Below are positions 1-64,000 of a DNA stretch of 64,000 bases, piece after piece. Positions within the stretch are counted from its first letter, which is position 1. Every line of letters begins with the position of its first letter. The position numbers and the translations under genes were made by a program. Location of the stretch: assembly GCA_024434115.1 (NCBI GenBank), contig QMIT01000004.1:341073-405072 (forward strand). The letters are read 5' to 3'. Under the pieces are notes generated by a model. The model was not told where the DNA came from, searched no databases, and saw nothing but the letters and a program-made list of their open reading frames with translations. The stretch is from Chloroflexota bacterium (lineage in GTDB: Bacteria; Chloroflexota; Anaerolineae; Aggregatilineales; J027).

Positions 1-111
1 CAAGGTTGGATTAGATGGGGTCATTGAGCTTTTTTCGGCAAAAGTGGACAGGCGGGCCATAAGAAATTAAACTCGTGACGTTCATTTTTATATCTCGATT
101 GGAGCAACCCT

Positions 112-882
112 ATGGCGACGGCCCTTCTCCGTTATTACACCAGCAGCGGCATTCAGCTTGGTATGATTCAAAATGGCATCGTCTATCGTGTCGAAGGCGA
201 TCTACAGGGTAATTATCGCGCCGGAGCCGAAATCAGCGCACTGGATGATATCCAACTCGCCCCACCTATCCAGCCCAGTAAAATTGTATGTGTGGCTCGC
301 AATTATGCCGCCCATGCTGCCGAACACGCCGTCGAAGTTCCCAAAACGCCGATGCTTTTTCTGAAACCGCCTAGCTCCCTGATTGCCTATGGTGAAAATA
401 TCGAACTCCCCGCTGATATTGGTCGCGTAGATTTGGAAGCCGAACTCGCGGTGATTATCGGCAAGCGGGCCAAACGGGTCAAAAAAGAGGACGCCCTCGA
501 TTATGTATTGGGCTATACCTGTGCCAACGACGTCTCAGCCCGTGTGCTGCAAAAAGCCGATGGTCAATGGGGGCGTGCCAAAGGATTTGATACGTTCTGC
601 CCGCTTGGCCCATTTATCGTGACCGACATCGAAAACCCCGGCAATCTCGGTATCAAAGCGCGGCAAAACGGCGAGGAGATTATCAATTCCAACACCTCCT
701 ATATGGTCTTTGATGTCGCCACCCTCATCGAATTCACCTCGCACGTCATGACCCTTGAACCCGGCGACGTGATTTTGACAGGCACTCCCGAAGGTGTGAC
801 CGAGATTAAACCCGGTGATACCGTCGAAATCGAAATTGAGGGCGTCGGCAGTTTGAGTAATCCAGTGGTCGCGGTGGTATGA
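112..882 (+). CDS. Fumarylacetoacetate hydrolase (FAH) family protein
   Basis: 256 residues, start ATG behind GGAGC. The FAH fold is recognisable from about residue 55 to the end. The three metal ligands of the family are visible: E109 and E111 in DLEAELAVII and D140 in ANDVSAR. The tail has the family signature LTGTPEGV followed by PGDTVEIEIEGVG. Members hydrolyse or decarboxylate beta-diketo acids such as acylpyruvates, 2-hydroxyhepta-2,4-diene-1,7-dioate or oxaloacetate in the cytoplasm with Mg2+ or Mn2+; the exact substrate cannot be read from sequence. The stop codon overlaps the start of the Nudix gene by 4 bases, so the two are almost certainly cotranscribed and translationally coupled. 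Confidence 0.9.
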   Translation: MATALLRYYTSSGIQLGMIQNGIVYRVEGDLQGNYRAGAEISALDDIQLAPPIQPSKIVCVARNYAAHAAEHAVEVPKTPMLFLKPPSSLIAYGENIELPADIGRVDLEAELAVIIGKRAKRVKKEDALDYVLGYTCANDVSARVLQKADGQWGRAKGFDTFCPLGPFIVTDIENPGNLGIKARQNGEEIINSNTSYMVFDVATLIEFTSHVMTLEPGDVILTGTPEGVTEIKPGDTVEIEIEGVGSLSNPVVAVV

Positions 883-1313
883 TTATTCGACGCAAGGCCT
901 TCGCCTATATCACCCATCAAAATCGCCTATTGGTCTTTGAACACGCCGATTACCCCGACGCGGGGATTCAAGTTCCGGCGGGTTCGATTGAACCGGATGA
1001 GACTCCCGAACAGGGTGTCATGCGCGAGGCTTTTGAGGAAACCGGCTTAGAGGGGCTAAAAATTGAAGAATTTCTAGGCATGGTCGAATATCACTATAAC
1101 CGTGAGGAAATCGCCCACCGCTACTTTTTCCATCTGACTTGTGACCATGCGCCACCTGAAACATGGTCACATATGGAAATAAATCGCAGCGACGGCAACC
1201 CCGAACCACTGGAATTTTGCTTCTATTGGGCCACCCTGCCTGATGGCGTCCCACCACTGGTTGCTGACCATGATATTTTGGTAGGTGAACTTTGTCGGCG
1301 ACTCGGCCTTTAA
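879..1313 (+). CDS. Nudix hydrolase
   Basis: 144-residue cytoplasmic hydrolase of nucleoside-diphosphate-linked substrates. The Nudix box is complete: G35, E41, R49-E50, E53-E54, then T-G-L, which provides the Mg2+-binding glutamates. N- and C-terminal strands fit a single-domain family member. It starts inside the stop codon of the upstream FAH-family gene (ATGA overlap), implying one operon; a house-cleaning or salvage role next to a keto-acid enzyme is only an inference. The substrate is unknown. The convergent WD40 gene ends 6 bases downstream, and no terminator hairpin separates them. Confidence 0.9.
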   Translation: MIIRRKAFAYITHQNRLLVFEHADYPDAGIQVPAGSIEPDETPEQGVMREAFEETGLEGLKIEEFLGMVEYHYNREEIAHRYFFHLTCDHAPPETWSHMEINRSDGNPEPLEFCFYWATLPDGVPPLVADHDILVGELCRRLGL

Positions 1314-1319
1314 GATACG

Positions 1320-2399
1320 CTATTCAAAATCTTTAATTTCTATATTGCCGTCGGAGGTAGAAATGGCTAATTGCTTTCCATCTGGACTCCAGCTTACCGA
1401 AATCACATAAGAATCATAGGAGAAAACTTCAACTAACTCGTAGGTTGACATATCCCACACTCGAACCGAATTATCGCTATTATCTTCGTCAAGCCAATTA
1501 CCGTTGGCGCTGGCAAGTAAGTTTGACCCAGCGCTCCATGCAATGGCGTTAATGAGGCTGCCTTCTGTCGTCAAGATATGGTCTTCTTGGCCCGGCGCTA
1601 CATTATTCACATAGACAACGGCTTGGTTGAGGGATCGCGGCGTTACGAGAGTTACAGCCAATTGTTCTTCGTCAGGACTCCAAGCAACTGACTGTGGTGT
1701 GGTCCGCCAATTAACATAGTATGCTCCATTCCACACATTGCTATCAAACAACGCTTCAAAAGATTCGCCGTCATATAAAACGAAGTTGAAAACATTCACA
1801 ACCGCCAGCTTAGTACCATCAAAGTTCCAAGCCACCGCTCTTGACTGCTGGCCTGAAGTGTCCCACTGTATAGTTCTGAATTCATTCGCTTCCCAGTTCC
1901 AAATGCTAACTGAGCCGTCATGGGAAACAGCTATTTGGTCTCCTGCGGGACTCCAACTAATTGCCTCAATGTGGTCAAACGGGCCATCAATTCGACCAGC
2001 TTCGAAATCATCTGTGAGGTAGGCCTCCATGTTGATTGAGCGGATTTTCTCTCCTAATTGGACATCCCAGATGTTGACGTCGTAGTTTCCGTCTGCTGTG
2101 ACAATTAGTTCACCATCTGGACTCCATGCGAAGGCGTCTGGGGCTTTACCCTCTTGACCAAAACTTTTCAGCACTTCACCTGTAGCTATATCCCATACGA
2201 CAATATCATAAAGATCACGAACGGCAAGTTGGTTTTTGTTTGGATGCCAAGCGATTGGACATATATGAAGGTCAGATTCGTGTCTACAGTGAATTGCATC
2301 ATTAGCGTGGGAATATGTAGGCGATGGAAATGAAAAAACAACCATACCAACAATGAAAACGCTTAGTAGAAGGAAAGAATCTCTAAGAACATTTTTCAT
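1320..2399 (-). CDS. Secreted WD40-repeat protein, single seven-bladed propeller
   Basis: 359 residues. Residues 1-32 form a Sec signal peptide (KNVLRD charged start, hydrophobic LLLSVFIVGMVVF, likely cleavage after TYSHA). The rest consists of about seven WD40 blades, each with the pattern A/S-W-S-P-D-G-x-x-L-A and ending W-D or a variant. There is no other domain and no lipobox or wall anchor. The start is supported by an AGGAGGAAGGGG purine run just upstream. Such propellers usually act as protein-binding scaffolds; the partner is unknown. Base composition looks more AT-rich than the flanking metabolic genes, similar to the second propeller gene at 10.8 kb, which may indicate separate acquisition. 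Confidence 0.8.
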   Translation of the reverse strand: MKNVLRDSFLLLSVFIVGMVVFSFPSPTYSHANDAIHCRHESDLHICPIAWHPNKNQLAVRDLYDIVVWDIATGEVLKSFGQEGKAPDAFAWSPDGELIVTADGNYDVNIWDVQLGEKIRSINMEAYLTDDFEAGRIDGPFDHIEAISWSPAGDQIAVSHDGSVSIWNWEANEFRTIQWDTSGQQSRAVAWNFDGTKLAVVNVFNFVLYDGESFEALFDSNVWNGAYYVNWRTTPQSVAWSPDEEQLAVTLVTPRSLNQAVVYVNNVAPGQEDHILTTEGSLINAIAWSAGSNLLASANGNWLDEDNSDNSVRVWDMSTYELVEVFSYDSYVISVSWSPDGKQLAISTSDGNIEIKDFE

Positions 2400-2450
2400 A
2401 CGCAGCCCCTTCCTCCTAAAATAGGATACTGTTTTTGCAATTGGGGTATT

Positions 2451-3002
2451 TTATTCCTCGGCCCGAATAAACTCCGGCGGCACATAATCCGCCAGCCACA
2501 CATTCTCATTCCCCAAATAAAACGCCACCCCATTGCGATAGGCATCACCCGCCAAAATCTCTAAAATGACCACCTTGCCCCCTTTCCGACTCGCCACCTC
2601 ACCCGCCAGTTTGCGATCCGTTGCAAAATGCACATATTGGCGTTTCATGGGTTTAAGGCCCTTTTTCAAAATCACATCCAGCACCGAATGGGTTGTGCCA
2701 TGATACAAAATTCGCGGCGGGGCGGATGGCGTTTTTTTGACTTTCTGGCTTGTCGAATGTCCATAGAGCGCCCGAATCCGCCCATCCGCGATTTCGTAGC
2801 GTTTTTTGCTGGCCTGTTCATTCATCTGCACCACGTCCGCCTCGGTGAGATGTTCCCATTCCGGCCTCAGTTTACGGAGCGACTGCAACAAATCCTCCAC
2901 CGCAACCCAACCATTTTCATCCAATGTGAGTGAATATAGTTTAGGTCGGTGTCGCAAGGCTAAAGAAACGGTTCGGCTCAAATGGGTATAATTAAGACTC
3001 AA
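2451..3002 (-). CDS. kptA: RNA 2'-phosphotransferase (Tpt1/KptA family)
   Basis: 183 residues from a TTG start at 3002, chosen because GGGAGGA lies 8 bases upstream and the family homology begins right there (LSRTVSLALRHRP). The longer frame to 3077 would cross the divergent gene. An N-terminal winged-helix lobe carries the RHRP motif; the C-terminal ADP-ribosyltransferase-like lobe begins at ILYHGT and ends with VWLADYVPPEFI. Family members remove a 2'-phosphate from RNA using NAD+, releasing ADP-ribose cyclic phosphate; in bacteria the physiological substrate is unsettled. The last codons (Glu-Glu-stop) lie within a hairpin repeat that recurs at 45.9 and 49.6 kb. Confidence 0.9.
   Translation of the reverse strand: MSLNYTHLSRTVSLALRHRPKLYSLTLDENGWVAVEDLLQSLRKLRPEWEHLTEADVVQMNEQASKKRYEIADGRIRALYGHSTSQKVKKTPSAPPRILYHGTTHSVLDVILKKGLKPMKRQYVHFATDRKLAGEVASRKGGKVVILEILAGDAYRNGVAFYLGNENVWLADYVPPEFIRAEE
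2987..2992 (+). promoter_or_regulatory. Consensus -10 box for the ABC-2-like gene
   Basis: A perfect TATAAT lies 44 bases before the ATG at 3036 and inside the first codons of the divergent kptA. No good -35 hexamer is present at 16-18 bases, so the assignment rests on the -10 only. Confidence 0.45.
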
Positions 3003-3035
3003 TTGAAAAATCCTCCCACTATAGGGGTTCAAGGG

Positions 3036-3959
3036 ATGTATAACCGGATTCCCGATTGGCTGCCGGGATGGGCGCACCCGCGTTTCCCGCTTGTGGCAAA
3101 CGAACTACGCAAATTGAGCATTTTTGATTACCGTATCGCTGCCACCAGCCGTCGCTTGGTTCGACTGTTTTCGATTCTCAATCCGATTTTGCTCATTATA
3201 TCCTTTGCCCTGCTCATTTCGCATGAAGTCACTGTCGGTTTCATGGTCTATATCCCCCTGCTCTTTATCGCCCCCCTATTGATGCTCCTTTCCGAAAGTT
3301 TCTATCTGCGTCTGCTAACCAATGCCCGCTGGATGGCGGCCCATGCCATTGCTGGCGAGGTCGAACACGGTACATGGGACATCATCCGCACCGTGCCCCT
3401 GCCGCGCTATCAATTGATTTTCAGCAAATTCGCCGCCTTGTTATGGACAGCCCGCCCTGTGCTGCTGCAAATTTTTGTCTCGCGCTTGGTGATTGCCCTG
3501 TTTATCGGCCTGCTGCGCTACAATCTCAATAACGTCACCCTCACCATCGCCGACGCCCTCCCCTTAGCACTCTTGGGATTGATGATTGTGCTGATGCCCC
3601 TTTTAGAATTATTTGTCACCATGAGTGGTGGGCTATTGATTTCCGCCACCACGCCCAATATCCGCCAAGCCAATTTGTGGATGTTGATTATGCAAGGGTC
3701 ATTTCGTTTGCTGACCGGGATGCTCTTTTTTGTGCTGCATTATGACGCCGCCGACTTCAGCCTGATTCGTTTTTTCCCCCTGATGATTTTTCCGCACTGG
3801 GAATTGATGCTGTTGTGGATGTGGCTACCTGTGCCCTTATCTGAGGCCGATCAACTCAACGATTTCGCCGCCCCGCTGATACTGGCCTATGTGCTGCTGC
3901 CCTTGATTGTGGGGGGATTGTCGTTGTGGAGTACGATTCGCCGTGTGCAAAATACCTGA
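3036..3959 (+). CDS. ABC-2-type transporter permease-like membrane protein
   Basis: 307 residues from ATG 3036, preceded by AGGGG; an upstream ATG at 2982 would overlap kptA and add nothing homologous. About six to eight hydrophobic segments are visible. The loop GEVEHGTWDIIRTVPLPR followed by YQLIFSKFAALL matches the signature of ABC-2 permeases (E-x-x-x-G-T-x-x-x-l-x-x-x-P-L). No ATPase subunit is adjacent, so the energy partner, if any, is elsewhere. Substrate unknown. It runs in the same direction as argS with 64 bases between them, and argS appears to have its own promoter. Alternative: a non-transporting membrane protein of the same fold. Confidence 0.65.
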   Translation: MYNRIPDWLPGWAHPRFPLVANELRKLSIFDYRIAATSRRLVRLFSILNPILLIISFALLISHEVTVGFMVYIPLLFIAPLLMLLSESFYLRLLTNARWMAAHAIAGEVEHGTWDIIRTVPLPRYQLIFSKFAALLWTARPVLLQIFVSRLVIALFIGLLRYNLNNVTLTIADALPLALLGLMIVLMPLLELFVTMSGGLLISATTPNIRQANLWMLIMQGSFRLLTGMLFFVLHYDAADFSLIRFFPLMIFPHWELMLLWMWLPVPLSEADQLNDFAAPLILAYVLLPLIVGGLSLWSTIRRVQNT

Positions 3960-3972
3960 ATCGGCCTCACTA

Positions 3973-3981
3973 TGCTACAAT
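3973..3981 (+). promoter_or_regulatory. Extended -10 element upstream of argS
   Basis: TGCTACAAT (TG, one base, TACAAT) sits 43 bases before the TTG start of argS, just after the stop of the membrane gene. Similar TG-n-TAC elements precede genes at 47847 and 54203. Confidence 0.4.
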
Positions 3982-4023
3982 AAAAAACTCAATTTCTATG
4001 GACTGACATTAGGAGTTACCGCG

Positions 4024-5745
4024 TTGACCTTTACGCCCATTCCCCAACGCATTGAAGGCTTTGTCCGCGATGCCATTGCCGCCGCGCAACAAGCCGGAAA
4101 ACTACCCGCCGCCGATGCCATTGCCGTGCCCATCAACCGCCCCAAAAAAGCCGATCAGGGAGATTATGCCTGCCCTGCGCCAATGGCTCTTGCCAAAACC
4201 TTTGGTCTCAAGCCGCTAGATATTGCCCAAACCATCGCCGACCACATGCCTAAAAACGATCTTTTGCGGGAGGTGATTGTCGCCCCACCCGGCTTTCTCA
4301 ATTTTTGGCTCAATCGGGAGTGGGTGCGTGAACAAATCCACATCATCATCAAGGCTGATGACAAGATTTTTCAGCAAGATATTGGCAAGAACCGCCGTGT
4401 GAATGTGGAATTCCTCAGTGCCAACCCGACAGGCCCGCTGCATGTGGGACGCACACGCGGGGCAGTCGTAGGGGATGGCATTGCCCGTTTGATGGAAATG
4501 TGCGGCTGGAACGTCTACCGCGAATATTATTTCAACAACGGGGGTCGCCAAATGACCCTGCTCGGTCAAAGTTTGCAGGCCCGTTATTTGCAGGCATTAG
4601 GTATTGACGCCGAACTCCCCAAAGGCGGCTATGAAGGTGAATATCATAGCGACATGGGTCAAAAATTGGCGGGTGAAAAAGGCGACGAATGGAAAAACGC
4701 CGATTGGTCGGTCTTTAAAGAATATGCCGAGCAAGAAATCTTCCGCAACATCGAAAACACCCTTGATCGCCTCGGCATTCGTTTTGACCTGTTTTTCCCG
4801 GAATTGAGTCTCTATGGAGAACCTGTCGAGCAAGTACGCGCTGAACTAGAAAAACGTGGCTATCTATATTATTCGCCCACCCGTCATGGCGCGTCAGAAG
4901 AAGATGTAGCCGCCGCCAAAGCCAAAAATCTCGCCCCGGCCCTCTGGTTCAAGAGTACCGAATTTGGCGATGACGAAGACCGCATTATCCTGCGAAGCAC
5001 GGGTGAACCCACCTATGTACTACCCGACATCGCCTATCATGTCAATAAATTAGGGCGCGGCTTCGACCTGTGCATTGATATTTTTGGCTCTGACCACTTC
5101 ACCGAGGCCCAAACCGTCAATCGTGGCCTGCAAGCACTGGGTTACGATGCTGATAAAGTGAAGGTCGTCCTAACGCAGTGGGTACAGTTGATGCGCGACG
5201 GTCAGCCTGTCGGCATGAGTACCCGTAAAGGTGAGGTCGTCAATTTGGACGACCTGATTAATGAAATCGGGCCAGACGCCGTGCGCTATTTCATGCTCAA
5301 CCGCAGCACCGACGCCACTATCAATTTTGACCTCGATTTGGCGGTCAAGGCATCGAATGAAAACCCGGTGTTTTATATCCAGAATGCCCATGTGCGTTGC
5401 GCCGGGATTTTGCGCCAAGTCGAGGAGCGTGGTTATCCCAACGATTGGGACAAGGATGCCGATTTATCGCTGCTTGGTGAATCCGAAACGGCCTTCATTT
5501 TGAAGATGTTGGAATTCCCCGATCAATTGGTCTTTGCCCATGACAACCTCGCCCCGCATCAGATGGCGTTCTGGGCATTGGATTTGGCGCGGGCCTTCCA
5601 CCCTCTTTACGATGAAATCCGTGTGCTACACAGTGAAGTGCCGGAAGATGTCGCCAAAGCCCGCCTGAAGATGTATCGCGCCGCCAAGATCGTCTTTAAG
5701 CGTGTCCTGACCCTCATGGGCATGACCGCCCCCGAACGTATGTAA
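4024..5745 (+). CDS. argS: Arginyl-tRNA synthetase
   Basis: 573 residues from TTG 4024, chosen because AGGAG lies 8 bases upstream and the protein aligns with class I ArgRS from here. It joins arginine to its tRNA in the cytoplasm. Domains in order: N-terminal Add-1 domain (about 1-110), Rossmann catalytic core with the HIGH equivalent HVGR at 140-143 in SANPTGPLHVGRTRGAVVGD, the KMSKS-equivalent loop MSTRKG, and the C-terminal anticodon-binding helical domain with the ALDLARAFHPLYDE-type motif. The canonical first Lys of KMSKS is absent, as in most ArgRS. A strong terminator follows. Length is normal for bacterial ArgRS. Confidence 0.97.
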   Translation: MTFTPIPQRIEGFVRDAIAAAQQAGKLPAADAIAVPINRPKKADQGDYACPAPMALAKTFGLKPLDIAQTIADHMPKNDLLREVIVAPPGFLNFWLNREWVREQIHIIIKADDKIFQQDIGKNRRVNVEFLSANPTGPLHVGRTRGAVVGDGIARLMEMCGWNVYREYYFNNGGRQMTLLGQSLQARYLQALGIDAELPKGGYEGEYHSDMGQKLAGEKGDEWKNADWSVFKEYAEQEIFRNIENTLDRLGIRFDLFFPELSLYGEPVEQVRAELEKRGYLYYSPTRHGASEEDVAAAKAKNLAPALWFKSTEFGDDEDRIILRSTGEPTYVLPDIAYHVNKLGRGFDLCIDIFGSDHFTEAQTVNRGLQALGYDADKVKVVLTQWVQLMRDGQPVGMSTRKGEVVNLDDLINEIGPDAVRYFMLNRSTDATINFDLDLAVKASNENPVFYIQNAHVRCAGILRQVEERGYPNDWDKDADLSLLGESETAFILKMLEFPDQLVFAHDNLAPHQMAFWALDLARAFHPLYDEIRVLHSEVPEDVAKARLKMYRAAKIVFKRVLTLMGMTAPERM

Positions 5746-5750
5746 CCAAT

Positions 5751-5786
5751 AAAAAAGGGCGATTCACAAACGGGTCGCCCTTTCGA
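5751..5786. terminator. Bidirectional intrinsic terminator after argS
   Basis: Stem AAAGGGCGA (5754-5762) pairs with TCGCCCTTT (5775-5783) around a 12-base loop. A-run on the left and T-run on the right allow termination for argS and for the convergent cupin gene. Confidence 0.85.
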
Positions 5787-5812
5787 TTTTCATCTATGGA
5801 ATCTTGGAAATC

Positions 5813-6178
5813 CTACACCCAAAGCTGATTCTCAATGGCTACCGTGCGCTCAGTTTCAACATCTCCCGTGTGGGTAGTCTGTTTCGGTTCAATCAACATA
5901 ATATGGGTCTCGACTGGTGCATATGGGTTATGTTCGACACCCTTCGGCACCACAAATAATTCCCCCGGATTGAGTTCGACGGTGCGATCTCGCATCTGAA
6001 TAATCAACTTACCGCTGATGACAAAAAATATCTCATCTTCGTGTTCATGCGCGTGCCAGACAAATTCGCCTTCCAGCTTGGCTAATTTGACATACTGCCC
6101 ATTGGCCTCGGCAATGATGCGGGGTGACCAATGATCGTTAAATAACGTGAATTTTTCTACCAGATTGGCTTTGTCCAT
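5813..6178 (-). CDS. Small cupin-domain protein
   Basis: 121 residues, a single cupin barrel. Metal-ligand pattern of cupin motif 1 is visible as H-A-H-E-H-E-D-E (about residues 42-49), followed by the second motif with PKGVEHNPYAP. The family includes isomerases, dioxygenases and small sensor proteins; the mannose-6-phosphate-isomerase-like subfamily is the closest in style. No substrate can be named. It is the only gene between the argS terminator and the 135-base spacer that carries a hairpin repeat, so it is probably monocistronic. Confidence 0.85.
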   Translation of the reverse strand: MDKANLVEKFTLFNDHWSPRIIAEANGQYVKLAKLEGEFVWHAHEHEDEIFFVISGKLIIQMRDRTVELNPGELFVVPKGVEHNPYAPVETHIMLIEPKQTTHTGDVETERTVAIENQLWV

Positions 6179-6262
6179 TGATGGGATGTCCTTTGTTGAT
6201 TCAGCCGTCTTGGAGATTCAACTTCGCAAATTCTATCTTGATGGTTTGTCTTTCACCCTAGA

Positions 6263-6289
6263 TTCAGCACGGCGGCTTCAGCCCCGTGT
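6263..6289. repeat. Dispersed hairpin repeat, family A, copy 1
   Basis: A 27-base element with arms CACGG (6268) and CCGTG (to 6288) and inner arms GGCT/AGCC. A second copy differing at one base lies at 52990-53016. Both are in intergenic spacers. Confidence 0.7.
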
Positions 6290-6313
6290 AATCTGTATGG
6301 TACTCCCCACTTT

Positions 6314-7318
6314 CTACTGCGTCGCACCGGGGTCGTTAATCGTCACTGCTTCGTTAATCGCAAAATACAGCACGGAGCTTTCAAAACTCAGCGCCAATGT
6401 AAACTCGGCGGATGAACCGCGTGCCACATTCAGTCCGTCTGTCTCCGAAAGGTTGATTTCGACCTCTAATATCAACTGCTCCCCGACTAAGCCACCATCC
6501 TCAGCGTCCAAAAATACGGTGATGGTCAGGTTGCTGTCAGTAGCTAGATGGTTAAAAAATGCCGTCCGGTCAAGGATGTCCAAACGGGGATTGGCAAGGA
6601 TGCTTTCGACATCAATATCTAACACCTCAATCCCCACCAGCGGGTCAACCGTAATCGTATAAACCTGTACGGGATTGGGATACTGTCGTAGGGTGACTTC
6701 ACCCAAATCTTCGACAGCCGTCGCCGTTTCCAATAATTCATTAGTGGCCCGCAGCGCAATCAATTCTTTGGCATCTACATGCGATTCCAGATTAGCGACC
6801 TCAGCCGAGGCCAAATCCGCTGTCACCGCCGCGTTAATCGGGGTGAAATCGTTGAGTTCAAGATTGCGCCCATCATCCGGCGAGGATGTACGATCTCCCT
6901 GCACATACACAATACCGCTAATCCCCACAATCTCGAAATCGGCCTGCACCGTGACATTGTTAATGGTCTGGCGGCCTTCCGATTCGCGGATGGTGCGGGT
7001 CTGCCCCAATTCGGTCTGCACGGCACTGTTGGGCACATCATAGACCGAATCTACGGTACGGCGGGTGTTATCATTCAAGGTATACGGATCAGCATCCCCC
7101 ACCGCCAAACTCAGCCCCAATTGGCTGTTTTCACCCGACTGTGCCGAATAGGTATTCCAATTGCGTGTCCGCTCATACGCTGCCAAAATTTCACGCAGGG
7201 CCGCCTGTTCTTGGCGAGAAAGGCCGTCATCTTGTGCCAGTCCAATCATATGCGGTGTGTTCAGCAAACCGAGTACAACTAAGGCTAGAATGAGAGGGCG
7301 AATGAACTTGTACAGCAT
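6314..7318 (-). CDS. Secreted LppX/LolA-like protein (first of three in window)
   Basis: 334 residues from ATG 7318, which follows the upstream stop by one base and has AAGGAG in front. Signal peptide at residues 1-29 (MLYKFIRPL, then LILALVVLGLL, cleavage near GLAQ). The mature part opens with a helix, EQAALREILAAYERTRN-W, then a long beta-rich region with a late strand pair resembling the LppX/LprG fold of lipid-binding lipoproteins. No lipobox cysteine is present. The upstream gene and the gene at 54203 share this layout. Function unknown; binding of a lipid or other hydrophobic ligand at the cell surface is an inference from fold resemblance only. Confidence 0.6.
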   Translation of the reverse strand: MLYKFIRPLILALVVLGLLNTPHMIGLAQDDGLSRQEQAALREILAAYERTRNWNTYSAQSGENSQLGLSLAVGDADPYTLNDNTRRTVDSVYDVPNSAVQTELGQTRTIRESEGRQTINNVTVQADFEIVGISGIVYVQGDRTSSPDDGRNLELNDFTPINAAVTADLASAEVANLESHVDAKELIALRATNELLETATAVEDLGEVTLRQYPNPVQVYTITVDPLVGIEVLDIDVESILANPRLDILDRTAFFNHLATDSNLTITVFLDAEDGGLVGEQLILEVEINLSETDGLNVARGSSAEFTLALSFESSVLYFAINEAVTINDPGATQ

Positions 7319-7319
7319 G

Positions 7320-8303
7320 TTAACCCACTCCTTCTTCGACGAGCGGCATTTCAATGTCGAATTCGGCATCTAGCTCATTCAGTGTCAGGGTCTCGGATTG
7401 ATGGTGGGTAATTGTGACCGCCGCCCCACCCAAATCACTACCAAAGGTTTTGCTGTCCAACGCGCTTTCGAGATTCAGCGTCAGGGTCTGGCGATGCACC
7501 ATCTGGTCATCTACCCCAACCCACACCTCCAGTGTATAGACCGCCGCATTGAGGAGCGCCTTCACTGCCTCCTCAGACAATTCCAAATCGCCAAACAGTG
7601 CTGAGGCATCTTGTTCCAATGCTGCCATTGCCTCCGCTGCATTGAGCGTGAGCAAATAGCGGTTCATCGTCTGCTCATTTAATGTCTCATCCGGCAACCA
7701 CTCAGCTGATTGTACTATTGTGGTATACAGCAGGCCGTTCACAGCACCTACAAGCAACACATGATCTAACGATGATGCCAACTCTGTTAGCGAAACCACC
7801 CCATTGCCCCCCAGCACCATACCTTCTTGGATTTCTTGCCATCCCTCCGGCAGTCCGGCCCGATATTCCATAGCAGTCTCGTCCAAATTGATAAACACTC
7901 GTCCATCAATCGAAACTACGGATGCCGCCAATTCCAATTGGGGGATCATCTCAATTTCAGGCAGGGGTGCTCCTGATTCCAGTGGGCCGGGCACTACAAT
8001 CTGGCCCTGCGCCACACGCTGATTTATGGACGAGCCTGAACTCGCTCCATCAATTTGTGCCGTTTGGGATTCCACGATTTCCGTCGAGATGATATAGACC
8101 GTATCACCTTGCACCAATTGGGTACTCTGCAAAGTCGTACCATCCCACTGCGCGGCGTAGCTCGTGCGGGTCACCGAATTTTGATAGGCCACTGTCAGCA
8201 AATCCAATGTAGCCTGCAAATCATCTTGGGCCTGTGCCTGAAACTTTGGAATCGCAATAGCAAGCAAAGCAATGATTACCCAAACGACATGTTTTTTACC
8301 CAT
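7320..8303 (-). CDS. Secreted LppX/LolA-like protein (second of three in window)
   Basis: 327 residues with signal peptide MGKKHVVWVIIALLAIAIP and cleavage near AQAQ. The mature part starts with LQATLDLLTVAYQNSVTRTS-Y, matching the helix-plus-aromatic opening of the downstream protein, and has a C-terminal strand YTLEVWVGVDDQMVHRQTL typical of LppX-like half-barrels. Its stop is one base before the next start, so the two are cotranscribed. GGAG lies about 11 bases before the ATG. No cysteine is available for lipidation. The helix-turn-helix gene ends 24 bases upstream and may regulate this pair. Function not established. Confidence 0.6.
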   Translation of the reverse strand: MGKKHVVWVIIALLAIAIPKFQAQAQDDLQATLDLLTVAYQNSVTRTSYAAQWDGTTLQSTQLVQGDTVYIISTEIVESQTAQIDGASSGSSINQRVAQGQIVVPGPLESGAPLPEIEMIPQLELAASVVSIDGRVFINLDETAMEYRAGLPEGWQEIQEGMVLGGNGVVSLTELASSLDHVLLVGAVNGLLYTTIVQSAEWLPDETLNEQTMNRYLLTLNAAEAMAALEQDASALFGDLELSEEAVKALLNAAVYTLEVWVGVDDQMVHRQTLTLNLESALDSKTFGSDLGGAAVTITHHQSETLTLNELDAEFDIEMPLVEEGVG

Positions 8304-8326
8304 TAGAAGATTTGCTCCACCAAAAT

Positions 8327-8968
8327 TCAGGGTTGTTGGCCGGGGGGAAGTTGCTCATGAAAATATTCGACGAGCGCCAGTTGAATCGTGTTAAAAATCT
8401 GATTGATCTTGCGCAACAGTCGAATTTGGGCCTCGTGGTCAAGTTGGGCCACCTGCGGCATTTGCATCGCGGCTTCGGTCAGGCTATCACGGAAAAACAT
8501 CACGATTTCCAAGCCATCGCGCACGGAAAGATGATTGGCGATGCTATTTTGGGCGTAACGCACCGCGATGCTTTGGGCCTCAATCAGTAGGCTGGCATCA
8601 TCTACTGGCATGGCGATATGCTGCATAATCAAGCCCAACAGCCGCTTGCCAAGTTCGCGTTGTTCTTCACGCTGTTCCCCATCAAACGCGGTCAGTCCGG
8701 AGGGGGGCAAACTCGTTTGCAGGCGATGGCGAGTCTCGACCAACGCATAACTCACCCATGCCTGTTGGTTATTGGGTGTAATCTGTTGTTCCTGATGTTT
8801 GACAAACACCGCCACATCCGATTCTAGAAATCGACGGTGTCCACCGGGGGTGATATAAACCGGGATGCTGCCATTATCGGCCCAACGCCGCAGGGTCGTC
8901 GGATGGATGCCGAGCATTTCTGCCGCCTGTGCCAATGTCAGCCATTTTTTTGCCGTCGCGTCTGTCAT
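8327..8968 (-). CDS. MerR/BldC-type helix-turn-helix protein with RsbRD-N-like C-terminal domain
   Basis: 213 residues. Residues 8-60 are a clear MerR-superfamily winged HTH: LTLAQAAEMLGIHPTTLRRW then IPVYITPGGHRRF, as in BldC and excisionase-like DNA-binding proteins. The remaining 140 residues are all-helical and resemble the N-terminal globin-like domain of RsbR/RsbRD stress proteins; this second assignment is tentative. There is no obvious dimerisation coiled coil like that of classical MerR. AGGA precedes the ATG. It heads a probable three-gene unit with the two LppX-like genes, so it may control them. Confidence 0.7.
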   Translation of the reverse strand: MTDATAKKWLTLAQAAEMLGIHPTTLRRWADNGSIPVYITPGGHRRFLESDVAVFVKHQEQQITPNNQQAWVSYALVETRHRLQTSLPPSGLTAFDGEQREEQRELGKRLLGLIMQHIAMPVDDASLLIEAQSIAVRYAQNSIANHLSVRDGLEIVMFFRDSLTEAAMQMPQVAQLDHEAQIRLLRKINQIFNTIQLALVEYFHEQLPPGQQP

Positions 8969-9056
8969 GAATCCTGACCGTGTATCATTTCTGTATAGGT
9001 TTGATTCTAACAGGTGTTCGTCAATGCTGAAAGTTGGCAGCCATCCCGATACCTGA

Positions 9057-10445
9057 CTAAGCCTTACTCGCCTTCACCCGAACACGCGGCCCTTGTGCAG
9101 TATCCTCGATTTCGTACCCCGCCCCTGTGACCGCATCACGTAGAGCATCGGCGTCTTTCCAGCGTTTTTCGGCACGAGCCATTTGACGCTGTTCGACCAT
9201 CGCCAAAATTTCATCGGGGATGATTTCCACAGCGGGCTGCCATGTCGCCAATTGCAAGCCCATCACGCGGTCAAAGTCAAGCAACGTGGCTTTTTTGACT
9301 TGGGGTGGCAAATCGCTCTTGACCATTTCCCACACCAGCGCCAGTACACGCGGCATATTTAAATCGTTGTTGATATGCTCCAAAAACCGCGCTTGGTATT
9401 CGGGGTCAACCGTGTCGCCGGGTTCGCCCCATTCATACGAGGCTTGGCGTAGGCGTTGCAAGGCCGTCACTGCGGCGTCAAGGCTGTCCCAACTAAAGGT
9501 CAATTTGGCCCGATAATGAGCGCCGAGGCAGAAAAATCGGTAGGCCAGTGGATCATAGCCCTTATCAATCAGGGTCTGAATCCGCAAAAATTCGCCGCTG
9601 GATTTCGACATTTTGCTGTCATCCAGTTGCAAAAAATAGCCGTGCATCCAGAAATTCGCCAGACGGGTATTAAAACATGCCTCCGATTGGGCAATCTCAT
9701 TGGGGTGATGGACGGTGATATGGTCTTCGCCACCGCAGTGAATATCAAAATATTCCCCAAGATACTTCGCCGCCATCGCCGTGCATTCAATGTGCCACCC
9801 CGGAAAACCGACGCCCCAAGGACTGTCCCATTCCATCTGGCGTTTGACATCCGGCGTGCTAAATTTCCACAGGGCGAAGTCGGTGGGGTTGCGCTTTTCA
9901 CCCACATCCACCCGCGCCCCAGCCTTTTGACCCTCAATATCCAATCGTCCAATATAGCCATAATCAGGCTGCTTGGAGGTATCAAAATAGATACCGTCCG
10001 ACGTGCGATAGGTATAGCCATTGGCGGCAATCGTCTCAATCGCCTCAATCTGCTCCTCAATGTGATCGGTGGCACGGCACCAAATCGAAGGGTCTTCGAT
10101 ATTGAGATGCTTCAAATCGCTCTGAAAGGCCCGTGTATATTCGGCAGCGATGTCCCACGCGGTTTTGCCCGTGCGCCGTGAGCCTTTTTCCATCTTATCT
10201 TCGCCCGTATCGGCATCCGAGGTCAGGTGACCCACGTCGGTAATGTTCATCACATGCTGTACCTTATAGCCGTTATATTCCAACACCCGCTTGAGAATAT
10301 CCTCAAAAATATAGGTGCGGAGGTTGCCGATATGGGCATAGTCGTACACCGTTGGGCCGCACGTATACAGACCCACTTCTGGCGGATGTAGGGGTTCAAA
10401 AGGGCGTACCGTGCGAGTATAGGTATCGAAGAGTTGCAGTTCCAT
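9057..10445 (-). CDS. cysS: Cysteinyl-tRNA synthetase
   Basis: 462 residues, full length for the family. It charges tRNA-Cys. The catalytic core shows the HIGH motif as HIGN at 38-41, the KMSKS loop KMSKS at 278-282, and zinc ligands C29, C221 and a His/Glu in HHPNE (246-250). The anticodon-stem region and C-terminal helical domain follow. MshC-type mycothiol ligases share the core, but the length and the C-terminal domain favour CysRS. It is transcribed toward the HTH gene, with 88 bases between stop and that gene's start. Confidence 0.97.
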
Positions 10446-10758
10446 AGTTTATAGATCGTCCTAAGCGTCAAGCCGATTGCAAAATTGCCGATTTCTTAAA
10501 TACACCAACTCAATGCTATTTGTTGAAGGTTCTAACCTATCGCTGTTTATTTCCATGTTACCTTAGCACAGGCCAATCGTCTATTTTCTATTTTGCCAAT
10601 CTACTAGGAGGGTGGGTTTGTTATTCAAGGGTAACGATTGACTGAATGGCTAATATGGCGGCGCGAGATACAATGGACACAGGTAAGCCTATATAATTAC
10701 AACAAGGCATAGTGCAGCTTGGCTCAATAACCACCGAAAAACTTGCTGGAGAGTCCAT
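10446..10758. other. Divergent intergenic region, cysS to WD40 gene
   Basis: 313 bases without a gene. A consensus TATAAT at 10692-10697 on the plus strand is a likely -10 for the WD40 gene (61 bases before its ATG); no matching -35 was seen. TTGACG on the minus strand near 10471 lies close to the cysS start but lacks a well-spaced -10. Nothing else recognised. Confidence 0.4.
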
Positions 10759-11964
10759 ATGTCAATTCAGCTCAAATTGCTAAAAATTCTTATGAGTATT
10801 TTCCTAGCATTATCGTTTCTACCCGTGACAAGTGCTTACTCACAGCAATCTCTTAACCCAATACTCACTCTTCATCATGATGGTGCTGTCAAAGGGGCTG
10901 TTTGGAATCATGAGAAGAGTCAAATTCTATCTTGGTCATTTGACGGCACAGCGAGAATATGGGATGCCAAAACAGGCGACGAAATCAACACCTTTCATCA
11001 TGCCGAAAGCGTGTATGGGGCGACTTGGGGTAAAGATGAAAATCAAGTTCTCACATGGTCATTAGATGGCACGGCTACGATATGGGATACAAAGAATGGT
11101 GAAGTATTGGTACTTTTGCTTCATGAAGGCCCTGTTGTTAGCGCAACTTGGAATGAGGATGAAACCCAAGCCATGACCATAGACTCAGGGAAAGTGATGC
11201 GTGTATGGGATGTTTCCAACGGAGAAGTTCTGATAAAAGTGGAAAGCGACAGTCCGGTTTGGCAAATATCTGGCGCAGCTTGGAGCCACGATTTCAAAAA
11301 TATCGTCGTTTGGTTTTCTGATGGCAGAATACTGGGTATCGAATCAGACACTGGAGAGACAATTTTTGAATTTCGTCATGACAACGCAGTGCGATCCGTA
11401 AGGTGGAATCAGGATGATTCGACGCTCCTCTCTATTTCGGCTGACTATACTGTACGGCTTTGGAACATCGCCAGTGAGCATAGACCCATAATTTTGAGAC
11501 ATGAAAATGGGGTAAATGGTGCAAGTTGGAATGCCGATGAAACTCTTATCCTCACTTGGACTACAGATAGCCTCATCAACGTATGGGATGCGAGAGACGG
11601 CGCATTATTACACACCTTTAAGCATGAAATCGGCGAGATCAATGGAGCGATATGGAACAATGATGAGACACAGATTATGTCGTGGGGTAATGACCGTACA
11701 TTGCGAATATGGGATATTGGGGCAGAAACCGAGCTAATCCAACTTTCGAAAATCATTATTACGGACGCAATTGGGAAATCGGATGGAGAAGCATTTCTGC
11801 TTTGGTATGGAGGTGAGCTATCCCTAAGAAATTCTGAAAATGGTGAGGAAATATTGGCATTAATTCATGGCGAATTTGTCGCCGGGGCTTTATGGAATGA
11901 AAAGGATAATTTAATTCTCTCTTGGGGTACAGATGGCACAATAAAATTATGGGATTTGCCGTGA
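10759..11964 (+). CDS. Secreted WD40-repeat protein with nine repeats
   Basis: 401 residues, ATG behind GGAGAG. Signal peptide 1-29 (LKLLKILMSIFLALSFLP, cleavage near AYSQ). Nine repeats of about 40 residues follow, each of the form H-x-x-x-V-x-G-A-x-W-N-x-D-E-x-x-I-L-S-W-x-x-D-G-T-x-x-I-W-D; repeat 4 and repeat 8 are the most degenerate. The repeats resemble one another more than they resemble typical WD40 units, with Trp replacing the usual Ser in the third strand, suggesting recent internal duplication. No enzymatic domain. Composition looks AT-rich relative to neighbours. Likely an extracytoplasmic interaction scaffold; partner unknown. Confidence 0.8.
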   Translation: MSIQLKLLKILMSIFLALSFLPVTSAYSQQSLNPILTLHHDGAVKGAVWNHEKSQILSWSFDGTARIWDAKTGDEINTFHHAESVYGATWGKDENQVLTWSLDGTATIWDTKNGEVLVLLLHEGPVVSATWNEDETQAMTIDSGKVMRVWDVSNGEVLIKVESDSPVWQISGAAWSHDFKNIVVWFSDGRILGIESDTGETIFEFRHDNAVRSVRWNQDDSTLLSISADYTVRLWNIASEHRPIILRHENGVNGASWNADETLILTWTTDSLINVWDARDGALLHTFKHEIGEINGAIWNNDETQIMSWGNDRTLRIWDIGAETELIQLSKIIITDAIGKSDGEAFLLWYGGELSLRNSENGEEILALIHGEFVAGALWNEKDNLILSWGTDGTIKLWDLP

Positions 11965-12037
11965 TTAGATTCATTTAGGCATCGTTCGCACAACACAATT
12001 TTTACCCTACCTTCCTTTGACGCCGTGACGATTTGGG

Positions 12038-12066
12038 TTGACCCAAGCGCCTGCCTACGTCATAAT
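12038..12066 (+). promoter_or_regulatory. Sigma-A promoter giving an apparently leaderless transglycosylase mRNA
   Basis: TTGACC (12038-12043), a 17-base spacer and CATAAT (12061-12066). The start codon is at 12075, 9 bases after the -10, where the first transcribed base is expected. There is no Shine-Dalgarno sequence. Confidence 0.65.
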
Positions 12067-12074
12067 CTGCCATT

Positions 12075-14507
12075 ATGCGACTGAAAACACCTTCCCCCTA
12101 CCCCCTGATTTTGATCGCCCTTGCAGCGGCACTCGGATGCAGCCTGACTGGGACACCCGAACCGATTATTGTCACCGCTACCCCGGAAGGCACAGGCGGG
12201 CCAATTTACATCACCGCCACGCCCAATTTTACGCCGACCCCCGAACCCGTCGCCCTGCCCACCCTACCGCCCGAAGACGCCATTACCGCCGCCGAAAGCG
12301 CCCTGTTTAATGGCAACTATGAGGAAGCGGTCAAGCAGTACCAAACGGTGGTCAATCAGGAATTTGTCGCCAGTGACCTCCGCGCCTCGGCCTATTATGG
12401 GTTGGGGCAGGCCAATCTGCGGGAAGGCTTTTTCGACCAAGCCTTTATCGCGTTTAGTGAATTTATCCAGCAGTTCCCGGACGATCCTCGTATCGCCCAA
12501 GCCTATTTTCAGCGTGGGGATGCCAATTTAGGGATTGGCAGTTGGGAAGCCGCCATTACTGACTTTCAGAAATATTTATCCCTGCGCCCCGGCCTAATTG
12601 ACAGCTATGCCTACGAACGTATCGGGGATGCCTATCTTGCGTTGAATCTGCCCACCCAAGCCTTTGAAAATTACCTTGCTGCCGCCGATGCCACCCGCAC
12701 CCTTGTCCCGCTGCTGGTCTTGCGTGAACGCATCGCCGCGACGTATGTGAATCAAGGCTTGTTGACCGAAGCTGTTGCACAATACGACGAAATCTTGCAA
12801 ATCGCCCAAAACGCCGGGTATCGGGCCAGCATCGAATCACAAGCCGCCGCATTGGAATTGCAGGCCGGCAATACAGTGGCTGCTTACACTCGGTTGCAGC
12901 GCATTTTTAACGACTACCCCTCGACCATTTACGGCTACCAAGCCATGCAGACCCTTTTGGCAGCAGGTTATGAAATTGACCCGCTTGAACGTGCCCAGAT
13001 CAGTTTTGCTGCCGAAGATTATGGCGATGTGATTACCGTTCTCAACGATTACAGCACCACCGTTTACACCATGCCCACCGATGCCCTGTTATTGTTGGGG
13101 CAGGCCTATCGGGGTTTGGGTAATTTCGATGCTGCCTTTACGACCCTACAAACGATTACTACCAATTACCCCACCGACCCACTCTTTGGTGTGGCGTGGT
13201 TGGAGCAAGGCCGCACCCTGTTTTTGCAGGGCAATTTTATCGGCGCGGCGTCGCATTACAGCCAGTTACCAACCGTCAGCCCTGCCAGCCTCCAAGCCCC
13301 CGAAGCCCTGTGGCGCTCCGGCTATATCTACGCCACGCAACTCAATGACAATCAGCGTGCCCTGCAAGTGTTTGACCAATTGGGCAAAACCTATCCCGGT
13401 GACGAATGGGCACAGGATGGCCTTTTGATCGCTGCCTCCCTTGCCTTAAACTCTGGTCAGACCCAACAAGCCCAAGCGCTCTACACCCAGTTAGCCAATA
13501 CAGGCACGGGCGAAAACAAAGCATTGGCCTTTTTGTGGTTGGGGCGGCTCTACCGCGATCAGGGTCAAGCCGACCTTGCCGAGCAGTCCTTTTTAGGTGC
13601 GTCCCAAGCCGACTCCGGTGGTTATTACAGCCTGCGTGCCCAAGATATTCTGGCAGGCCAAGAACCCTTCACCCCACCCGCCAGCTATCAATTTGAATTT
13701 GATGAGGCGCAGGAAATCGCCAAAGCTGAAGATTGGATGCGAACCACCTTTGGCATTCAGCAGGAAGGAGCGCTCTACCCCCTTAGCCAAGCGCTAGAAA
13801 CCGACCCGCATATGATCCGGGGGCGTGAATTATGGGCACTGGCGGCGTTTGATGATGCCCGTGCCGAATTTGACACCCTGCGCGAGAGTTACGAAGCCGA
13901 CCCGCTGGCGACCTATCAACTGGCCCATTATTTTGCAGAAATCGGACTGTATCGCTCCTCGATTGAGGCCGCCGCCATTTTGCTGATTAATGCCGGGGTG
14001 GATACTTTAGACGCCCCCGGTTATATCGCCCGTCTGCGCTACCCCATCCACTATGCCGATCTAGTGCTGCCTGCCACCGAAAAATATAATCTTGACCCCT
14101 TGCTCGTATTCAGCCTGATTCGCCAAGAGAGCCTGTTCCAAAGTTTCGCCACCAGTACCGCCGCCGCACAGGGTCTCATGCAAATTATTCCCGACACTGG
14201 GGCCGACATCGCTGCCCAACTCAACTGGCCCAATTACACCAACAGCGATGTCTATCGGCCTTATGTCAATGTCGAGTTTGGCACCTACTATTTGGATTGG
14301 ACGCTTGGCTTGGTAGACAATGTGCCTTACGCGGCACTGGCCGGGTATAACGGCGGCCCCGGCAACGCCCAAGAGTGGCTGTCCATCGCTGGCCCGGATT
14401 TAGACAAATTTGTGCAAACCATCACCTTTGACGAGACGCGCACCTATGTCACGCGCATCTATGAACAATACGACACCTACCGTGCCCTCTATGGCGTCAG
14501 CAACTAA
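12075..14507 (+). CDS. TPR-repeat soluble-type lytic transglycosylase, lipoprotein
   Basis: 810 residues. Residues 1-22 are a lipoprotein signal with lipobox AALGC, so the protein is probably membrane-anchored outside. A Thr/Pro linker precedes about a dozen TPR-like helical repeats (about 60-600), an arrangement like the superhelical U domain of Slt70. The C-terminal SLT domain (about 665-790) has the catalytic glutamate E685 in IRQES, then GLMQIIP and the ALAGYNGGPGN motif. It cleaves the glycan strands of peptidoglycan to 1,6-anhydro products. It appears to have its own promoter and no ribosome-binding site. The next gene starts within its last codons. Confidence 0.92.
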   Translation: MRLKTPSPYPLILIALAAALGCSLTGTPEPIIVTATPEGTGGPIYITATPNFTPTPEPVALPTLPPEDAITAAESALFNGNYEEAVKQYQTVVNQEFVASDLRASAYYGLGQANLREGFFDQAFIAFSEFIQQFPDDPRIAQAYFQRGDANLGIGSWEAAITDFQKYLSLRPGLIDSYAYERIGDAYLALNLPTQAFENYLAAADATRTLVPLLVLRERIAATYVNQGLLTEAVAQYDEILQIAQNAGYRASIESQAAALELQAGNTVAAYTRLQRIFNDYPSTIYGYQAMQTLLAAGYEIDPLERAQISFAAEDYGDVITVLNDYSTTVYTMPTDALLLLGQAYRGLGNFDAAFTTLQTITTNYPTDPLFGVAWLEQGRTLFLQGNFIGAASHYSQLPTVSPASLQAPEALWRSGYIYATQLNDNQRALQVFDQLGKTYPGDEWAQDGLLIAASLALNSGQTQQAQALYTQLANTGTGENKALAFLWLGRLYRDQGQADLAEQSFLGASQADSGGYYSLRAQDILAGQEPFTPPASYQFEFDEAQEIAKAEDWMRTTFGIQQEGALYPLSQALETDPHMIRGRELWALAAFDDARAEFDTLRESYEADPLATYQLAHYFAEIGLYRSSIEAAAILLINAGVDTLDAPGYIARLRYPIHYADLVLPATEKYNLDPLLVFSLIRQESLFQSFATSTAAAQGLMQIIPDTGADIAAQLNWPNYTNSDVYRPYVNVEFGTYYLDWTLGLVDNVPYAALAGYNGGPGNAQEWLSIAGPDLDKFVQTITFDETRTYVTRIYEQYDTYRALYGVSN

Positions 14508-16491
14508 ACGACTCACCCGCCTCCTCTTGGAATCTGTCGCCCCGCTACTGATTGTGGTAGTGGGGTTTCTGCTCTATCGCCCTGCCCTTGATTTGATGCT
14601 ATTTTGGGACGACATCCCACATATGCTCTGGCTGGATACTCATTTGGGTGGTGAATATTGGCTGAGTTCGAGTGGTTTCCCGTTCTATCGCCCTGCCGCC
14701 TTTACCACATGGGAGATTTTGGGGCATAATGCTACTGCCCTACACACCCTTTCCGTTGGGCTACACCTTGTCAATGCTGTGTTAGTTTACGCCCTTGCCA
14801 ATCGTCTCAGCCATTCGCGCCAAGCCGGATTTTTTGCCGGGCTGCTGTTTGTCACCTTCCCCTTTAGCTATCAAACAGTCATCCCCACCCCGGCCCAGTT
14901 TCATCTCTGGCTAACCTTTGGCTTTTTGGCGTCGGCCTATTTGATTTTGGCGTGGCTCGACCATCCCCGGCACTGGAAACTCATCTTGGCATGGGTCGTC
15001 GCGTTTTGGGCCATCTTCAGTCACGAAAACGGCATTGTCGCCCCTGTGCTAATTGGCCTAATCGTCTTGACTGCCCATCCCGATCTGCTGCCTATCCGCC
15101 ACGCCGATTTTCAATTCTCCCGCCTGCGCCAGAATCGTTTCTTAATCGCCCTTGCACCGATTGCTTTTTTTGCCTTGCTCTACGGTCTCATTTGGCAAAT
15201 CATTCCACTCGATAACGACTCGACGGGCCTTAAAACCGCCGCGCTGGATGTCAAAATCGGCCAGACCTTACAGGCGATTGGTTTTCCGCTGGCGGCCCTA
15301 TTTCGTATGTTTATTGACCCTCAGAGCGGCACACTATTGGCTTGGGTCAGCGGCTGTGTGGCCCTTACGATATTTGGCCTATGGTTTTATATGCAGCAGC
15401 GTTGGCCTGTCCATGATGGCGATGATGATTCCCTATCGCCTGCGCCCGTCGAACCGACCCGCCTTGTTGGTCTTGGCCTTTTGTGGATTCCACTGGCAAT
15501 GCTCCCGGCGTGGTTATTTTTGGATGTCGCCTATCTCCTGAGCAACCCGCGTTTGCATTATCTGGCATCGGTGGGGGTTGCATGGGCATGGGCGGGATTA
15601 TTGACCACCCCCCTCCCGCGCCTTGCTCCCCGTTTGCTGCAACCGATTGTTGGTGTAACCGGAATAGCCATCGCGTTGATGATCGCCCTGCCCTTTATCC
15701 AGAATCGGCTGGATGAGCACCATCGGTTGAACGATTACTATCAAGAAATCGCCAACACTGCCGCCGTCGAAAATCAATCCCTGTTGGTGGTCAATCCACC
15801 CGCCTATCTTGCCCCGCGCAAGCCGACCTTTTTATTAGGGGCGGAAGGCAGTGTTTATCTGCCCGATTTTGTCAGTCTGACCGATTTTTTGCGCCTCAAT
15901 GACGGGGATTTTCCACCCAGCGCCATCGAGCATGTCGCCCGTGCGGATGATCTGATTCCTGCCACCACACGGATTTATCAGGTTGAGGCCGCTGGCTTGG
16001 ATCGGGCCACCCTATCCACCTATGACCGGGTGCTGGTCAGTCGGCAAATTGGCGGGGATATTTTCGCCCCTCTTGCAGGCATCCATCTGGAAAATGCGCC
16101 AATTCCAACCACCCCCGCTGCTGATTTTGGCAACGGCATCATTTTGGAATCATTGCAAATCGGGCCAGATGAGATATTGAGCGAGGCCACCGACAAGAAG
16201 ATTTTGCGCTTGGAACTGGTCTGGCAGGTGCAATCTCCCCCCACCGAACTGCTGGAAATTTTTGTACATCTGATGTGTGATGATCGCCTTGCCGCCGATG
16301 CCGATGGCCCGCCTGTAGGTCGTTTGTATCCACTGGCGATGTGGCAACCGGGGGAACGCTGGCAGGATTTCCGTTATTTCATTATCCCCGACGGCCTCTA
16401 CCCACCGGAGTGTTTATCGGTGCTGGTCGGCCTGTATAATCCAACTACCGGGGATCGCCTACCCGTCACCGCGACCATATCCATCAACTAA
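14491..16491 (+). CDS. Polytopic membrane protein, glycosyltransferase (GT-C)-like
   Basis: 666 residues from ATG 14491, overlapping the transglycosylase end by 17 bases; ATG 14461 is an alternative. The first 420 residues contain about ten membrane segments with the early periplasmic-side motif F-W-D-D-I-P (acidic pair after the first helix), as in GT-C lipid-phosphosugar glycosyltransferases. The last 240 residues form a soluble, beta-rich extracytoplasmic domain. It may transfer sugars to envelope components, which would suit the neighbouring transglycosylase, but the donor and acceptor cannot be read. The convergent radical SAM gene overlaps its 3' end by 4 bases. Confidence 0.6.
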   Translation: MASATKRLTRLLLESVAPLLIVVVGFLLYRPALDLMLFWDDIPHMLWLDTHLGGEYWLSSSGFPFYRPAAFTTWEILGHNATALHTLSVGLHLVNAVLVYALANRLSHSRQAGFFAGLLFVTFPFSYQTVIPTPAQFHLWLTFGFLASAYLILAWLDHPRHWKLILAWVVAFWAIFSHENGIVAPVLIGLIVLTAHPDLLPIRHADFQFSRLRQNRFLIALAPIAFFALLYGLIWQIIPLDNDSTGLKTAALDVKIGQTLQAIGFPLAALFRMFIDPQSGTLLAWVSGCVALTIFGLWFYMQQRWPVHDGDDDSLSPAPVEPTRLVGLGLLWIPLAMLPAWLFLDVAYLLSNPRLHYLASVGVAWAWAGLLTTPLPRLAPRLLQPIVGVTGIAIALMIALPFIQNRLDEHHRLNDYYQEIANTAAVENQSLLVVNPPAYLAPRKPTFLLGAEGSVYLPDFVSLTDFLRLNDGDFPPSAIEHVARADDLIPATTRIYQVEAAGLDRATLSTYDRVLVSRQIGGDIFAPLAGIHLENAPIPTTPAADFGNGIILESLQIGPDEILSEATDKKILRLELVWQVQSPPTELLEIFVHLMCDDRLAADADGPPVGRLYPLAMWQPGERWQDFRYFIIPDGLYPPECLSVLVGLYNPTTGDRLPVTATISIN

Positions 16492-17537
16492 AACCCACGC
16501 ATCAATGCTCGCGGCCCACGATATAAAGGGCAGACACATCGCACACATTCGGCACGTTCGCCATTCCGATAAGCCGTCCGCAGTGCTATTGCCGCCGGGT
16601 CATTAAGGGCGTCTTCTAGTTCAACCCCATCACCGTTCAGCTTGCCCCACGACGGCAAAAAATAGCAGGGCTGCAAGCGTCCATCCCAATTGACCACCGC
16701 CGAAATATGCGGAGCATTACAGCGCGGCCCTTCAAATTCGCCCAATCCTAACGGCTCGGCAAAATAATCATACAAGCGGCGCAGTTTGGCAGCGCTTTCG
16801 GCAATGCGACCATCGGCAAAATGGGCAGCATGGGTGCGCTCCAATTCGTCCAAGATCGCCCCAAATTCGGGCAAATCCTCCGTCGTCAATCCACCAAATT
16901 CATTGACGGGCATATTCAGCGGGATGACATCCTCAAAACGTGGCCCGAACGCATAGGGATTAACCGTATCCACCGCCAGAAAACTGACCTGCCGTGCCCC
17001 GGCCACCAATGCCATATCCACGATTTGCGGCATCTGACGAAAATTGGCCCGCATCAACGTGGTACGGGTACTGATGGGGATACCCGCCTTGCTCACAATT
17101 TGCATCCCCTCCAAGATGAGATTCAGTGCATCCACCCCACGAATCTTTTCATACAGGTCGGGGGTCGCCGCGTCCAAACTGACCGTCAGCATGTCCACGT
17201 TGGCAATGACCTCTTCGGCTTGTTTCCGTAGCAAGAGGCCATTCGTCAGCAGCCATATTTTTGACCCCGCCGCTCGAAATCGTTGGGCAATCGCGGGCCA
17301 TTCGGGATGCTGCATCGCTTCCCCACCCGACAGCAAAATCAACTGCGTGCCCAATTTTTGGCTGGATGTTGCCAAGCGTTCCACCAATCCCATGTCCATG
17401 TTGCGGCGCGGCGCTTTCCAAATATCACACATAGCGCATTTACTGTTACATCCATCAGTCAAGTACAGCACCAACAACGGTAGTGTACGCAGATGGTCGG
17501 ACATCAAATTGGGCAGGCTGCGGAGGTTTTTCATCAT
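16488..17537 (-). CDS. Radical SAM protein with SPASM-type C-terminus
   Basis: 349 residues. The [4Fe-4S]-SAM motif is C30-x3-C34-x2-C37 in DGCNSKCAMC. LLSGGE and SLDAA are the following conserved core strands. The C-terminal region has further cysteines (RCNAP, QPCYF, ECVRCVCP) as in SPASM/twitch auxiliary-cluster domains, which act on peptides or on lipid and sugar substrates. The first methionine pair is ambiguous by one codon. It lies divergent from the O-antigen-ligase-like gene and convergent with the GT-C-like gene, so an envelope or peptide-modifying role is possible; no precursor peptide gene was found nearby. Confidence 0.85.
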   Translation of the reverse strand: MMKNLRSLPNLMSDHLRTLPLLVLYLTDGCNSKCAMCDIWKAPRRNMDMGLVERLATSSQKLGTQLILLSGGEAMQHPEWPAIAQRFRAAGSKIWLLTNGLLLRKQAEEVIANVDMLTVSLDAATPDLYEKIRGVDALNLILEGMQIVSKAGIPISTRTTLMRANFRQMPQIVDMALVAGARQVSFLAVDTVNPYAFGPRFEDVIPLNMPVNEFGGLTTEDLPEFGAILDELERTHAAHFADGRIAESAAKLRRLYDYFAEPLGLGEFEGPRCNAPHISAVVNWDGRLQPCYFLPSWGKLNGDGVELEDALNDPAAIALRTAYRNGERAECVRCVCPLYRGPRALMRGF

Positions 17538-17636
17538 GGCGTCTACGATTTCTCATCTTGCGGCAAACAATTCAAGTCCAAAGTATACTTGCCCCAGTTG
17601 TGATTAGCGACCCAATTAAAGTACATCATAATATCT

Positions 17637-19103
17637 ATGAATCCATCACCCCCGACTATTCTTTGGCAGCGTTGGACACAATACCTGACCTATGCCATGC
17701 ACGGCCTGATTTTGTTTATCTTTTTCAGCGCGACATGGTGGTGGCGGCCCCGTTGGGCCTATGCCGAATGGGTACCCGACTTTTTCCGTGAACGACTGAG
17801 TTACCCCTCCAATACCCAAGAATATTTGTCGGTCTACTACATCCGCTTCACACTGGTCTATTTGGTCGTTATTCTGGTCTGTCTGTGGATGTTAACCATG
17901 TTCAAGGGCCTGCGTGAACTGGTCTTGGATGGGCGCATCTGGTGGGCGGCAGGGTTGGTACTGCTTTCCTTGTATATTCGCCTGTCGGTGGGATGGGCCG
18001 ACCAAAAAGGCATTGCCAATTCGCAGGCGATTCAATGGATGCTGGTAACGATTTTTGCCCTGATGGTGACGTGTAATGGCCCACAGCCGCGTTGGGTAAC
18101 AACAGCACTGGTCGGGGGGACAATCTTCCACGCCGCCATCGCCATTACCCAATCAGCTTTGCAGCATGAAGTCAATCTGGCATGGCTCGATCAGCACTGG
18201 CTCAAAATCGGCCTCGATTTGGTCGAATATCGTCGCAGTCCCGATGCCTCCGGTGTACCGGTGGTGCAAGCCGACGGGGTACGCTTCCTACGGGCCTATG
18301 GCCTCACCTCCCACCCTAATCCCTTAGCCGGAGGGTTGGCGGTTGGCATCATCGCGGGTCTGTGGATGTGGCTCAAACCTGCAACGCGCCGCACCGCCGC
18401 ATGGGTCACAACGATTGGGGTTTGGGGGCTGCTGCTGACCTTTAGCCGTTCAGGAATAGGCAGTCTCGCGGTTGGCCTCCTCGCCACCGTTGGCTTATTT
18501 TTCATCAACCGCAATTTAAAAGGCGAGGGATGGCGGGGCATCGTTGCGCTGGCAATGATGCTGGCCCTTGTTGGCGGGGTGTTTTATATCGGCTACCGTC
18601 CACTCATCGAATCCCGCACAGGCGACGGCGAAGAAGGACTGCCCTCCGTCGAGGATATCAGTATTGCCGCCCGTGAAATCTTGACCGAGCAGGCGCGTGA
18701 GATTTTCCATGATCATCGCTGGACAGGCATCGGCATTGGCAATTTCCCGTGGGAAAGCCAAAAAATGATTGACCAAGACCCACGTGATTTAGATATACAG
18801 GGCACAAATGTCCATAATATCTATTATCTGACCCTCGCCGAATTGGGGATTGTCGGGGCAGCCCTCGCTAGTTGGGTTTTCATCTTCGCGGCGGGTCTGC
18901 TGTGGATTCAATGGCGCGAAGGCAAACTCAGCCCCGAAGCCGCCTGTTTATGGGGAGCAGTTGGCGCATGGTTGGCGGTTGGGTGGTATGATTATTATCA
19001 TTGGGTCATCTTTACCCATCAAATTATTTTTTGGGGCGTCATGGCTGCGGCGCTCACCCCAAATCGTAGGTCGGGAGACATAGAAGCTGATGAAACCGAT
19101 TGA
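17637..19103 (+). CDS. O-antigen ligase / Wzy-family membrane protein
   Basis: 488 residues with about eleven to twelve membrane segments. The long extracytoplasmic loop begins with VRFLRAYGLTSHPNPLAGGL, the pattern of the Wzy_C (WaaL/RfaL) family, in which an Arg and His handle the lipid-linked glycan, and includes a late H-N-x-x-Y (VHNIYYLTLAE). Such proteins ligate or polymerise polyprenyl-linked sugars on the outer face of the membrane. A CATAAT box lies only 4 bases before the ATG, so transcription may start at or near the start codon. The small jelly-roll gene overlaps its end by 14 bases. Confidence 0.8.
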   Translation: MNPSPPTILWQRWTQYLTYAMHGLILFIFFSATWWWRPRWAYAEWVPDFFRERLSYPSNTQEYLSVYYIRFTLVYLVVILVCLWMLTMFKGLRELVLDGRIWWAAGLVLLSLYIRLSVGWADQKGIANSQAIQWMLVTIFALMVTCNGPQPRWVTTALVGGTIFHAAIAITQSALQHEVNLAWLDQHWLKIGLDLVEYRRSPDASGVPVVQADGVRFLRAYGLTSHPNPLAGGLAVGIIAGLWMWLKPATRRTAAWVTTIGVWGLLLTFSRSGIGSLAVGLLATVGLFFINRNLKGEGWRGIVALAMMLALVGGVFYIGYRPLIESRTGDGEEGLPSVEDISIAAREILTEQAREIFHDHRWTGIGIGNFPWESQKMIDQDPRDLDIQGTNVHNIYYLTLAELGIVGAALASWVFIFAAGLLWIQWREGKLSPEAACLWGAVGAWLAVGWYDYYHWVIFTHQIIFWGVMAAALTPNRRSGDIEADETD

Positions 19104-19506
19104 ACTCAACGACCAGTGGCGTTTTATGCGACAGGATGTGCCCGGCAGTGCCGATTACAGCCAAGTATCGGTGCATGACCATCTGTGGCCCACCTTGAGC
19201 ATTCTTAAAGGAGAGGCCCTCAAAGAATTGGTCAGTGACGAGGGCTGCGTTTGGCTGCGACAAACCTTTGAGATGCCCGCCAATGATGAATGCAGTACAT
19301 GGTGGTTGGAATTTGCCGAGCCCCTGCAAGGCAAGGCATGGGTCAATGGTAAGTCGGTAGGGGGTGACAACAAACAGCGCTTTAACGTCACCGCCGAGGT
19401 TTCAATGGGCAGCAATCTGGTCGTGCTGTGTCTCGACTGTCCACTCTATCCCGATGATGACCATACATGGCGTAAAGCGACCTGTGTGCCGTATCCGTGT
19501 GAATGA
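19090..19506 (+). CDS. Stand-alone GH2-type sugar-binding jelly-roll domain protein
   Basis: 138 residues without signal peptide. The layout matches only the N-terminal galactose-binding-like domain of family 2 glycosidases: ELNDQWRF, then V-W-L-R-Q-T-F-E-M-P, then WWLEFAEPLQGKAWVNGKSV and a strand G-S-N-L-V-V-L. The immunoglobulin-like and TIM-barrel domains of GH2 enzymes are absent and no remnants follow, so there is no catalytic site. It overlaps the O-antigen-ligase-like gene by 14 bases, suggesting cotranscription. It could be a decayed glycosidase or a carbohydrate-binding accessory protein. Function unknown. Confidence 0.65.
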   Translation: MKPIELNDQWRFMRQDVPGSADYSQVSVHDHLWPTLSILKGEALKELVSDEGCVWLRQTFEMPANDECSTWWLEFAEPLQGKAWVNGKSVGGDNKQRFNVTAEVSMGSNLVVLCLDCPLYPDDDHTWRKATCVPYPCE

Positions 19507-19559
19507 CCGCGAATTGCCACCTCTTGGCTGACACCCGCATCGCCCTTTACACGATGGGG

Positions 19560-19565
19560 TATAAT
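19560..19565 (+). promoter_or_regulatory. Consensus -10 box before mreC
   Basis: TATAAT lies 36 bases before the TTG start of mreC and 54 bases after the previous stop. No convincing -35 was found at the right distance. Confidence 0.45.
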
Positions 19566-19600
19566 TCCTCTCCGAATTCGGTGGAAAAGGAATTATTGGG

Positions 19601-20458
19601 TTGATCGGGAATCGTTCGCCGCGCACAGTGGCTATTGGCAGCGCCCTGTTTATTTCAATTGCATTAGTCATTCTCAGTCTGTTGGGGACACTCTCACCAG
19701 CCGAAAGTTTGGGCCGTGCGCCGCTGACATTTTTGGAAAATATTTTCGGCGGTTTTAGTGGATCACTGGATAGCGCCGCTGACGACATTGCCGAAATTCG
19801 TTCGCTCCGTACCCGCAACCGCGAACTCGAAGAGGCCCTTGCAGATTATCAAGCCGAACTCGCCGAACTGCGCGAAATTCGCAGCGACTATGACCGCCTG
19901 ATCGCCCTGCTCAACTACACCACCCAAACGCCTGAAGATTTTCGTTATGTCACCGCCGATGTGATTGGGCGCGATACCGCTGGCGTCGTCCGCACTCTTC
20001 ATTTAGATAAAGGCACTCGTGATGGCGTCGCTGCTGGTGACCCGGTTGTTACCGAATTGGGGCTTGTGGGGCGTGTGGTCAAGGTCAGTGCGACAGGTTG
20101 TGAAGTGCTGCTCATCACCGATGCCAACAGCGCGGTCAATGCCCGTATCCAGAATCGGAACCGCGACGTTGGCACGGTGCGCGGGTCACTCTCTGGTGAT
20201 CTCGTCCTGACGTTTGTTGACCCCGATGCCCAAATCGGCGTTGGCAACCTTATATTGACCTCTGGTGAGGGCCAAAATTTCCCCGCTGACCTCATCATCG
20301 GGCAGGTGACAGGGGTCAGTCTTAGCGACGACGAATTATTCCAGCAGGCCTCGATCCGCAGTCTGGTAGATTTTTCGCGGCTCGAATTTGTCTTGATTAT
20401 CACCAACTGGGAGCCGGTTGACCTCTCAGTTTTTGACGATACGACGGGAGCCAACTAA
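19601..20458 (+). CDS. mreC: Rod-shape-determining protein MreC
   Basis: 285 residues from TTG 19601, with AAGGA 9 bases upstream. One N-terminal membrane helix (about 8-30), then a coiled coil rich in Glu/Arg/Leu (LRTRNRELEEALADYQAEL, about 68-90), then the two beta-barrels typical of MreC (VIGRDTAGVVRTL, then V-G-R-V, then GDLVLTF). MreC bridges cytoskeletal MreB and PBP2/RodA outside the membrane and shapes lateral wall synthesis. It is followed after 2 bases by mreD and then by the PBP2 gene, the standard rod operon; mreB is not next to it here. Confidence 0.92.
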   Translation: MIGNRSPRTVAIGSALFISIALVILSLLGTLSPAESLGRAPLTFLENIFGGFSGSLDSAADDIAEIRSLRTRNRELEEALADYQAELAELREIRSDYDRLIALLNYTTQTPEDFRYVTADVIGRDTAGVVRTLHLDKGTRDGVAAGDPVVTELGLVGRVVKVSATGCEVLLITDANSAVNARIQNRNRDVGTVRGSLSGDLVLTFVDPDAQIGVGNLILTSGEGQNFPADLIIGQVTGVSLSDDELFQQASIRSLVDFSRLEFVLIITNWEPVDLSVFDDTTGAN

Positions 20459-20460
20459 TC

Positions 20461-20970
20461 GTGGCGATTTATTACATTGGCTTTCCAGTTCTGATGATTG
20501 TGGCGGTCATAGACGCGACCTTTATGCAGTTGTTTCGGCTGTGGGGTGGCGCACCTAGCCTGATGTTGATGGTGATTGTCTCATGGGCACTGGTGGCCGA
20601 TCTCGAAGATGCGCTTCCTTGGGCAGTCATTGGCGGCGTGATGCGCGATCTGCTATCCGTCACGCCAACCGGCAGTTCCGCTGTTGCCTTTGTGGTGATT
20701 GTGATTGCGATTGACCGCATTTTTCCCAAAATCAATTGGCACAACATCGCCATTCCTCCACCGACGGTTTTGGTGGCAAGTTATGTCTATGGCCTGATGA
20801 TGTTTGGGTTTCATCGGATGGCGGGTTGGGATGTGCCTTTTTTAAACGGTCTGTGGTATATCATCCTACCCGGTGCCGTCATGAACTTTGCCGCGATTTT
20901 GATTGTTTTTCGGCTGATTGGCGGGGTCAATAACTTCCTACGCCCACAGCGCGGCTCGATGTTGCGATAG
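20461..20970 (+). CDS. mreD: Rod-shape-determining protein MreD
   Basis: 169 residues from GTG 20461, two bases after the mreC stop. Five to six hydrophobic segments fill nearly the whole protein, as in MreD. The GGVMRDLLSVTPTGSSAV stretch corresponds to the conserved G-G-x-x-x-D-L motif of the family. It is an integral membrane partner of MreC and the elongasome. Sequence conservation in this family is low, so the name relies partly on its place between mreC and the PBP2 gene. Confidence 0.88.
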   Translation: MAIYYIGFPVLMIVAVIDATFMQLFRLWGGAPSLMLMVIVSWALVADLEDALPWAVIGGVMRDLLSVTPTGSSAVAFVVIVIAIDRIFPKINWHNIAIPPPTVLVASYVYGLMMFGFHRMAGWDVPFLNGLWYIILPGAVMNFAAILIVFRLIGGVNNFLRPQRGSMLR

Positions 20971-21004
20971 AAACATGGTTGGGGGCATAAAGTGAGGTAG
21001 TGGC

Positions 21005-23377
21005 ATGAATCGAGTTCTCTTGCCCTTTCAAGGCTGGCGACTGCACTTCTTTCGGGGTGCGGTGGTGGCTATGTTGATTGTAATGGTTTTGCGGACATGG
21101 CAACTGCAATTTATCCAAGGGGCGTCGTTCCGGGCCGATGCTGACGAAAATCGTTTCCAGACCCTGCCCCTTGCAGCGCCGCGTGGCAAAATCTATGACC
21201 GCAACGGTCAACCATTGGCGCTCAACGACGCCGCCTTTTTGGTCACTGTCACCCCGGCCCTGCTGCCTGACGATGTGGACGACGTACTGCAAATCTATAA
21301 TCGTCTATCAGCATTGGTAGATGTGCCCGCCACCCGTGCCATTGCCGATGCTTCAGGGCGGGTTGATGAGATTAGTATTGACGAAAAAGTGCGCGAGGGC
21401 GAAGGTATCGCACCCTTCCGTGCCGTTGTCATTGCCCCCGACGTGGATGAAAATGTGGCCCGCGAAATTTTGGAAAGCCGCCAATCACTCCCCGGGGTTG
21501 CTATTGAGGTGCGCTCGGTACGGCGCTATCCTTCCGGCGAAAGAACCTCACAGATTATTGGCTATCTTGGCCCAATTTCTCAAGAGCAAGCCCTAGAACT
21601 TATTGAGCTTGGTTATGATCCGGCCTATGACCGCGTAGGGTATGCGGGCATTGAGGCCTATTTTGAGACCGAACTCAAGGGGATCAATGGCAGCGAAACC
21701 ACCGAGATAGATGTGGCAGGTCAGCCGCTCCGCCTTGTAGACCGCACCGCCCCACAGCCGGGGGTCAGCATCCAACTCACGATTGACCTAGAACTACAAG
21801 AAGCCGCCCAGCGTTTCCTCGTCGAAGGCATCAACCAACTGAATGCCCGCGAGCGCCGCCTTGTCTCTCAGTCCGGGGTGGTGATTGCCATGAATCCCAA
21901 AACGGGCGAAATTTTGGCAATGGTCTCATGGCCGACCTATGATAACAGCCGTTTCGCTCGCAGCATTGACGCCGAATATTATTTTGGCCTTGCCGAAAAT
22001 CCCCTCACGCCATTGGTCAATCATGCGATTGGGTCGCTCTATCCCCCCGGCTCGGTCTGGAAGATGCTGACTTCAATAGCCGTGCAAGAAGAAGATGTCA
22101 TTGACTCTGCAACACCCTTATTTGATGGTGGCAGCCTTGTCTTACCCAACGCCTATGCCCCCAACGACATCGCACGCGGTCAAACCTTTGTCTGCTGGCT
22201 CGATCAAGGGCACGGCACACAAAATCTGATTGACGCCATCGCCAACAGTTGTGACGTGTATTTTTATCAAGTCGGCGGGGGTAATCCAGCCGTCAGTGAG
22301 GCCACTCTAAAACGGGGTGGTCTCGGTGTAGATAATCTCTATCGTTGGGCCACCACCTTTGGCATCGGGTCTGACCTCGGCGTCGAGATTTTTGGTGAAA
22401 CCGCAGGTCGAATGCCGGATCGTGACTGGAAACGCCGTGTCTATGGCGAAAGTTGGTCAACCGGGGACACCTATAATGCGGCCTTTGGTCAGGGCTATGT
22501 CACGCTGACCCCTTTGCAACAGTTGGCAATTATTTCCGCCATCCTCAATGATGGGGTGTTTATGCAGCCAACGCTCCTCAAAAATTTCCAAGACGCCAGC
22601 GGCAATATTTTGCAGGAATTTCCGCCACAGGTTATGCGTACTGTTGTTCCACCCGCCGACGGAAGCCCGATGATTCTCAATATCCGCGAAGATATGTTGG
22701 TGCAGGGAGCCAACAGTTTGTCATGCCGTTGTGAGTCGGATTCACCCTATTATGCACCAGAGCGCTGCAACCCCGACACGTATACGGGCCAATTTGACAG
22801 CGACCCCGCCGCCGAAGTTGAGAGTTTTATTCAATATAGAGTCCACGTCCCCTATCAATATCGCTGGAACGCCGGGTTGTGCGACCCGTTGGCGATTCAA
22901 GACTGGCTGGGCTACACTCCCCCGATTGCCTCAATCGAGAGTTTCCGCCTTGCCCAACAAGGGATGCTCGAAGTGGTCACACGTGGGACATCCTCGGCGG
23001 CGGCCAACCCAGCCGTCCCACCGTTGGGATATGTGACGGAAGGCGGAAAAACGGGCACAGCGGAATATTGTGACGACATCGCCCGCCCGCAGGGGTTGTG
23101 TATTCCCGGACGCTGGCCCTCCCACGCATGGTATGTGGGGTATGCCCCCGCTGACAACCCGGAAATCGCCGTCGTCGCGTTTGTCTATAACGGGGGCGAA
23201 GGGTCGCAAAACGCTATGCCGATTGTGCGCCGCGTGCTGGATTATTATTTCCGTCGGCCCGCCCCCGAACCGGAGACCGAGACAACCACCCCCGTTGAAC
23301 CCACTGCCGAGACCGATGCAACGGCTACACCGGAAAGCACCGAGCCTGCGCCAACGGAGACCCCGGCAGCGCAATAG
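21005..23377 (+). CDS. mrdA: Penicillin-binding protein 2, elongasome transpeptidase
   Basis: 790 residues. A single N-terminal membrane anchor (about 14-35), then the class B dimerisation domain starting at APRGKIYDRNGQPLA (R-G-x-x-x-D-R-x-G), then the transpeptidase domain with active-site S350-V-W-K353 in YPPGSVWKM, the second motif S-C-D in ANSCDVYF (PBP2s commonly have S-x-D), and the KTG triad in EGGKTGTAEY. It cross-links peptidoglycan during elongation. It ends in a Pro/Glu/Thr-rich tail of about 40 residues that is not part of the fold. It is somewhat longer than most PBP2s because of an insertion before the S-C-D motif. Confidence 0.95.
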   Translation: MNRVLLPFQGWRLHFFRGAVVAMLIVMVLRTWQLQFIQGASFRADADENRFQTLPLAAPRGKIYDRNGQPLALNDAAFLVTVTPALLPDDVDDVLQIYNRLSALVDVPATRAIADASGRVDEISIDEKVREGEGIAPFRAVVIAPDVDENVAREILESRQSLPGVAIEVRSVRRYPSGERTSQIIGYLGPISQEQALELIELGYDPAYDRVGYAGIEAYFETELKGINGSETTEIDVAGQPLRLVDRTAPQPGVSIQLTIDLELQEAAQRFLVEGINQLNARERRLVSQSGVVIAMNPKTGEILAMVSWPTYDNSRFARSIDAEYYFGLAENPLTPLVNHAIGSLYPPGSVWKMLTSIAVQEEDVIDSATPLFDGGSLVLPNAYAPNDIARGQTFVCWLDQGHGTQNLIDAIANSCDVYFYQVGGGNPAVSEATLKRGGLGVDNLYRWATTFGIGSDLGVEIFGETAGRMPDRDWKRRVYGESWSTGDTYNAAFGQGYVTLTPLQQLAIISAILNDGVFMQPTLLKNFQDASGNILQEFPPQVMRTVVPPADGSPMILNIREDMLVQGANSLSCRCESDSPYYAPERCNPDTYTGQFDSDPAAEVESFIQYRVHVPYQYRWNAGLCDPLAIQDWLGYTPPIASIESFRLAQQGMLEVVTRGTSSAAANPAVPPLGYVTEGGKTGTAEYCDDIARPQGLCIPGRWPSHAWYVGYAPADNPEIAVVAFVYNGGEGSQNAMPIVRRVLDYYFRRPAPEPETETTTPVEPTAETDATATPESTEPAPTETPAAQ

Positions 23378-23612
23378 ACATACATGAAAATGGGCAGATT
23401 TAGACTCGTGTTAGGTCTGCCCCACAAGTTTGTATGTTGTATATAATCCTAGGCGTAAAATCCCATCATCAAGCCTTAATCCCCACCCCAAAATACTCTC
23501 AAAACCTCTCAAAACAAAACTTGAGAGATTTTGATAGGCACACCGCGCTATCGTATGGGGCAACTTGATGGATCGGAAAGAACAACTCCAAATGCAAAGG
23601 GGTAGAAGTACA
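23378..23612. other. Intergenic region with two hairpins after mrdA
   Basis: Hairpin GGGCAGA (23392-23398) with TCTGCCC (23416-23422) follows the mrdA stop and could stop transcription, although no T-run follows. TATAAT at 23442-23447 is a possible -10 for the next gene pair. A second hairpin, CTCTCAA (23506-23512) with TTGAGAG (23521-23527), lies in the presumed leader. Confidence 0.45.
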
Positions 23613-23807
23613 ATGAACATTTCTCAAAACTGGCGGCTAAATCCCCAACGGTATACCCTCGAAGGGTCATCCAACGAACAGGGTGAGGTCACTTTTCCGC
23701 CACGTCCCAATATCGAAAACCGCTTGCCCGAACACTACGAATTTGAACTCGATGGTGAAGTTGAGGCCGAAGCGCCTGAAGTTGTAGCGATTCAGCGAGT
23801 TGCCTAA
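23613..23807 (+). CDS. DUF35-type rubredoxin-like Zn-ribbon segment with all cysteines lost
   Basis: 64 residues from ATG 23613, with AAGGGG upstream. NWRLNPQRYTLEGSS then GEVTFPPRPN matches the N-terminal zinc-ribbon of DUF35/OB-fold proteins (W-R-x-x-P-x-R-Y-x-L-x-G-x-x-C-x-x-C-G-x-x-x-F-P-P-R-x-x-C-P-x-C). None of the four expected cysteines is present, so zinc cannot be bound this way. In known relatives the ribbon is fused to an OB fold; here the OB fold is the next gene, 4 bases downstream. It is probably a small partner or structural cap for that protein. Function not known. Confidence 0.6.
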   Translation: MNISQNWRLNPQRYTLEGSSNEQGEVTFPPRPNIENRLPEHYEFELDGEVEAEAPEVVAIQRVA

Positions 23808-23811
23808 CTAT

Positions 23812-24114
23812 ATGAGCGTCCAAACGTCGCCAACGACCTCCCCTACCCCTCTCAAACTTGGCGGCAAAGGTGAGGTCTACAGCTTTACCATTGTGACCGA
23901 CCCCCCGGCGGGTTTTGAGGAACAAGCGCCCTATATTTTGGCGTTGGTGCGCCTAGCCGAAGGGCCACTGGTAACGGCCCAACTGACCGACCTTGATGGC
24001 CTACCGCATATTGGTATGCAGGTTGAAATGGTCACACGCAAACTGAGCACTGAAGGCTCCGAGGGGATTATTATCTACGGCTATAAATTCCGCCCTCTGT
24101 TAAATCCCACTTGA
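23812..24114 (+). CDS. OB-fold protein of DUF35 type, separate from its ribbon
   Basis: 100 residues from ATG 23812; an upstream ATG at 23800 would overlap the previous gene. The sequence GGKGEVYSFTIV, then FEEQAPYILALVRLAEGPLVTA and G-M-Q-V-E-M-V, ending YGYKFRP, follows the OB-fold half of DUF35 proteins, whose members bind acyl-CoA or assist thiolases and HMG-CoA synthase. No thiolase is nearby. Together with the preceding small gene it forms a split version of a normally single-chain protein, and the 4-base spacing implies cotranslation. Role unknown. Confidence 0.7.
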   Translation: MSVQTSPTTSPTPLKLGGKGEVYSFTIVTDPPAGFEEQAPYILALVRLAEGPLVTAQLTDLDGLPHIGMQVEMVTRKLSTEGSEGIIIYGYKFRPLLNPT

Positions 24115-24139
24115 TTCAAAATCACCGTGAACATTTTAG

Positions 24140-24183
24140 AACTCCGCCGTGTATATATTTTGAAGAACACGTCGGAGTTTTTG
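24140..24183 (+). terminator. Intrinsic terminator after the OB-fold gene
   Basis: AACTCCG (24140-24146) pairs with CGGAGTT (24173-24179), with GTGT and ACAC extending the stem inside. TTTTT follows. Confidence 0.8.
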
Positions 24184-24262
24184 GTTATGCCCCTTTTACC
24201 TTTGCGGTTCTTACGGTATCATATTGACGCGAATAGCTTATTTTTTGGGAGATAATTTGCTA

Positions 24263-24673
24263 ATGAAACGTGCTGTTATGATGATAGTCCCCCTGCTGGT
24301 GATCTTGAGTCTCTCAGCGTGCAGCGGTGATGTCTATAGCCTAGCCTATACCGCCTCTGGGGATGGCACAAACCCCAATGCACTGGTTGAAAATAGTGGA
24401 CAATTTTTGGTCACCGACGACTTGAATATAGTTGTTCGATTGAACAAACATAACGATGATGTTGAAGTTGAAGCCCGTTTCTATCTACCAGAAGATGTGC
24501 CGTTGGGTGATCCGCTGAAGATGACAGCCAGCAAGGATGTCGGCACGGTGGTACTTGGGTTGGATTATGAAACCCGCCCCGATCAAACCACTGATTGGCC
24601 GCGTGGCACCTATAAGGTAGATATTTTTGTAGATGGCGAGAAATCCGAGACGATCTCCTTTAAAGTCGGTTAA
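24263..24673 (+). CDS. Small lipoprotein of unknown function
   Basis: 136 residues from ATG 24263, with GGGAG upstream; an earlier ATG at 24224 would put a charged stretch before the signal. The signal MKRAVMMIVPLLVIL ends in lipobox LSAC, so lipidation at the cysteine is expected. The mature 117 residues are predicted beta-rich (alternating strands such as NIVVRLN, VEVEARFYLP, TYKVDIFVDGEK) and resemble an immunoglobulin-like or CARDB-like sandwich. No catalytic motif. It has its own terminator, so it is monocistronic. Confidence 0.7.
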   Translation: MKRAVMMIVPLLVILSLSACSGDVYSLAYTASGDGTNPNALVENSGQFLVTDDLNIVVRLNKHNDDVEVEARFYLPEDVPLGDPLKMTASKDVGTVVLGLDYETRPDQTTDWPRGTYKVDIFVDGEKSETISFKVG

Positions 24674-24713
24674 GGGTCTCAGAGGATTCGCCGTTTCATA
24701 TGCTCAAATGTTG

Positions 24714-24738
24714 AAAGCCCATAAAAATTGGGCTTTTT
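24714..24738 (+). terminator. Intrinsic terminator after the lipoprotein gene
   Basis: AAAGCCC (24714-24720) pairs with GGGCTTT (24730-24736) followed by TT. Confidence 0.85.
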
Positions 24739-24929
24739 GCATTAAAAATTAAGGATAAAACTCTCACCCACGAATAAAGTTCTTTAAGGTATACTAGTAG
24801 ATAAATGGCGACCTTTGCATGTATAGCCCCATCTAGCTGTGGAGGTCATATCGAAAACGAAAAAAGGCATTATTGGTTCTATCCCCATTGTTCAGTTTCA
24901 AGTCTAACCTTGTGAGAGGAGTTTTTCGC

Positions 24930-26219
24930 ATGGCTGTTATACAGTCAGCCCCTATTACCGCCCCCAATGAGGCCTATCAGACCGCAATGGCGCAGTATGA
25001 CCGGGCCGTATCGTATCTGAATTTACATGATGGTCTAGTCGAGTTCATGCGTCACCCCAAACGGGAATATACATTCCATTTCCCAGTACGGATGGATAAC
25101 GACGAAGTACAGATGTTCACCGGCTATCGTGTCCATCACAATACTGTCCTCGGCCCTTCCAAAGGTGGTATTCGCTACGCACCGTATGTCAACATTGATG
25201 AAGTACGCGCTCTCGCCATGTGGATGACATGGAAATGTGCATTGGTTGGTCTTCCCTATGGGGGAGCTAAAGGCGGTGTCATCTGCGACCCCAAAGTGCT
25301 TACTAGACGTGAAAATGAAGCCCTTACCCGCCGTTTTGCCTCAGAGTTAGCCCCCGTCATTAGTCCCTACAGTGATATTCCCGCTCCCGATATGGGTACA
25401 AACGCCCAAACAATGGCATGGATGATGGATACCTATTCGATGACCATGGGCTATTCTGTGCCCGGTGTCGTCACAGGCAAGCCCATCAACATTGGGGGGA
25501 GTGAAGGCCGCGAAGAAGCGACGGGGCGCGGCACGGTCATCGTAATGGAAGAAGCGCTTAAGCACGCCGAAGACCAAGAAACCAACAAAAATGAGATCAA
25601 AGTTGTCGTGCAAGGCTTTGGTAATGTAGGTTCATTTGCGTCGCTGTATGCCGACGAATTGGGCTACAAAGTCATCGGTGTCAGCGATGTCAGCGGCGGT
25701 GTCTATAATCCCAATGGCCTCGATATTCGTGAACTCTTCAATTACACCCGTCAGGGCAAGATGCTTAACGATTACATCAGCCGCGATGTGGATCATGTCA
25801 CCAACGCGGAATTGCTGGAACTTCCGTGTGATGTGCTAATCCCCGCTGCGATGGAAGGTCAGATCACCCATAAGAATGCGGACAAGATTAAGGCCAAACT
25901 GATTGTGGAGGGTGCAAACGGCCCCACCACCACCGAAGCCGACGATATTCTCAACGAGCGCGGTGTGCTTGTGGTGCCAGATATTCTTGCCAACGCAGGC
26001 GGTGTCACCGTATCCTACTTTGAATGGGTACAAGACCTGCAAATGTTCTCGTGGGATATTGATGAAATTCGCCGTCAACTGCAACGGATTTTGGTCAAGG
26101 CTTACGATAAAGTGGCGCAGGTACGTGAGGACTTTGATACCGATATGCGGACTGCCGCTCAAATTCATGCTATCAAGCGCGTTGCCGATGCCACGATGAC
26201 ACGCGGCTTCTATCCATGA
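24930..26219 (+). CDS. gdhA: Glutamate dehydrogenase (Glu/Leu/Phe/Val dehydrogenase family)
   Basis: 429 residues from ATG 24930, with AGAGGAG upstream. It interconverts glutamate and 2-oxoglutarate plus ammonia. The N-terminal domain has GPSKGGIR, the substrate-binding K102 region and catalytic K114 in PYGGAKGG. The Rossmann domain has VQGFGNVGSFAS, a G-x-G-x-x-G dinucleotide motif. The conserved DIPAPDMGTN segment (D carboxylate essential for catalysis) is intact. Length fits the hexameric clostridial type. TATACT at about 24790 may be the -10, giving a leader of roughly 130 bases. A strong terminator follows. Cofactor preference is not obvious by eye. Confidence 0.93.
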   Translation: MAVIQSAPITAPNEAYQTAMAQYDRAVSYLNLHDGLVEFMRHPKREYTFHFPVRMDNDEVQMFTGYRVHHNTVLGPSKGGIRYAPYVNIDEVRALAMWMTWKCALVGLPYGGAKGGVICDPKVLTRRENEALTRRFASELAPVISPYSDIPAPDMGTNAQTMAWMMDTYSMTMGYSVPGVVTGKPINIGGSEGREEATGRGTVIVMEEALKHAEDQETNKNEIKVVVQGFGNVGSFASLYADELGYKVIGVSDVSGGVYNPNGLDIRELFNYTRQGKMLNDYISRDVDHVTNAELLELPCDVLIPAAMEGQITHKNADKIKAKLIVEGANGPTTTEADDILNERGVLVVPDILANAGGVTVSYFEWVQDLQMFSWDIDEIRRQLQRILVKAYDKVAQVREDFDTDMRTAAQIHAIKRVADATMTRGFYP

Positions 26220-26242
26220 TGCGCTAATCGAATATAAAAAAT

Positions 26243-26273
26243 GAAAAAAGGACGGGGCAACCTGTCCTTTTTG
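26243..26273. terminator. Bidirectional terminator between gdhA and the receiver gene
   Basis: AAAAAGGAC (26245-26253) pairs with GTCCTTTTT (26264-26272). A-run and T-run on either side serve the two convergent genes. Confidence 0.85.
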
Positions 26274-26300
26274 ATTGCGCCACCTAAAAAATGCGAGTGG

Positions 26301-28493
26301 TTACGCCATACTCTGTTCGCTGTAATAGCGGATAAAGCGTTCAATGGCTTCGGGTTCCAACAGACGACCCGGCGCGGTAATGCTGTAGCTGCTGGCCCAT
26401 ACCGACCCATACACCTCGGGGTCTTGGCCTAGCGCCTCCAACAAGTAGTGGTTGGTCTCGCCCATCAAGATGTCCATCATCTCGGCAGGCTGCGCTTTGA
26501 CCGGAATTTCGATGTGAACATTTACCCAAAACTCCCCTACCCGAACATCCACAAAATCCCAATCCTGTTCACTGGCGACTTTTTGCAGCCAATAGCCGAG
26601 GGGTTCGCTGTAATCCACTAAGCGGATATTTGGCGCTTGCAATAACCACAAACACGCAAAACCCGCATAACTTCCCGGCTCGCGCACAGTCGGGCCAGTC
26701 TTCACCTCGCGCAGTCCAGCCGGTGCTTTTAGGTCGGTGGGGCGGCTGTGTTGGGTAGGGACATCTTCCTCAATAATCGTCGCTGCCTGTTCGACCCTTT
26801 CCGGTGAGGCTGGCACATGCACTTCATCCGTATGGGCGGTTTTCTCAGGAACCAGCATCAAGGCCTCGGTCAATTGGGCCACCTGCTTGCGAATCATGCG
26901 CACCGGCAAATCCCCAGAGAATACCAATGTCAGCGTCAAATCATCCACACTGCGCACGCTGAACAACAGGCATTGCCCATAACCTTCCAGATGCAGATAG
27001 CGCATTCGGGTATTATTTTCGCCCTCACGGTGCCATGCCATCAACACCGCTTCGACAATTTCGTGCCAAATATCGCTCGAAAAATTGCCCGTGCGCCCTA
27101 CTGGATAATCATGATGCGTGAGCAAAATCCCCAGCGCTGAGTTCTCTAACGAAAGCTGGGTGAGTTGTAGTGCGGCCCGTGCAATAACGTCCATCTCCCC
27201 CAACATTTCCTCCACCGCCGCCTCATCAACGCGCAGTAATTCGGTTTCAGGTAGGGTTGCATTCTGATCGGGCAGCACCATCGCCTGTGTAACGTCTTCT
27301 AGGGTGGTAGGGACTAATTCGGCCTCGTCTATCACCGTCTTCATACTGTCGGTGCTGGTCTTGGAAAGCACCGCATATAAACGTGGGTCTTGGTCACTTT
27401 CGGCTTCGGCAAGCGCTTCCAGCAGTTCCACATTAATCGGGCCAGAATCATGACTTGGCCCTTGCAGCCACTCAATTTCTTCCCGGCTCAACGGGTCGGG
27501 GATTAAATCAAATTCGGGCAGCAAAATAGGCTGAGTCACCGCGAGATAGGGCGTCGTGTCATATTCTTTCGGTTCAAATAGGTCAGGGTCTATCGGTTGG
27601 AGGCGCTCCCCTGTTTTTTCTAATAGCTCCTCAACCGTTGTTGGGACGGGATGCAGCCCCTTGAGGAGTTCGCCCAGATAAGCCCGTTCTTCTTTGGTGC
27701 GGGGTTTTAACCATGAGGGCAAGGGGCGAATTTGAGGCTGTCCGCTCTGCTGCGAAAGCTGTTCAATACGCATCAGGACTGTATCCAATGGCGTAGCTTC
27801 ATTTTCGGTAATACGCAGTGCCGCCGCCGCCATCAAGCCCGTGTTTTCGCCTGACTCTACCGCTCGATGGGATAGTGGACTGCCAGTGGATTCAGGTGAA
27901 GTGGGCAGCATTTGTTGACTTTCGTTGGCTTCATGGCCTCCCAAAATCTCCGCGACGACTGCCGGGTCTTGTAATAATTCTAGCACCCGCCCCACCGTTG
28001 CACCTTCATCAATCGGCGGTTCTGGGTCAATCGCTTGCATCATCGCGGCCTCAACCACCGTCTCGATTGGGACAACATTATCTCGGCGGATAGAAGATTC
28101 ATTGGCCTTGTTGCGTAGATTGGAGTAAAAATCATAGCCCTGCTTGATGGCGTGTTCAATCAATTGGGCTAAATCTCGTGCGACATAAGGTTTATGGGCA
28201 TATCCCTGTACATCCAACGCGGGCACACGGTCGGGGTCACTGGGCGTACTACCCGATACAATGACGGGCAAATCTGGTTGGCGTACCCGCATCCCCAAAA
28301 TGAGTTCGGCAGGATCGCCATGCTCAAGGTGCAAATCCACCACCGCAACTGAATACCGTTGTTCATCCAATGCCGAAAGGGCTGGACGTGAACGGCCCAT
28401 GGCCCGGACATCAAAATCTAGTTCCTCAAGGGCTTTTTTCAGCCGCAGAATAAACCCAATATCCGAATCTACAATCAAAACCCGCCGTGTCAT
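26301..28493 (-). CDS. Response-regulator receiver fused to a roadblock-like domain and a dead IS200/IS605 TnpA-like domain
   Basis: 730 residues from ATG 28493, with AGAGG 7 bases upstream; the longer frame has no homology. Residues 1-120 are a receiver domain with phospho-acceptor D53 in VVDLHL, S80 and K101. Residues 125-427 are acidic and low in order. Residues about 434-548 look like a roadblock/LC7 fold. Residues 608-730 align with IS200-type TnpA: the strand ending CLWL, the helix LGYWLQKVASEQ, the strand WVNVHIEIP in place of the D-H-x-H catalytic strand, then MGETNHYLLEAL, VWASSYSITAPG and EAIERFIRYYSEQ. The first His of the HUH pair is Asn and the catalytic Tyr aligns with Phe, so nicking is unlikely. 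Probably a domesticated nucleic-acid-binding module. Confidence 0.7.
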   Translation of the reverse strand: MTRRVLIVDSDIGFILRLKKALEELDFDVRAMGRSRPALSALDEQRYSVAVVDLHLEHGDPAELILGMRVRQPDLPVIVSGSTPSDPDRVPALDVQGYAHKPYVARDLAQLIEHAIKQGYDFYSNLRNKANESSIRRDNVVPIETVVEAAMMQAIDPEPPIDEGATVGRVLELLQDPAVVAEILGGHEANESQQMLPTSPESTGSPLSHRAVESGENTGLMAAAALRITENEATPLDTVLMRIEQLSQQSGQPQIRPLPSWLKPRTKEERAYLGELLKGLHPVPTTVEELLEKTGERLQPIDPDLFEPKEYDTTPYLAVTQPILLPEFDLIPDPLSREEIEWLQGPSHDSGPINVELLEALAEAESDQDPRLYAVLSKTSTDSMKTVIDEAELVPTTLEDVTQAMVLPDQNATLPETELLRVDEAAVEEMLGEMDVIARAALQLTQLSLENSALGILLTHHDYPVGRTGNFSSDIWHEIVEAVLMAWHREGENNTRMRYLHLEGYGQCLLFSVRSVDDLTLTLVFSGDLPVRMIRKQVAQLTEALMLVPEKTAHTDEVHVPASPERVEQAATIIEEDVPTQHSRPTDLKAPAGLREVKTGPTVREPGSYAGFACLWLLQAPNIRLVDYSEPLGYWLQKVASEQDWDFVDVRVGEFWVNVHIEIPVKAQPAEMMDILMGETNHYLLEALGQDPEVYGSVWASSYSITAPGRLLEPEAIERFIRYYSEQSMA

Positions 28494-28576
28494 GAATTTG
28501 CCTCTAATCACGTTCCAATAGATGCACCTCTTAGGATAGCAGAAAACTTTCGCCCCCCGCAACGAGTAGGTAAATA

Positions 28577-28622
28577 AAAATCCCCCCACCGAGCCTCGAC
28601 AGCCACTAATGGAGGGACTTTT
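28577..28622 (-). terminator. Probable terminator after solute-binding protein 1
   Basis: On the minus strand TCCCTCC pairs with GGGGGGA and is followed by a T-rich run (plus-strand 28577-28622). The stem contains one G-T pair and a long loop, so it is weaker than the others in this cluster. Confidence 0.5.
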
Positions 28623-28683
28623 CTTGCTTACACCGGGGAGAGGTAAAGCCCCTCATCCCCGGCCAAGTTTTTTGGGACTAAAA

Positions 28684-30447
28684 TTAGCCGCGAGCAGCCA
28701 ACTTGGCAGCCATATCAATGCTGTACGCACCCCAGTGAGGACCACCGAACAGGCCGTCGGTCTCAAATGGGCCAGTGTACCATGGTTTGAACAGGCTGAA
28801 GGCCGAGCGCAGGAAGATCGGCGCAATTGGGAATTCACCCTCTTCACCAAAGAATGCTTCTTCAACTTCCGCATACAGTTGTTCACGAATCGCTGGGTCA
28901 CTTTCGCGGGCCGCCTGATCAATCAGGTCGTCAACTTCGCTGCAGGGGCGAATGAAGCTGTAATCAACATTGCAGGACAGCACGTCATGCACCCAGTTGT
29001 TGGCGTCACCATAGTCAGGACCCCAGCCGAGCGTCCAAGCATTCGGACGATCTTGGGTGGGAGTATCGGCGTCAGTGACTTCCAACAGAACCGAGAATTC
29101 GAGTTGTTCGGTGTTGAACAACGCGGGATCGCAGCCAAGATATTCTTCAGCAGCGGCGGCCCAGAATTCGACCCATGTACCAGCGCCCGTGTAGGCGACG
29201 AGGTCAATATTCGGGAAGCCTTCGCAGTTGGGATAACCAGCCGCCTCGAGTTGGGCAACCGCGTATTCGGGGTTGAAACCAACACCGACTTCATTGATGG
29301 GTGGCGCACCAGCCATGCCGGGCGGGGTGAAGTGAATCATCGGCACACCACGACCACCACGAATTTGTTCTACAAACGCGGTGCGGTCAATGATGGCGCT
29401 GAAGGCACGGCGGGCGTTCACATTGTCGAACGGCGCTTTGTCATGGGCATAGCCGAAATAGAACACGGCGAGGTCGAAGATTTGCAAAACTTGTTGAGAC
29501 AACACTGGGTCACTCAACACGTTTTGGATTTCAGCAGTGGGTACGGCAGTCGCATCCAGTTGGTTGTCAAGGAAGAGGGCATACGTCGTGCCGCCGTCTT
29601 CAATGATGGTCTGGTTGATGACTTCGATGTTGCCGGTGCCGCTGAACAGGTCAGCCGGGGTGGCTTCATTACGCACAAACACGCGGCGCACACCACGTGT
29701 AATTTCGTCCACGAAGAATGGGCCATTGGTGATGATGTTGCCGGGGGCAGTCCATTCGTCACCGAATTCTTCAATGGCTTCTTGTGGCACAGGGCGGATC
29801 ATCCACATGGGGGTCATGGACAGGAAGAAACCAGCCGCGAATTGCAGTTCAACTACGACGGTGGTGTCATCCGGGGCGCTGACCTTGGTGGTGTCGCCGA
29901 AGACGAGGTCATCGGTGGCGACGTCAGAGGAGGTCTGATTCACGACATCGCAGCCCGCAATTACAGTGGCGGCAATCGAGCCATAGTAGCTGCCCAAACG
30001 GGGGTCACAGGCACGCTTCATGCCATACACAAAGTCACCCGCAACAACAGGGCGCACGACGGTGGCGGTATCGCTCGCCGGGTCCCATTGCATCCAGTTG
30101 ACATCGGTGCGGAGGTTGAACGTCCAAGTCAAACCATCGGCGCTGGCTTCCCAAGTCGTTGCCAGTTCGGGGGTAACCGCACTGGTGATTGGGTCATAGT
30201 TGGTCAGGCCGAGGAACAGATTTTCAATAGGGGCAATCGAGACAGTGTCAGTCGCCTGTGCCGGGTCGAGCGAGCTAATTTCGCTGCTGTCGGCGGTGTC
30301 GCGGGTGACAGGTTCATCCTGACGATATTGAGCGGTAATGGTAATCTCGCTGTCGGCAGCGGCGGCAAAGCCGGTCGGCAGGAGGGCAACCACCATCGTC
30401 AGCACCACGGCGACGACTGGGATCATCCGAAAGACTTTCTTTGACAT
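28684..30447 (-). CDS. Family-5 (peptide-type) solute-binding protein, array copy 1
   Basis: 587 residues from ATG 30447, with GGAGGAG 8 bases upstream. A Sec signal peptide (RMIPVVAVVLTMVVALLP, cleavage near FAAA) has no lipobox cysteine. The body is the SBP_bac_5 fold: TWTFNLRTDVNW near the start, the hinge and ligand-binding regions, and PNAWTLGWGPDYGDANNW near the C-terminus. Six cysteines (in ACDPRL, GCDVVN, NCEGFP, GCDPAL, LSCNVD, RPCSEV) recur at the same places in all six paralogues, suggesting three disulfides. It would bind oligopeptides or similar solutes outside the membrane for an ABC importer, but no permease or ATPase is encoded in this window. Most downstream member of the array. 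Confidence 0.85.
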   Translation of the reverse strand: MSKKVFRMIPVVAVVLTMVVALLPTGFAAAADSEITITAQYRQDEPVTRDTADSSEISSLDPAQATDTVSIAPIENLFLGLTNYDPITSAVTPELATTWEASADGLTWTFNLRTDVNWMQWDPASDTATVVRPVVAGDFVYGMKRACDPRLGSYYGSIAATVIAGCDVVNQTSSDVATDDLVFGDTTKVSAPDDTTVVVELQFAAGFFLSMTPMWMIRPVPQEAIEEFGDEWTAPGNIITNGPFFVDEITRGVRRVFVRNEATPADLFSGTGNIEVINQTIIEDGGTTYALFLDNQLDATAVPTAEIQNVLSDPVLSQQVLQIFDLAVFYFGYAHDKAPFDNVNARRAFSAIIDRTAFVEQIRGGRGVPMIHFTPPGMAGAPPINEVGVGFNPEYAVAQLEAAGYPNCEGFPNIDLVAYTGAGTWVEFWAAAAEEYLGCDPALFNTEQLEFSVLLEVTDADTPTQDRPNAWTLGWGPDYGDANNWVHDVLSCNVDYSFIRPCSEVDDLIDQAARESDPAIREQLYAEVEEAFFGEEGEFPIAPIFLRSAFSLFKPWYTGPFETDGLFGGPHWGAYSIDMAAKLAARG

Positions 30448-30501
30448 TTTTAAGCTCCTCCTAGAGAGCATCTTAAAACTTTTTATGTATTCAACTCATC
30501 A

Positions 30502-30530
30502 TTTGTCCGGCCTTCTGCCCCGGCAGCATG
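30502..30530 (-). promoter_or_regulatory. Conserved 5' leader motif, copy 1
   Basis: On the plus strand TTTGTCCGG, a 5-base gap, TGCCCCGG then AGCATG. Nearly the same string occurs at 34921-34950, at a similar distance (55-56 bases) upstream of copy 3. The CCGG blocks can pair with each other. Role unknown. Confidence 0.45.
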
Positions 30531-30990
30531 GGTAAGGCGTCGAGTGCGGCTGTTGCTCCTTTCTTAAAATACGTGGCATTTGGCTTCCAATGCGTTGTAC
30601 ATACTTACTTGCCAGGACAAGTCAAGAATACAACCAGTTGGGTTGGGGACTCTTTGTGGAGAAAGGGAGCGTAGTGGGGAATGGGAATGGAAAGAGGGCA
30701 ACAAGCTGTCCCCGCAATTCCAAAATGAACTTTCCATGGCCCCATCAAAATAACTATTTCTCACAAAAGTAGGAAGCACAAGTCCACTAAATTTAAATTT
30801 GTACTACAGGACTCACTCGATGCTGATACAAATTATAGCGATGTACACCGCTAGAATGCAAATGGTTCGCCAGATTAGAAATTTTTAATCTTGATCGTTT
30901 TTTAATAAAAGGTTTAATTCAAGCCATAAACCAAATAATGTGAAGATTTCTTTTACATCAACCTTGCTGCTTTAATGAGAGCATAGTGAA

Positions 30991-31026
30991 TAAAAATCCC
31001 CTCCACCAATCAATGGCGAGGGGATT
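30991..31026 (-). terminator. Intrinsic terminator after solute-binding protein 2
   Basis: AATCCCCTC (30995-31003) pairs with GAGGGGATT (31018-31026); read on the minus strand it is followed by TTTTTATT. Confidence 0.85.
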
Positions 31027-31070
31027 GTAGGTGAGATAAACCCACCCGTTATTATTTTTAGTTGGATTGG

Positions 31071-32849
31071 TTATTCACCACGCGCCGCTAACTTGGCCGC
31101 CATATCAATGCTGTACGCACCCCAATGTGGGCCACCAAATAGCCCGTCGCTTTCAAATGGGCCAGTATACCAAGACTTAATCAAATTGAAGCTCGTATCC
31201 ATGAAGATAGGCGCGATGGGGTAGTCCCCATCTGGCCCAAAGAAAGCCTCTTCAATTTCGGCATACAGTTGATCGCGCACCGTCGGGTCAGATTCACGTG
31301 CCGCCTCGTTAATGAGGTCATCTACTTCGGTGCAAGAGCGCATAAAGGCATTATCGGCGGTGCAAGACAACACATCATTCACCCAATTGTTGGCGTCGCC
31401 ATAATCTGGCCCCCATCCCAACGTCCAAGCGTTCGGACGGTCTTGGGTTGGTGTATCGGCATCAATGATCTCTAACAGCACGGAAAATTCAAGCTGCTCG
31501 ACATTAAACAAAGAGGGGTCACAGCCGAGATACTCCTCAGCAGCAGCAGCCCAAAAATCCGCCCAATTGCCAGCGCCGGTATAAGTTGCCATATTGACGT
31601 TCGGAAAGCCTTCACAGTTGGGGTAGCCCGCTGCTTCCATTTCGGCCTTCGCATATTCGGGGTCAAACCCGACACCAATTTCGTTGATAGGCGGCGCATG
31701 AGCCATACCGGGTGGAGTGAAGTGAATCATGGGAATGGCGCTGCCACCCAAGACCTGATCAATGAAGGCTTGCCGGTCAATCACCGCTCCAAAAGCACGC
31801 CGCGCGTGTTCATTATCGAACGGTGCCTTGTCATGACCAAAAGCGAAATAGAACACCGAGAGGGCAAAAATCTGAATCACCTCTTGGGAAAGTTCAGGAT
31901 CCCCCAAAATATTTTGCAGTTCCGCCGAAGGTACCCCAGAGGCATCTAGTTGATTATTGAGATAGAGCGAATAGATGGTGCCGCCGTCTTCAATGACCTG
32001 CTGATTGATGATCTCAATATTGCCCGTGCCGCTAAACAGGTCGGCGGGTAGGTTTTCATTACGGATGAACACACGTCGCACACCACGAGTCAGTTCATCT
32101 ACGACATAGGGGCCATTCGTCACAATGTTACCGGGGGCCGTCCATTCATCACCGAATTCCTCAATGACTTCCTGTGGCACGGCACGCAGCATCCACATGG
32201 GGGTCATCGAGAAGAAAAAGCCCGCTGCAAATTGCAATTGGACTACGAGTGTTGTGTCATCGGGCGCACTTACAGCAATGGTATCGCCATAAACCAGATC
32301 ATCCGTCACCAACTCACTGGGTGTCTGATTAACCACATCACAACCCTTGATAACCTTCGCGGAGATCGTGCCATAGTAACCACCGAGACGGGGGTCGCAG
32401 CCGCGTTTAATGCCATACACAAAATCGCTTGCTACCACCGGACGAACAATGGTTGCACTGTCACTGGCCGGGTCCCATCGCAGCCAATTGACATCGGTCC
32501 GCAGGTTGAACGTCCATGTCACATTGTCGGGCGCAATCGTCCATGAGGAAGCCACTTCCGGATTGACCGCACTGGTAATCGGGTCGTAGTCCGTCAGGCC
32601 GAGAAATAGATTCTCGATAGGGGCAATCGAAACTTGATCCGAAGCAATCTGTGGGTCGAGGGAGCTAATCTCGCTGCTTGCCGCCGTGTCACGCTGCACG
32701 GGGACATCTTGGCGATAGAGCGCCACTACTGTGACTTCCGCATCGCTAGCAGATGCGAAACCGACGGGCAACATTGCCACGACTAGCGCCAACACCAGTA
32801 ATGAGGCTGGCATTAGGCTAATCACTCTTTTTACCACTTTTCTATTCAT
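31071..32849 (-). CDS. Family-5 solute-binding protein, array copy 2
   Basis: 592 residues from ATG 32849, with GAGGAGAG upstream. Signal peptide VISLMPASLLVLALVVAML with cleavage near FASAS and no lipobox. It is collinear with copy 1 over its full length, including the six shared cysteines, the TWTFNLRTDVNW start motif and the GGPHWGAYSIDMAAKLAARGE end. Differences cluster in the segment around 250-330, which lies in the ligand-facing domain of this fold, so the copies may differ in specificity. It is flanked by its own terminator and a 249-base upstream spacer; expression independent of neighbours is likely. Confidence 0.85.
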   Translation of the reverse strand: MNRKVVKRVISLMPASLLVLALVVAMLPVGFASASDAEVTVVALYRQDVPVQRDTAASSEISSLDPQIASDQVSIAPIENLFLGLTDYDPITSAVNPEVASSWTIAPDNVTWTFNLRTDVNWLRWDPASDSATIVRPVVASDFVYGIKRGCDPRLGGYYGTISAKVIKGCDVVNQTPSELVTDDLVYGDTIAVSAPDDTTLVVQLQFAAGFFFSMTPMWMLRAVPQEVIEEFGDEWTAPGNIVTNGPYVVDELTRGVRRVFIRNENLPADLFSGTGNIEIINQQVIEDGGTIYSLYLNNQLDASGVPSAELQNILGDPELSQEVIQIFALSVFYFAFGHDKAPFDNEHARRAFGAVIDRQAFIDQVLGGSAIPMIHFTPPGMAHAPPINEIGVGFDPEYAKAEMEAAGYPNCEGFPNVNMATYTGAGNWADFWAAAAEEYLGCDPSLFNVEQLEFSVLLEIIDADTPTQDRPNAWTLGWGPDYGDANNWVNDVLSCTADNAFMRSCTEVDDLINEAARESDPTVRDQLYAEIEEAFFGPDGDYPIAPIFMDTSFNLIKSWYTGPFESDGLFGGPHWGAYSIDMAAKLAARGE

Positions 32850-32985
32850 AGGTTCTCTCCTCAAATCAATTACTATTCAATAGAAGCATGAAAAATTGTA
32901 CTGAATACCCTGTTTTGGCACAAAAGGTTCAGTTCGTTTAAAATTTTCTCATAAAAGTGAAAAACTCTAGCCCCTCCCCAAAAAC

Positions 32986-33082
32986 ACAAATCCCCCCGGT
33001 GCAGCAAATCTCGCGCGGAGGGATCGGCGGTTAGAGTCCCCTACCCTGCCGTCATCATCTACGGGCGATGGCAGGGTTAGGG
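32986..33082 (-). terminator. Tandem hairpins after solute-binding protein 3
   Basis: Two hairpins follow the minus-strand stop at 33099. The first met, TACCCTGCC (33042-33050) with GGCAGGGTTA (33070-33079), has a long strong stem. The second, TCCCCCCG (32991-32998) with CGGAGGGA (33016-33023), is followed by T-rich sequence on the minus strand. Confidence 0.7.
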
Positions 33083-33098
33083 AATCACTTAGTTCAGT

Positions 33099-34865
33099 TT
33101 ATTCACCACGTGCTGCCAATTTCGCAGCCATGTCAATGTTGTAGGCACCCCAGTGAGCGCCACCAAACAGACCGTCGCTCTCAAATGGGCCGCTGTACCA
33201 CGGTTTCACCAATGTGAAGAACGAACGTAGATAGATCGGGGCAATTGGGTATTCACCTTCTGCGCCAAAGAACGATTCTTCGATCTCGGCATACAGTTGG
33301 TCGCGTACCGCTGGGTCACTTTCGGCAGCGGCCTGATTGATCAGGTCGTCTACTTCGGTGCAGGGACGCAGGAAGGCGTTGTCCGAGGTGCAGGACAACA
33401 CATCGTTCACCCAGTTGTTGGCGTCACCATAGTCGGGACCCCAGCCGAGCGTCCAAGCATTCGGACGATCCTGCGTGGGAGTGTTGGGATCAACAATTTC
33501 CAACAACACGGAGAATTCAAGTTGTTCAACATTCAACAACGACGGGTCACAGCCGAGATATTCTTCAGCCGCAGCCGCCCAGAAGTCCGTCCATGTACCA
33601 GCACCCTGATAAGCGACCATGTCAATCGCCGGGAAGCCTTCGCAGTTGGGATAACCCGCCGCTTCCATTTCGGCAACGGCGTATTCTGGGTCAAACCCAA
33701 CGCCGATTTCATTGATGGCCGGGGCATGAGCCATGCCGGGCGGGGTGAAATGAATCATCGGCACACCACGACCAGCCAACACCTGTTCAATGAACGCTTG
33801 GCGGTCAATGATGGCGCTGAAAGCACGACGTGCGTGAACATTGTCAAAGGGGGCTTTGTCATGACCAAAACCGAAATAGAACACGGTCAGGTCGAATATT
33901 TGCAGCACTTCTTGGGACAATGTGGGGTCAGACAACACGTTTTGGATTTCTGCCGCAGGCACACCGGAGCTATCAAGTTGACTGTTTTGATACAGCGCAT
34001 AGATTGTACCGGCGTCTTCAATCACGGTGGTGTTGATGACTTCTACATTGCCAGTCCCACTGAACAGATCAGCAGGCAAGGCTTCGTTGCGAACATACAC
34101 ACGACGCACACCACGAGTAATTTCTTGCACAAAGAATGGGCCGTTCGACACGATATTGCCGGGGGCGGTCCATTCGTCACCGAATTCTTCAATGACTTCT
34201 TGTGGAACAGCACGAAGCATCCACATGGGGGTCATGGAGAAGAAATAACCAGCGGCGAATTGCAGTTCGACCACGAGTGTCACGTCATCGGGGGCGCTGA
34301 CGGCAATGGTTTCACCGTAAACGAGATCATCCGTGACGTTTTCGGCAACTGTTTGGTTGACCACATCGCAGCCCTTGATAACCTTAGCGGAAATCGTACC
34401 GTAATAACCACCCAAACGGGGGTCGCAGCCGCGCTTAATGCCATAGACAAGATCACCTGCCACCACCGGGCGCACGACAGCGGCGGTTTCGGTTGCCGGG
34501 TCATAGCGCATCCAATTGACATCACTGCGCAGGTTGAACGTCCATACCAAACCGTCGGCGCTCACTTCCCATGAAGTCGCCAATTCGGGGTTAATCGCGC
34601 TGGTGATTGGGTCATAGTCTGTCAGGCCCAAAAACAAATTTTCAACCGGGATGATTGAAACGCTGTCCGAAATGATCGCTGGGTCAAGGGAGCTAATTTC
34701 ACTCTGGCTTGCCCCGTCAATCGTAACAGGCGTATCCTGACGATATTGGGCCACAACGGTAACAGTGGCATCTTCCGCAGCCGCAAAGCCCGTCGGAAGT
34801 AATGCAACCACCAGTGTCAGCACAATCGCTGCGACTGGGATGAGTCGAAAAGTGGATTTAGACAT
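33099..34865 (-). CDS. Family-5 solute-binding protein, array copy 3
   Basis: 588 residues from ATG 34865, with AGGAGG upstream. Signal peptide RLIPVAAIVLTLVVALLP, cleavage near FAAA, no lipobox. It shares the first residues (MSK-x-x-F-R-x-I-P-V), the full fold and the six cysteines with copy 1, and also a 5' leader motif, so copies 1 and 3 probably arose from one duplication that included the leader. A good minus-strand promoter is placed about 330 bases upstream. A long open frame on the opposite strand is a reading-frame shadow. Binding specificity is unknown. Confidence 0.85.
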   Translation of the reverse strand: MSKSTFRLIPVAAIVLTLVVALLPTGFAAAEDATVTVVAQYRQDTPVTIDGASQSEISSLDPAIISDSVSIIPVENLFLGLTDYDPITSAINPELATSWEVSADGLVWTFNLRSDVNWMRYDPATETAAVVRPVVAGDLVYGIKRGCDPRLGGYYGTISAKVIKGCDVVNQTVAENVTDDLVYGETIAVSAPDDVTLVVELQFAAGYFFSMTPMWMLRAVPQEVIEEFGDEWTAPGNIVSNGPFFVQEITRGVRRVYVRNEALPADLFSGTGNVEVINTTVIEDAGTIYALYQNSQLDSSGVPAAEIQNVLSDPTLSQEVLQIFDLTVFYFGFGHDKAPFDNVHARRAFSAIIDRQAFIEQVLAGRGVPMIHFTPPGMAHAPAINEIGVGFDPEYAVAEMEAAGYPNCEGFPAIDMVAYQGAGTWTDFWAAAAEEYLGCDPSLLNVEQLEFSVLLEIVDPNTPTQDRPNAWTLGWGPDYGDANNWVNDVLSCTSDNAFLRPCTEVDDLINQAAAESDPAVRDQLYAEIEESFFGAEGEYPIAPIYLRSFFTLVKPWYSGPFESDGLFGGAHWGAYNIDMAAKLAARGE

Positions 34866-34920
34866 TTTGGCCCCTCCTGGAGAGCGCAATTTATCTTAAG
34901 AATCGAATTTTTTGGGTGGG

Positions 34921-34950
34921 TTTGTCCGGTCAATTGCCCCGGAAAGCATG
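34921..34950 (-). promoter_or_regulatory. Conserved 5' leader motif, copy 3
   Basis: TTTGTCCGG, then TTGCCCCGG and AGCATG on the plus strand, matching 30502-30530. Confidence 0.45.
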
Positions 34951-35194
34951 TCGAAAGTTGAAAGGGTGGCGGCATAGATCTCTCCTGATTATGAATGGGC
35001 CTCGCATCGGGTGAGGTTTTACACAACATATACATAGGGGGCAGTTTGGAAGTTCAAGGAAATTTTGAGGGAATCGCATCGAGCGAATTCGGTTCCTAGA
35101 AACAAGCCTTGTTTCCAAACCGCACACCCGTCAAGTGAATTGCAGGGCAACCCAATGGGATGTTGTTAAAAACTCACTGATGCCATTAATGAAG

Positions 35195-35222
35195 ATTATA
35201 GGAAGGGTTCACCTATTGTCGA
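35195..35222 (-). promoter_or_regulatory. Sigma-A promoter of solute-binding protein 3
   Basis: On the minus strand TCGACA (35222-35217), a 16-base spacer and TATAAT (35200-35195). It predicts a leader of about 320 bases. Confidence 0.6.
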
Positions 35223-35308
35223 GAAATATCAGAGATTTCTAACGTCTCTATGGTTTTGTTAAATCGTCGAACCAGATGCAATTTTCGGGCGTACATGCAA
35301 TTAGAAAT

Positions 35309-35341
35309 AAAAAGAGGGTTTGCCAGGACAGCCCTCTTTTT
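35309..35341 (-). terminator. Intrinsic terminator after solute-binding protein 4
   Basis: AAAAAGAGGG (35309-35318) pairs with CCCTCTTTTT (35332-35341). The loop contains GCCAGGACA, also found in the terminator loop after copy 5. Confidence 0.85.
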
Positions 35342-35463
35342 GCCCCATAAAAGGCAAAAGGAGTAGGTGTGTTATGTCCCTACTCCTCCTCAATTACAGT
35401 GCTGGGGCCTGCCTGTCCAATGTCAGGCTAAAGTTCCGAGCATTCCAGCCATCAGCGTTGTGG

Positions 35464-37227
35464 CTATTCGCCGCGTGCTGCTAACTTCGCGGCCATATCA
35501 ATCGTATACGATCCCCAATGAGCGCCGCCAAACAACCCATCGGTTTCAAATGGGCCAGTGTACCACGGCTTAAAGAGACTGAACGCGGAACTTAGGAACA
35601 ACGGCACAATCGGGTAATCGCCATCTGGCCCAAAAAACGCCTCTTCGATTTCCGCATACAGTTGGTCACGCACCGTCGGGTCGGTCTCACGGGCGGCCTG
35701 ATTCAAAAGATCATCCACTTCGGTGCAGGGGCGCATGAAATTATAGTCTGCCGTGCAAGACAGCACATCGTTGACCCAATTATTGGCATCGGCATAATCC
35801 GGCCCCCACCCCAACGTCCACGCATTGGGGCGATCTTGGGTAGGTGTCTCGTTGTCAATGATTTCCAGCAGTACCGAAAATTCAAGCTGCTCGGTATTAA
35901 ACAGGGTAGGATCACAGCCAAGATATTCTTCGGCAGCGGCGGCCCAAAAATCGGCCCAATTGCCCGCCCCTTGATAGGCCGCGATATTGATATTGGGGAA
36001 ACCTTCGCAACCGGGATAGCCCGCCGCTTCTAGTTCAGCAACAGCATAATCGGGGTCGAAACCAACGCCGATTTCATTGATGGCAGCGGCATGAGCCATG
36101 CCGGGCGGGGTGAAGTGAATCATCGGCACACCCTGTCCACTGGCAACCTGCTCCACAAACGCCTGACGATCCACAATCGCGGCAAAGGCCCGACGTGCAT
36201 GGACATTATCAAACGGCGCTTTGTCATGGGCAAACCCAAAATAATAAACACTCAAGGTGAAGATTTGACGAACCTGCTGCGACAATTCGGGGTCGGCCAA
36301 TACATTTTGCAGTTCCGCTGGGGGCACACCCGCCGCGTCATGCTGATGATTGAGATACAGAGCATAGGCTGTCCCAGCATCTTCAATCACGCTGTAGTTG
36401 ACCACTTCAAGATTGCCGTTGCCGCTGAATAGGTCTAAAGGCAGGGCTTCATTCCGCACATAGACCCGCCGCACCCCGCGTGTAATTTCATCCACAAAAT
36501 AGGGGCCATTGGTGACGATGTTGCCGGGGGCTGTCCATTCGTCGCCATATTCTTCAATGGTTTCCTGTGGAACGGCCCGCAGCATCCACATGGGGGTCAT
36601 GGAGAAGAAATAGCCCGCAGCAAACTGTAATTCGACTATCACCGTCACATCATCCGGCGCACTGATTTTGACTGTATCGCCAAAGACCAGATCATCCGTC
36701 GTGGCTTCGGCACTGGTCTGATTCACAATATCGCACCCCGCGATCACTTTGGCGGCCACTGAACCGTAATAGTTGCCGAGGCGACCATCACAGGCCCTTT
36801 TGATGCCATAGACAAAGTCGCCTGCCACCACCGGGCGCACAACTGCGGCGGTTTTGCTGGCGGGGTCATAGTGCATCCAATTGACATCTGAGCGCAAATG
36901 GAATGTCCATGTCAGACCATCTTGGCTCACTTCCCAACTGGTCGCCACTTCTGGGTTGACCGCGCCTGTTACGGGGTCAGAATCGGTCAGGCCCAAAAAT
37001 AGATTTTCAATCGCGGTGATCGAAAGTGCGTCGCTGGCAATGCCGGGGTCAAGTGAACTGACCTCATCTGGGGATGATGTATCACGAGACACAGGGACAT
37101 CTTGGCGATAGAGCGCCGCGATGGTGACGGTGCTGTCGGATGCCGAAGCAAAACCTACCGGCAACAGCGCGACCACCGTTGTCAAAACAACTATCCATAC
37201 GGGCAACCATCGAATTTTTGAAGTCAT
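35464..37227 (-). CDS. Family-5 solute-binding protein, array copy 4
   Basis: 587 residues from ATG 37227, with AGGAGG 9 bases upstream; a TTG two codons earlier is possible. Signal peptide WLPVWIVVLTTVVALLPV, cleavage near FASAS, no lipobox. Same fold, six conserved cysteines and C-terminal GGAHWGSYTIDMAAKLAARGE. The conserved NYDP or DYDP segment of copies 1-3 reads DSDPVTG here and DSDPITN in copy 5, suggesting that copies 4 and 5 are closer to each other. A minus-strand TATAAT at 37357-37352 is a likely -10, giving a leader of roughly 115 bases. Confidence 0.85.
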   Translation of the reverse strand: MTSKIRWLPVWIVVLTTVVALLPVGFASASDSTVTIAALYRQDVPVSRDTSSPDEVSSLDPGIASDALSITAIENLFLGLTDSDPVTGAVNPEVATSWEVSQDGLTWTFHLRSDVNWMHYDPASKTAAVVRPVVAGDFVYGIKRACDGRLGNYYGSVAAKVIAGCDIVNQTSAEATTDDLVFGDTVKISAPDDVTVIVELQFAAGYFFSMTPMWMLRAVPQETIEEYGDEWTAPGNIVTNGPYFVDEITRGVRRVYVRNEALPLDLFSGNGNLEVVNYSVIEDAGTAYALYLNHQHDAAGVPPAELQNVLADPELSQQVRQIFTLSVYYFGFAHDKAPFDNVHARRAFAAIVDRQAFVEQVASGQGVPMIHFTPPGMAHAAAINEIGVGFDPDYAVAELEAAGYPGCEGFPNINIAAYQGAGNWADFWAAAAEEYLGCDPTLFNTEQLEFSVLLEIIDNETPTQDRPNAWTLGWGPDYADANNWVNDVLSCTADYNFMRPCTEVDDLLNQAARETDPTVRDQLYAEIEEAFFGPDGDYPIVPLFLSSAFSLFKPWYTGPFETDGLFGGAHWGSYTIDMAAKLAARGE

Positions 37228-37351
37228 CTGCAAGATCCTCCTGAGTTGAATGAATGGGATTGGCTTGAGGACTCACTTGCTGTAAAACGGGGTACGCAGA
37301 TTTTATGCGGAAACACGGGTGAAGGTTGTAAAGATAGAGTTTTTCTGATCT

Positions 37352-37357
37352 ATTATA
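37352..37357 (-). promoter_or_regulatory. -10 box for solute-binding protein 4
   Basis: TATAAT on the minus strand, in an AT-rich stretch, about 125 bases before the ATG. No clear -35. Confidence 0.4.
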
Positions 37358-37459
37358 AAATTTGTTAAGATAGTGAACTTATGGCTCATTCAAGGGGTAC
37401 TTATGTAAAATTACCCCCTACCCTTTGCCCACCCGAAAAGTTCAAGTGGGTTTCTCCAA

Positions 37460-37492
37460 AAAAAGCCGAGAGGGGCCAGGACACCCTCTCGA
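37460..37492 (-). terminator. Intrinsic terminator after solute-binding protein 5
   Basis: CGAGAGGG (37467-37474) pairs with CCCTCTCG (37484-37491); the minus-strand transcript then reads GGC followed by seven T. The loop is GCCAGGACA-like. Confidence 0.85.
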
Positions 37493-37515
37493 TAAGGACT
37501 ATTTCTTTATTCTTT

Positions 37516-39276
37516 TTACTCACGCACGGCCAATTTCGCGGCCATGTCAATGGAATAGGCGACCCAGTGTTGTCCGCCAAATAAACCATCGGTCTCAAAC
37601 GGGCCAGTGTACCACGTCTTGAACAGCAAATAATCCGAACGTAGATACAGCGGAGCCATCGGGAATTCACCATCCGCCCCAAAGAACCCCTCTTCGATTT
37701 CGGCATACAGTTGGTCACGTACACCGGGGTCGCTAACCGTCGCGGCCTCCGCAATGAGGTCATCTACTTCGGTGCAAGGCCGTTTCATACGATTCGCAAC
37801 CGTGCAGGCCAATACGTCACCCACCCAGTTGTTGGCATCACCATAATCCGGCCCCCACAACAGCGTCCATGCGTTGGGACGATCTTCGGTTGGGGCATCA
37901 GAATCCGTGATTTCGAGCAGTACCGAGAATTCAAGTTGTTCGATAGTGAACAGGGTCGGGTCGCAGCCGAGATATTCTTCAGCCGAGGTTGCCCAAAATT
38001 CACCCCAGTCTCCCGCCGTCGTATAGGTGACGATGTTGATGTCGGGGAAACCTTCGCAGTCAGGATAGCCTGCTGCTTCTAGTTCAGCAGCGGCATATTC
38101 GGGGTCAAAGCCGACACCCACTTCATTAATCGGAGCGGCGTGGGCCATACCGGGGGGTGTGAAGTGGATCATCGGCACCCCGCGCCCTTCCTGCACCTGA
38201 TCTATGAAGGCTTGTCGATCAATGATGGCACTGAACGCACGCCGGGCATGAACATCATCAAACGGCGCTTTGTCGTGGGCAAACCCAAAATAGGACACCG
38301 CGAGGTCAAAAATCTGCCGCACTTCATTTTGATACTGCGGATCAGACACCACACCTTGCAATTCTGCGTCCGGGATGTTGGTCGCATCGAGTTGATTATC
38401 CAAATACAGCGCGAACTGTGTACCGAGGTCTTCAATCAACAGGGTGTTCACCACGTCAATGTTGCCAGACCCTTGCAAATCGGCGGGCAGGGCTTCATTG
38501 CGGACAAACACGCGGCGCACCCCACGAGTGACTTCTTGGACAAAATAGGGGCCGTTGGTGATGATATTGCCCGGTTGTGTCCATTCGTCGCCATAATCTT
38601 CAATCGCTTCCGCCGGGGTTGGGCGCAGTACCCACATCTGGGTCATCGAGAGGAAATAACCTGCCGCAAATTGCAGATTAATGACCACCGTCGAATCATC
38701 CGGCGCGGAGACTTGGGTGGTATCGCCATAAACCAGATCATCGGTAACTTGGTCAATTGGGCTTTGATTGACAACACTGCAACCCGCGATGACACCCGCG
38801 ACCACTGTGCCATAATAGCTGGCAAGGCGGGGGTCACAGGCGCGTTTGATGCCAAACACAAAGTCGCCTGCCACAACCGGACGAATGACAGCGGCGGTGT
38901 CGGCGGTGGGGTCATACTGCATCCAATTGACATCGGTACGCAGATTAAACGTCCATGTCAGGCCATCTTCACTCACCGTCCATGAGGTCGCCAATTCGGG
39001 CACAATCTGATTGGTGATGGGGTCGGAATCGGTCAGGCCCAAAAACAGATTTTCGACAGACGTAATTGAAATCTGATCTGACCCAATGGCGGGGTCAAGC
39101 GTACTGACTTCGCTGGTCGAGGCTGTATCGCGTTGCACGGGGACGTCTTGGCGATATTGGGCCGTGACAGTGATGGTGCTGTCTTCGGCGGCCACCAAAC
39201 CAACCGGAATGAAGGACACCAAGAGGGTTAGCAGTACGGCAATCACCGCACCTGCTCGCAAGGTGTTTTTAGACAT
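37516..39276 (-). CDS. Family-5 solute-binding protein, array copy 5
   Basis: 586 residues from ATG 39276, with AAGGAG upstream. Signal peptide RAGAVIAVLLTLLVSFIPV, cleavage near LVAAE, no lipobox. Fold and six cysteines as in the other copies (ACDPRL, AGCSVV, DCEGFP, GCDPTL, LACTVA, RPCTEV). It differs in several otherwise constant places, for example TQMWVLRPTPAEAIEDYGDEW for TPMWM-type, and WTLLWGPDYG for WTLGWGPDYG, which lie in the ligand-binding lobe of this family. It has a terminator and a 416-base upstream spacer with hairpins, so it is probably its own transcription unit. Confidence 0.85.
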   Translation of the reverse strand: MSKNTLRAGAVIAVLLTLLVSFIPVGLVAAEDSTITVTAQYRQDVPVQRDTASTSEVSTLDPAIGSDQISITSVENLFLGLTDSDPITNQIVPELATSWTVSEDGLTWTFNLRTDVNWMQYDPTADTAAVIRPVVAGDFVFGIKRACDPRLASYYGTVVAGVIAGCSVVNQSPIDQVTDDLVYGDTTQVSAPDDSTVVINLQFAAGYFLSMTQMWVLRPTPAEAIEDYGDEWTQPGNIITNGPYFVQEVTRGVRRVFVRNEALPADLQGSGNIDVVNTLLIEDLGTQFALYLDNQLDATNIPDAELQGVVSDPQYQNEVRQIFDLAVSYFGFAHDKAPFDDVHARRAFSAIIDRQAFIDQVQEGRGVPMIHFTPPGMAHAAPINEVGVGFDPEYAAAELEAAGYPDCEGFPDINIVTYTTAGDWGEFWATSAEEYLGCDPTLFTIEQLEFSVLLEITDSDAPTEDRPNAWTLLWGPDYGDANNWVGDVLACTVANRMKRPCTEVDDLIAEAATVSDPGVRDQLYAEIEEGFFGADGEFPMAPLYLRSDYLLFKTWYTGPFETDGLFGGQHWVAYSIDMAAKLAVRE

Positions 39277-39692
39277 CTAGGAACTCCTTTTGAATCGAAA
39301 TTGATGTAATTAGGCTATCAGTGGCGTGTCAGACCGCCTGATGGACAATGTCCCTCCTTAATTTCTATGCTCATACCTTTATCAACAAGGTGACTAAGCG
39401 CCTTGTTCTGTGGATACGGCTTGTGTCCCGGACGAAAAAATAGGCAACCTACATTGGGAACAAATGTAGGCTGCTGACCAATGACGAGTAGCGTGCTTTC
39501 GGATGGCTGATGCAACTCCAACGAAGTGTTTCGTCTACTCACCTTAATTACACCGAGAGTTGGAAGGGTGTTCGATTCTAAGAGGGGATTCACCAAAATA
39601 CTAATTCTTTGAACCTATTGTCATTCATGGGGATATTGTTAATTCCCCTCCACCCAACGGTTGGGGCAAGAGGGGAAAAGGGGAAGATTAGG
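39277..39692. other. Hairpin-rich leader of solute-binding protein 5 and terminator of copy 6
   Basis: 416 bases without a gene. Perfect hairpins AACAAGG/CCTTGTT (39384-39406) and CCTACATT/AATGTAGG (39448-39470) lie between the copy 5 start and the copy 6 terminator (39645-39675). They could be an attenuator or structured leader. No promoter with both boxes was seen. Confidence 0.5.
39645..39676 (-). terminator. Probable terminator after solute-binding protein 6
   Basis: CCCCTC (39645-39650) pairs with GAGGGG (39670-39675), with a nested CCCAACG/TTGGGG stem. The trailing minus-strand sequence AATTAACAATATCC is only modestly T-rich. Confidence 0.55.
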
Positions 39693-41450
39693 TTATGCCG
39701 CCCGTGCCGCCAATTTCGCAGCCATATCAATCGTCTGGGCGTTCCAATGCGTCCCCCCAAACAGGGCATCCGTCTCAAAAGGCGCGGTGTACCATGACTT
39801 AATCAAGACAAAATCGGAGCGAAGGAATAGCGGTGCAATCGGATACTCTCCCCGTACACCAAAGAAGCCCTCCTCAATTTCGGCATACAACATCGTTCGC
39901 ACTTCTGGGTCGTTGGAACGGGCCGCTGCGTCCATCAAATCATCTATACTGCTGCACTGCCGCCGAAACCGATTCAGTGCCGTACACGAGAGCACATCCG
40001 TTAGCCAGCTATGCGCGTCACCATACCCCGGCCCCCACCCCAATGTAAAAATATGAGGGCGTTCATCCCCATAGACGTCCGGCGCGATGACTTCCAGCAG
40101 CACCGAAAATTCAAACTGCTCAATCGTGAATAGGGTCGGGTCACAGCCCAAATATTCCTCGGCGGATGACACCAAAAATTCGGCCCATGTGCCTGCTCCG
40201 GTATAGGTCGCAATGGTGATATTTGGCAGACCCTCACAGTTGCCATACCCCCCCCGCGCCAGTTGATCTTTAGCAAATTCCGGGTCGAAACCCACACCGA
40301 TTTCATTGATAGGCGGTGCATAGGCAATCCCCGTCGGCGTGAAATGAATCATCGGGATACCCCGTCCGCCGCGCACCTGATTGATAAAGGCTTCGCGGTC
40401 AATGATGGCACTAAACGCCCGCCGCACCTGCACATTATCAAAAGGCGGCTTGTCTTGGATGAATCCAAAATAAAACACCGATAGATCAAATACCTGCCGC
40501 ACTTCGCCTTCAAAATCGGGACTCGCCAAGACATTTTGCAGTTCCGCTGGGGGTATGCCCGCCGCGTCAATCTTGTTATCAATATAGAGCGCAAAGGATG
40601 TGCCTTGATCTTCAATGACCAGTTGCACCACGCGCTCCAAATTACTGCGATACCCAAACAAATCATTCGGCAGGGCATCGTTCCGCACAAACACTCGCTG
40701 CAAGCCGCGTGTCAGTTCTTGGATAAAAAACGGCCCATTCGTAACGATATTGCCGGGGGCTGTCCATTCATCCCCATAATCTTGGATCACTTCCGCTGGC
40801 ACAGGTCGCAGCATCCACATCGGCGTCATGGCAAAGAAAAACGCCGCCGGAAATTGCAGGGTGATTTCGAGCGTCTGCTCATCCAATGCTCGTACCTGTA
40901 TCGTATCGCCGTACACCAGATCATCCGTCAATCCGTTGGCAGGCGTCTGGTTGATAATGTCACATCCTGAAATGACTTTCGCTGCTACCGTCCCATAATA
41001 TCCACCGAGGCGCGGGTCACAGGTTCGTTTGATACCATATACAAAGTCGTCTGCCACGACTGGACGTACCACCCCGGCGGTTTCACTGGCAGGGTCATAC
41101 CGCATCCAGTTGACATCCGAGCGCAATTGAAATGTCCACACCGTCCCGTCGTCACTCACGGCCCACGACTTGGCAAGTTCCGGCACGACCTCATTGGTAA
41201 ACGGGTCAACATCGGTTAGCCCCAAAAATAAATTCTCAATCGGTGTCAACGACACTGTATCGGAGGCCAACGCCGGGTCAAGTGTGCTGATTTCCGAACT
41301 CACCGCCGCATCCAACGTTACCGGAACATCCGCTTGATATAAGGCCACAATCGTGACTCCAGCATCCTCAGCCCCACTCACCCCCATCGGCCCGTCGAAC
41401 CCGATGACAATCAAACCCAGTAATCCCATCATCCATAGTCGCCGTCGCAT
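39693..41450 (-). CDS. Family-5 solute-binding protein, array copy 6 (most divergent)
   Basis: 585 residues from ATG 41450, with AAGGGG upstream. Short signal peptide (RRRLWMMGLLGLIVIG, cleavage near VSGAE), no lipobox. It keeps the six cysteines and the fold but departs from the others across the body, for example GIAYAPPINEIG for GMAHA-type, ARGGYGNCEG for AAGYPNCEG, and a different end, GGTHWNAQTIDMAAKLAARAA. It is the first gene of the array in transcription order. It either diverged earlier or under weaker constraint. Function as a secreted or surface solute binder is inferred from the fold. Confidence 0.83.
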   Translation of the reverse strand: MRRRLWMMGLLGLIVIGFDGPMGVSGAEDAGVTIVALYQADVPVTLDAAVSSEISTLDPALASDTVSLTPIENLFLGLTDVDPFTNEVVPELAKSWAVSDDGTVWTFQLRSDVNWMRYDPASETAGVVRPVVADDFVYGIKRTCDPRLGGYYGTVAAKVISGCDIINQTPANGLTDDLVYGDTIQVRALDEQTLEITLQFPAAFFFAMTPMWMLRPVPAEVIQDYGDEWTAPGNIVTNGPFFIQELTRGLQRVFVRNDALPNDLFGYRSNLERVVQLVIEDQGTSFALYIDNKIDAAGIPPAELQNVLASPDFEGEVRQVFDLSVFYFGFIQDKPPFDNVQVRRAFSAIIDREAFINQVRGGRGIPMIHFTPTGIAYAPPINEIGVGFDPEFAKDQLARGGYGNCEGLPNITIATYTGAGTWAEFLVSSAEEYLGCDPTLFTIEQFEFSVLLEVIAPDVYGDERPHIFTLGWGPGYGDAHSWLTDVLSCTALNRFRRQCSSIDDLMDAAARSNDPEVRTMLYAEIEEGFFGVRGEYPIAPLFLRSDFVLIKSWYTAPFETDALFGGTHWNAQTIDMAAKLAARAA

Positions 41451-41516
41451 AACCTTGCCCCTTTATTTCTACAATACCTCTCATAATTGTACGAATTCAT
41501 CATCCGTGTACAAAAT

Positions 41517-41549
41517 AAAATACCCGCTGAGGGTGCAGCGGGCTGAATT
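41517..41549 (-). terminator. Intrinsic terminator of the four-gene signalling operon
   Basis: CCCGCT (41523-41528) pairs with AGCGGG (41537-41542); on the minus strand the stem is followed by TATTTTATTTT. It lies 23 bases after the stop of the membrane-protein gene. Confidence 0.8.
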
Positions 41550-41571
41550 TTGGTCAGGTGAATTTTGATGC

Positions 41572-42663
41572 TTAGGCGGTTGGCTGGCTCGAGTTGCGGA
41601 CGGGTGTATCGGCGGGGGGATAGCTACCAAAGAGGCTCCGTAGGGCTACCTGTGAAACAAAGGCGACCATCGCCGCCGTCATCACCGGCCCGATCCACAA
41701 CAGCAGCCAAAATACATAACGGGGCATGGTGATACTCAAGCGCCAAATCTCCACCGTCCAATTGCGATAATTTGGCAGCAGCAAATGTAAATCGTGCCCT
41801 TTGCCCAACTCTGGCTCATACATCGTCAGCACTTGATAAACCATGACCAACACCAACAAGTGGATCATCACGCCAGCCGCTGAACTATAGAGGATGTCTG
41901 GTTGTAATCGCTCCAAATATTTGCGACCAAACCGGATGCCGACCCACGCCGCCACCAGCATATTGGCAAAGGGATTCACCAGCGAATCAATGTACAAAAT
42001 GCCTGCTGTTCGTCCGCCTGTCGCTTCGACACCGGGAGCAAGATCAATATCGCGTATATTCAAAATTGCTAAACGTAGAAACAGCAGCGTCATAGGCAGC
42101 AGCGCCGCCACGACCACCGTTGCCCCATCTATTTTTGGTTTTGGCAACATATCTGAAAATGCACCGCTGGAAGTGAAACTCCCTGTCACCACTGCCAACC
42201 CAACCATCAACGCCCCTAACACCATGACCATTATAAAAAAGGCCGGATACGTCGGTAGTGCTTTGAAATAAAAAATATCGAGGATTTCAGTAAAGGCTTC
42301 GTGTCCAACATCGGGGAAATAACCAATCAGGATCATCCGCATCCCAACAGCGATTTCATAACCTAACACGGCGCTCCACAGGGTTGAGGCATGATAACCG
42401 GGGCGCTCTTGCCATATTAGCCCACAGATAAAAGCGCCGATATAGCCGCCAGCCCAGATGCCCAATACTAACCATATGGCCTCGCGCATATTGTCGGGCA
42501 AATTGACAATGCCATAGCCGGGGAAAAAATCATTCAGCCGCTCTAAGGCCACGCCATTGAGTAGGGTGGCAACGCCAAAGGTGATCCATGCCGTAAAGGT
42601 CAGTACCCACAAATCAAGCCGAAACAAGCGGGAGGATAGAGATGTTTTGGATTCAGTTGTCAA
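41572..42663 (-). CDS. Multi-spanning membrane protein of unknown function
   Basis: 363 residues from TTG 42663. About eight hydrophobic segments are visible, among them LDLWVLTFTAWITFGVATLL, EAIWLVLGIWAGGYIGAF, YPAFFIMVMVLGALMVGLAV, VVVAALLPMTLLFLRLAIL and YVFWLLLWIGPVMTAAMVAF. The N- and C-terminal ends are polar and short. No family was recognised. It is the last gene of an operon with two receiver proteins and a histidine kinase, with 30 bases between it and the upstream receiver, so it is likely an output or input partner of that system: a sensor, channel or regulated transporter. No catalytic motif seen. Confidence 0.6.
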   Translation of the reverse strand: MTTESKTSLSSRLFRLDLWVLTFTAWITFGVATLLNGVALERLNDFFPGYGIVNLPDNMREAIWLVLGIWAGGYIGAFICGLIWQERPGYHASTLWSAVLGYEIAVGMRMILIGYFPDVGHEAFTEILDIFYFKALPTYPAFFIMVMVLGALMVGLAVVTGSFTSSGAFSDMLPKPKIDGATVVVAALLPMTLLFLRLAILNIRDIDLAPGVEATGGRTAGILYIDSLVNPFANMLVAAWVGIRFGRKYLERLQPDILYSSAAGVMIHLLVLVMVYQVLTMYEPELGKGHDLHLLLPNYRNWTVEIWRLSITMPRYVFWLLLWIGPVMTAAMVAFVSQVALRSLFGSYPPADTPVRNSSQPTA

Positions 42664-42693
42664 ACGTCGTTCTCAATTCATGATGTAGGCAGT

Positions 42694-43185
42694 TTAGGCC
42701 GGAGGTGTTTTCTTTTCTTGCCGAATCTTAATTTCGGCTTTCGCCTCTGCTGCTGCTTCAGCCTTTTCTTTGGCAGCAATCTCCTGACGTTTATTTACCA
42801 CCTCGTCCAAGATTTTCCGCAGTTCTGGCATAGCAGGCAGGGGTTTATACATCAACTTATCGGCCTGTGCTTGCGTAATGGCTTCGCGCTCGTCATCCGG
42901 CGACAGACGATAGGCCGTAATCAAAACAATCGCCACATTTCTAAGGATCGGGCTTTTGCGCAGACGGCTGCCGACTTCTGGCCCACTGGCTTCTGGCAAA
43001 CGAATATCCAAAATCGCCAGTTCAGGCAGTTCGCCATGTACACGACCTTGATCTACCGCATCAATCCATGAGATTGCTTCGGCTCCATCCACAAATGCAA
43101 CGCCCTCAATGCCCCATAATTCAAACATTGCAAGGAGGACATCATAAATATCCGGTTCGTCCTCAACCACCATCCACGTTCGCAA
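42694..43185 (-). CDS. Single-domain response regulator (second receiver of the operon)
   Basis: 163 residues from TTG 43185, with GGGGAG 8 bases upstream. One receiver domain (1-130): acidic pocket E8-D9-E10, phospho-acceptor D60 in LAILDIRLP, T90, and K114 in YKPLP. It is followed by a basic/acidic Ala-Glu-Lys helix of about 30 residues and has no output domain. It is paralogous to the receiver at 44585-45010: both start M-x-T-W-M-x-V-E-D-E and have D, T and K at positions 60, 90 and 114. It probably receives phosphate from the kinase encoded just upstream. Confidence 0.88.
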   Translation of the reverse strand: MRTWMVVEDEPDIYDVLLAMFELWGIEGVAFVDGAEAISWIDAVDQGRVHGELPELAILDIRLPEASGPEVGSRLRKSPILRNVAIVLITAYRLSPDDEREAITQAQADKLMYKPLPAMPELRKILDEVVNKRQEIAAKEKAEAAAEAKAEIKIRQEKKTPPA

Positions 43186-43283
43186 TGTTCACAACTCCCC
43201 TTATGAATTTTTAGGAAAATTTGCTTAAATCATACCATTAGCCATGTTCTCAGCAAGTGTCACCGTTTGAGACTGGTTAGAAT

Positions 43284-44552
43284 CTACGCCGCTTCATCAT
43301 ACTGTGCAATCGGAAACGCCATAATAAAGGTCGTTCCTTGACCGGGCATACTGGCAACACTTAATGTCCCGCCATGTGCCTCGGTGACGGCTCTGGCAAC
43401 AAACAACCCCTGTCCCAAGCCGCGTGGATCAATCACTTTACCATCGGGAGTACGCGCCTCCCCACGATAAAAGCGGTCAAAAATGTGCGGTAGATCGTGA
43501 TGGGAAATTCCAACACCCGTATCCTCGACTTTGACCAACACTTGACCGTCACGCACCGCCCCGACCTTGACGACGATCTCACCACCGGGCAGGGTATATT
43601 TAATCGCGTTATCAATCAAATGCCCCAATGCCCACAGTAGCCGTTTTTCATCACCCAAAATCAAGGCACTTTCGGGATGCGTGACCATCACCGTGACCTG
43701 TAAATCCGCTTTTTTCAATCGCTGGTCAAGGCCTTGCAGCACATTAAACACCTGATTGGGCAGTTGCACCAATTCACGTCGTACCGCAAAACTTTCCCCG
43801 CCGATTTCGGATAGGTCAAGCAGTTCGACCACCATTCTATCCATTATGGCAACATTCCGCCCTATCGCCTCCAAAAATTTACGATTTGGGGGTTTGCCTT
43901 CTGGCAGATTGAGCATGACATCACTCATGCCTTTGATGGCCGTTAGGGGCGTGCGCAGTTCGTGTGACATCTGCGTCACGAATGAATCTTTGAGTCGTTC
44001 GGCAAGGGCATCTGAGGTCACGTCGCGTAGAACCATCACCGTTCCGAGGAATTCGCCCAACTCGGAAAACACCCGTGCAAGGCGCACCCCCAACAGCCGA
44101 TCATTGACCTGTACCCGCTGTGGATCGCCCAACGGTTCTACCTGTCCAGCAAAGGTGGTATCACGCTCAAACGTCACATACTCTTTAAACAACTGACCGA
44201 GTGGGCTGTCCCAAAAATGGCGGGTGCTGCCAATCATATCGCGGGCGGCATCATTCATCAGTACAATCCGTCCGTCCGGGCTTTGCATGACTACGCCTTC
44301 ATCTAACGTCGCCAACACCCCCGTCAGCCGTGCCAATTCGATATTTTGGGTTTTGACCCGCTGCTGAACCGCATGAAGATGGGCCTGTGCGCCGCGCAAG
44401 GCTTCGGGGTCAACTAAAATCTTGTGCCGATGGCTCAAGTTCAGATACAACCGCTTAAAAAATGTATCCGTGACGTTGGCAAGATCACTCACCACACGCA
44501 TAAAACCGCGTAGTTCTTGAGCGCCAGCGTCAGGGGTTGTCTGGTTTGACAA
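43284..44552 (-). CDS. PAS-containing histidine kinase without membrane segments
   Basis: 422 residues from TTG 44552, with AAGGAG upstream. A helical N-terminus (1-70) leads into a PAS domain (about 75-185: LDEGVVMQSPDGRIVLMNDAA), then the HisKA domain with MSHELRTPLTAIKG (phospho-His), then the HATPase domain with N-box GHLIDNAIKY, G1 VEDTGVGIS, F-box IFDRFYRG and G2 GLGQGLFVAR. All catalytic elements are intact. There is no transmembrane segment, so it senses a cytoplasmic signal or acts through the membrane protein encoded in the same operon. It is flanked by receivers on both sides. Confidence 0.92.
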   Translation of the reverse strand: MSNQTTPDAGAQELRGFMRVVSDLANVTDTFFKRLYLNLSHRHKILVDPEALRGAQAHLHAVQQRVKTQNIELARLTGVLATLDEGVVMQSPDGRIVLMNDAARDMIGSTRHFWDSPLGQLFKEYVTFERDTTFAGQVEPLGDPQRVQVNDRLLGVRLARVFSELGEFLGTVMVLRDVTSDALAERLKDSFVTQMSHELRTPLTAIKGMSDVMLNLPEGKPPNRKFLEAIGRNVAIMDRMVVELLDLSEIGGESFAVRRELVQLPNQVFNVLQGLDQRLKKADLQVTVMVTHPESALILGDEKRLLWALGHLIDNAIKYTLPGGEIVVKVGAVRDGQVLVKVEDTGVGISHHDLPHIFDRFYRGEARTPDGKVIDPRGLGQGLFVARAVTEAHGGTLSVASMPGQGTTFIMAFPIAQYDEAA

Positions 44553-44584
44553 CAGCCACTCCTTTCGGGAGGTCGTTCACACCA

Positions 44585-45010
44585 CTACGATGAATGTTGT
44601 GGCGGTTCATACTTCTTTTCTAGCACTTCCGTGATGATCTTATGAAACCGATCAAAATCTGGTAGCGGCTTAAAGATAATCCGATTCACACCATCATTTG
44701 TCCGCATTTCATCTTGTTGACCTTCGGAAAGCTGAAAGGCGGTCATTAGGATAATCGGAATTGAGCCTAGTTTCTCAGACTTCCGCATCCGTTGAGCAAT
44801 CTCGTTGCCATTGGGTCCCGGCATACGGATGTCACTGAGCAGAAACTCCGGTAAATCACCCCCAAAGGTGCCATTATCCACACTGTCAATGAATGCAACC
44901 GCATCCCGACCATTCGAAAATTCTAAGACCTTGTGCCCCCAAACCTGAAACATCACTTTCACAACGTTTCGGATGTCTATCTCATCTTCCACCAACATCC
45001 ACGTAGACAA
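44585..45010 (-). CDS. Single-domain response regulator (first receiver of the operon)
   Basis: 141 residues from TTG 45010, chosen because AGGAGG lies 6 bases upstream and the domain begins exactly there; the frame extends to an upstream ATG at 45073 without homology. Receiver domain only: acidic pocket E8-D9-E10, phospho-acceptor D60 in LLSDIRMPGPNG, T90 in LMTAF, K114 in FKPLP. No DNA-binding domain follows, so the output is through protein contact. It leads the operon, 32 bases before the kinase gene. Confidence 0.88.
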   Translation of the reverse strand: MSTWMLVEDEIDIRNVVKVMFQVWGHKVLEFSNGRDAVAFIDSVDNGTFGGDLPEFLLSDIRMPGPNGNEIAQRMRKSEKLGSIPIILMTAFQLSEGQQDEMRTNDGVNRIIFKPLPDFDRFHKIITEVLEKKYEPPQHSS

Positions 45011-45376
45011 TCGCGTCCTCCTGAAAAAATCGCAGTGTGCTTCATCAATGTCGCTCCCGTACCGAGTTTCCATTCTCCCCGTTATCCGAAAAATGGTAAC
45101 AGCGAGCGACTATCCTATGCAACTATTCGTTTGATGATTTTGAATACAGTCTGATTTCTGTATGCTTTGATTATTTTAATTCAATTTACGCCCAAACGTT
45201 CCTAAATTTTTACGAAATTCGTCTTTTATGAAATTTATCCACATGAGAATGGAGGCTTTAAGGTGTTATAAGTCTCCTATTAACCACTCCTTACCTCACG
45301 TCTTGGATTAAAGCCTCTCAACAAAGCTAAAATTATCACAAGCTCTACGTTTGTACTTGGCAAGAGGAGCGAATCT
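45011..45376. other. Divergent intergenic region
   Basis: 366 bases. AT-rich from about 45115 to 45240. It must contain the promoters of the minus-strand signalling operon and the plus-strand gene at 45377. I see no -35/-10 pair good enough to name and no repeat. Confidence 0.35.
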
Positions 45377-45859
45377 ATGATCGAAATAATTATCCGAGTG
45401 AATACCCTTGCAACTGAAATCGAGCGCAAGCAGGCAGGGGCAAATGACGGGAAAGTGGGTTTTATGCCGGGAGGCCTTGAAATAATTGAGGCATTAACCA
45501 ATTATCTCAAGGAAGAACACCTGCTACTGATTGGCAGGCTTACAGCATATGCTACGATTATTTCATTGTGTACCAACCCAGAAAAAACGTCTATGCGACT
45601 GATGGGACGAAGCTTGGATACAGGTGACCCCAAGGCAATTGAAATTACAACAAAAAAAGTTGAGCAAGCAATTTCCAAAGTGATAGACGGAATCGTTCGT
45701 CACACGGCATTTACACTCATCGGTGATTTAACGGATTTCCATCAAGTGGCCTCACAGGTTGACCAGTTTACGTTAACAGGTGAATTCCGAAACGTCCTCG
45801 TATTGAAACTTCGCCTTGAAGAAGCATTTGGCAAACCCGTCTTGGTTACAGATTATTGA
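45377..45859 (+). CDS. Hypothetical protein, predicted alpha/beta
   Basis: 160 residues, weak GAGG upstream. No family recognised. The start MIEIIIRVNTLATEIERK looks like a strand-helix, followed by a helical region around EALTNYLKEEHLLLIGRLTAY, then a helix-rich segment KAIEITTKKVEQAISKVIDGIV and a C-terminal strand FRNVLVLKLRLEEAF. No signal peptide or membrane segment. Codon use is more AT-rich than its neighbours, as in the WD40 genes, which may point to transfer. It stands alone and runs convergently into a hairpin repeat. Confidence 0.5.
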   Translation: MIEIIIRVNTLATEIERKQAGANDGKVGFMPGGLEIIEALTNYLKEEHLLLIGRLTAYATIISLCTNPEKTSMRLMGRSLDTGDPKAIEITTKKVEQAISKVIDGIVRHTAFTLIGDLTDFHQVASQVDQFTLTGEFRNVLVLKLRLEEAFGKPVLVTDY

Positions 45860-45880
45860 AATAGCCCTCGTCCACATCTC

Positions 45881-45920
45881 GTGGACATTGATTTCGTAGC
45901 CGGGGAATTCTATTCCTCGG
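45881..45920. repeat. Dispersed hairpin repeat, family B, copy 2
   Basis: Hairpin CCGGGGAAT (45900-45908) with ATTCCTCGG (45912-45920), preceded by GTGGACATTG. Matches 49579-49618 at about 36 of 40 positions. The stop codon of the SRPBCC gene lies inside it. Confidence 0.7.
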
Positions 45921-46329
45921 TGACATCTCCTCTCACCACCCCCTCCAATTGATCCAGCACCCCCGACCAATGCCGCTGCATCTGTTCCCGCTGCTCCCCA
46001 TTTTCCAATTTCTCGTGGTGGATGCTGATGGTCGCGCCCCGCTTGGCAGGCAGTACACGCATTTGCAGCGTCGAGCCGAAATCCCATCCTTTTGGCTGCC
46101 AGCGCATCCGCACCATGCTGCCCTCAACATAACTGCGAATTTCGCCCACTGTCTGTTCATCGGTTGTGAAGGGATCGCCCTTCTTAAAATCGCCTGTCAC
46201 ACCATGCCCCAGCCATATACCCAATCCCGGCTGCGTCATCAGCAACTCCCACGCGGCATCAGTAGCGATGGGGAACGTCCGCCGCACCCCAATTTCCCAA
46301 CCTTGCCCTTTGGTTTTGCCTACAGGCAT
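45910..46329 (-). CDS. SRPBCC/AHSA1-like START-fold protein
   Basis: 139 residues from ATG 46329, with AAGGAGAG upstream; earlier codons overlap the RidA-like gene. It follows the AHSA1 pattern: R-R-T-F-P-I-A-T-D-A-A-W-E-L-L, an acidic turn, VEGSMVRMRWQPKGWD, and HHEKLENGEQREQMQRHW in the long C-terminal helix. Members have a hydrophobic cavity and bind lipids, aromatic ligands or Hsp90. It starts 14 bases after the upstream RidA-like stop, so the two are cotranscribed. The final residues T-E-E and the stop are contributed by a hairpin repeat. Ligand unknown. Confidence 0.75.
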   Translation of the reverse strand: MPVGKTKGQGWEIGVRRTFPIATDAAWELLMTQPGLGIWLGHGVTGDFKKGDPFTTDEQTVGEIRSYVEGSMVRMRWQPKGWDFGSTLQMRVLPAKRGATISIHHEKLENGEQREQMQRHWSGVLDQLEGVVRGDVTEE

Positions 46330-46342
46330 CTGCTTTCTCTCC

Positions 46343-46738
46343 TTATACAATCGCCGCAACAGCCTCAATTTCGACCAAAAATTGGGGGTTCGCCAGCCCT
46401 GCAACAATGATCACACTAATCGCGGGTGGATAGGTATTCATATTCCCGACTTTTTGCGCCCCGGCAAATCCAGCCTGTAATGACTGCCCTTGAACCACAT
46501 AGATGGTCATCTTGACCACATCAGCTAAGGTCGCCCCTGCCGCTTCCAATGCCATTATGACATTTTTGAACGCCTGCTCACTCTGGCTGGCAATATCTTG
46601 ACCGACAACTTCACCCGTTGTATTTACGCCATTTTGCCCACCCACATAGATCAACTTTCGCGGATTCTCGACGGTCACGACCTGTGTAAATGCCGGATTT
46701 TGATGCAGCGTATCAGGATTCAGCCGCTTGATGCTCAT
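46343..46738 (-). CDS. RidA/YjgF family protein lacking the catalytic arginine
   Basis: 131 residues, full length for the family. NPRKLIYVGGQNGV, then TGEVVGQDIASQSEQAFKNV and GATLADVVKMTIYV are the standard RidA core, which forms a trimer. In the C-terminal motif where enamine/imine deaminases have an Arg (P-A-R-S/T-x-V), this protein reads PPAISVIIVAG, so the Arg is replaced by Ile. It therefore probably belongs to a RidA subfamily without deaminase activity. It precedes the SRPBCC gene in the same direction and is divergent from the WYL regulator. Confidence 0.85.
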   Translation of the reverse strand: MSIKRLNPDTLHQNPAFTQVVTVENPRKLIYVGGQNGVNTTGEVVGQDIASQSEQAFKNVIMALEAAGATLADVVKMTIYVVQGQSLQAGFAGAQKVGNMNTYPPAISVIIVAGLANPQFLVEIEAVAAIV

Positions 46739-46821
46739 TGAAATGCTCCTCGATGGTTCACCGTTTATCTATATTTTCCACCCTATTTAGGCTAAAATCA
46801 GTCCTAAAATCGAGGCTATAG

Positions 46822-47781
46822 ATGTACAATCCGGCAACCCGACTGCTGACCATCCTTGAACTCCTCCAATCACGTGGCGAAATCAGCGCCCATGAATTGG
46901 CCCAAGCGCTCCAAGTGGAAGAACGGAGTATTCGCCGCTATATCATGATGCTGCGTGATATGGGTATTCCCATTGAGGGTGAAAGGGGACGACATGGGGG
47001 TTATTCACTCCGCCCCGGTTTCCGCATCCCGCCTCTGATGTTTAATGCGGATGAGCTAACCGCCTTGATGATGGGCCTAATCTTGATGCGTGACATCGGC
47101 CCAACGCCGCGACTTGCTGTCGAAAGTGCCACCGCCAAAATTGAACGTGTCCTCCCCGCTGAACTTCGCCCATCCGCCGAGGCCCTACGCAGTTCTTTAG
47201 TCTGGGAGCATGTCCAACTCAGCAGCCATGCCGTTCCCCACGAATGGGTTACGGCCTTTACCCTCGCGGCACATGAAGGGCAGTCTTTAAAAATCAGCTA
47301 TGTTAGTGCCAATGGCGAAATGACCACGCGCACCATTGACCCGTATGGCCTCGTATTCCACGCCCAAGCATGGTACATCCCGGCCTATTGTCATTTACGT
47401 AATGATCTCCGCCTTTTTCGCCTAGATCGGGTGCGTTCCGTTTCCCCTGCTGACCAGACATTTAGCCCACCCGCCGCCTTCGACCCAACTCGTTTTGTGT
47501 TGGATGCCCTTGCCCACTTACCCGGCGTCTACACATTTGAAATTGTCCTACATGCCCCGCTCTCAACCGTCGAAACGCTGATTCCACCCGGCCTCGCAAT
47601 TTTGGAGAACACGGGTAACGGCACAACCCTGATGCGCTGCTATTCCGATGATCCCTATTGGTTGGCACGCTATCTGGTCAGCCAAGAAATCTCCTTCACC
47701 ATCATCGCCACCGATGAGTTGCGAGCGGCCCTCCACACCATCGCTGATGAAATTTTGGCAAGCATAAGCAAAAACAACTAA
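46822..47781 (+). CDS. HTH-WYL transcriptional regulator (YafY/PafBC type)
   Basis: 319 residues. The N-terminal HTH_11 winged helix (1-60: RLLTILELLQSRGEISAHEL then ERSIRRYIMMLRDMGIP) is followed by a helical linker and the WYL domain (about 145-215), where AWYIPAYCHLRNDLRLFRLD carries the W-Y pair and the Arg-rich loop, and a C-terminal WCX-like extension. Such proteins often respond to nucleic acids or other ligands and regulate stress or defence genes. It is divergent from the RidA-like gene (84-base gap) and upstream of the flavoprotein group, either of which it could control. Confidence 0.9.
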   Translation: MYNPATRLLTILELLQSRGEISAHELAQALQVEERSIRRYIMMLRDMGIPIEGERGRHGGYSLRPGFRIPPLMFNADELTALMMGLILMRDIGPTPRLAVESATAKIERVLPAELRPSAEALRSSLVWEHVQLSSHAVPHEWVTAFTLAAHEGQSLKISYVSANGEMTTRTIDPYGLVFHAQAWYIPAYCHLRNDLRLFRLDRVRSVSPADQTFSPPAAFDPTRFVLDALAHLPGVYTFEIVLHAPLSTVETLIPPGLAILENTGNGTTLMRCYSDDPYWLARYLVSQEISFTIIATDELRAALHTIADEILASISKNN

Positions 47782-47801
47782 TCCCCCAAACCCGCCAGTC
47801 A

Positions 47802-47810
47802 TGTTACACT
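47802..47810 (+). promoter_or_regulatory. Extended -10 element (TGTTACACT)
   Basis: Lies 36 bases before the start at 47847. The same element, within a near-identical 16-base context starting CCAGTC, recurs at 54152-54160. Confidence 0.4.
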
Positions 47811-47846
47811 CCCCCCAACCGTATCCAATGAAAGAATGGATGTCAT

Positions 47847-48413
47847 ATGGCAAAAGTGCATGACGAAATTACGCCTTATCTGCGTGAACTGGTGGAGCAG
47901 CAGCCCATCTTTTTTGTTGCCACCGCCCCCCTTTCCGGCGAAGGTCACATCAATTTGTCCCCCAAAGGATTAGACTGCTTCCGGGTCATATCGCCGCATA
48001 AGGTGGGGTATCTGGATTTAACAGGCAGTGGCAATGAAACCTCGGCCCATTTGCTAGAAAATGGCCGTATCACCTTTATGTTCTGCACCTTTGATGGCCC
48101 ACCCAATATCATCCGTTTTTATGGCAAAGGCCGCGCCGTCATCCCCGGCACACCCGAAGGGGATGAGTTAATTCCGCACTTTGGCACAAGCCTCCCTGCC
48201 ATTCGTCAAATTATCGTGGCCGATATTGACCGTGTGCAAACCTCCTGCGGTTATGGTGTGCCCCTGATGGAATTTGTCGCCGAACGTGATCTCATCCAGC
48301 GTTGGGCCGATACCAAAGGCGAAGACGGCCTTGAAACCTATCGCCGCGAGAAAAACAATCAAAGCATTGACCAGCTACCCACACCACTTTTTGCCCAACA
48401 GGAAAATGTATGA
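47847..48413 (+). CDS. Pyridoxamine 5'-phosphate oxidase-like flavin-binding protein
   Basis: 188 residues, a split beta-barrel. PIFFVATAPLSGEGHINLSP then GYLDLTGSGNETSAHLLENG is the FMN-binding signature of the PNPOx-like family (class of small F420/FMN proteins), and FMFCTFDGPPNIIRFYGKG follows. The C-terminal helical tail is longer than minimal members. Substrate unknown. It overlaps the flavin-reductase gene by 4 bases (ATGA), so they are translated together and may share flavin chemistry. Confidence 0.85.
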   Translation: MAKVHDEITPYLRELVEQQPIFFVATAPLSGEGHINLSPKGLDCFRVISPHKVGYLDLTGSGNETSAHLLENGRITFMFCTFDGPPNIIRFYGKGRAVIPGTPEGDELIPHFGTSLPAIRQIIVADIDRVQTSCGYGVPLMEFVAERDLIQRWADTKGEDGLETYRREKNNQSIDQLPTPLFAQQENV

Positions 48414-48922
48414 CTGTCACCGTTGATGATTTCCGCGCTGTCATGCGCCAATGGCTTACCGGAATTACCATCGTCACCGCCTATTCACCCGAATTAGGTC
48501 GTGCGCGAGGCATTACGGTGAATTCATTTACCTCCGTGTCCTTTAACCCCCTGCTCGTGTCGGTCTGCCTGACCAAATCCACCGAAACCGCCCAAGCCGT
48601 CCTCGATTCCGGTGCATTCGGCGTCTCCATTTTGTCCAGCGAACAGGGTCATCTCTCGGTTCGTTTTGCCGGAATGGATCCCGATTTCCCCGCCGACCTT
48701 GACCGATTTACCGGTGTCCCCACCCACACCGCCATTACCCGCTCGCCCCTGCTGACCGATGGCCTCGGCTATTTAGATTGCAAAGTATGGGCCGTGTACG
48801 ATGGCAGCACCCATCACATCGTTATCGGGGAAGTCGTGGCAGCGGCATTAAATCAATCTACCCCCCACGAGCCGCTCCTGTATTATAATCGGGTCTATCG
48901 GCGGTTGATGCCCCCGGAATAA
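48410..48922 (+). CDS. Flavin reductase-like domain protein
   Basis: 170 residues covering the complete flavin_Reduct domain: FRAVMRQWLTGITIVTAYSP, the FMN-contacting stretch GITVNSFTSVSFNPLLVSVC, then FGVSILSSEQGHLSVRFAG and the C-terminal HHIVIGEVVAAAL. Members reduce flavin for a partner monooxygenase using NAD(P)H. No monooxygenase is adjacent; the neighbour is the PNPOx-like gene, which it overlaps by 4 bases. The AMMECR1 gene follows 4 bases after the stop. Confidence 0.9.
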   Translation: MTVTVDDFRAVMRQWLTGITIVTAYSPELGRARGITVNSFTSVSFNPLLVSVCLTKSTETAQAVLDSGAFGVSILSSEQGHLSVRFAGMDPDFPADLDRFTGVPTHTAITRSPLLTDGLGYLDCKVWAVYDGSTHHIVIGEVVAAALNQSTPHEPLLYYNRVYRRLMPPE

Positions 48923-48926
48923 GCCA

Positions 48927-49511
48927 ATGGATAGCGTTTACACTTCAGATGAGCAGTACCAATTATTGACGACAGCGCGTGCAACACTTGAGGCGGTCAC
49001 ACAAGGCGCGGCCTTGCCTAGCCTCAATTTGCACGACTTTTCACCCGCCCTCCAAGCAGAACGGGCCTGTTTTGTTACGTTGACCTATGCCCACTCTGGC
49101 GAATTGCGCGGCTGCACGGGTACATTAGTCGCCCGCAGCCCATTGATCTGGGAAGTCGCCTATACCACCCGCCAGACCGCCCTAAATGACCCGCGCTTCT
49201 ATCCCGTTACCCCCGACGAAGTGCCTCATGTGCATATTGAAATCAGCATCCTCACCCCGATGCAGCCCTTACCCTACACAACTCCCGCCGACCTCATGGC
49301 AAAATTACGCCCCGGTGTGGATGGCGTTACCTTGCAGCTAAATGATCGCCGTGCCACGTTTTTGCCCCAAGTCTGGGATCGTGTGCCCGACCCCGCCACC
49401 TTCCTCAGTATGCTCTGCGATAAAATGGGGGTTGCGCCGGATACATGGCAGCACATCCCCCTCCAAGTCTCAACCTATCAATCCATCGTTGTCGAAGAGC
49501 CTCACCCCTAG
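48927..49511 (+). CDS. AMMECR1 domain protein
   Basis: 194 residues. The conserved AMMECR1 hexapeptide appears as LRGCTG (usual LRGCIG), with ERACFVTLTY before it and the downstream core ALNDPRFYPVTPDEVPHVHIEISILTP, LPQVWDRVPDPATFLSMLC. A function for prokaryotic AMMECR1 is not established; the fold suggests nucleotide or RNA-related binding. It is the third gene of the flavoprotein operon, 4 bases after the flavin reductase. A hairpin repeat 87 bases downstream may end the transcript. Confidence 0.9.
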   Translation: MDSVYTSDEQYQLLTTARATLEAVTQGAALPSLNLHDFSPALQAERACFVTLTYAHSGELRGCTGTLVARSPLIWEVAYTTRQTALNDPRFYPVTPDEVPHVHIEISILTPMQPLPYTTPADLMAKLRPGVDGVTLQLNDRRATFLPQVWDRVPDPATFLSMLCDKMGVAPDTWQHIPLQVSTYQSIVVEEPHP

Positions 49512-49578
49512 ATTCATCATCTTCCAAACCAAATCGCCTCATATCCCCCTTAATCCTTTTGGTCTCCCTGTCCCTTCA

Positions 49579-49618
49579 GTGGACATTGTTTTTATAGCCG
49601 GGGAATTTTATTCCTCGG
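49579..49618. repeat. Dispersed hairpin repeat, family B, copy 3
   Basis: CCGGGGAAT (49598-49606) with ATTCCTCGG (49610-49618) plus a 19-base flank beginning GTGGACATTG, matching 45881-45920. Located 68 bases after the AMMECR1 gene. Confidence 0.7.
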
Positions 49619-49748
49619 CTGACTCTCTGACTCTCAATCCACAATCACCCACCGTTCGCCCTATTTCAGCACTCTGTACTATTGCGGCCCATCCCACATC
49701 CCTTTAAAATCGGCTTGTCATGTTTGTCACAAGTTAGGATTAGTACCA

Positions 49749-50705
49749 ATGTCGAATGTTCGGAGTTCATCCATTTGGGTCACACACCTGCCCTTCATCA
49801 TGCTGGTAGCGTTGATGCTCACCGCAGTCTTGGTTGCATGTGGCGATGAAGATGAACCTGCTCCTACTGAATTTGTGGTGATCACGGGCGAACCAACCAT
49901 AACAAGTACGCCAACCGTCGCCCCCACTATCAATGAAACCGAAACCATCGCTGCAATTTTGGAGTCCGCCAACGCTACCGCGACAACCCAACAGCAGATT
50001 ATTGATGCCCAAGCCACCCAGTTGACCCTTGTCACTACTCAACAATCCAACGGCGGTCAGCAGGGCGATGCCGCTACCCCTGACCCGGCTCTTGCCGCAA
50101 CGCAAACCTATCAAGCCAGTCTGCCGACCCCGACCCCAACAGCGACGGAAACCGCATTACCCAGCATCTTCCCAACGCCGCAAATTGAGCAGGCCATTGT
50201 GGTCGAGCAGGTCTTTGAAGGCGGGCGCATGTTCTGGTTCCGCGAAAGTAAGAAAATTTGGGTGGTCTATGGGGTAGATACTGTCGATACCAGCAAAATT
50301 GTCATTGACCCGACACAGGGCGAGTGGGTTTGTTATGACGATACGTTTGTCGAAGGTGAACCGGAACTTGACCCCGCGATGGAGCCGCCTGCCGACTCTG
50401 CCACCACTTCGACTTTCGTGGCGGTCTATCCGCAGGCCCGTGTCCAGCAGCCGATTCGGGGTTTTGGTAAACTATGGCGCGAACACGCCGAACTGCGCGA
50501 TCATCTAGGGTGGGCACTCACCGCCGAAATTGAACACAACACCCGCCGGGAATATCTGGCAGGGGGTACGGTGCAAAATGGCGCGTATGTCCCCGGCCCC
50601 GGTGAATGGCGCGTGGGGTCGTTCTTCAACGCGACCTACGTTTTCCTAGAAAAAGAACTGGGGGCGGATTGTCCAACCGGGACATGGCGTGCGCGTCAGG
50701 GCTAA
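49749..50705 (+). CDS. Lipoprotein with Thr/Pro linker and conserved C-terminal domain
   Basis: 318 residues. Signal LPFIMLVALMLTAVLVACGDE contains lipobox LVAC, so the mature protein begins at a lipidated Cys29. Residues 30-150 are Thr/Ala/Gln-rich and probably disordered, as common for surface proteins of this phylum. The C-terminal 165 residues form a compact domain with two Cys (WVCYDD and ADCPTG) and aromatic motifs GRMFWFRESKKIWVVYG and GFGKLWREHAELRDHLGWA, reminiscent of LGFP-like cell-wall repeats, which is tentative. No enzyme motif. Terminator directly after. Confidence 0.65.
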   Translation: MSNVRSSSIWVTHLPFIMLVALMLTAVLVACGDEDEPAPTEFVVITGEPTITSTPTVAPTINETETIAAILESANATATTQQQIIDAQATQLTLVTTQQSNGGQQGDAATPDPALAATQTYQASLPTPTPTATETALPSIFPTPQIEQAIVVEQVFEGGRMFWFRESKKIWVVYGVDTVDTSKIVIDPTQGEWVCYDDTFVEGEPELDPAMEPPADSATTSTFVAVYPQARVQQPIRGFGKLWREHAELRDHLGWALTAEIEHNTRREYLAGGTVQNGAYVPGPGEWRVGSFFNATYVFLEKELGADCPTGTWRARQG

Positions 50706-50728
50706 ATCGTAGAATCTCGTATTTCGTA

Positions 50729-50757
50729 GGGGCGACGTCTCAGACTCGCCCTTTTTT
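50729..50757 (+). terminator. Intrinsic terminator after the lipoprotein gene
   Basis: GGGCGA (50730-50735) pairs with TCGCCC (50746-50751) followed by six T. Confidence 0.88.
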
Positions 50758-50783
50758 GTTTCAAAACCCCCTCTTGAAGCCTC

Positions 50784-51065
50784 TCATCGCTTGCGGGGAG
50801 GGGTTTGGGGTGGGGTAAAATAGGTTTTTCGCTCACGCCTGACCTCAGCTATTACTTCATCAATGACTTGATTAACTTCTTCCTCTGGCATCTGTGCTGC
50901 CTGCTCTTGCACAGGCCGCATCAACTCATCAATCTTTCGCAGATTTTCGGCAGGCACAACCCACCAATGTACCCCTTGCCGTTCTCGAATATAAAGTTGT
51001 AGTTGATGCAATTCTTCAGGCGTCATTTCATCTACTGCCCGAAACACCATTTGCATATCCGTCAT
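50784..51065 (-). CDS. Small hypothetical protein
   Basis: 93 residues. No family recognised. The N-terminus reads MQMVFRAVDEMTPEELHQLQLYI, an amphipathic pair of helices, then a short WWVVP strand and another helix rich in Glu and Gln (LMRPVQEQAAQMPEEEVNQVIDEVI), ending in a basic tail. The pattern is like antitoxin or addiction-module partners of small minimal nucleotidyltransferase loci, and the gene lies 77 bases downstream of one that is broken. That link is inference from position only. Confidence 0.45.
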   Translation of the reverse strand: MTDMQMVFRAVDEMTPEELHQLQLYIRERQGVHWWVVPAENLRKIDELMRPVQEQAAQMPEEEVNQVIDEVIAEVRRERKTYFTPPQTPPRKR

Positions 51066-51141
51066 GATTTAAAACCCTTCTCACCCTTACAACCATCATT
51101 CTATAATAGCATAAGCCACCACGAATGTTTGGTAGGTGGCA

Positions 51142-51447
51142 TCACACGGCATAAATCACCTCTGCCGCACTCAAAATGGCCTTCCGACGAATCGGGTTGC
51201 TGCTTCGTTCGACTGCCCGACGTTCGAATAAATCAATCAGGCGACCAAACAACCGACTCAGTTCATCGCGCATTTCGGCTATATCCATCAGCATCCATTG
51301 GGCATCCGGCGCGAATGTCACCAACATATCAGCATCGCTTTCTGGCGAAAATCTTCCCGCAGCACTGAGCCAAATAAGGCCAATTCTTGAATTCGCCATT
51401 GTTGGCAAAATGATTGTAATGCTTGGGGCAAAACGGGCATTTCCATT
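51142..51447 (-). pseudogene. Minimal nucleotidyltransferase (MNT) gene with a one-base deletion
   Basis: Reading from ATG 51447 gives ALFGSVLREDF, then the frame breaks in a TTTT run near 51352; adding one T restores SPESDADMLVTFAPD and continues to RRAVERSSNPIRRKAIL and AEVIYAV, the full MNT domain. With the base restored, the catalytic GS motif and the S-D-x-D metal motif are in one frame. MntA-type proteins adenylylate HEPN ribonuclease partners as antitoxins. No HEPN gene is next to it. A real mutation or a sequencing error would look the same. Confidence 0.7.
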
Positions 51448-51569
51448 GTTCCACCATGCTCAATCTGCAAGCTGTCACCCCTATGATAGCATACCCGCTG
51501 TCGGCAAGGGGTACACCCCCTTGCATCCCCCGTCAGAAATGCAAAATGCCGGAATTCAGAAAATCAGAA

Positions 51570-52862
51570 CTACGGGAGACCAGATACACAACGAAAACCC
51601 CCGCTGTAGCCCCCGATGTAGGGACCGACCCAGAAGCGGTTGATGGTGCGGAGGTTGATGTCTGAGTCGAACGAACCACCCCGCACCACACGGTACTTTT
51701 CACCGGTTATATCTTGGGAATCTGAACCCCACTCGGTTATACACCACTCCCATACATTCCCGGACATATCCCTCACACCATACGCACTCGCCCCCTTCGG
51801 ATATTGAGTCACGGATGTTAGCTGTCCCACGTTCCCACCAAAATTACACAACGTCTCATCTGGGCCTTGATTGCCCCAAGGATACATTCGCCCATCATCA
51901 CCTTGCGCCGCCCGCTGCCACTGCTGTTCCGTCGGAAGCATAATTTTTTGGCTCGTCCGCTTGCTCAACCAGCGGCAAAAGGCTACCGCATCATACCAAC
52001 TGACCTTCGTGCGCGGCAAATCGTTTCCCTCAAAGGTAGTTGGTTCAGGTTGCAGCCTTTTCTCTCGCCATGCCCGCGCTTCCGCCGAATAATCCCACCA
52101 CTTGGCCTCAGCATAGCCATCTCTAGCCGTCACAAATACCTCATATTGGGCATTGGTAATTGGATATTTCGCCATTTGGAATGCCGGAGTTTCAAAAACA
52201 CCACCTTTTGTACCGGATGGATAGTAGCGGCTTGCATCTTCCAATATCACTTTGCCCGCCGGAATTTCACACCATTCAAAGAGTTGCGGCAAAATATCCC
52301 ATACCTCGATTTTCTTGGGTTTCGATTGACTAGGTGGGGGTTCAATCACCTCAATTTTTGGCGGCCTCGCTTTTTTATTATTCCGCCGTTCTAACTCAAC
52401 TTCAAGCGCCCCAATAATATCCGCGATATTATTCAGAAAAGGCCGCCCCGCATCCAATTCCGGTGCATGATAGCGGGTAATTGCCTTCAAATCGGGGAAA
52501 TCCTGCAAATCTTTCGCAGCGGGCATCTTCGCCCCTTTAATACAAATTGGCGCGACCAACTTGCCCTGTTCCAATGCAATCGCAATTTCCAACCGCACAT
52601 AATCGGTTTCGTCGCGTGCTGCCCGTTCATGCAAGTGTTCCAACCACTGCGGCCCGATAATCACAATCACCACTTCCGACTCCAAGACTTTTTCGCGGAT
52701 GAACTCAGCAAAATCCGTAAAGTACGGCATATTGCTCAAATCCATAAATACCCGTTCATCGTCATAGCCATTGGCGATAAACCAATCACGGATGCGTTCT
52801 ACAAAATCGGGGTGGTCGGCGCGGCGGTAGCTAATAAATAGGGTGGGCTTTTGACTCGCCAT
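51570..52862 (-). CDS. TIR domain fused to a formylglycine-generating-enzyme (SUMF1) fold domain
   Basis: 430 residues. Residues 6-150 are a bacterial TIR domain: LFISYRRADHPDF, FMDLSNMPYFTDF, VVIVIIGPQWL and the putative NADase glutamate E92 in YVRLEIAIAL. A Pro/Lys linker (155-190) leads to an FGE-sulfatase fold domain (about 190-430): FQMAKYPITNAQYEVFV, LPRTKVSWYDAVAFCRWLS, LPTEQQWQRAAQG, NVWEWC, VVRGGSFDSD, and ending GGFRCVSG. Only the second of the two FGE active-site cysteines (R-C) is present, so sulfatase-type oxidation is unlikely and the fold may bind a ligand. TIR proteins cleave NAD+ or make signalling nucleotides, so this may be a defence effector. No other defence genes are adjacent. 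Confidence 0.88.
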   Translation of the reverse strand: MASQKPTLFISYRRADHPDFVERIRDWFIANGYDDERVFMDLSNMPYFTDFAEFIREKVLESEVVIVIIGPQWLEHLHERAARDETDYVRLEIAIALEQGKLVAPICIKGAKMPAAKDLQDFPDLKAITRYHAPELDAGRPFLNNIADIIGALEVELERRNNKKARPPKIEVIEPPPSQSKPKKIEVWDILPQLFEWCEIPAGKVILEDASRYYPSGTKGGVFETPAFQMAKYPITNAQYEVFVTARDGYAEAKWWDYSAEARAWREKRLQPEPTTFEGNDLPRTKVSWYDAVAFCRWLSKRTSQKIMLPTEQQWQRAAQGDDGRMYPWGNQGPDETLCNFGGNVGQLTSVTQYPKGASAYGVRDMSGNVWEWCITEWGSDSQDITGEKYRVVRGGSFDSDINLRTINRFWVGPYIGGYSGGFRCVSGLP

Positions 52863-52989
52863 AAAGGAACAAACTCCATCGGAGCAGAAATTTTTTCTAT
52901 AATCTCAATGACTTAATAATACCCAATAATCACCATATCGAGATAACTACAACGGGTCTCATGCCGCGTAGCCCATTTTTCCAGCTAGC

Positions 52990-53016
52990 TTCAGCACGGC
53001 GGCTTTAGCCCCGTGT
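52990..53016. repeat. Dispersed hairpin repeat, family A, copy 2
   Basis: 27 bases with arms CACGG (52995-52999) and CCGTG (53011-53015), one base different from the copy at 6263-6289. Confidence 0.7.
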
Positions 53017-53123
53017 GCCAATAAGCCAACTCCTATAACCACTCCTATCTAGCCACAAAAACCGCCCGTCCCTCATCATATCAAAATCCACCGATGCTAA
53101 CGGTCAATTATGGCCCACCCCCA

Positions 53124-53145
53124 TGTCAAGTGCTGGCACTTGACA
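53124..53145. repeat. Perfect 10-bp inverted repeat with 2-base centre
   Basis: TGTCAAGTGC (53124-53133), TG, then GCACTTGACA (53136-53145). It could be an operator for a dimeric regulator or a small mobile palindrome. AGTGC directly repeats just after it. Confidence 0.6.
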
Positions 53146-53213
53146 AGTGCATCCCGTTTAAGAGCATCCACTGTGCTGAATTTATGTCCCCTCCACAGAA
53201 CATATTTTCTAAC

Positions 53214-54137
53214 TTAACTAATCCCTAACACGCGCAAAATCCCCGGCGTAATATCCATTAACGAAGTGAAGTTCTCCGCGAATTCATGCCGTTTCTCGCC
53301 AATGACCACCGTTGGGACGAGATTTTCGCTGTGCCGCCGATCCCCCTGCACTTCCATGTTCCCATGATCGGACGTGATAATGATTAAATCCGCATCATCA
53401 AGCCATTTTCCCAGTAGCCCCTCCATGACTTTATCAAAACGTTCCATAAACTTGACCGCATCCTCAAACGGCCCCCGGTGCCCAATTTCATCCGTAATCC
53501 ACGTGCTAAAAAACGTAAAATCGCGCTGCCAAGCCAGTTCCGCCAGTCTCACCCCTGCTTCCTCCGGTGAATAAACCGGCGCATCGGGATAGCCCAGATA
53601 CTCCCGCCAACCCTCACCCGTCCAATCCGGCGCAATGGCTTCCCCCGCATGGTAATGCCGTTCTGTCAACAGTGACAGCCCCGCCGACATCAGCGCAATC
53701 TGATAACTGGATGGGATGCGTTTGCCGCTCTCAATACCCTTGAAAAATCCCGGCGGATAAGGGTTAATCAGCGCCGCCGTGAGGTTATGGGCCACCAGCG
53801 TCTTAAACAAATTACCCTGCTGCAAAATCTCCCGAATGGGCGGATTTGGCTTGGGGCCATAGTGTTCGCCAATCTCGGCTGGCACATTTCGCCCCGTAAA
53901 AATGGTCGCCTGCCCACTGGCGCTTTGTGGCCTCCCAGAGACGCCAAACTGGGCATCGGTGGGGATAAAAATAGCCCGTTCGGTCTCGGTGCGCGGCGTA
54001 TCGCGTAACCAGCGCCTGCCCCCCGCCAAACGATGCAGCGTTGGCGCATTCATGACCGCGAACGGGTTGATCGCCGGGTCATCATCACCCAAGCCAATGC
54101 CATCAAGAAAAATCAGGAGGATATGTGGTGTCGGCAT
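53214..54137 (-). CDS. Alkaline-phosphatase-superfamily metalloenzyme (phosphoglycerate mutase-like)
   Basis: 307 residues. HILLIFLDGIGLGDDD supplies the first metal Asp; QSASGQATIFTGRNVP contains the catalytic Ser/Thr region (S-G-Q-A-T); DEIGHRG and ITSDHGNMEVQ carry the other metal ligands. The order matches the cofactor-independent phosphoglycerate mutase and phosphopentomutase superfamily, but the protein is much shorter than iPGM and lacks its inserted domain. Members with this compact form are usually annotated as metalloenzymes of unknown substrate. It is divergent from the LppX-like gene at 54203. Confidence 0.75.
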   Translation of the reverse strand: MPTPHILLIFLDGIGLGDDDPAINPFAVMNAPTLHRLAGGRRWLRDTPRTETERAIFIPTDAQFGVSGRPQSASGQATIFTGRNVPAEIGEHYGPKPNPPIREILQQGNLFKTLVAHNLTAALINPYPPGFFKGIESGKRIPSSYQIALMSAGLSLLTERHYHAGEAIAPDWTGEGWREYLGYPDAPVYSPEEAGVRLAELAWQRDFTFFSTWITDEIGHRGPFEDAVKFMERFDKVMEGLLGKWLDDADLIIITSDHGNMEVQGDRRHSENLVPTVVIGEKRHEFAENFTSLMDITPGILRVLGIS

Positions 54138-54151
54138 GTTATCCCCAGTCG

Positions 54152-54160
54152 TGTTACACT
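54152..54160 (+). promoter_or_regulatory. Extended -10 element (TGTTACACT)
   Basis: Lies 42 bases before the start at 54203, in a context matching 47796-47811 (CCAGTC before, C after). No -35 seen. Confidence 0.4.
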
Positions 54161-54202
54161 CGGATAGAAAATTTGGCTATTATGTTTGGGAGGAAACTAC
54201 TG

Positions 54203-55324
54203 ATGCGCCCCCCTTTAAGAAATCTCTGGCGATTGGCGGGAATCGGCTTGTGTGTCGTGTTTATGCTGGTTTTGATGGTATCTGGCACGTATTCCACCCG
54301 CGCTCAAGATGCCCCCACCCCCACCACAACCACTGAACCTTTGCCTCAACCAAGTCCGATGGCGGCAACCCCCACTTCGGAGACCCCGCCCCTTTCGACC
54401 AGTCAACTCGCCCTGTTATCACAAATAGACGCGGCGAACCTTGACCAATCTAACTGGCAGACCTATCGCGTGGTCAGCTTTAACAATGTCAGCTTTGTCG
54501 AAACCCTGACTAACCCCGCCGATGGCAGCATCTTATCACAACGCCAAGAGGACACGAATAGTCTAATCACTACCGATGTGCAAGGCGACATCCGCACGCC
54601 CAGTCACCTCCGCAGTGCCCTGATGACAGTGGAACGCATTGAACGCAGCAGTTTTTCGGCGGGTACTCCCACCACCGAACAATATACGCTGATAGTCGAA
54701 GCGCGATATGTGAACAATCGGCTATATGTACAAGCGCTGCGCACAGGTGGATCGGAAACTTTGCCCGCTATGCCCCCCGCTGGTTGGACAGACATCACCG
54801 ATAACCCCGATCAGTTTCCGGCACTAGCGGCGATTAATTTGCGTCAATATGTGCCCAGTGCGACCCAAACACCGGGCCTTAATCCATTAACAACCACCGA
54901 TTGGGTCAGTGTCGTGCAAAACACCCCCCTGCGTGATTTGATTGCTGATATTCGCCTTGAACAGCCAGAAACTTTCTTGGAAGGCCCATTCGCCGGACAA
55001 ACATTTAATAAGATCATCGTTCAGCTAGACCCGGCGGCAGTGATGCGGGCCGCGTTTGCCAATCGCGCCGATGCCGAAGTATTGATCGCGGTGTTCGTTA
55101 ACGAAGGGGTAGACATGTCGCTGACCATCTGGCTGGATCAGACCAATTCACGGCGGGTACGCGAGCAATATGTGTTTGTAATTCAGGGCAACCCAACACC
55201 GGAATCGTTTGGCTATGCTCCCGGTGATATTGGCGAAGGTAGTCTGATTAACGCCATATTCTCGTCGGAGAGCGATTTGACCTATACGGCGAATGCGCCC
55301 GTCAAGATTGAAGTACCACAATAA
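54203..55324 (+). CDS. Secreted LppX/LolA-like protein (third in window)
   Basis: 373 residues from ATG 54203, with GGGAGG about 10 bases upstream. Signal segment LAGIGLCVVFMLVLMVSGTY, cleavage near TRAQ; a Thr/Pro linker of 35 residues follows. The mature domain opens with QLALLSQIDAANLDQSN-W, the same helix-plus-aromatic start as the two proteins at 6.3-8.3 kb, and ends with AEVLIAVFVNEGVDMSLTIWLDQ and a final strand LTYTANAPVKIEV. The cysteine in the membrane segment is not in a lipobox. Likely the same family with a tether-like linker; ligand unknown. It stands alone with its own promoter element. Confidence 0.6.
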   Translation: MRPPLRNLWRLAGIGLCVVFMLVLMVSGTYSTRAQDAPTPTTTTEPLPQPSPMAATPTSETPPLSTSQLALLSQIDAANLDQSNWQTYRVVSFNNVSFVETLTNPADGSILSQRQEDTNSLITTDVQGDIRTPSHLRSALMTVERIERSSFSAGTPTTEQYTLIVEARYVNNRLYVQALRTGGSETLPAMPPAGWTDITDNPDQFPALAAINLRQYVPSATQTPGLNPLTTTDWVSVVQNTPLRDLIADIRLEQPETFLEGPFAGQTFNKIIVQLDPAAVMRAAFANRADAEVLIAVFVNEGVDMSLTIWLDQTNSRRVREQYVFVIQGNPTPESFGYAPGDIGEGSLINAIFSSESDLTYTANAPVKIEVPQ

Positions 55325-55419
55325 AATGAAACCCGTTTTTAACGGTTGATTAGTGGCAATTCTGTCCATTTCATATACTATAGTGCAGGCGATTATCGAA
55401 TCAATAAAGGCACAAACCG

Positions 55420-57000
55420 ATGGCAGGCGAAGTCATTTTAATTGTAGACGATGGGCGTGAAAGCCGCGATTTTATTGTGGATTATATCCTCAAGCCTAAT
55501 CAATTTACCCCCCTGATTGCCCGCAACGGCCTTGAGGGGTTGGAGATGGCACGCCAGCATCGCCCTGACTTAATCCTGCTCGATTTGCAGATGCCCAAAA
55601 TGAATGGGATGCAAGTCTTGGACGCCCTCAACGAAGAAAGCATAGACATCCCCGTTATCTTGATGACCTTTCATGGCAATGAAGAAATCGCTATTGAGGT
55701 TTTCCGCAAGGGCGTGCGAGATTACGTCAAGAAGCCTTATACCGTCGAAGAAATGGTCGCCGCCATCGAACGCAGTCTAAGTGAAGTACGCCTGCGCAAA
55801 GAAAAAGATGCCCTGACCGAACGCCTCATCTCCGCCAATACCGATCTCAGTCAGCGCATTCGTGAACTCAACGCGCTCTATAATGTTGGCAAAAGTGTAA
55901 CCGCCCTGACCAGTATTGACGAATTACTACCGAATATTCTCCGCGCCGCCACTGAAGTGACAGGGACAGAAGAAGGCAGCCTGCATTTGATACAAGGCGA
56001 GGAACTCATTTGCCGGGCCATCAAACAACCTGACGAATCCAATATTCGTGCCGTCTACCAAGCCAGCAAAAATCGTTTTGCATGGCATGTCATCCAACAT
56101 GGTCAACCACTCGTCGTAACCCCGCAGGAATTAGCCCCCTTACGACAGAAAAACCCTGCTCTACCCGTCGCGGCGCTTTACAGTCCACTAACGTTAGGGA
56201 GTCGGGTGATTGGGGCATTGGGGGTAGGGAATATGCGGGAGAACGCACAACCTTTCCGCAAACAAGACGCAGCTATGCTAAGTGCTCTTTCCGATTATGC
56301 CGCCATTGCAATTGAAAATGCCGCCAATTTTGCTGAACTCTCCCAATTTAAAGACCAAGAGATGAATTCCGTATTGGTCTCATTGGAACAGGTCATCTCG
56401 CCCAATTTGATTGAGCGCCTGCTGACGGATAACCCCCAAGAGGCTCTTCAACCGATGCGCGGTGAGGTTAGTGTTTTGGCGGTTGATTTACGTGGCTACC
56501 CTATGTTGATAGACCACGTTCAGCCGGGTCAATTGGTCGAATTGATAAACCGCCATTTCAGCTTATTAAACGACATTGCTGCCGAATATGGGGGTACCCT
56601 TGACCGTGTATCGGGGGATGGCGGCCTCATCTTTTTCAATGCCCCTCAGTCGCAAGCCCAACATGAATTTTTGGCAGTCGAGGCCGCTTTGCAATTGCAG
56701 CACCGCATCGAGACCAACAAACTTGGCCCCGATAGTATTCGGTTTGGAATCGGCCTGCATGTTGGGGACGCGGTCATTGGTGCCATGGGGGTTTTGAGTG
56801 GCTTGAATTACACTGTCGCTGGTAAAGAAGTGTTGTTGGCCCGCCGCCTGCAAGAACAAGCCCGCCCCGGCCAAATCTTGATGTCCGACCAGATGGTGGC
56901 CCGTCTTGGCAAGCGCATCCAAGTCAATTTGTTGGGTGAAATGGCAGTGCGAGGCCAGCAAGCGCTTGTAAAGGTCTATGAATTGTTGGGCCTCGCATAA
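55420..57000 (+). CDS. Receiver-GAF-adenylate/guanylate cyclase homology protein with degenerate cyclase site
   Basis: 526 residues. Receiver (1-120): D10-D11, phospho-acceptor D55, T83, K104. A coiled-coil link (125-155) precedes a GAF domain (about 160-310). The C-terminal class III cyclase homology domain (about 345-515) keeps both metal aspartates, D356 in AVDLRGY and D400 in VSGDGG, and R476. However, the base-specifying and transition-state positions in YTVAGKEVLLARRL read K469 and L472 where active enzymes have Asp/Thr and Asn. Nucleotide specificity is therefore unclear and the domain may be inactive or regulatory. It may be controlled by a partner kinase; none is adjacent. AAAGG precedes the ATG. 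Confidence 0.85.
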   Translation: MAGEVILIVDDGRESRDFIVDYILKPNQFTPLIARNGLEGLEMARQHRPDLILLDLQMPKMNGMQVLDALNEESIDIPVILMTFHGNEEIAIEVFRKGVRDYVKKPYTVEEMVAAIERSLSEVRLRKEKDALTERLISANTDLSQRIRELNALYNVGKSVTALTSIDELLPNILRAATEVTGTEEGSLHLIQGEELICRAIKQPDESNIRAVYQASKNRFAWHVIQHGQPLVVTPQELAPLRQKNPALPVAALYSPLTLGSRVIGALGVGNMRENAQPFRKQDAAMLSALSDYAAIAIENAANFAELSQFKDQEMNSVLVSLEQVISPNLIERLLTDNPQEALQPMRGEVSVLAVDLRGYPMLIDHVQPGQLVELINRHFSLLNDIAAEYGGTLDRVSGDGGLIFFNAPQSQAQHEFLAVEAALQLQHRIETNKLGPDSIRFGIGLHVGDAVIGAMGVLSGLNYTVAGKEVLLARRLQEQARPGQILMSDQMVARLGKRIQVNLLGEMAVRGQQALVKVYELLGLA

Positions 57001-57011
57001 TACTCTGTGTT

Positions 57012-57497
57012 CTAGCTGCGGGCTGGGCGCTTGGAAGGCTGAATCATCACGGAAGGTGTCTGAGCAACGCTGGTCGCAGATTGTTCAAGCGTGTAGAGTT
57101 CGCAGTTACGACGATTGAGTTGACGCTGTAAATTCCATAGTTGAAATCGTCGCCAATAGGGCAGGGATGCAGTAGGCAATGTGGCAAACACAGTCTTACT
57201 CTCCAGTGATGCTGCCACTTCAACCAATGCCTCGGCCAGCGTAAAATATTGCATATTCTGGACGCAAAGTCTGACCCCATAATCCTCGGCGGTTGCCACA
57301 AGTTCATCCACCAATTGATGCTCGTTACTACTCATAGGAACATTCGCCAGATCAGTCCCTATCCAAGTCATGTGTTGAACAGGCACCATCCGTACCAACG
57401 TAACATCCGATTGTTGAGTATGGGCCATTGCACAGGCCAGATGGAGCGCCTGTAGTGTCCACTGCCGATCACGTAATTGAACCATAATGGTGTTCAT
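57012..57497 (-). CDS. Universal stress protein-like (UspA) domain protein
   Basis: 161 residues, ATG with GGAG 8 bases upstream. The fold follows UspA: QALHLACAMAHTQQSDVTLVRMV, VDELVATAEDYGVRLCVQN, then LAEALVEVAASLESKTVFATLP. The ATP-binding G-x2-G-x9-G-S/T motif is not present, so it is of the non-ATP-binding type. In canonical KdpD this domain is fused to the sensor kinase; here it is a separate gene 106 bases after the Kdp-type response regulator and may serve the same purpose. Tail of about 30 residues is basic. Confidence 0.7.
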   Translation of the reverse strand: MNTIMVQLRDRQWTLQALHLACAMAHTQQSDVTLVRMVPVQHMTWIGTDLANVPMSSNEHQLVDELVATAEDYGVRLCVQNMQYFTLAEALVEVAASLESKTVFATLPTASLPYWRRFQLWNLQRQLNRRNCELYTLEQSATSVAQTPSVMIQPSKRPARS

Positions 57498-57603
57498 ATC
57501 AAAAACTCCGCCGCTTTCAGTTGATTTACATCTTCTATGGTAGCAGGGCGGAATAAGGAAGATTTCAAGACCTAGATGTGGAGTATAAATTTTTCGTCAA
57601 GAT

Positions 57604-58296
57604 TTATTCGATGTCTATAAACCGATAGCCAATGCCCGGCTCATTGAGGATATACCGGATATTCCGCGCAGGGTTCTCGCGTAATTTTTTGCGGAGTTGA
57701 TTGACAAACACCCGCACATAATGATCCATACCACTATATTCCGGCCCCCAAACCTGATTGAGAATCGCCTCGTGGGTTAAGACCCGTCCTGAATGTGTTG
57801 CCAACAGCCGCAGTAGTTCATATTCTTTGGGGGTAAGATGGACTTCCTCGTCTTGGACAAACACGCGATGTTTGGCAATCTCAATCCGCAAATCACCCGC
57901 CACAATTTCAGATTTGGCGCTGGCGAATGGCTCAACAGTAATCCGGCGCAGGACAGCCTGAATCCGTGCGCGTAGCTCTTCAAGACTAAAGGGCTTGGTC
58001 AGATAGTCATCCGCCCCGGCATCAAGGGCCGTGACTTTGGCTTTGTCTTCATTTCGCACCGACAGCATAATAATCGGTGTTTTTGACCATTCACGCAGAC
58101 TACGACAGACCTCAATACCATCCGGTGGTGAACCTAACGAAATATCCAAAATAATCAACTGCGGGGCTTGTTGAGCCGCCAAAATAAGGGCTTCTTGTCC
58201 ATTCGCCGCTGTGACGACCTCGTAGCCATAACCGCCTAGCCCTGTTTTAAGCAATTTACGGATCTGTGGTTCGTCATCCACCACCAGAATTTTCAT
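57604..58296 (-). CDS. KdpE-like OmpR-family response regulator
   Basis: 230 residues. Receiver (1-118) with D8-D9, phospho-acceptor D51 or so in LIILDISLG, and K in LTKPFSLEEL. The winged-helix output domain (about 130-228) has HLTPKEYELLRLLATHSGRVLTHEAIL and a YVRVFVNQLRKKL recognition helix, ending NEPGIGYRF. Sequence style is closest to KdpE, which switches on high-affinity K+ uptake genes, but no kdpFABC is in the window. The start codon overlaps the kinase stop by 4 bases, so the pair is coupled. Confidence 0.88.
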   Translation of the reverse strand: MKILVVDDEPQIRKLLKTGLGGYGYEVVTAANGQEALILAAQQAPQLIILDISLGSPPDGIEVCRSLREWSKTPIIMLSVRNEDKAKVTALDAGADDYLTKPFSLEELRARIQAVLRRITVEPFASAKSEIVAGDLRIEIAKHRVFVQDEEVHLTPKEYELLRLLATHSGRVLTHEAILNQVWGPEYSGMDHYVRVFVNQLRKKLRENPARNIRYILNEPGIGYRFIDIE

Positions 58297-59681
58297 ACAG
58301 TTGTTCCTATTGACTCGGCAGAAAGCGGCAGGTTAAAAATGAAAGTCGCTCCACCGCCGAGAGTATCTTGCACCCTAATTTGTCCCTGATGTGCCTCAAT
58401 AATACCTTTGGTAATGGCTAACCCCAAACCAATCTTCCCACCCGGCCCATGATAAAACGGCTCAAAAAGATGTTGGGCCACATCCTGCGAAATGGTTGGG
58501 CCGTGATTAACCACTGCTACCGATACAATCTGTTGCTCATGATCAACCATTGTGTTCACTTCGATTTTAGATTCACTAGGTTCATAGCGCAGGGCGTTTT
58601 CAACTAAATTGGTGACTGCCTGCAATATCAAGCCATAATCAAATTTCACTAATGGCATATCATCAGGAAAATTCATCGTGATGCGTTCGGTTTTATGTAG
58701 CTGATACATGCGGGCCACTACGTCGCCGATGACCTCCTCCAATGAGTTTAGCTCTAGATGTAAATATAAAGCACCTGCCTGTAAACGCGACATGTCCAGC
58801 AAATTCCCCACCATACGGTCAAGTTGATCAGCCTCATTTTCAATAACCGTCAGCATTTCATTCTGCTGTTCCGCATCCAGATGCTGGCGCAAACTTAATA
58901 AACTGGCAGCGGATGTCTTGATAATCGTAATGGGGGTACGTAAATCATGGGAAACTGCATGGAGCAAGGCTGTCTTTAGCCGATCGGCCTCCTCGATGGT
59001 TTGAGTATGGCTGAGTTTTTCGGTTAGTTCGATGCGCTCTAATGCCACACAGGCTTGGATTGCGCTCGTGTTGAGCAAGGACAGTTGGCTCTCTGTTGGG
59101 GGTTCATTAAAAGCAGCGCACAAAGTTCCATAGACTTTCTCCCCCTGCCCTAACACTAGATAACATACTGTCTGGTCAGTCGGCATTACGACAGTGGCAT
59201 AGGGCAACATATGGACGTGGCGGGTATGTAGTTCTTCAGAAAGGACTTTTTGCAGCGCCTCATAAATCCCTTCGCGGGTGGAAAGTTGATTAAAAAGACT
59301 GGCTAATTTGTGCAAGATTTCTTTTTCACTAGCCCGCTGACGTGCGTTTTCAGCTTGTTGACGAGCATTTGAAGCAAGTTGCCCCACCAAAAATGCAACC
59401 AACAAAAAAACGACCAAATCCAGCAGTTCGCGGCCATCTGAGACTAAGAATGTATAATATGGCTTTATTAAAAAATAATTGAACGATAGAAAACAAATGA
59501 CCGCTGCTAGGAGTGATGGCCTAATTCCAAAACGCATTGCTATCAGTAGAACAACCAGCAGATAAATCAGCGAAGCGTTAGCTAACGTTAAGATTTCACG
59601 CAGTAAGAGTAATACGGCGGTAGTCGCCATAACGACGGTGATGATGACGAGATATTGTCGCATAGGTGCGGGTTTCCACAT
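58293..59681 (-). CDS. KdpD-like histidine kinase lacking the N-terminal KdpD and Usp domains
   Basis: 462 residues, ATG with AGGAG upstream. It begins directly with the DUF4118 four-helix membrane domain (residues 8-105: VMATTAVLLLLREILTLANA, LIYLLVVLLIAMRFG), a GAF-like region, then HisKA with AVSHDLRTPITIIK and HATPase with N-box NLVENALRY and G2 GLGLAITKGII. The G1 box reads VVNHGPTIS instead of the usual D-x-G-x-G-I, so the adenine-contacting Asp is Asn. The KdpD-Walker and UspA domains of full KdpD are missing; a Usp gene is nearby. It sits at the head of the Kdp-type operon. Confidence 0.88.
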   Translation of the reverse strand: MWKPAPMRQYLVIITVVMATTAVLLLLREILTLANASLIYLLVVLLIAMRFGIRPSLLAAVICFLSFNYFLIKPYYTFLVSDGRELLDLVVFLLVAFLVGQLASNARQQAENARQRASEKEILHKLASLFNQLSTREGIYEALQKVLSEELHTRHVHMLPYATVVMPTDQTVCYLVLGQGEKVYGTLCAAFNEPPTESQLSLLNTSAIQACVALERIELTEKLSHTQTIEEADRLKTALLHAVSHDLRTPITIIKTSAASLLSLRQHLDAEQQNEMLTVIENEADQLDRMVGNLLDMSRLQAGALYLHLELNSLEEVIGDVVARMYQLHKTERITMNFPDDMPLVKFDYGLILQAVTNLVENALRYEPSESKIEVNTMVDHEQQIVSVAVVNHGPTISQDVAQHLFEPFYHGPGGKIGLGLAITKGIIEAHQGQIRVQDTLGGGATFIFNLPLSAESIGTTV

Positions 59682-59886
59682 TAGATACTCCTATTTCTCA
59701 ATTTATGTATTTCTGAAATATTCCTGAAAAAACTATAACTTAACCCAAACATAAAGAATAAAGGTAGAATTCATACTATAATTCAGCTAAAATTTTGTTA
59801 TGCTCATTTTTTGTTAATCTTGGTAGGTAGCGAGTGGATTTTTTCCACAGACCTGTGAAGACAGGGAACAAGTTTAGGAGGTTTCA

Positions 59887-61413
59887 GTGACAGAGCTTGC
59901 AGTGGCCCCTGTGCCAACATCACCAGAAATCACTGCGCCTGAAACAACAGAACAAGCGGCTGTTGCAGAGTATTCGCAAAGTCAATTTGTTGAGGAGGTT
60001 CGCACCGAGCGTTTATCACTGCTCTGGAAAGCGACTCTGGCTTTTGCTTTCGCAGTTATTTGGATTGTAGTCGTTATCACCCAAGAAGTCGGCGAATCAG
60101 CGGCCAGTATTTTCATCGCCATCGCCACTATTTTGGTCAGCAGCGGCCTTACCTCGCAGTTCCTCAAGAAAGGGCGATATGAGTGGGCCACCTATAGCTA
60201 CGTTATCGGCCTAATTTTCACAGTCGCCGTCTTGATGGTGTTTGATAATGATGACACGCAAACACTTGTGCCTTTCTTGGGCATTCTCGTGATTTTCATC
60301 GCGGGGACACTCATGTCAGCCCAAGCATTGTTTGCTATGCTCGCGCTGAGTTTTGCCGCGATTATAGGCATTCCCTACCTCGGAACTGGTGATTTCGTGA
60401 TGAACAACGGGGTGATATTTGCCCTCACTCTCATGACATTGACCGCCGCGATTTCGGCCCAAACCAGTGGTGAATTATATGGCATTGCTGAATGGGCACT
60501 TGGTAGTTACCGCAAAGAACGCGAAACCGCCGTGAAATTGCATGAAAGCCGATTAGCGGTTGAAAAGAGTCTGTTAAAGCAGCAAAGCCTCACTATGCAG
60601 CTTCGCCATTTAAATGCCGATCTTGATCGGGCACGTGAGGCCGCTGAAATTGCCAAGCAGTTTCGTGGTCAATTCCTCGCTAACATGAGCCATGAATTGC
60701 GAACCCCCCTCAACGCAATTATTGGTTTCAGCGATACCATGCTTAACTTCCCGTTGATGTACGAAGGGGTTGAACTGCCACCTGAATATCGCAAAGATAT
60801 GAATCAAATTTATACCAGTGGCAAACACCTCTTGAGCATTATCAATGACATTCTCGACCTCAGCAAAATTGACGCCGGACGGTTGGAAGTCGAAATTCAA
60901 CCAGTCGAATTGGAGCCAATCTTCAAAGGTGTGCTTTCAACTGCGGTTGGATTAGTTGGCGGCAAGCCTGTCAAATTGCTGCGAAGTACCCCCGACCCGC
61001 TTCCAATGGTCGTGGCCGACCCTATTCGTTTCCGTCAAGTTTTGTTAAATTTATACAGCAATGCGGCCAAGTTCACCGACGAAGGTTCGATTACCCTTTC
61101 GCTTGAGGCTGAACCTAATCGTGTAATTGTCGCCGTCACAGATACGGGTGCTGGTATCGCCAAACATCAACAAGACTTGATCTTTGAAGCTTTCCAACAA
61201 GGGGAAAGTGGCCGTAAGCAACAGCGACAGGGTGCCGGACTTGGTCTGGCAATTTCACGCCAGCTTTTGAACTTGATGGATGGAGCCATTTGGGTGGAAA
61301 GTGAGCTGGGCAAAGGCTCAACCTTCTATGTCGCTCTCCCCCGCTATTTCGCACCCGGCTCAGACTCGGAGTGGGTCGAAGTTGAGACTGCTCCAGCCCA
61401 AGCAGCACAATAA
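59887..61413 (+). CDS. Membrane-bound histidine kinase
   Basis: 508 residues from GTG 59887, with AGGAGG 5 bases upstream. After a 45-residue acidic/Thr N-terminus, six membrane segments (about 47-195) form an integral sensor, followed by a coiled coil, HisKA with MSHELRTPLNAIIGFSDTML, N-box NLYSNAAKF, G1 VTDTGAGIA, and G2 GAGLGLAISRQLL. All catalytic motifs are intact. It is followed by two receiver genes in the same direction, 12 bases and then overlapping, so it likely phosphorylates one or both. A TATAAT at 59777-59782 may be the promoter -10. Signal unknown. Confidence 0.92.
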   Translation: MTELAVAPVPTSPEITAPETTEQAAVAEYSQSQFVEEVRTERLSLLWKATLAFAFAVIWIVVVITQEVGESAASIFIAIATILVSSGLTSQFLKKGRYEWATYSYVIGLIFTVAVLMVFDNDDTQTLVPFLGILVIFIAGTLMSAQALFAMLALSFAAIIGIPYLGTGDFVMNNGVIFALTLMTLTAAISAQTSGELYGIAEWALGSYRKERETAVKLHESRLAVEKSLLKQQSLTMQLRHLNADLDRAREAAEIAKQFRGQFLANMSHELRTPLNAIIGFSDTMLNFPLMYEGVELPPEYRKDMNQIYTSGKHLLSIINDILDLSKIDAGRLEVEIQPVELEPIFKGVLSTAVGLVGGKPVKLLRSTPDPLPMVVADPIRFRQVLLNLYSNAAKFTDEGSITLSLEAEPNRVIVAVTDTGAGIAKHQQDLIFEAFQQGESGRKQQRQGAGLGLAISRQLLNLMDGAIWVESELGKGSTFYVALPRYFAPGSDSEWVEVETAPAQAAQ

Positions 61414-61425
61414 AGGTAAGACATT

Positions 61426-62298
61426 ATGCGGATTATGTACGTCGAAGACAACGCGGTAAATCTTGAACTGGTGCGCCGCATCGCCCGTCTCGGTGGGCAT
61501 GATGTTGTTTCATTTAGCAACGGTAAAGATGCTCTGGATGCACTACAAACCGATACCGCGCATTTGATCCTCATGGATATTCAACTTGAGGGCGAAATGG
61601 ATGGCATTGAAGTTGTGAAGCGGATGCGAGCCAGAGGCGACCAACGTCCCGTGATTGCCATTACCGCCTACGCCATGCGCGGCGACGAGGAACGTATCTT
61701 GGGAGCGGGTTGTAACGATTATTTACCCAAGCCTCTGCCCATTAGCCAATTCATCACGCTGTTGGCAAAATATGATCCTTCCAACTTGCAGCCTCAAGCC
61801 AAACCTGAACCTGCTGTCGCTGCTGCACAAAAACCGGTCACTTCTCAACTGACACTGCCCAAAACTCACCCGGCTGTGGCAGCCAGCACCGCGACACCCG
61901 CTGCGTCAGCGGTTCCAGTAGCTCCGGCAGTGCCAACAGCTACACCTACACCGCCGCCAGCTTCAGCCACTCCCGCTGCACCTGTGACCCCACCAGCAGC
62001 ATTGCCAGCGACACCAGTGACTCCAATGGTACCATCCACCTCGACCATAGTGGCTGCATCTACCACCACATCGCCAACACCGATGGCTGCACCTGTTACA
62101 CCATCCGTTCCTGCAACACAGCCTCCCACCGCACCACCGACAGGCGGAACACCTGCTGCACCCAACGGAGATCCTACCGTATCATCGGCAACGGAACCTG
62201 TCGTTGAGACAGTCGTTCAAGTTGCCCCTGTACCGCCGAACACCCAACCCGTTGCTTCGGCCCCAAAGATGGAGCATAGCGATGACAAACCCGGATGA
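61426..62298 (+). CDS. Single receiver domain with a long Ala/Pro/Thr tail
   Basis: 290 residues. Residues 1-115 are a receiver: E7-D8, phospho-acceptor D51 in LILMDIQLEGE, T80, K102 in PKPLP. Residues 120-285 are almost entirely Ala, Pro, Thr, Val and Ser in irregular repeats and look like a flexible linker without fold, unusual for a cytoplasmic receiver. No output domain is recognisable. It overlaps the next receiver gene by 17 bases and follows the membrane kinase by 12 bases; the three form one operon. Confidence 0.85.
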   Translation: MRIMYVEDNAVNLELVRRIARLGGHDVVSFSNGKDALDALQTDTAHLILMDIQLEGEMDGIEVVKRMRARGDQRPVIAITAYAMRGDEERILGAGCNDYLPKPLPISQFITLLAKYDPSNLQPQAKPEPAVAAAQKPVTSQLTLPKTHPAVAASTATPAASAVPVAPAVPTATPTPPPASATPAAPVTPPAALPATPVTPMVPSTSTIVAASTTTSPTPMAAPVTPSVPATQPPTAPPTGGTPAAPNGDPTVSSATEPVVETVVQVAPVPPNTQPVASAPKMEHSDDKPG

Positions 62299-62854
62299 GA
62301 CCAATAGTTCCTCTGCCCCCAAAGCAGAGGAAACTCCTCCACCCATTGCAAAGGCTGAAGCCGATCAGCCTAAGCCAGCTACGCCCCCGCGTATTTGCGC
62401 CCTCGTGATTGACGATGAGCACGCCAACCGTGATTTTTTGATGCGACTCTTGCAGCAAGCCAAATTTGAGGTGCAAGGCGCGGGCCTCGGCTCAAAAGCC
62501 TTAGAAATTGTGGGGCAACTGGGGGATAACATCAAGCTGATTATGTTGGATCATCAACTGCCCGATCAATCGGGGATGGAACTATTGGCAGCCTTACGAC
62601 CTTTGCTGCCTGAAGCCCGGATTGTGATGGCGACCATGCACGACGAGCCGGGTATGATGCACAAAGCCTTTGGTGGTGGATGTAATGCTTTCTTGGTTAA
62701 ACCACATGGATTTATGGAATTATTTAAGTTGGTTCAAGGGATAACCACTGACCCAACGTGTTTGCAGAAATTAGATGGTCTGATTTTTGATATACATGGC
62801 CCCCGCCGCTATCGTGCGCCCAGCGCTACCCCGACGCCTAATCCGAAAGCTTGA
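62282..62854 (+). CDS. Response-regulator receiver protein with Pro-rich N-terminus
   Basis: 190 residues from ATG 62282, overlapping the previous gene by 17 bases with GGAG in front. Residues 1-35 are Pro/Glu/Ala-rich; the receiver domain follows (about 37-155) with D44-D45, phospho-acceptor D90 in LIMLDHQLPDQSG, T117 and K140 in FLVKP. A short tail ends in Pro/Thr residues. There is no DNA-binding or enzymatic output. Third gene of the kinase-receiver-receiver operon. It is convergent with the STAS-like gene, only 3 bases away. Confidence 0.85.
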   Translation: MTNPDETNSSSAPKAEETPPPIAKAEADQPKPATPPRICALVIDDEHANRDFLMRLLQQAKFEVQGAGLGSKALEIVGQLGDNIKLIMLDHQLPDQSGMELLAALRPLLPEARIVMATMHDEPGMMHKAFGGGCNAFLVKPHGFMELFKLVQGITTDPTCLQKLDGLIFDIHGPRRYRAPSATPTPNPKA

Positions 62855-62857
62855 GGA

Positions 62858-63283
62858 TTATCGCTCGGCTACGCGCTTGCCCCGCCGCAGATTTTGGAGA
62901 AATGTAACGGCTTCGGCGGAATTTTGAAAAAATTTGACCTGTTCACTATGCTCAGTGATGACTAACAGCACTTCCAATCGCTGTTGCCCCTGCACACCTC
63001 CCAAAACCCCCACGCCCCCAATACGCGGATGGTACAATGAGACTGCCAATTCGCGTAAGATATTGGGTGTTACTGGGCCAAGATTACTCGCGTCCAACAG
63101 TACATAGCAGGTATCCTCTTGGTGATCGAAAAAATCCGTTAGCCAGCCGACAAGCGCCATGCCTGCTCGTTCACCAAGTGGACCTTCAAGCGACACCTTT
63201 AACAACCAATCGAGCTGGTGAGAAATGGTATACTGACCATCGGTAAAGCTACGTTTCATCAAGCCGGTGGAATTGGTCGCCAA
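62858..63283 (-). CDS. STAS-like (SpoIIAA-type) domain protein
   Basis: 141 residues from TTG 63283, with GGAG 9 bases upstream; ATG 63259 is an alternative start. The alternating strand-helix pattern VSLEGPLGERAG, YVLLDASNLGPVTPNILREL and GGVGVLGGVQG, then VKFFQNSAEAVTFLQNL, fits the STAS/SpoIIAA fold of anti-sigma antagonists and related regulatory proteins. The Ser/Thr phosphorylated by anti-sigma kinases in SpoIIAA cannot be assigned with confidence; DASNLG is the closest segment. It may act with the signalling genes of this region. Confidence 0.55.
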   Translation of the reverse strand: MATNSTGLMKRSFTDGQYTISHQLDWLLKVSLEGPLGERAGMALVGWLTDFFDHQEDTCYVLLDASNLGPVTPNILRELAVSLYHPRIGGVGVLGGVQGQQRLEVLLVITEHSEQVKFFQNSAEAVTFLQNLRRGKRVAER

Positions 63284-63443
63284 TGTCCTTAACTCCTACG
63301 ATCAAGGATAGCTACGTTAATTTTTTTATTATCACACAGTTCAAGTTCGTTTGAATTTTTTTACATGAATTTTTCAGAATTCATAAATTCTTGCAGGTTC
63401 GACCATGCTTAATTTCTTATTTCTCAATCTTTGCGAGTGAACT

Positions 63444-64000
63444 ATGTACACTACAACCCTTCAACCGGATCAGGCAACATGGGATGCGTTTGTGGCGTCC
63501 CACCCTCGTGCCCATTTTCTGCAACTCAGCGCATGGGGAGTCTTTAAATCCGGTTTCGGCTGGACAGCCCAACAAGTGGGGCTGTTAGATAAAGATAACG
63601 GCAAATTGATTGCTGGCGCTCAAATCTTATACCGTCGCCTCCCGTTTCAGTTGGGCAGTATGGCTTATATTCCGTTTGGGCCATTGGTAGATTGGGAGGA
63701 CATTGGTCAGGTCAAGGCCCTTCTAAAACTCATTGACCGCGCTGCCCGTCAGCATCGTGCCGTGTTTTGCAAAATCGAACCCGGTTATGATGTACCGCCG
63801 GAAGTGTTGAAAAAGTTACGACACCGCCCTAGCCCACAAACCGTCCAACCCCCGCGCACCATTGTGCTTGATATTGATGGGCGTGATGAAAAGGGTGAGG
63901 TCATGACCACCGAAAAAATTCTGGCGCGGATGAATCAGGGCACACGACGCAATATCCGCAAAAGTGAGAAGTTTGAAATCGCCATGCGGGAGGGCAATCG
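63444..64000 (+). CDS. FemAB/FemX-family peptidyltransferase (3' end outside window)
   Basis: Open from ATG 63444 to the end of the window (185 codons, no stop), so incomplete. WDAFVASHPRAHFLQLSAWG then FGWTAQQVGL is the start typical of the FemAB N-acyltransferase fold, followed by GAQILYRRLPFQLGSMAYIPFGPLVDW and FCKIEPGYD, and the motif TRRNIRKSEKF, as in the lipid II or surface-sugar transferases of FemX type. These enzymes add amino acids from aminoacyl-tRNA to peptidoglycan stem peptides. Its position near envelope genes fits. No strong Shine-Dalgarno is visible. Confidence 0.85.
   Translation, partial: MYTTTLQPDQATWDAFVASHPRAHFLQLSAWGVFKSGFGWTAQQVGLLDKDNGKLIAGAQILYRRLPFQLGSMAYIPFGPLVDWEDIGQVKALLKLIDRAARQHRAVFCKIEPGYDVPPEVLKKLRHRPSPQTVQPPRTIVLDIDGRDEKGEVMTTEKILARMNQGTRRNIRKSEKFEIAMREGN

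Follow-up and report, generated by a model that had tools for sequence, protein, structure and literature searches.

Gene and domain organization

The window, i.e. the complete stretch of 64,000 nucleotides that was analyzed, carries a gene for a protein of 730 residues in which a receiver (REC), a long linker, a Roadblock/LC7 domain, a second linker and a domain resembling TnpA, the transposase of IS200/IS605 elements, follow one another. An earlier sequence-only reading had described this ORF, and its coordinates and domain order were all found to be correct. We regard the identity of the parts as practically certain. The annotated features are as follows.

26301..28493 (-): gene for the REC-Roadblock-dead TnpA protein, 730 aa; ATG at 28493, TAA at 26301-26303
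28143..28484 (-): receiver domain, residues 4-117; Pfam Response_reg with E 2.5e-9; D9/D11, D53, S80, K101
27213..28142 (-): long low-complexity linker, residues 118-427 (~310 residues), with the recurring short motif I(R/K)PLPSW
26847..27212 (-): Roadblock/LC7 (MglB-like) domain, residues 428-549 (122 residues), from profile and model; found in 64 of 65 fused ORFs
26676..26846 (-): second linker, residues 550-606, separating the two modelled domains; the fastest-changing part (dN/dS 0.17)
26304..26675 (-): catalytically dead TnpA (Y1/HUH) domain, residues 607-730, from profile, model and residue alignment
26520..26528 (-): former HUH motif W656-V657-N658, both metal-binding His gone
26334..26336 (-): former catalytic Tyr, now F720, from the alignment column
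26254..26268 (+): terminator-like stem-loop, from a consensus scan only and with a frequency not above that in shuffled sequences

The stem-loop sits between the 730-aa gene (-) and a glutamate dehydrogenase-like gene (+), which converge. On its upstream side, the gene follows a gene for a family-5 solute-binding protein. The latter is the nearest of four similar ORFs (586-597 aa) which are arranged in tandem at 28684-39300 (-). A PSW/PHW motif occurs in the linker of 35 of the 65 fused homologues, and the I(R/K)PLPSW version from 27213-28142, found in about half of them, is a possible binding motif.

The C-terminal domain is homologous to TnpA

The C-terminus had been assigned to the TnpA (Y1 transposase) fold, with a comparison to the Y1 family by HMM and a structure prediction as the suggested check. 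When the window domain was searched alone, Y1_Tnp was matched with E 6e-4 to 7e-4 and 20.3 bits, which is below the curated Pfam cut-off of 23 bits for this family; NCBIfam IS200 was matched with E 7.5e-5. Y1_Tnp was matched by 21 of 22 homologues of the domain (best E 1.8e-19), and a profile of the 22 homologues retrieved all solved TnpA structures over the full length (E 9.4e-21 to 2e-11). The AlphaFold2 model of the domain is confident (pLDDT 92.9, pTM 0.85). A Foldseek search with this model returned TnpA chains in the top 29 positions, followed by a REP transposase, and the VIA Z was 15.4-13.6 for TnpA as compared to 8.9 for the next, unrelated chain.

Ferredoxin-like folds are common, and many unrelated entries were encountered at Z 7-9, as would be expected if the likeness to TnpA were only a convergent fold without kinship. 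This is contradicted by the profile matches to all TnpA structures (in round figures, E 1e-20 to 1e-11) and by the distance between Z 14-15 and 8.9, so that we give this explanation virtually no chance. The same E-values and the same gap in Z rule out a chance match of the fold. The family profile and the model both lead to TnpA, and the C-terminal domain is confirmed as a true homologue of the IS200/IS605 transposase.

The catalytic residues are lost

Residues were counted in an alignment of 90 fused homologues, among them L140, an unrelated fusion; 21 controls of transposase size, taken from the same phylum, were included. The HxH motif is present in 20 of the 21 control transposases and in none of the 90 fused homologues. 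The catalytic Tyr is equally found in 20 of the 21 controls; at this column, the fused homologues have Phe in 62, Tyr in 25 and Leu in three cases, the Tyr being nearly confined to the Anaerolineales group.

In the window protein, W656 and N658 occupy the two HUH His columns, and therefore both His have been lost rather than one. The sequence-only reading, which had seen only the first His replaced by Asn (within WVNVHI), was thus right about the loss of the motif and underestimated its extent. H660, the remaining His of WVNVHI, stands two residues beyond the second HUH column in the larger alignment, which rules out that a better alignment would restore His-x-His. The replacement of the catalytic Tyr by Phe (EAIERFI) was borne out, as F720 is located at the Tyr column. 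With the match of the model to TnpA, this also upholds the view that both catalytic groups have disappeared from a fold that was kept.

Roadblock and receiver domains

No Pfam model names the Roadblock region in the window sequence. A family profile searched against solved structures returned MglB/LAMTOR2 first, although with an E of 0.03, which is suggestive only. The predicted model (pLDDT 74) has the order helix, two strands, helix, three strands, helix, and its top matches are Roadblock, MglB and LAMTOR chains (Foldseek E 2e-4, Z 12.7). Residues 428-549 accordingly adopt a Roadblock fold in the prediction, while the match at the level of sequence is weak.

The fusion of the three domains is real and stable, as had been presumed. 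Roadblock is present in all of the 65 fused ORFs except L140, and REC in 57 of them, several of the remaining eight being cut by locus ends. The receiver of the window protein holds the acid pair D9/D11, the phospho-acceptor D53, S80 and K101. Control by phosphorylation, which had been part of the earlier interpretation, is therefore possible in the window protein, but it is not a trait of the family: of 57 receivers, just 14, including that of the window, have the complete site, which is degenerate in the other 43. Phosphorylation may thus matter in the window protein, but it is not the reason why this architecture has been kept.

The Roadblock domain could point to a polarity or signalling module resembling RomR/MglB, in which it would act on an MglA-type GTPase while the TnpA-like part would only dimerise or localise the protein. 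MglB is among the first Roadblock matches, small-GTPase-like matches exist in the window genome, and it is known that response regulators, MglB homologues and MglA-family GTPases can be linked: MglB-like Roadblock proteins were connected with two-component parts in a study on small GTPases (PMC4316618). However, no GTPase was recognised among the named neighbour genes, and the neighbour that is conserved is polA (see below). We consider such a module possible but rather doubtful.

Distribution and selection

Matches were found in 109 of 121 genomes from the order to which the window belongs, in most cases as one match within a long ORF of ~540-1440 residues. True transposases are encoded in these genomes by separate ORFs of 130-195 residues, with 11 copies in G345. 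The window genome has a single copy of the fused gene, and no match to the Y1_Tnp family was obtained in it. The multi-copy behaviour of a mobile element was not seen for the fused gene, which is represented by one long-ORF copy in nearly all genomes of the order. In a sample of the phylum, the strongly scoring long fused ORFs fall into the class of the window. A contig scan, which covered Chloroflexota and was queried with Anaerolineales-type members only, returned relatives labelled Anaerolineales, Anaerolineae and Chloroflexi.

Orthologues within the genus are 97% identical, with a dN/dS of 0.05 for the whole gene. By domain, the receiver is close to zero within the genus, Roadblock is at ~0.01 and the TnpA-like domain at 0.03-0.06. 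The TnpA-like domain is deeply diverged, with its W and Y core residues invariant. In a tree, all dead domains, whether fused or stand-alone, are found on one side of a branch that separates them from the transposases (support 98/89). A tree of the REC and Roadblock parts is compatible with one fused clade (AU p 0.156), with the unfused L264 placed among the fused proteins.

The loss of the catalytic residues might also reflect recent decay, i.e. a transposase that was accidentally fused to a signalling gene and is now a pseudogene. This is refuted by the single-copy occurrence in most genomes of the order, by the deep divergence and by the low dN/dS of the domain (0.01-0.06), which leave it extremely improbable. 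With the pseudogene reading ruled out, the fused gene is a widespread, single-copy gene of the Anaerolineae (Chloroflexota) under purifying selection. An IS200/IS605-type TnpA domain that is devoid of the HUH His, and in the window's order also of the Tyr, forms a conserved and vertically kept C-terminus of REC-Roadblock proteins in this class.

Charge of the TnpA-like domain

The TnpA-like domain of the window protein is acidic, like most of those from the same order, with a net charge of -11 and a pI of 4.3, whereas the control transposases average +6.8. Nine columns in which TnpA mostly has Lys/Arg were compared, and the window protein is basic at just one of them. The Anaerolineales domains are mildly basic (+2 to +5). 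The acidic charge and the loss of the TnpA basic columns make nucleic-acid binding by the window domain appear unlikely, although the net charge leaves room for a local basic patch that may exist.

The designation as a nucleic-acid-binding device is thus not supported for the window protein. The underlying model, in which the dead TnpA domain would still bind a nucleic-acid hairpin and would be switched by the phosphorylated receiver, can draw on the preserved TnpA fold, on the complete receiver site of the window protein and on the Anaerolineales domains, whose net charge is mildly basic and which have preserved part of the basic TnpA positions and, in most cases, the Tyr. It is at odds with the charge and the basic columns of the window domain and with the degenerate receiver sites of most relatives, and we consider it improbable.

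Association with polA

Neighbouring genes were clustered for 21 loci, and a single cluster was found to recur across families. It codes for full-length DNA polymerase I. In Anaerolineales, polA lies directly downstream of the fused gene and on the same strand at 64 of 79 loci. The same arrangement occurs at 28 of 51 other loci (10/13, 5/19 and 13/19), mainly from the window's order, and at five more of the 51 polA is located 2-4 kb downstream. Not counted among the 51 are L140, the stand-alone domains and a locus that offered no room. "Directly downstream" means that the polA frame starts within ~160 bp or overlaps; distances were taken between stop-to-stop frames and are hence approximate. 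The genus of the window is an exception, as its polA is on another contig and not beside the fused gene.

A class-wide search of the Anaerolineae also found REC-Roadblock proteins of 269-343 aa which lack the TnpA domain, and six of these 12 are encoded directly upstream of polA. They come from other families of the class (L259, L263, L264, L265, L270 and L272). As these proteins share the position next to polA, the pairing belongs to the REC-Roadblock core. Whether or not the TnpA domain is attached, genes for this core recur immediately upstream of polA, an adjacency that is new in the present analysis. A gene order can, however, persist without a shared function.

For the lineages with adjacent polA, it could be envisaged that the dead TnpA domain reads hairpins in lagging-strand ssDNA and recruits or restrains Pol I. 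The pairing with polA, the basic charge and the retained Tyr in these lineages agree with this, as does the activity of IS608 and ISDra2 TnpA on lagging-strand ssDNA (PMC6006769). But the TnpA-less proteins occupy the same position, so that TnpA is not the tie to polA, and the HUH motif is lost in the polA-adjacent lineages, too. We therefore judge this model unlikely. There is a similarly small chance that the transposase domain has been exapted for the control of Pol I by the cell: REC-Roadblock proteins would serve the Pol I of Anaerolineae as an accessory module, which would recognise ssDNA structures or a replication protein by means of the dead TnpA domain.

Proposed function

The explanation that we prefer, and to which we would give somewhat less than an even chance, is that of an exapted dead transposase domain which mediates binding or assembly within a Roadblock scaffold whose connection to Pol I is old. 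The protein would be a dimeric adaptor or scaffold, assembled by its Roadblock domain, which would also bind a partner NTPase or a similar protein. The receiver may tune partner binding in those proteins that have an intact phosphorylation site. A surface for dimerisation and for partner binding would be provided by the dead TnpA domain. The older job may have been connected with Pol I, either in the processing of the lagging strand or in DNA repair. In the lineage of the window, the gene would have moved away from polA, and the domain would have turned acidic. Since the gene is away from polA and the domain is acidic there, binding of a protein is likelier than binding of DNA and would be the most probable role.

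Comparison with known systems

The dead domain shares with the TnpA of IS200/IS605 elements (IS608, ISDra2, Sso IS200) the fold, the order of strands and helices, the aromatic core (Y, W, W-x-x-x-Y) and a profile match from end to end. It differs in that the fused family is devoid of HUH and mostly of the Tyr, is acidic in the window's order, is located behind REC and Roadblock, and is single-copy. TnpA_REP/RAYT proteins are likewise domesticated TnpA relatives outside insertion sequences, but they have an active HuH/Y core, which is dead in the fused family. MglB/Roadblock-LC7 proteins and their linked response regulators (RomR, conservons) resemble the fused protein in the Roadblock fold and in the tie between Roadblock and receiver; here, in contrast, both domains are on one chain together with a transposase-derived domain, and the gene is often beside polA. 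The REC-Roadblock proteins from other Anaerolineae families have the same first two domains and often the same place next to polA but no TnpA.

The classification of TnpA_Y1 proteins takes it that every member has an HuH/Y core with which ssDNA is cut; proteins of unexpected length were regarded as fusions or annotation errors in the underlying survey and were discarded (PMC6006769). In a review on the recruitment of mobile elements, the nucleases of IS200/IS605 are named as ancestors of CRISPR effectors, and the terms "response regulator" and "TnpA" are absent from its text (PMC8987985). No description of the REC-Roadblock-dead TnpA architecture was found in the open-licence literature, which does not prove its absence.

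Domesticated Y1 transposases have so far been discussed as working HuH/Y nucleases. Here, a dead one is a domain of a signalling protein across many families, an old transposase turned into a lasting part of the cell. The repeated place before polA, also in the TnpA-less relatives, suggests that a factor for signalling or assembly is associated with DNA polymerase I. Such a factor would belong to a large, mostly uncultured bacterial class, and this is directly testable.

Other proteins with TnpA-like domains

Stand-alone dead TnpA-like domains of 144-231 aa without HxH are encoded in Anaerolineales at L090, L091, L092, L093 (two copies), L094, L095 and L096. Four of the loci with stand-alone domains adjoin genes for an Mrr-like endonuclease and a TPR protein, in some cases followed by a gene for a 7TM sensor kinase.

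L140 (family f6) was rejected as a member of the family. Its 709-aa ORF (L140:1274-3400) represents a separate Y1 fusion with a squalene-hopene-cyclase-like stretch, no Roadblock domain and a C-terminal Y1_Tnp that has one His and the Tyr. Two short REC-Roadblock proteins from family f40 (L266 and L267), which have no nearby polA, carry a weak TnpA-like tail (28.8-31.2 bits).
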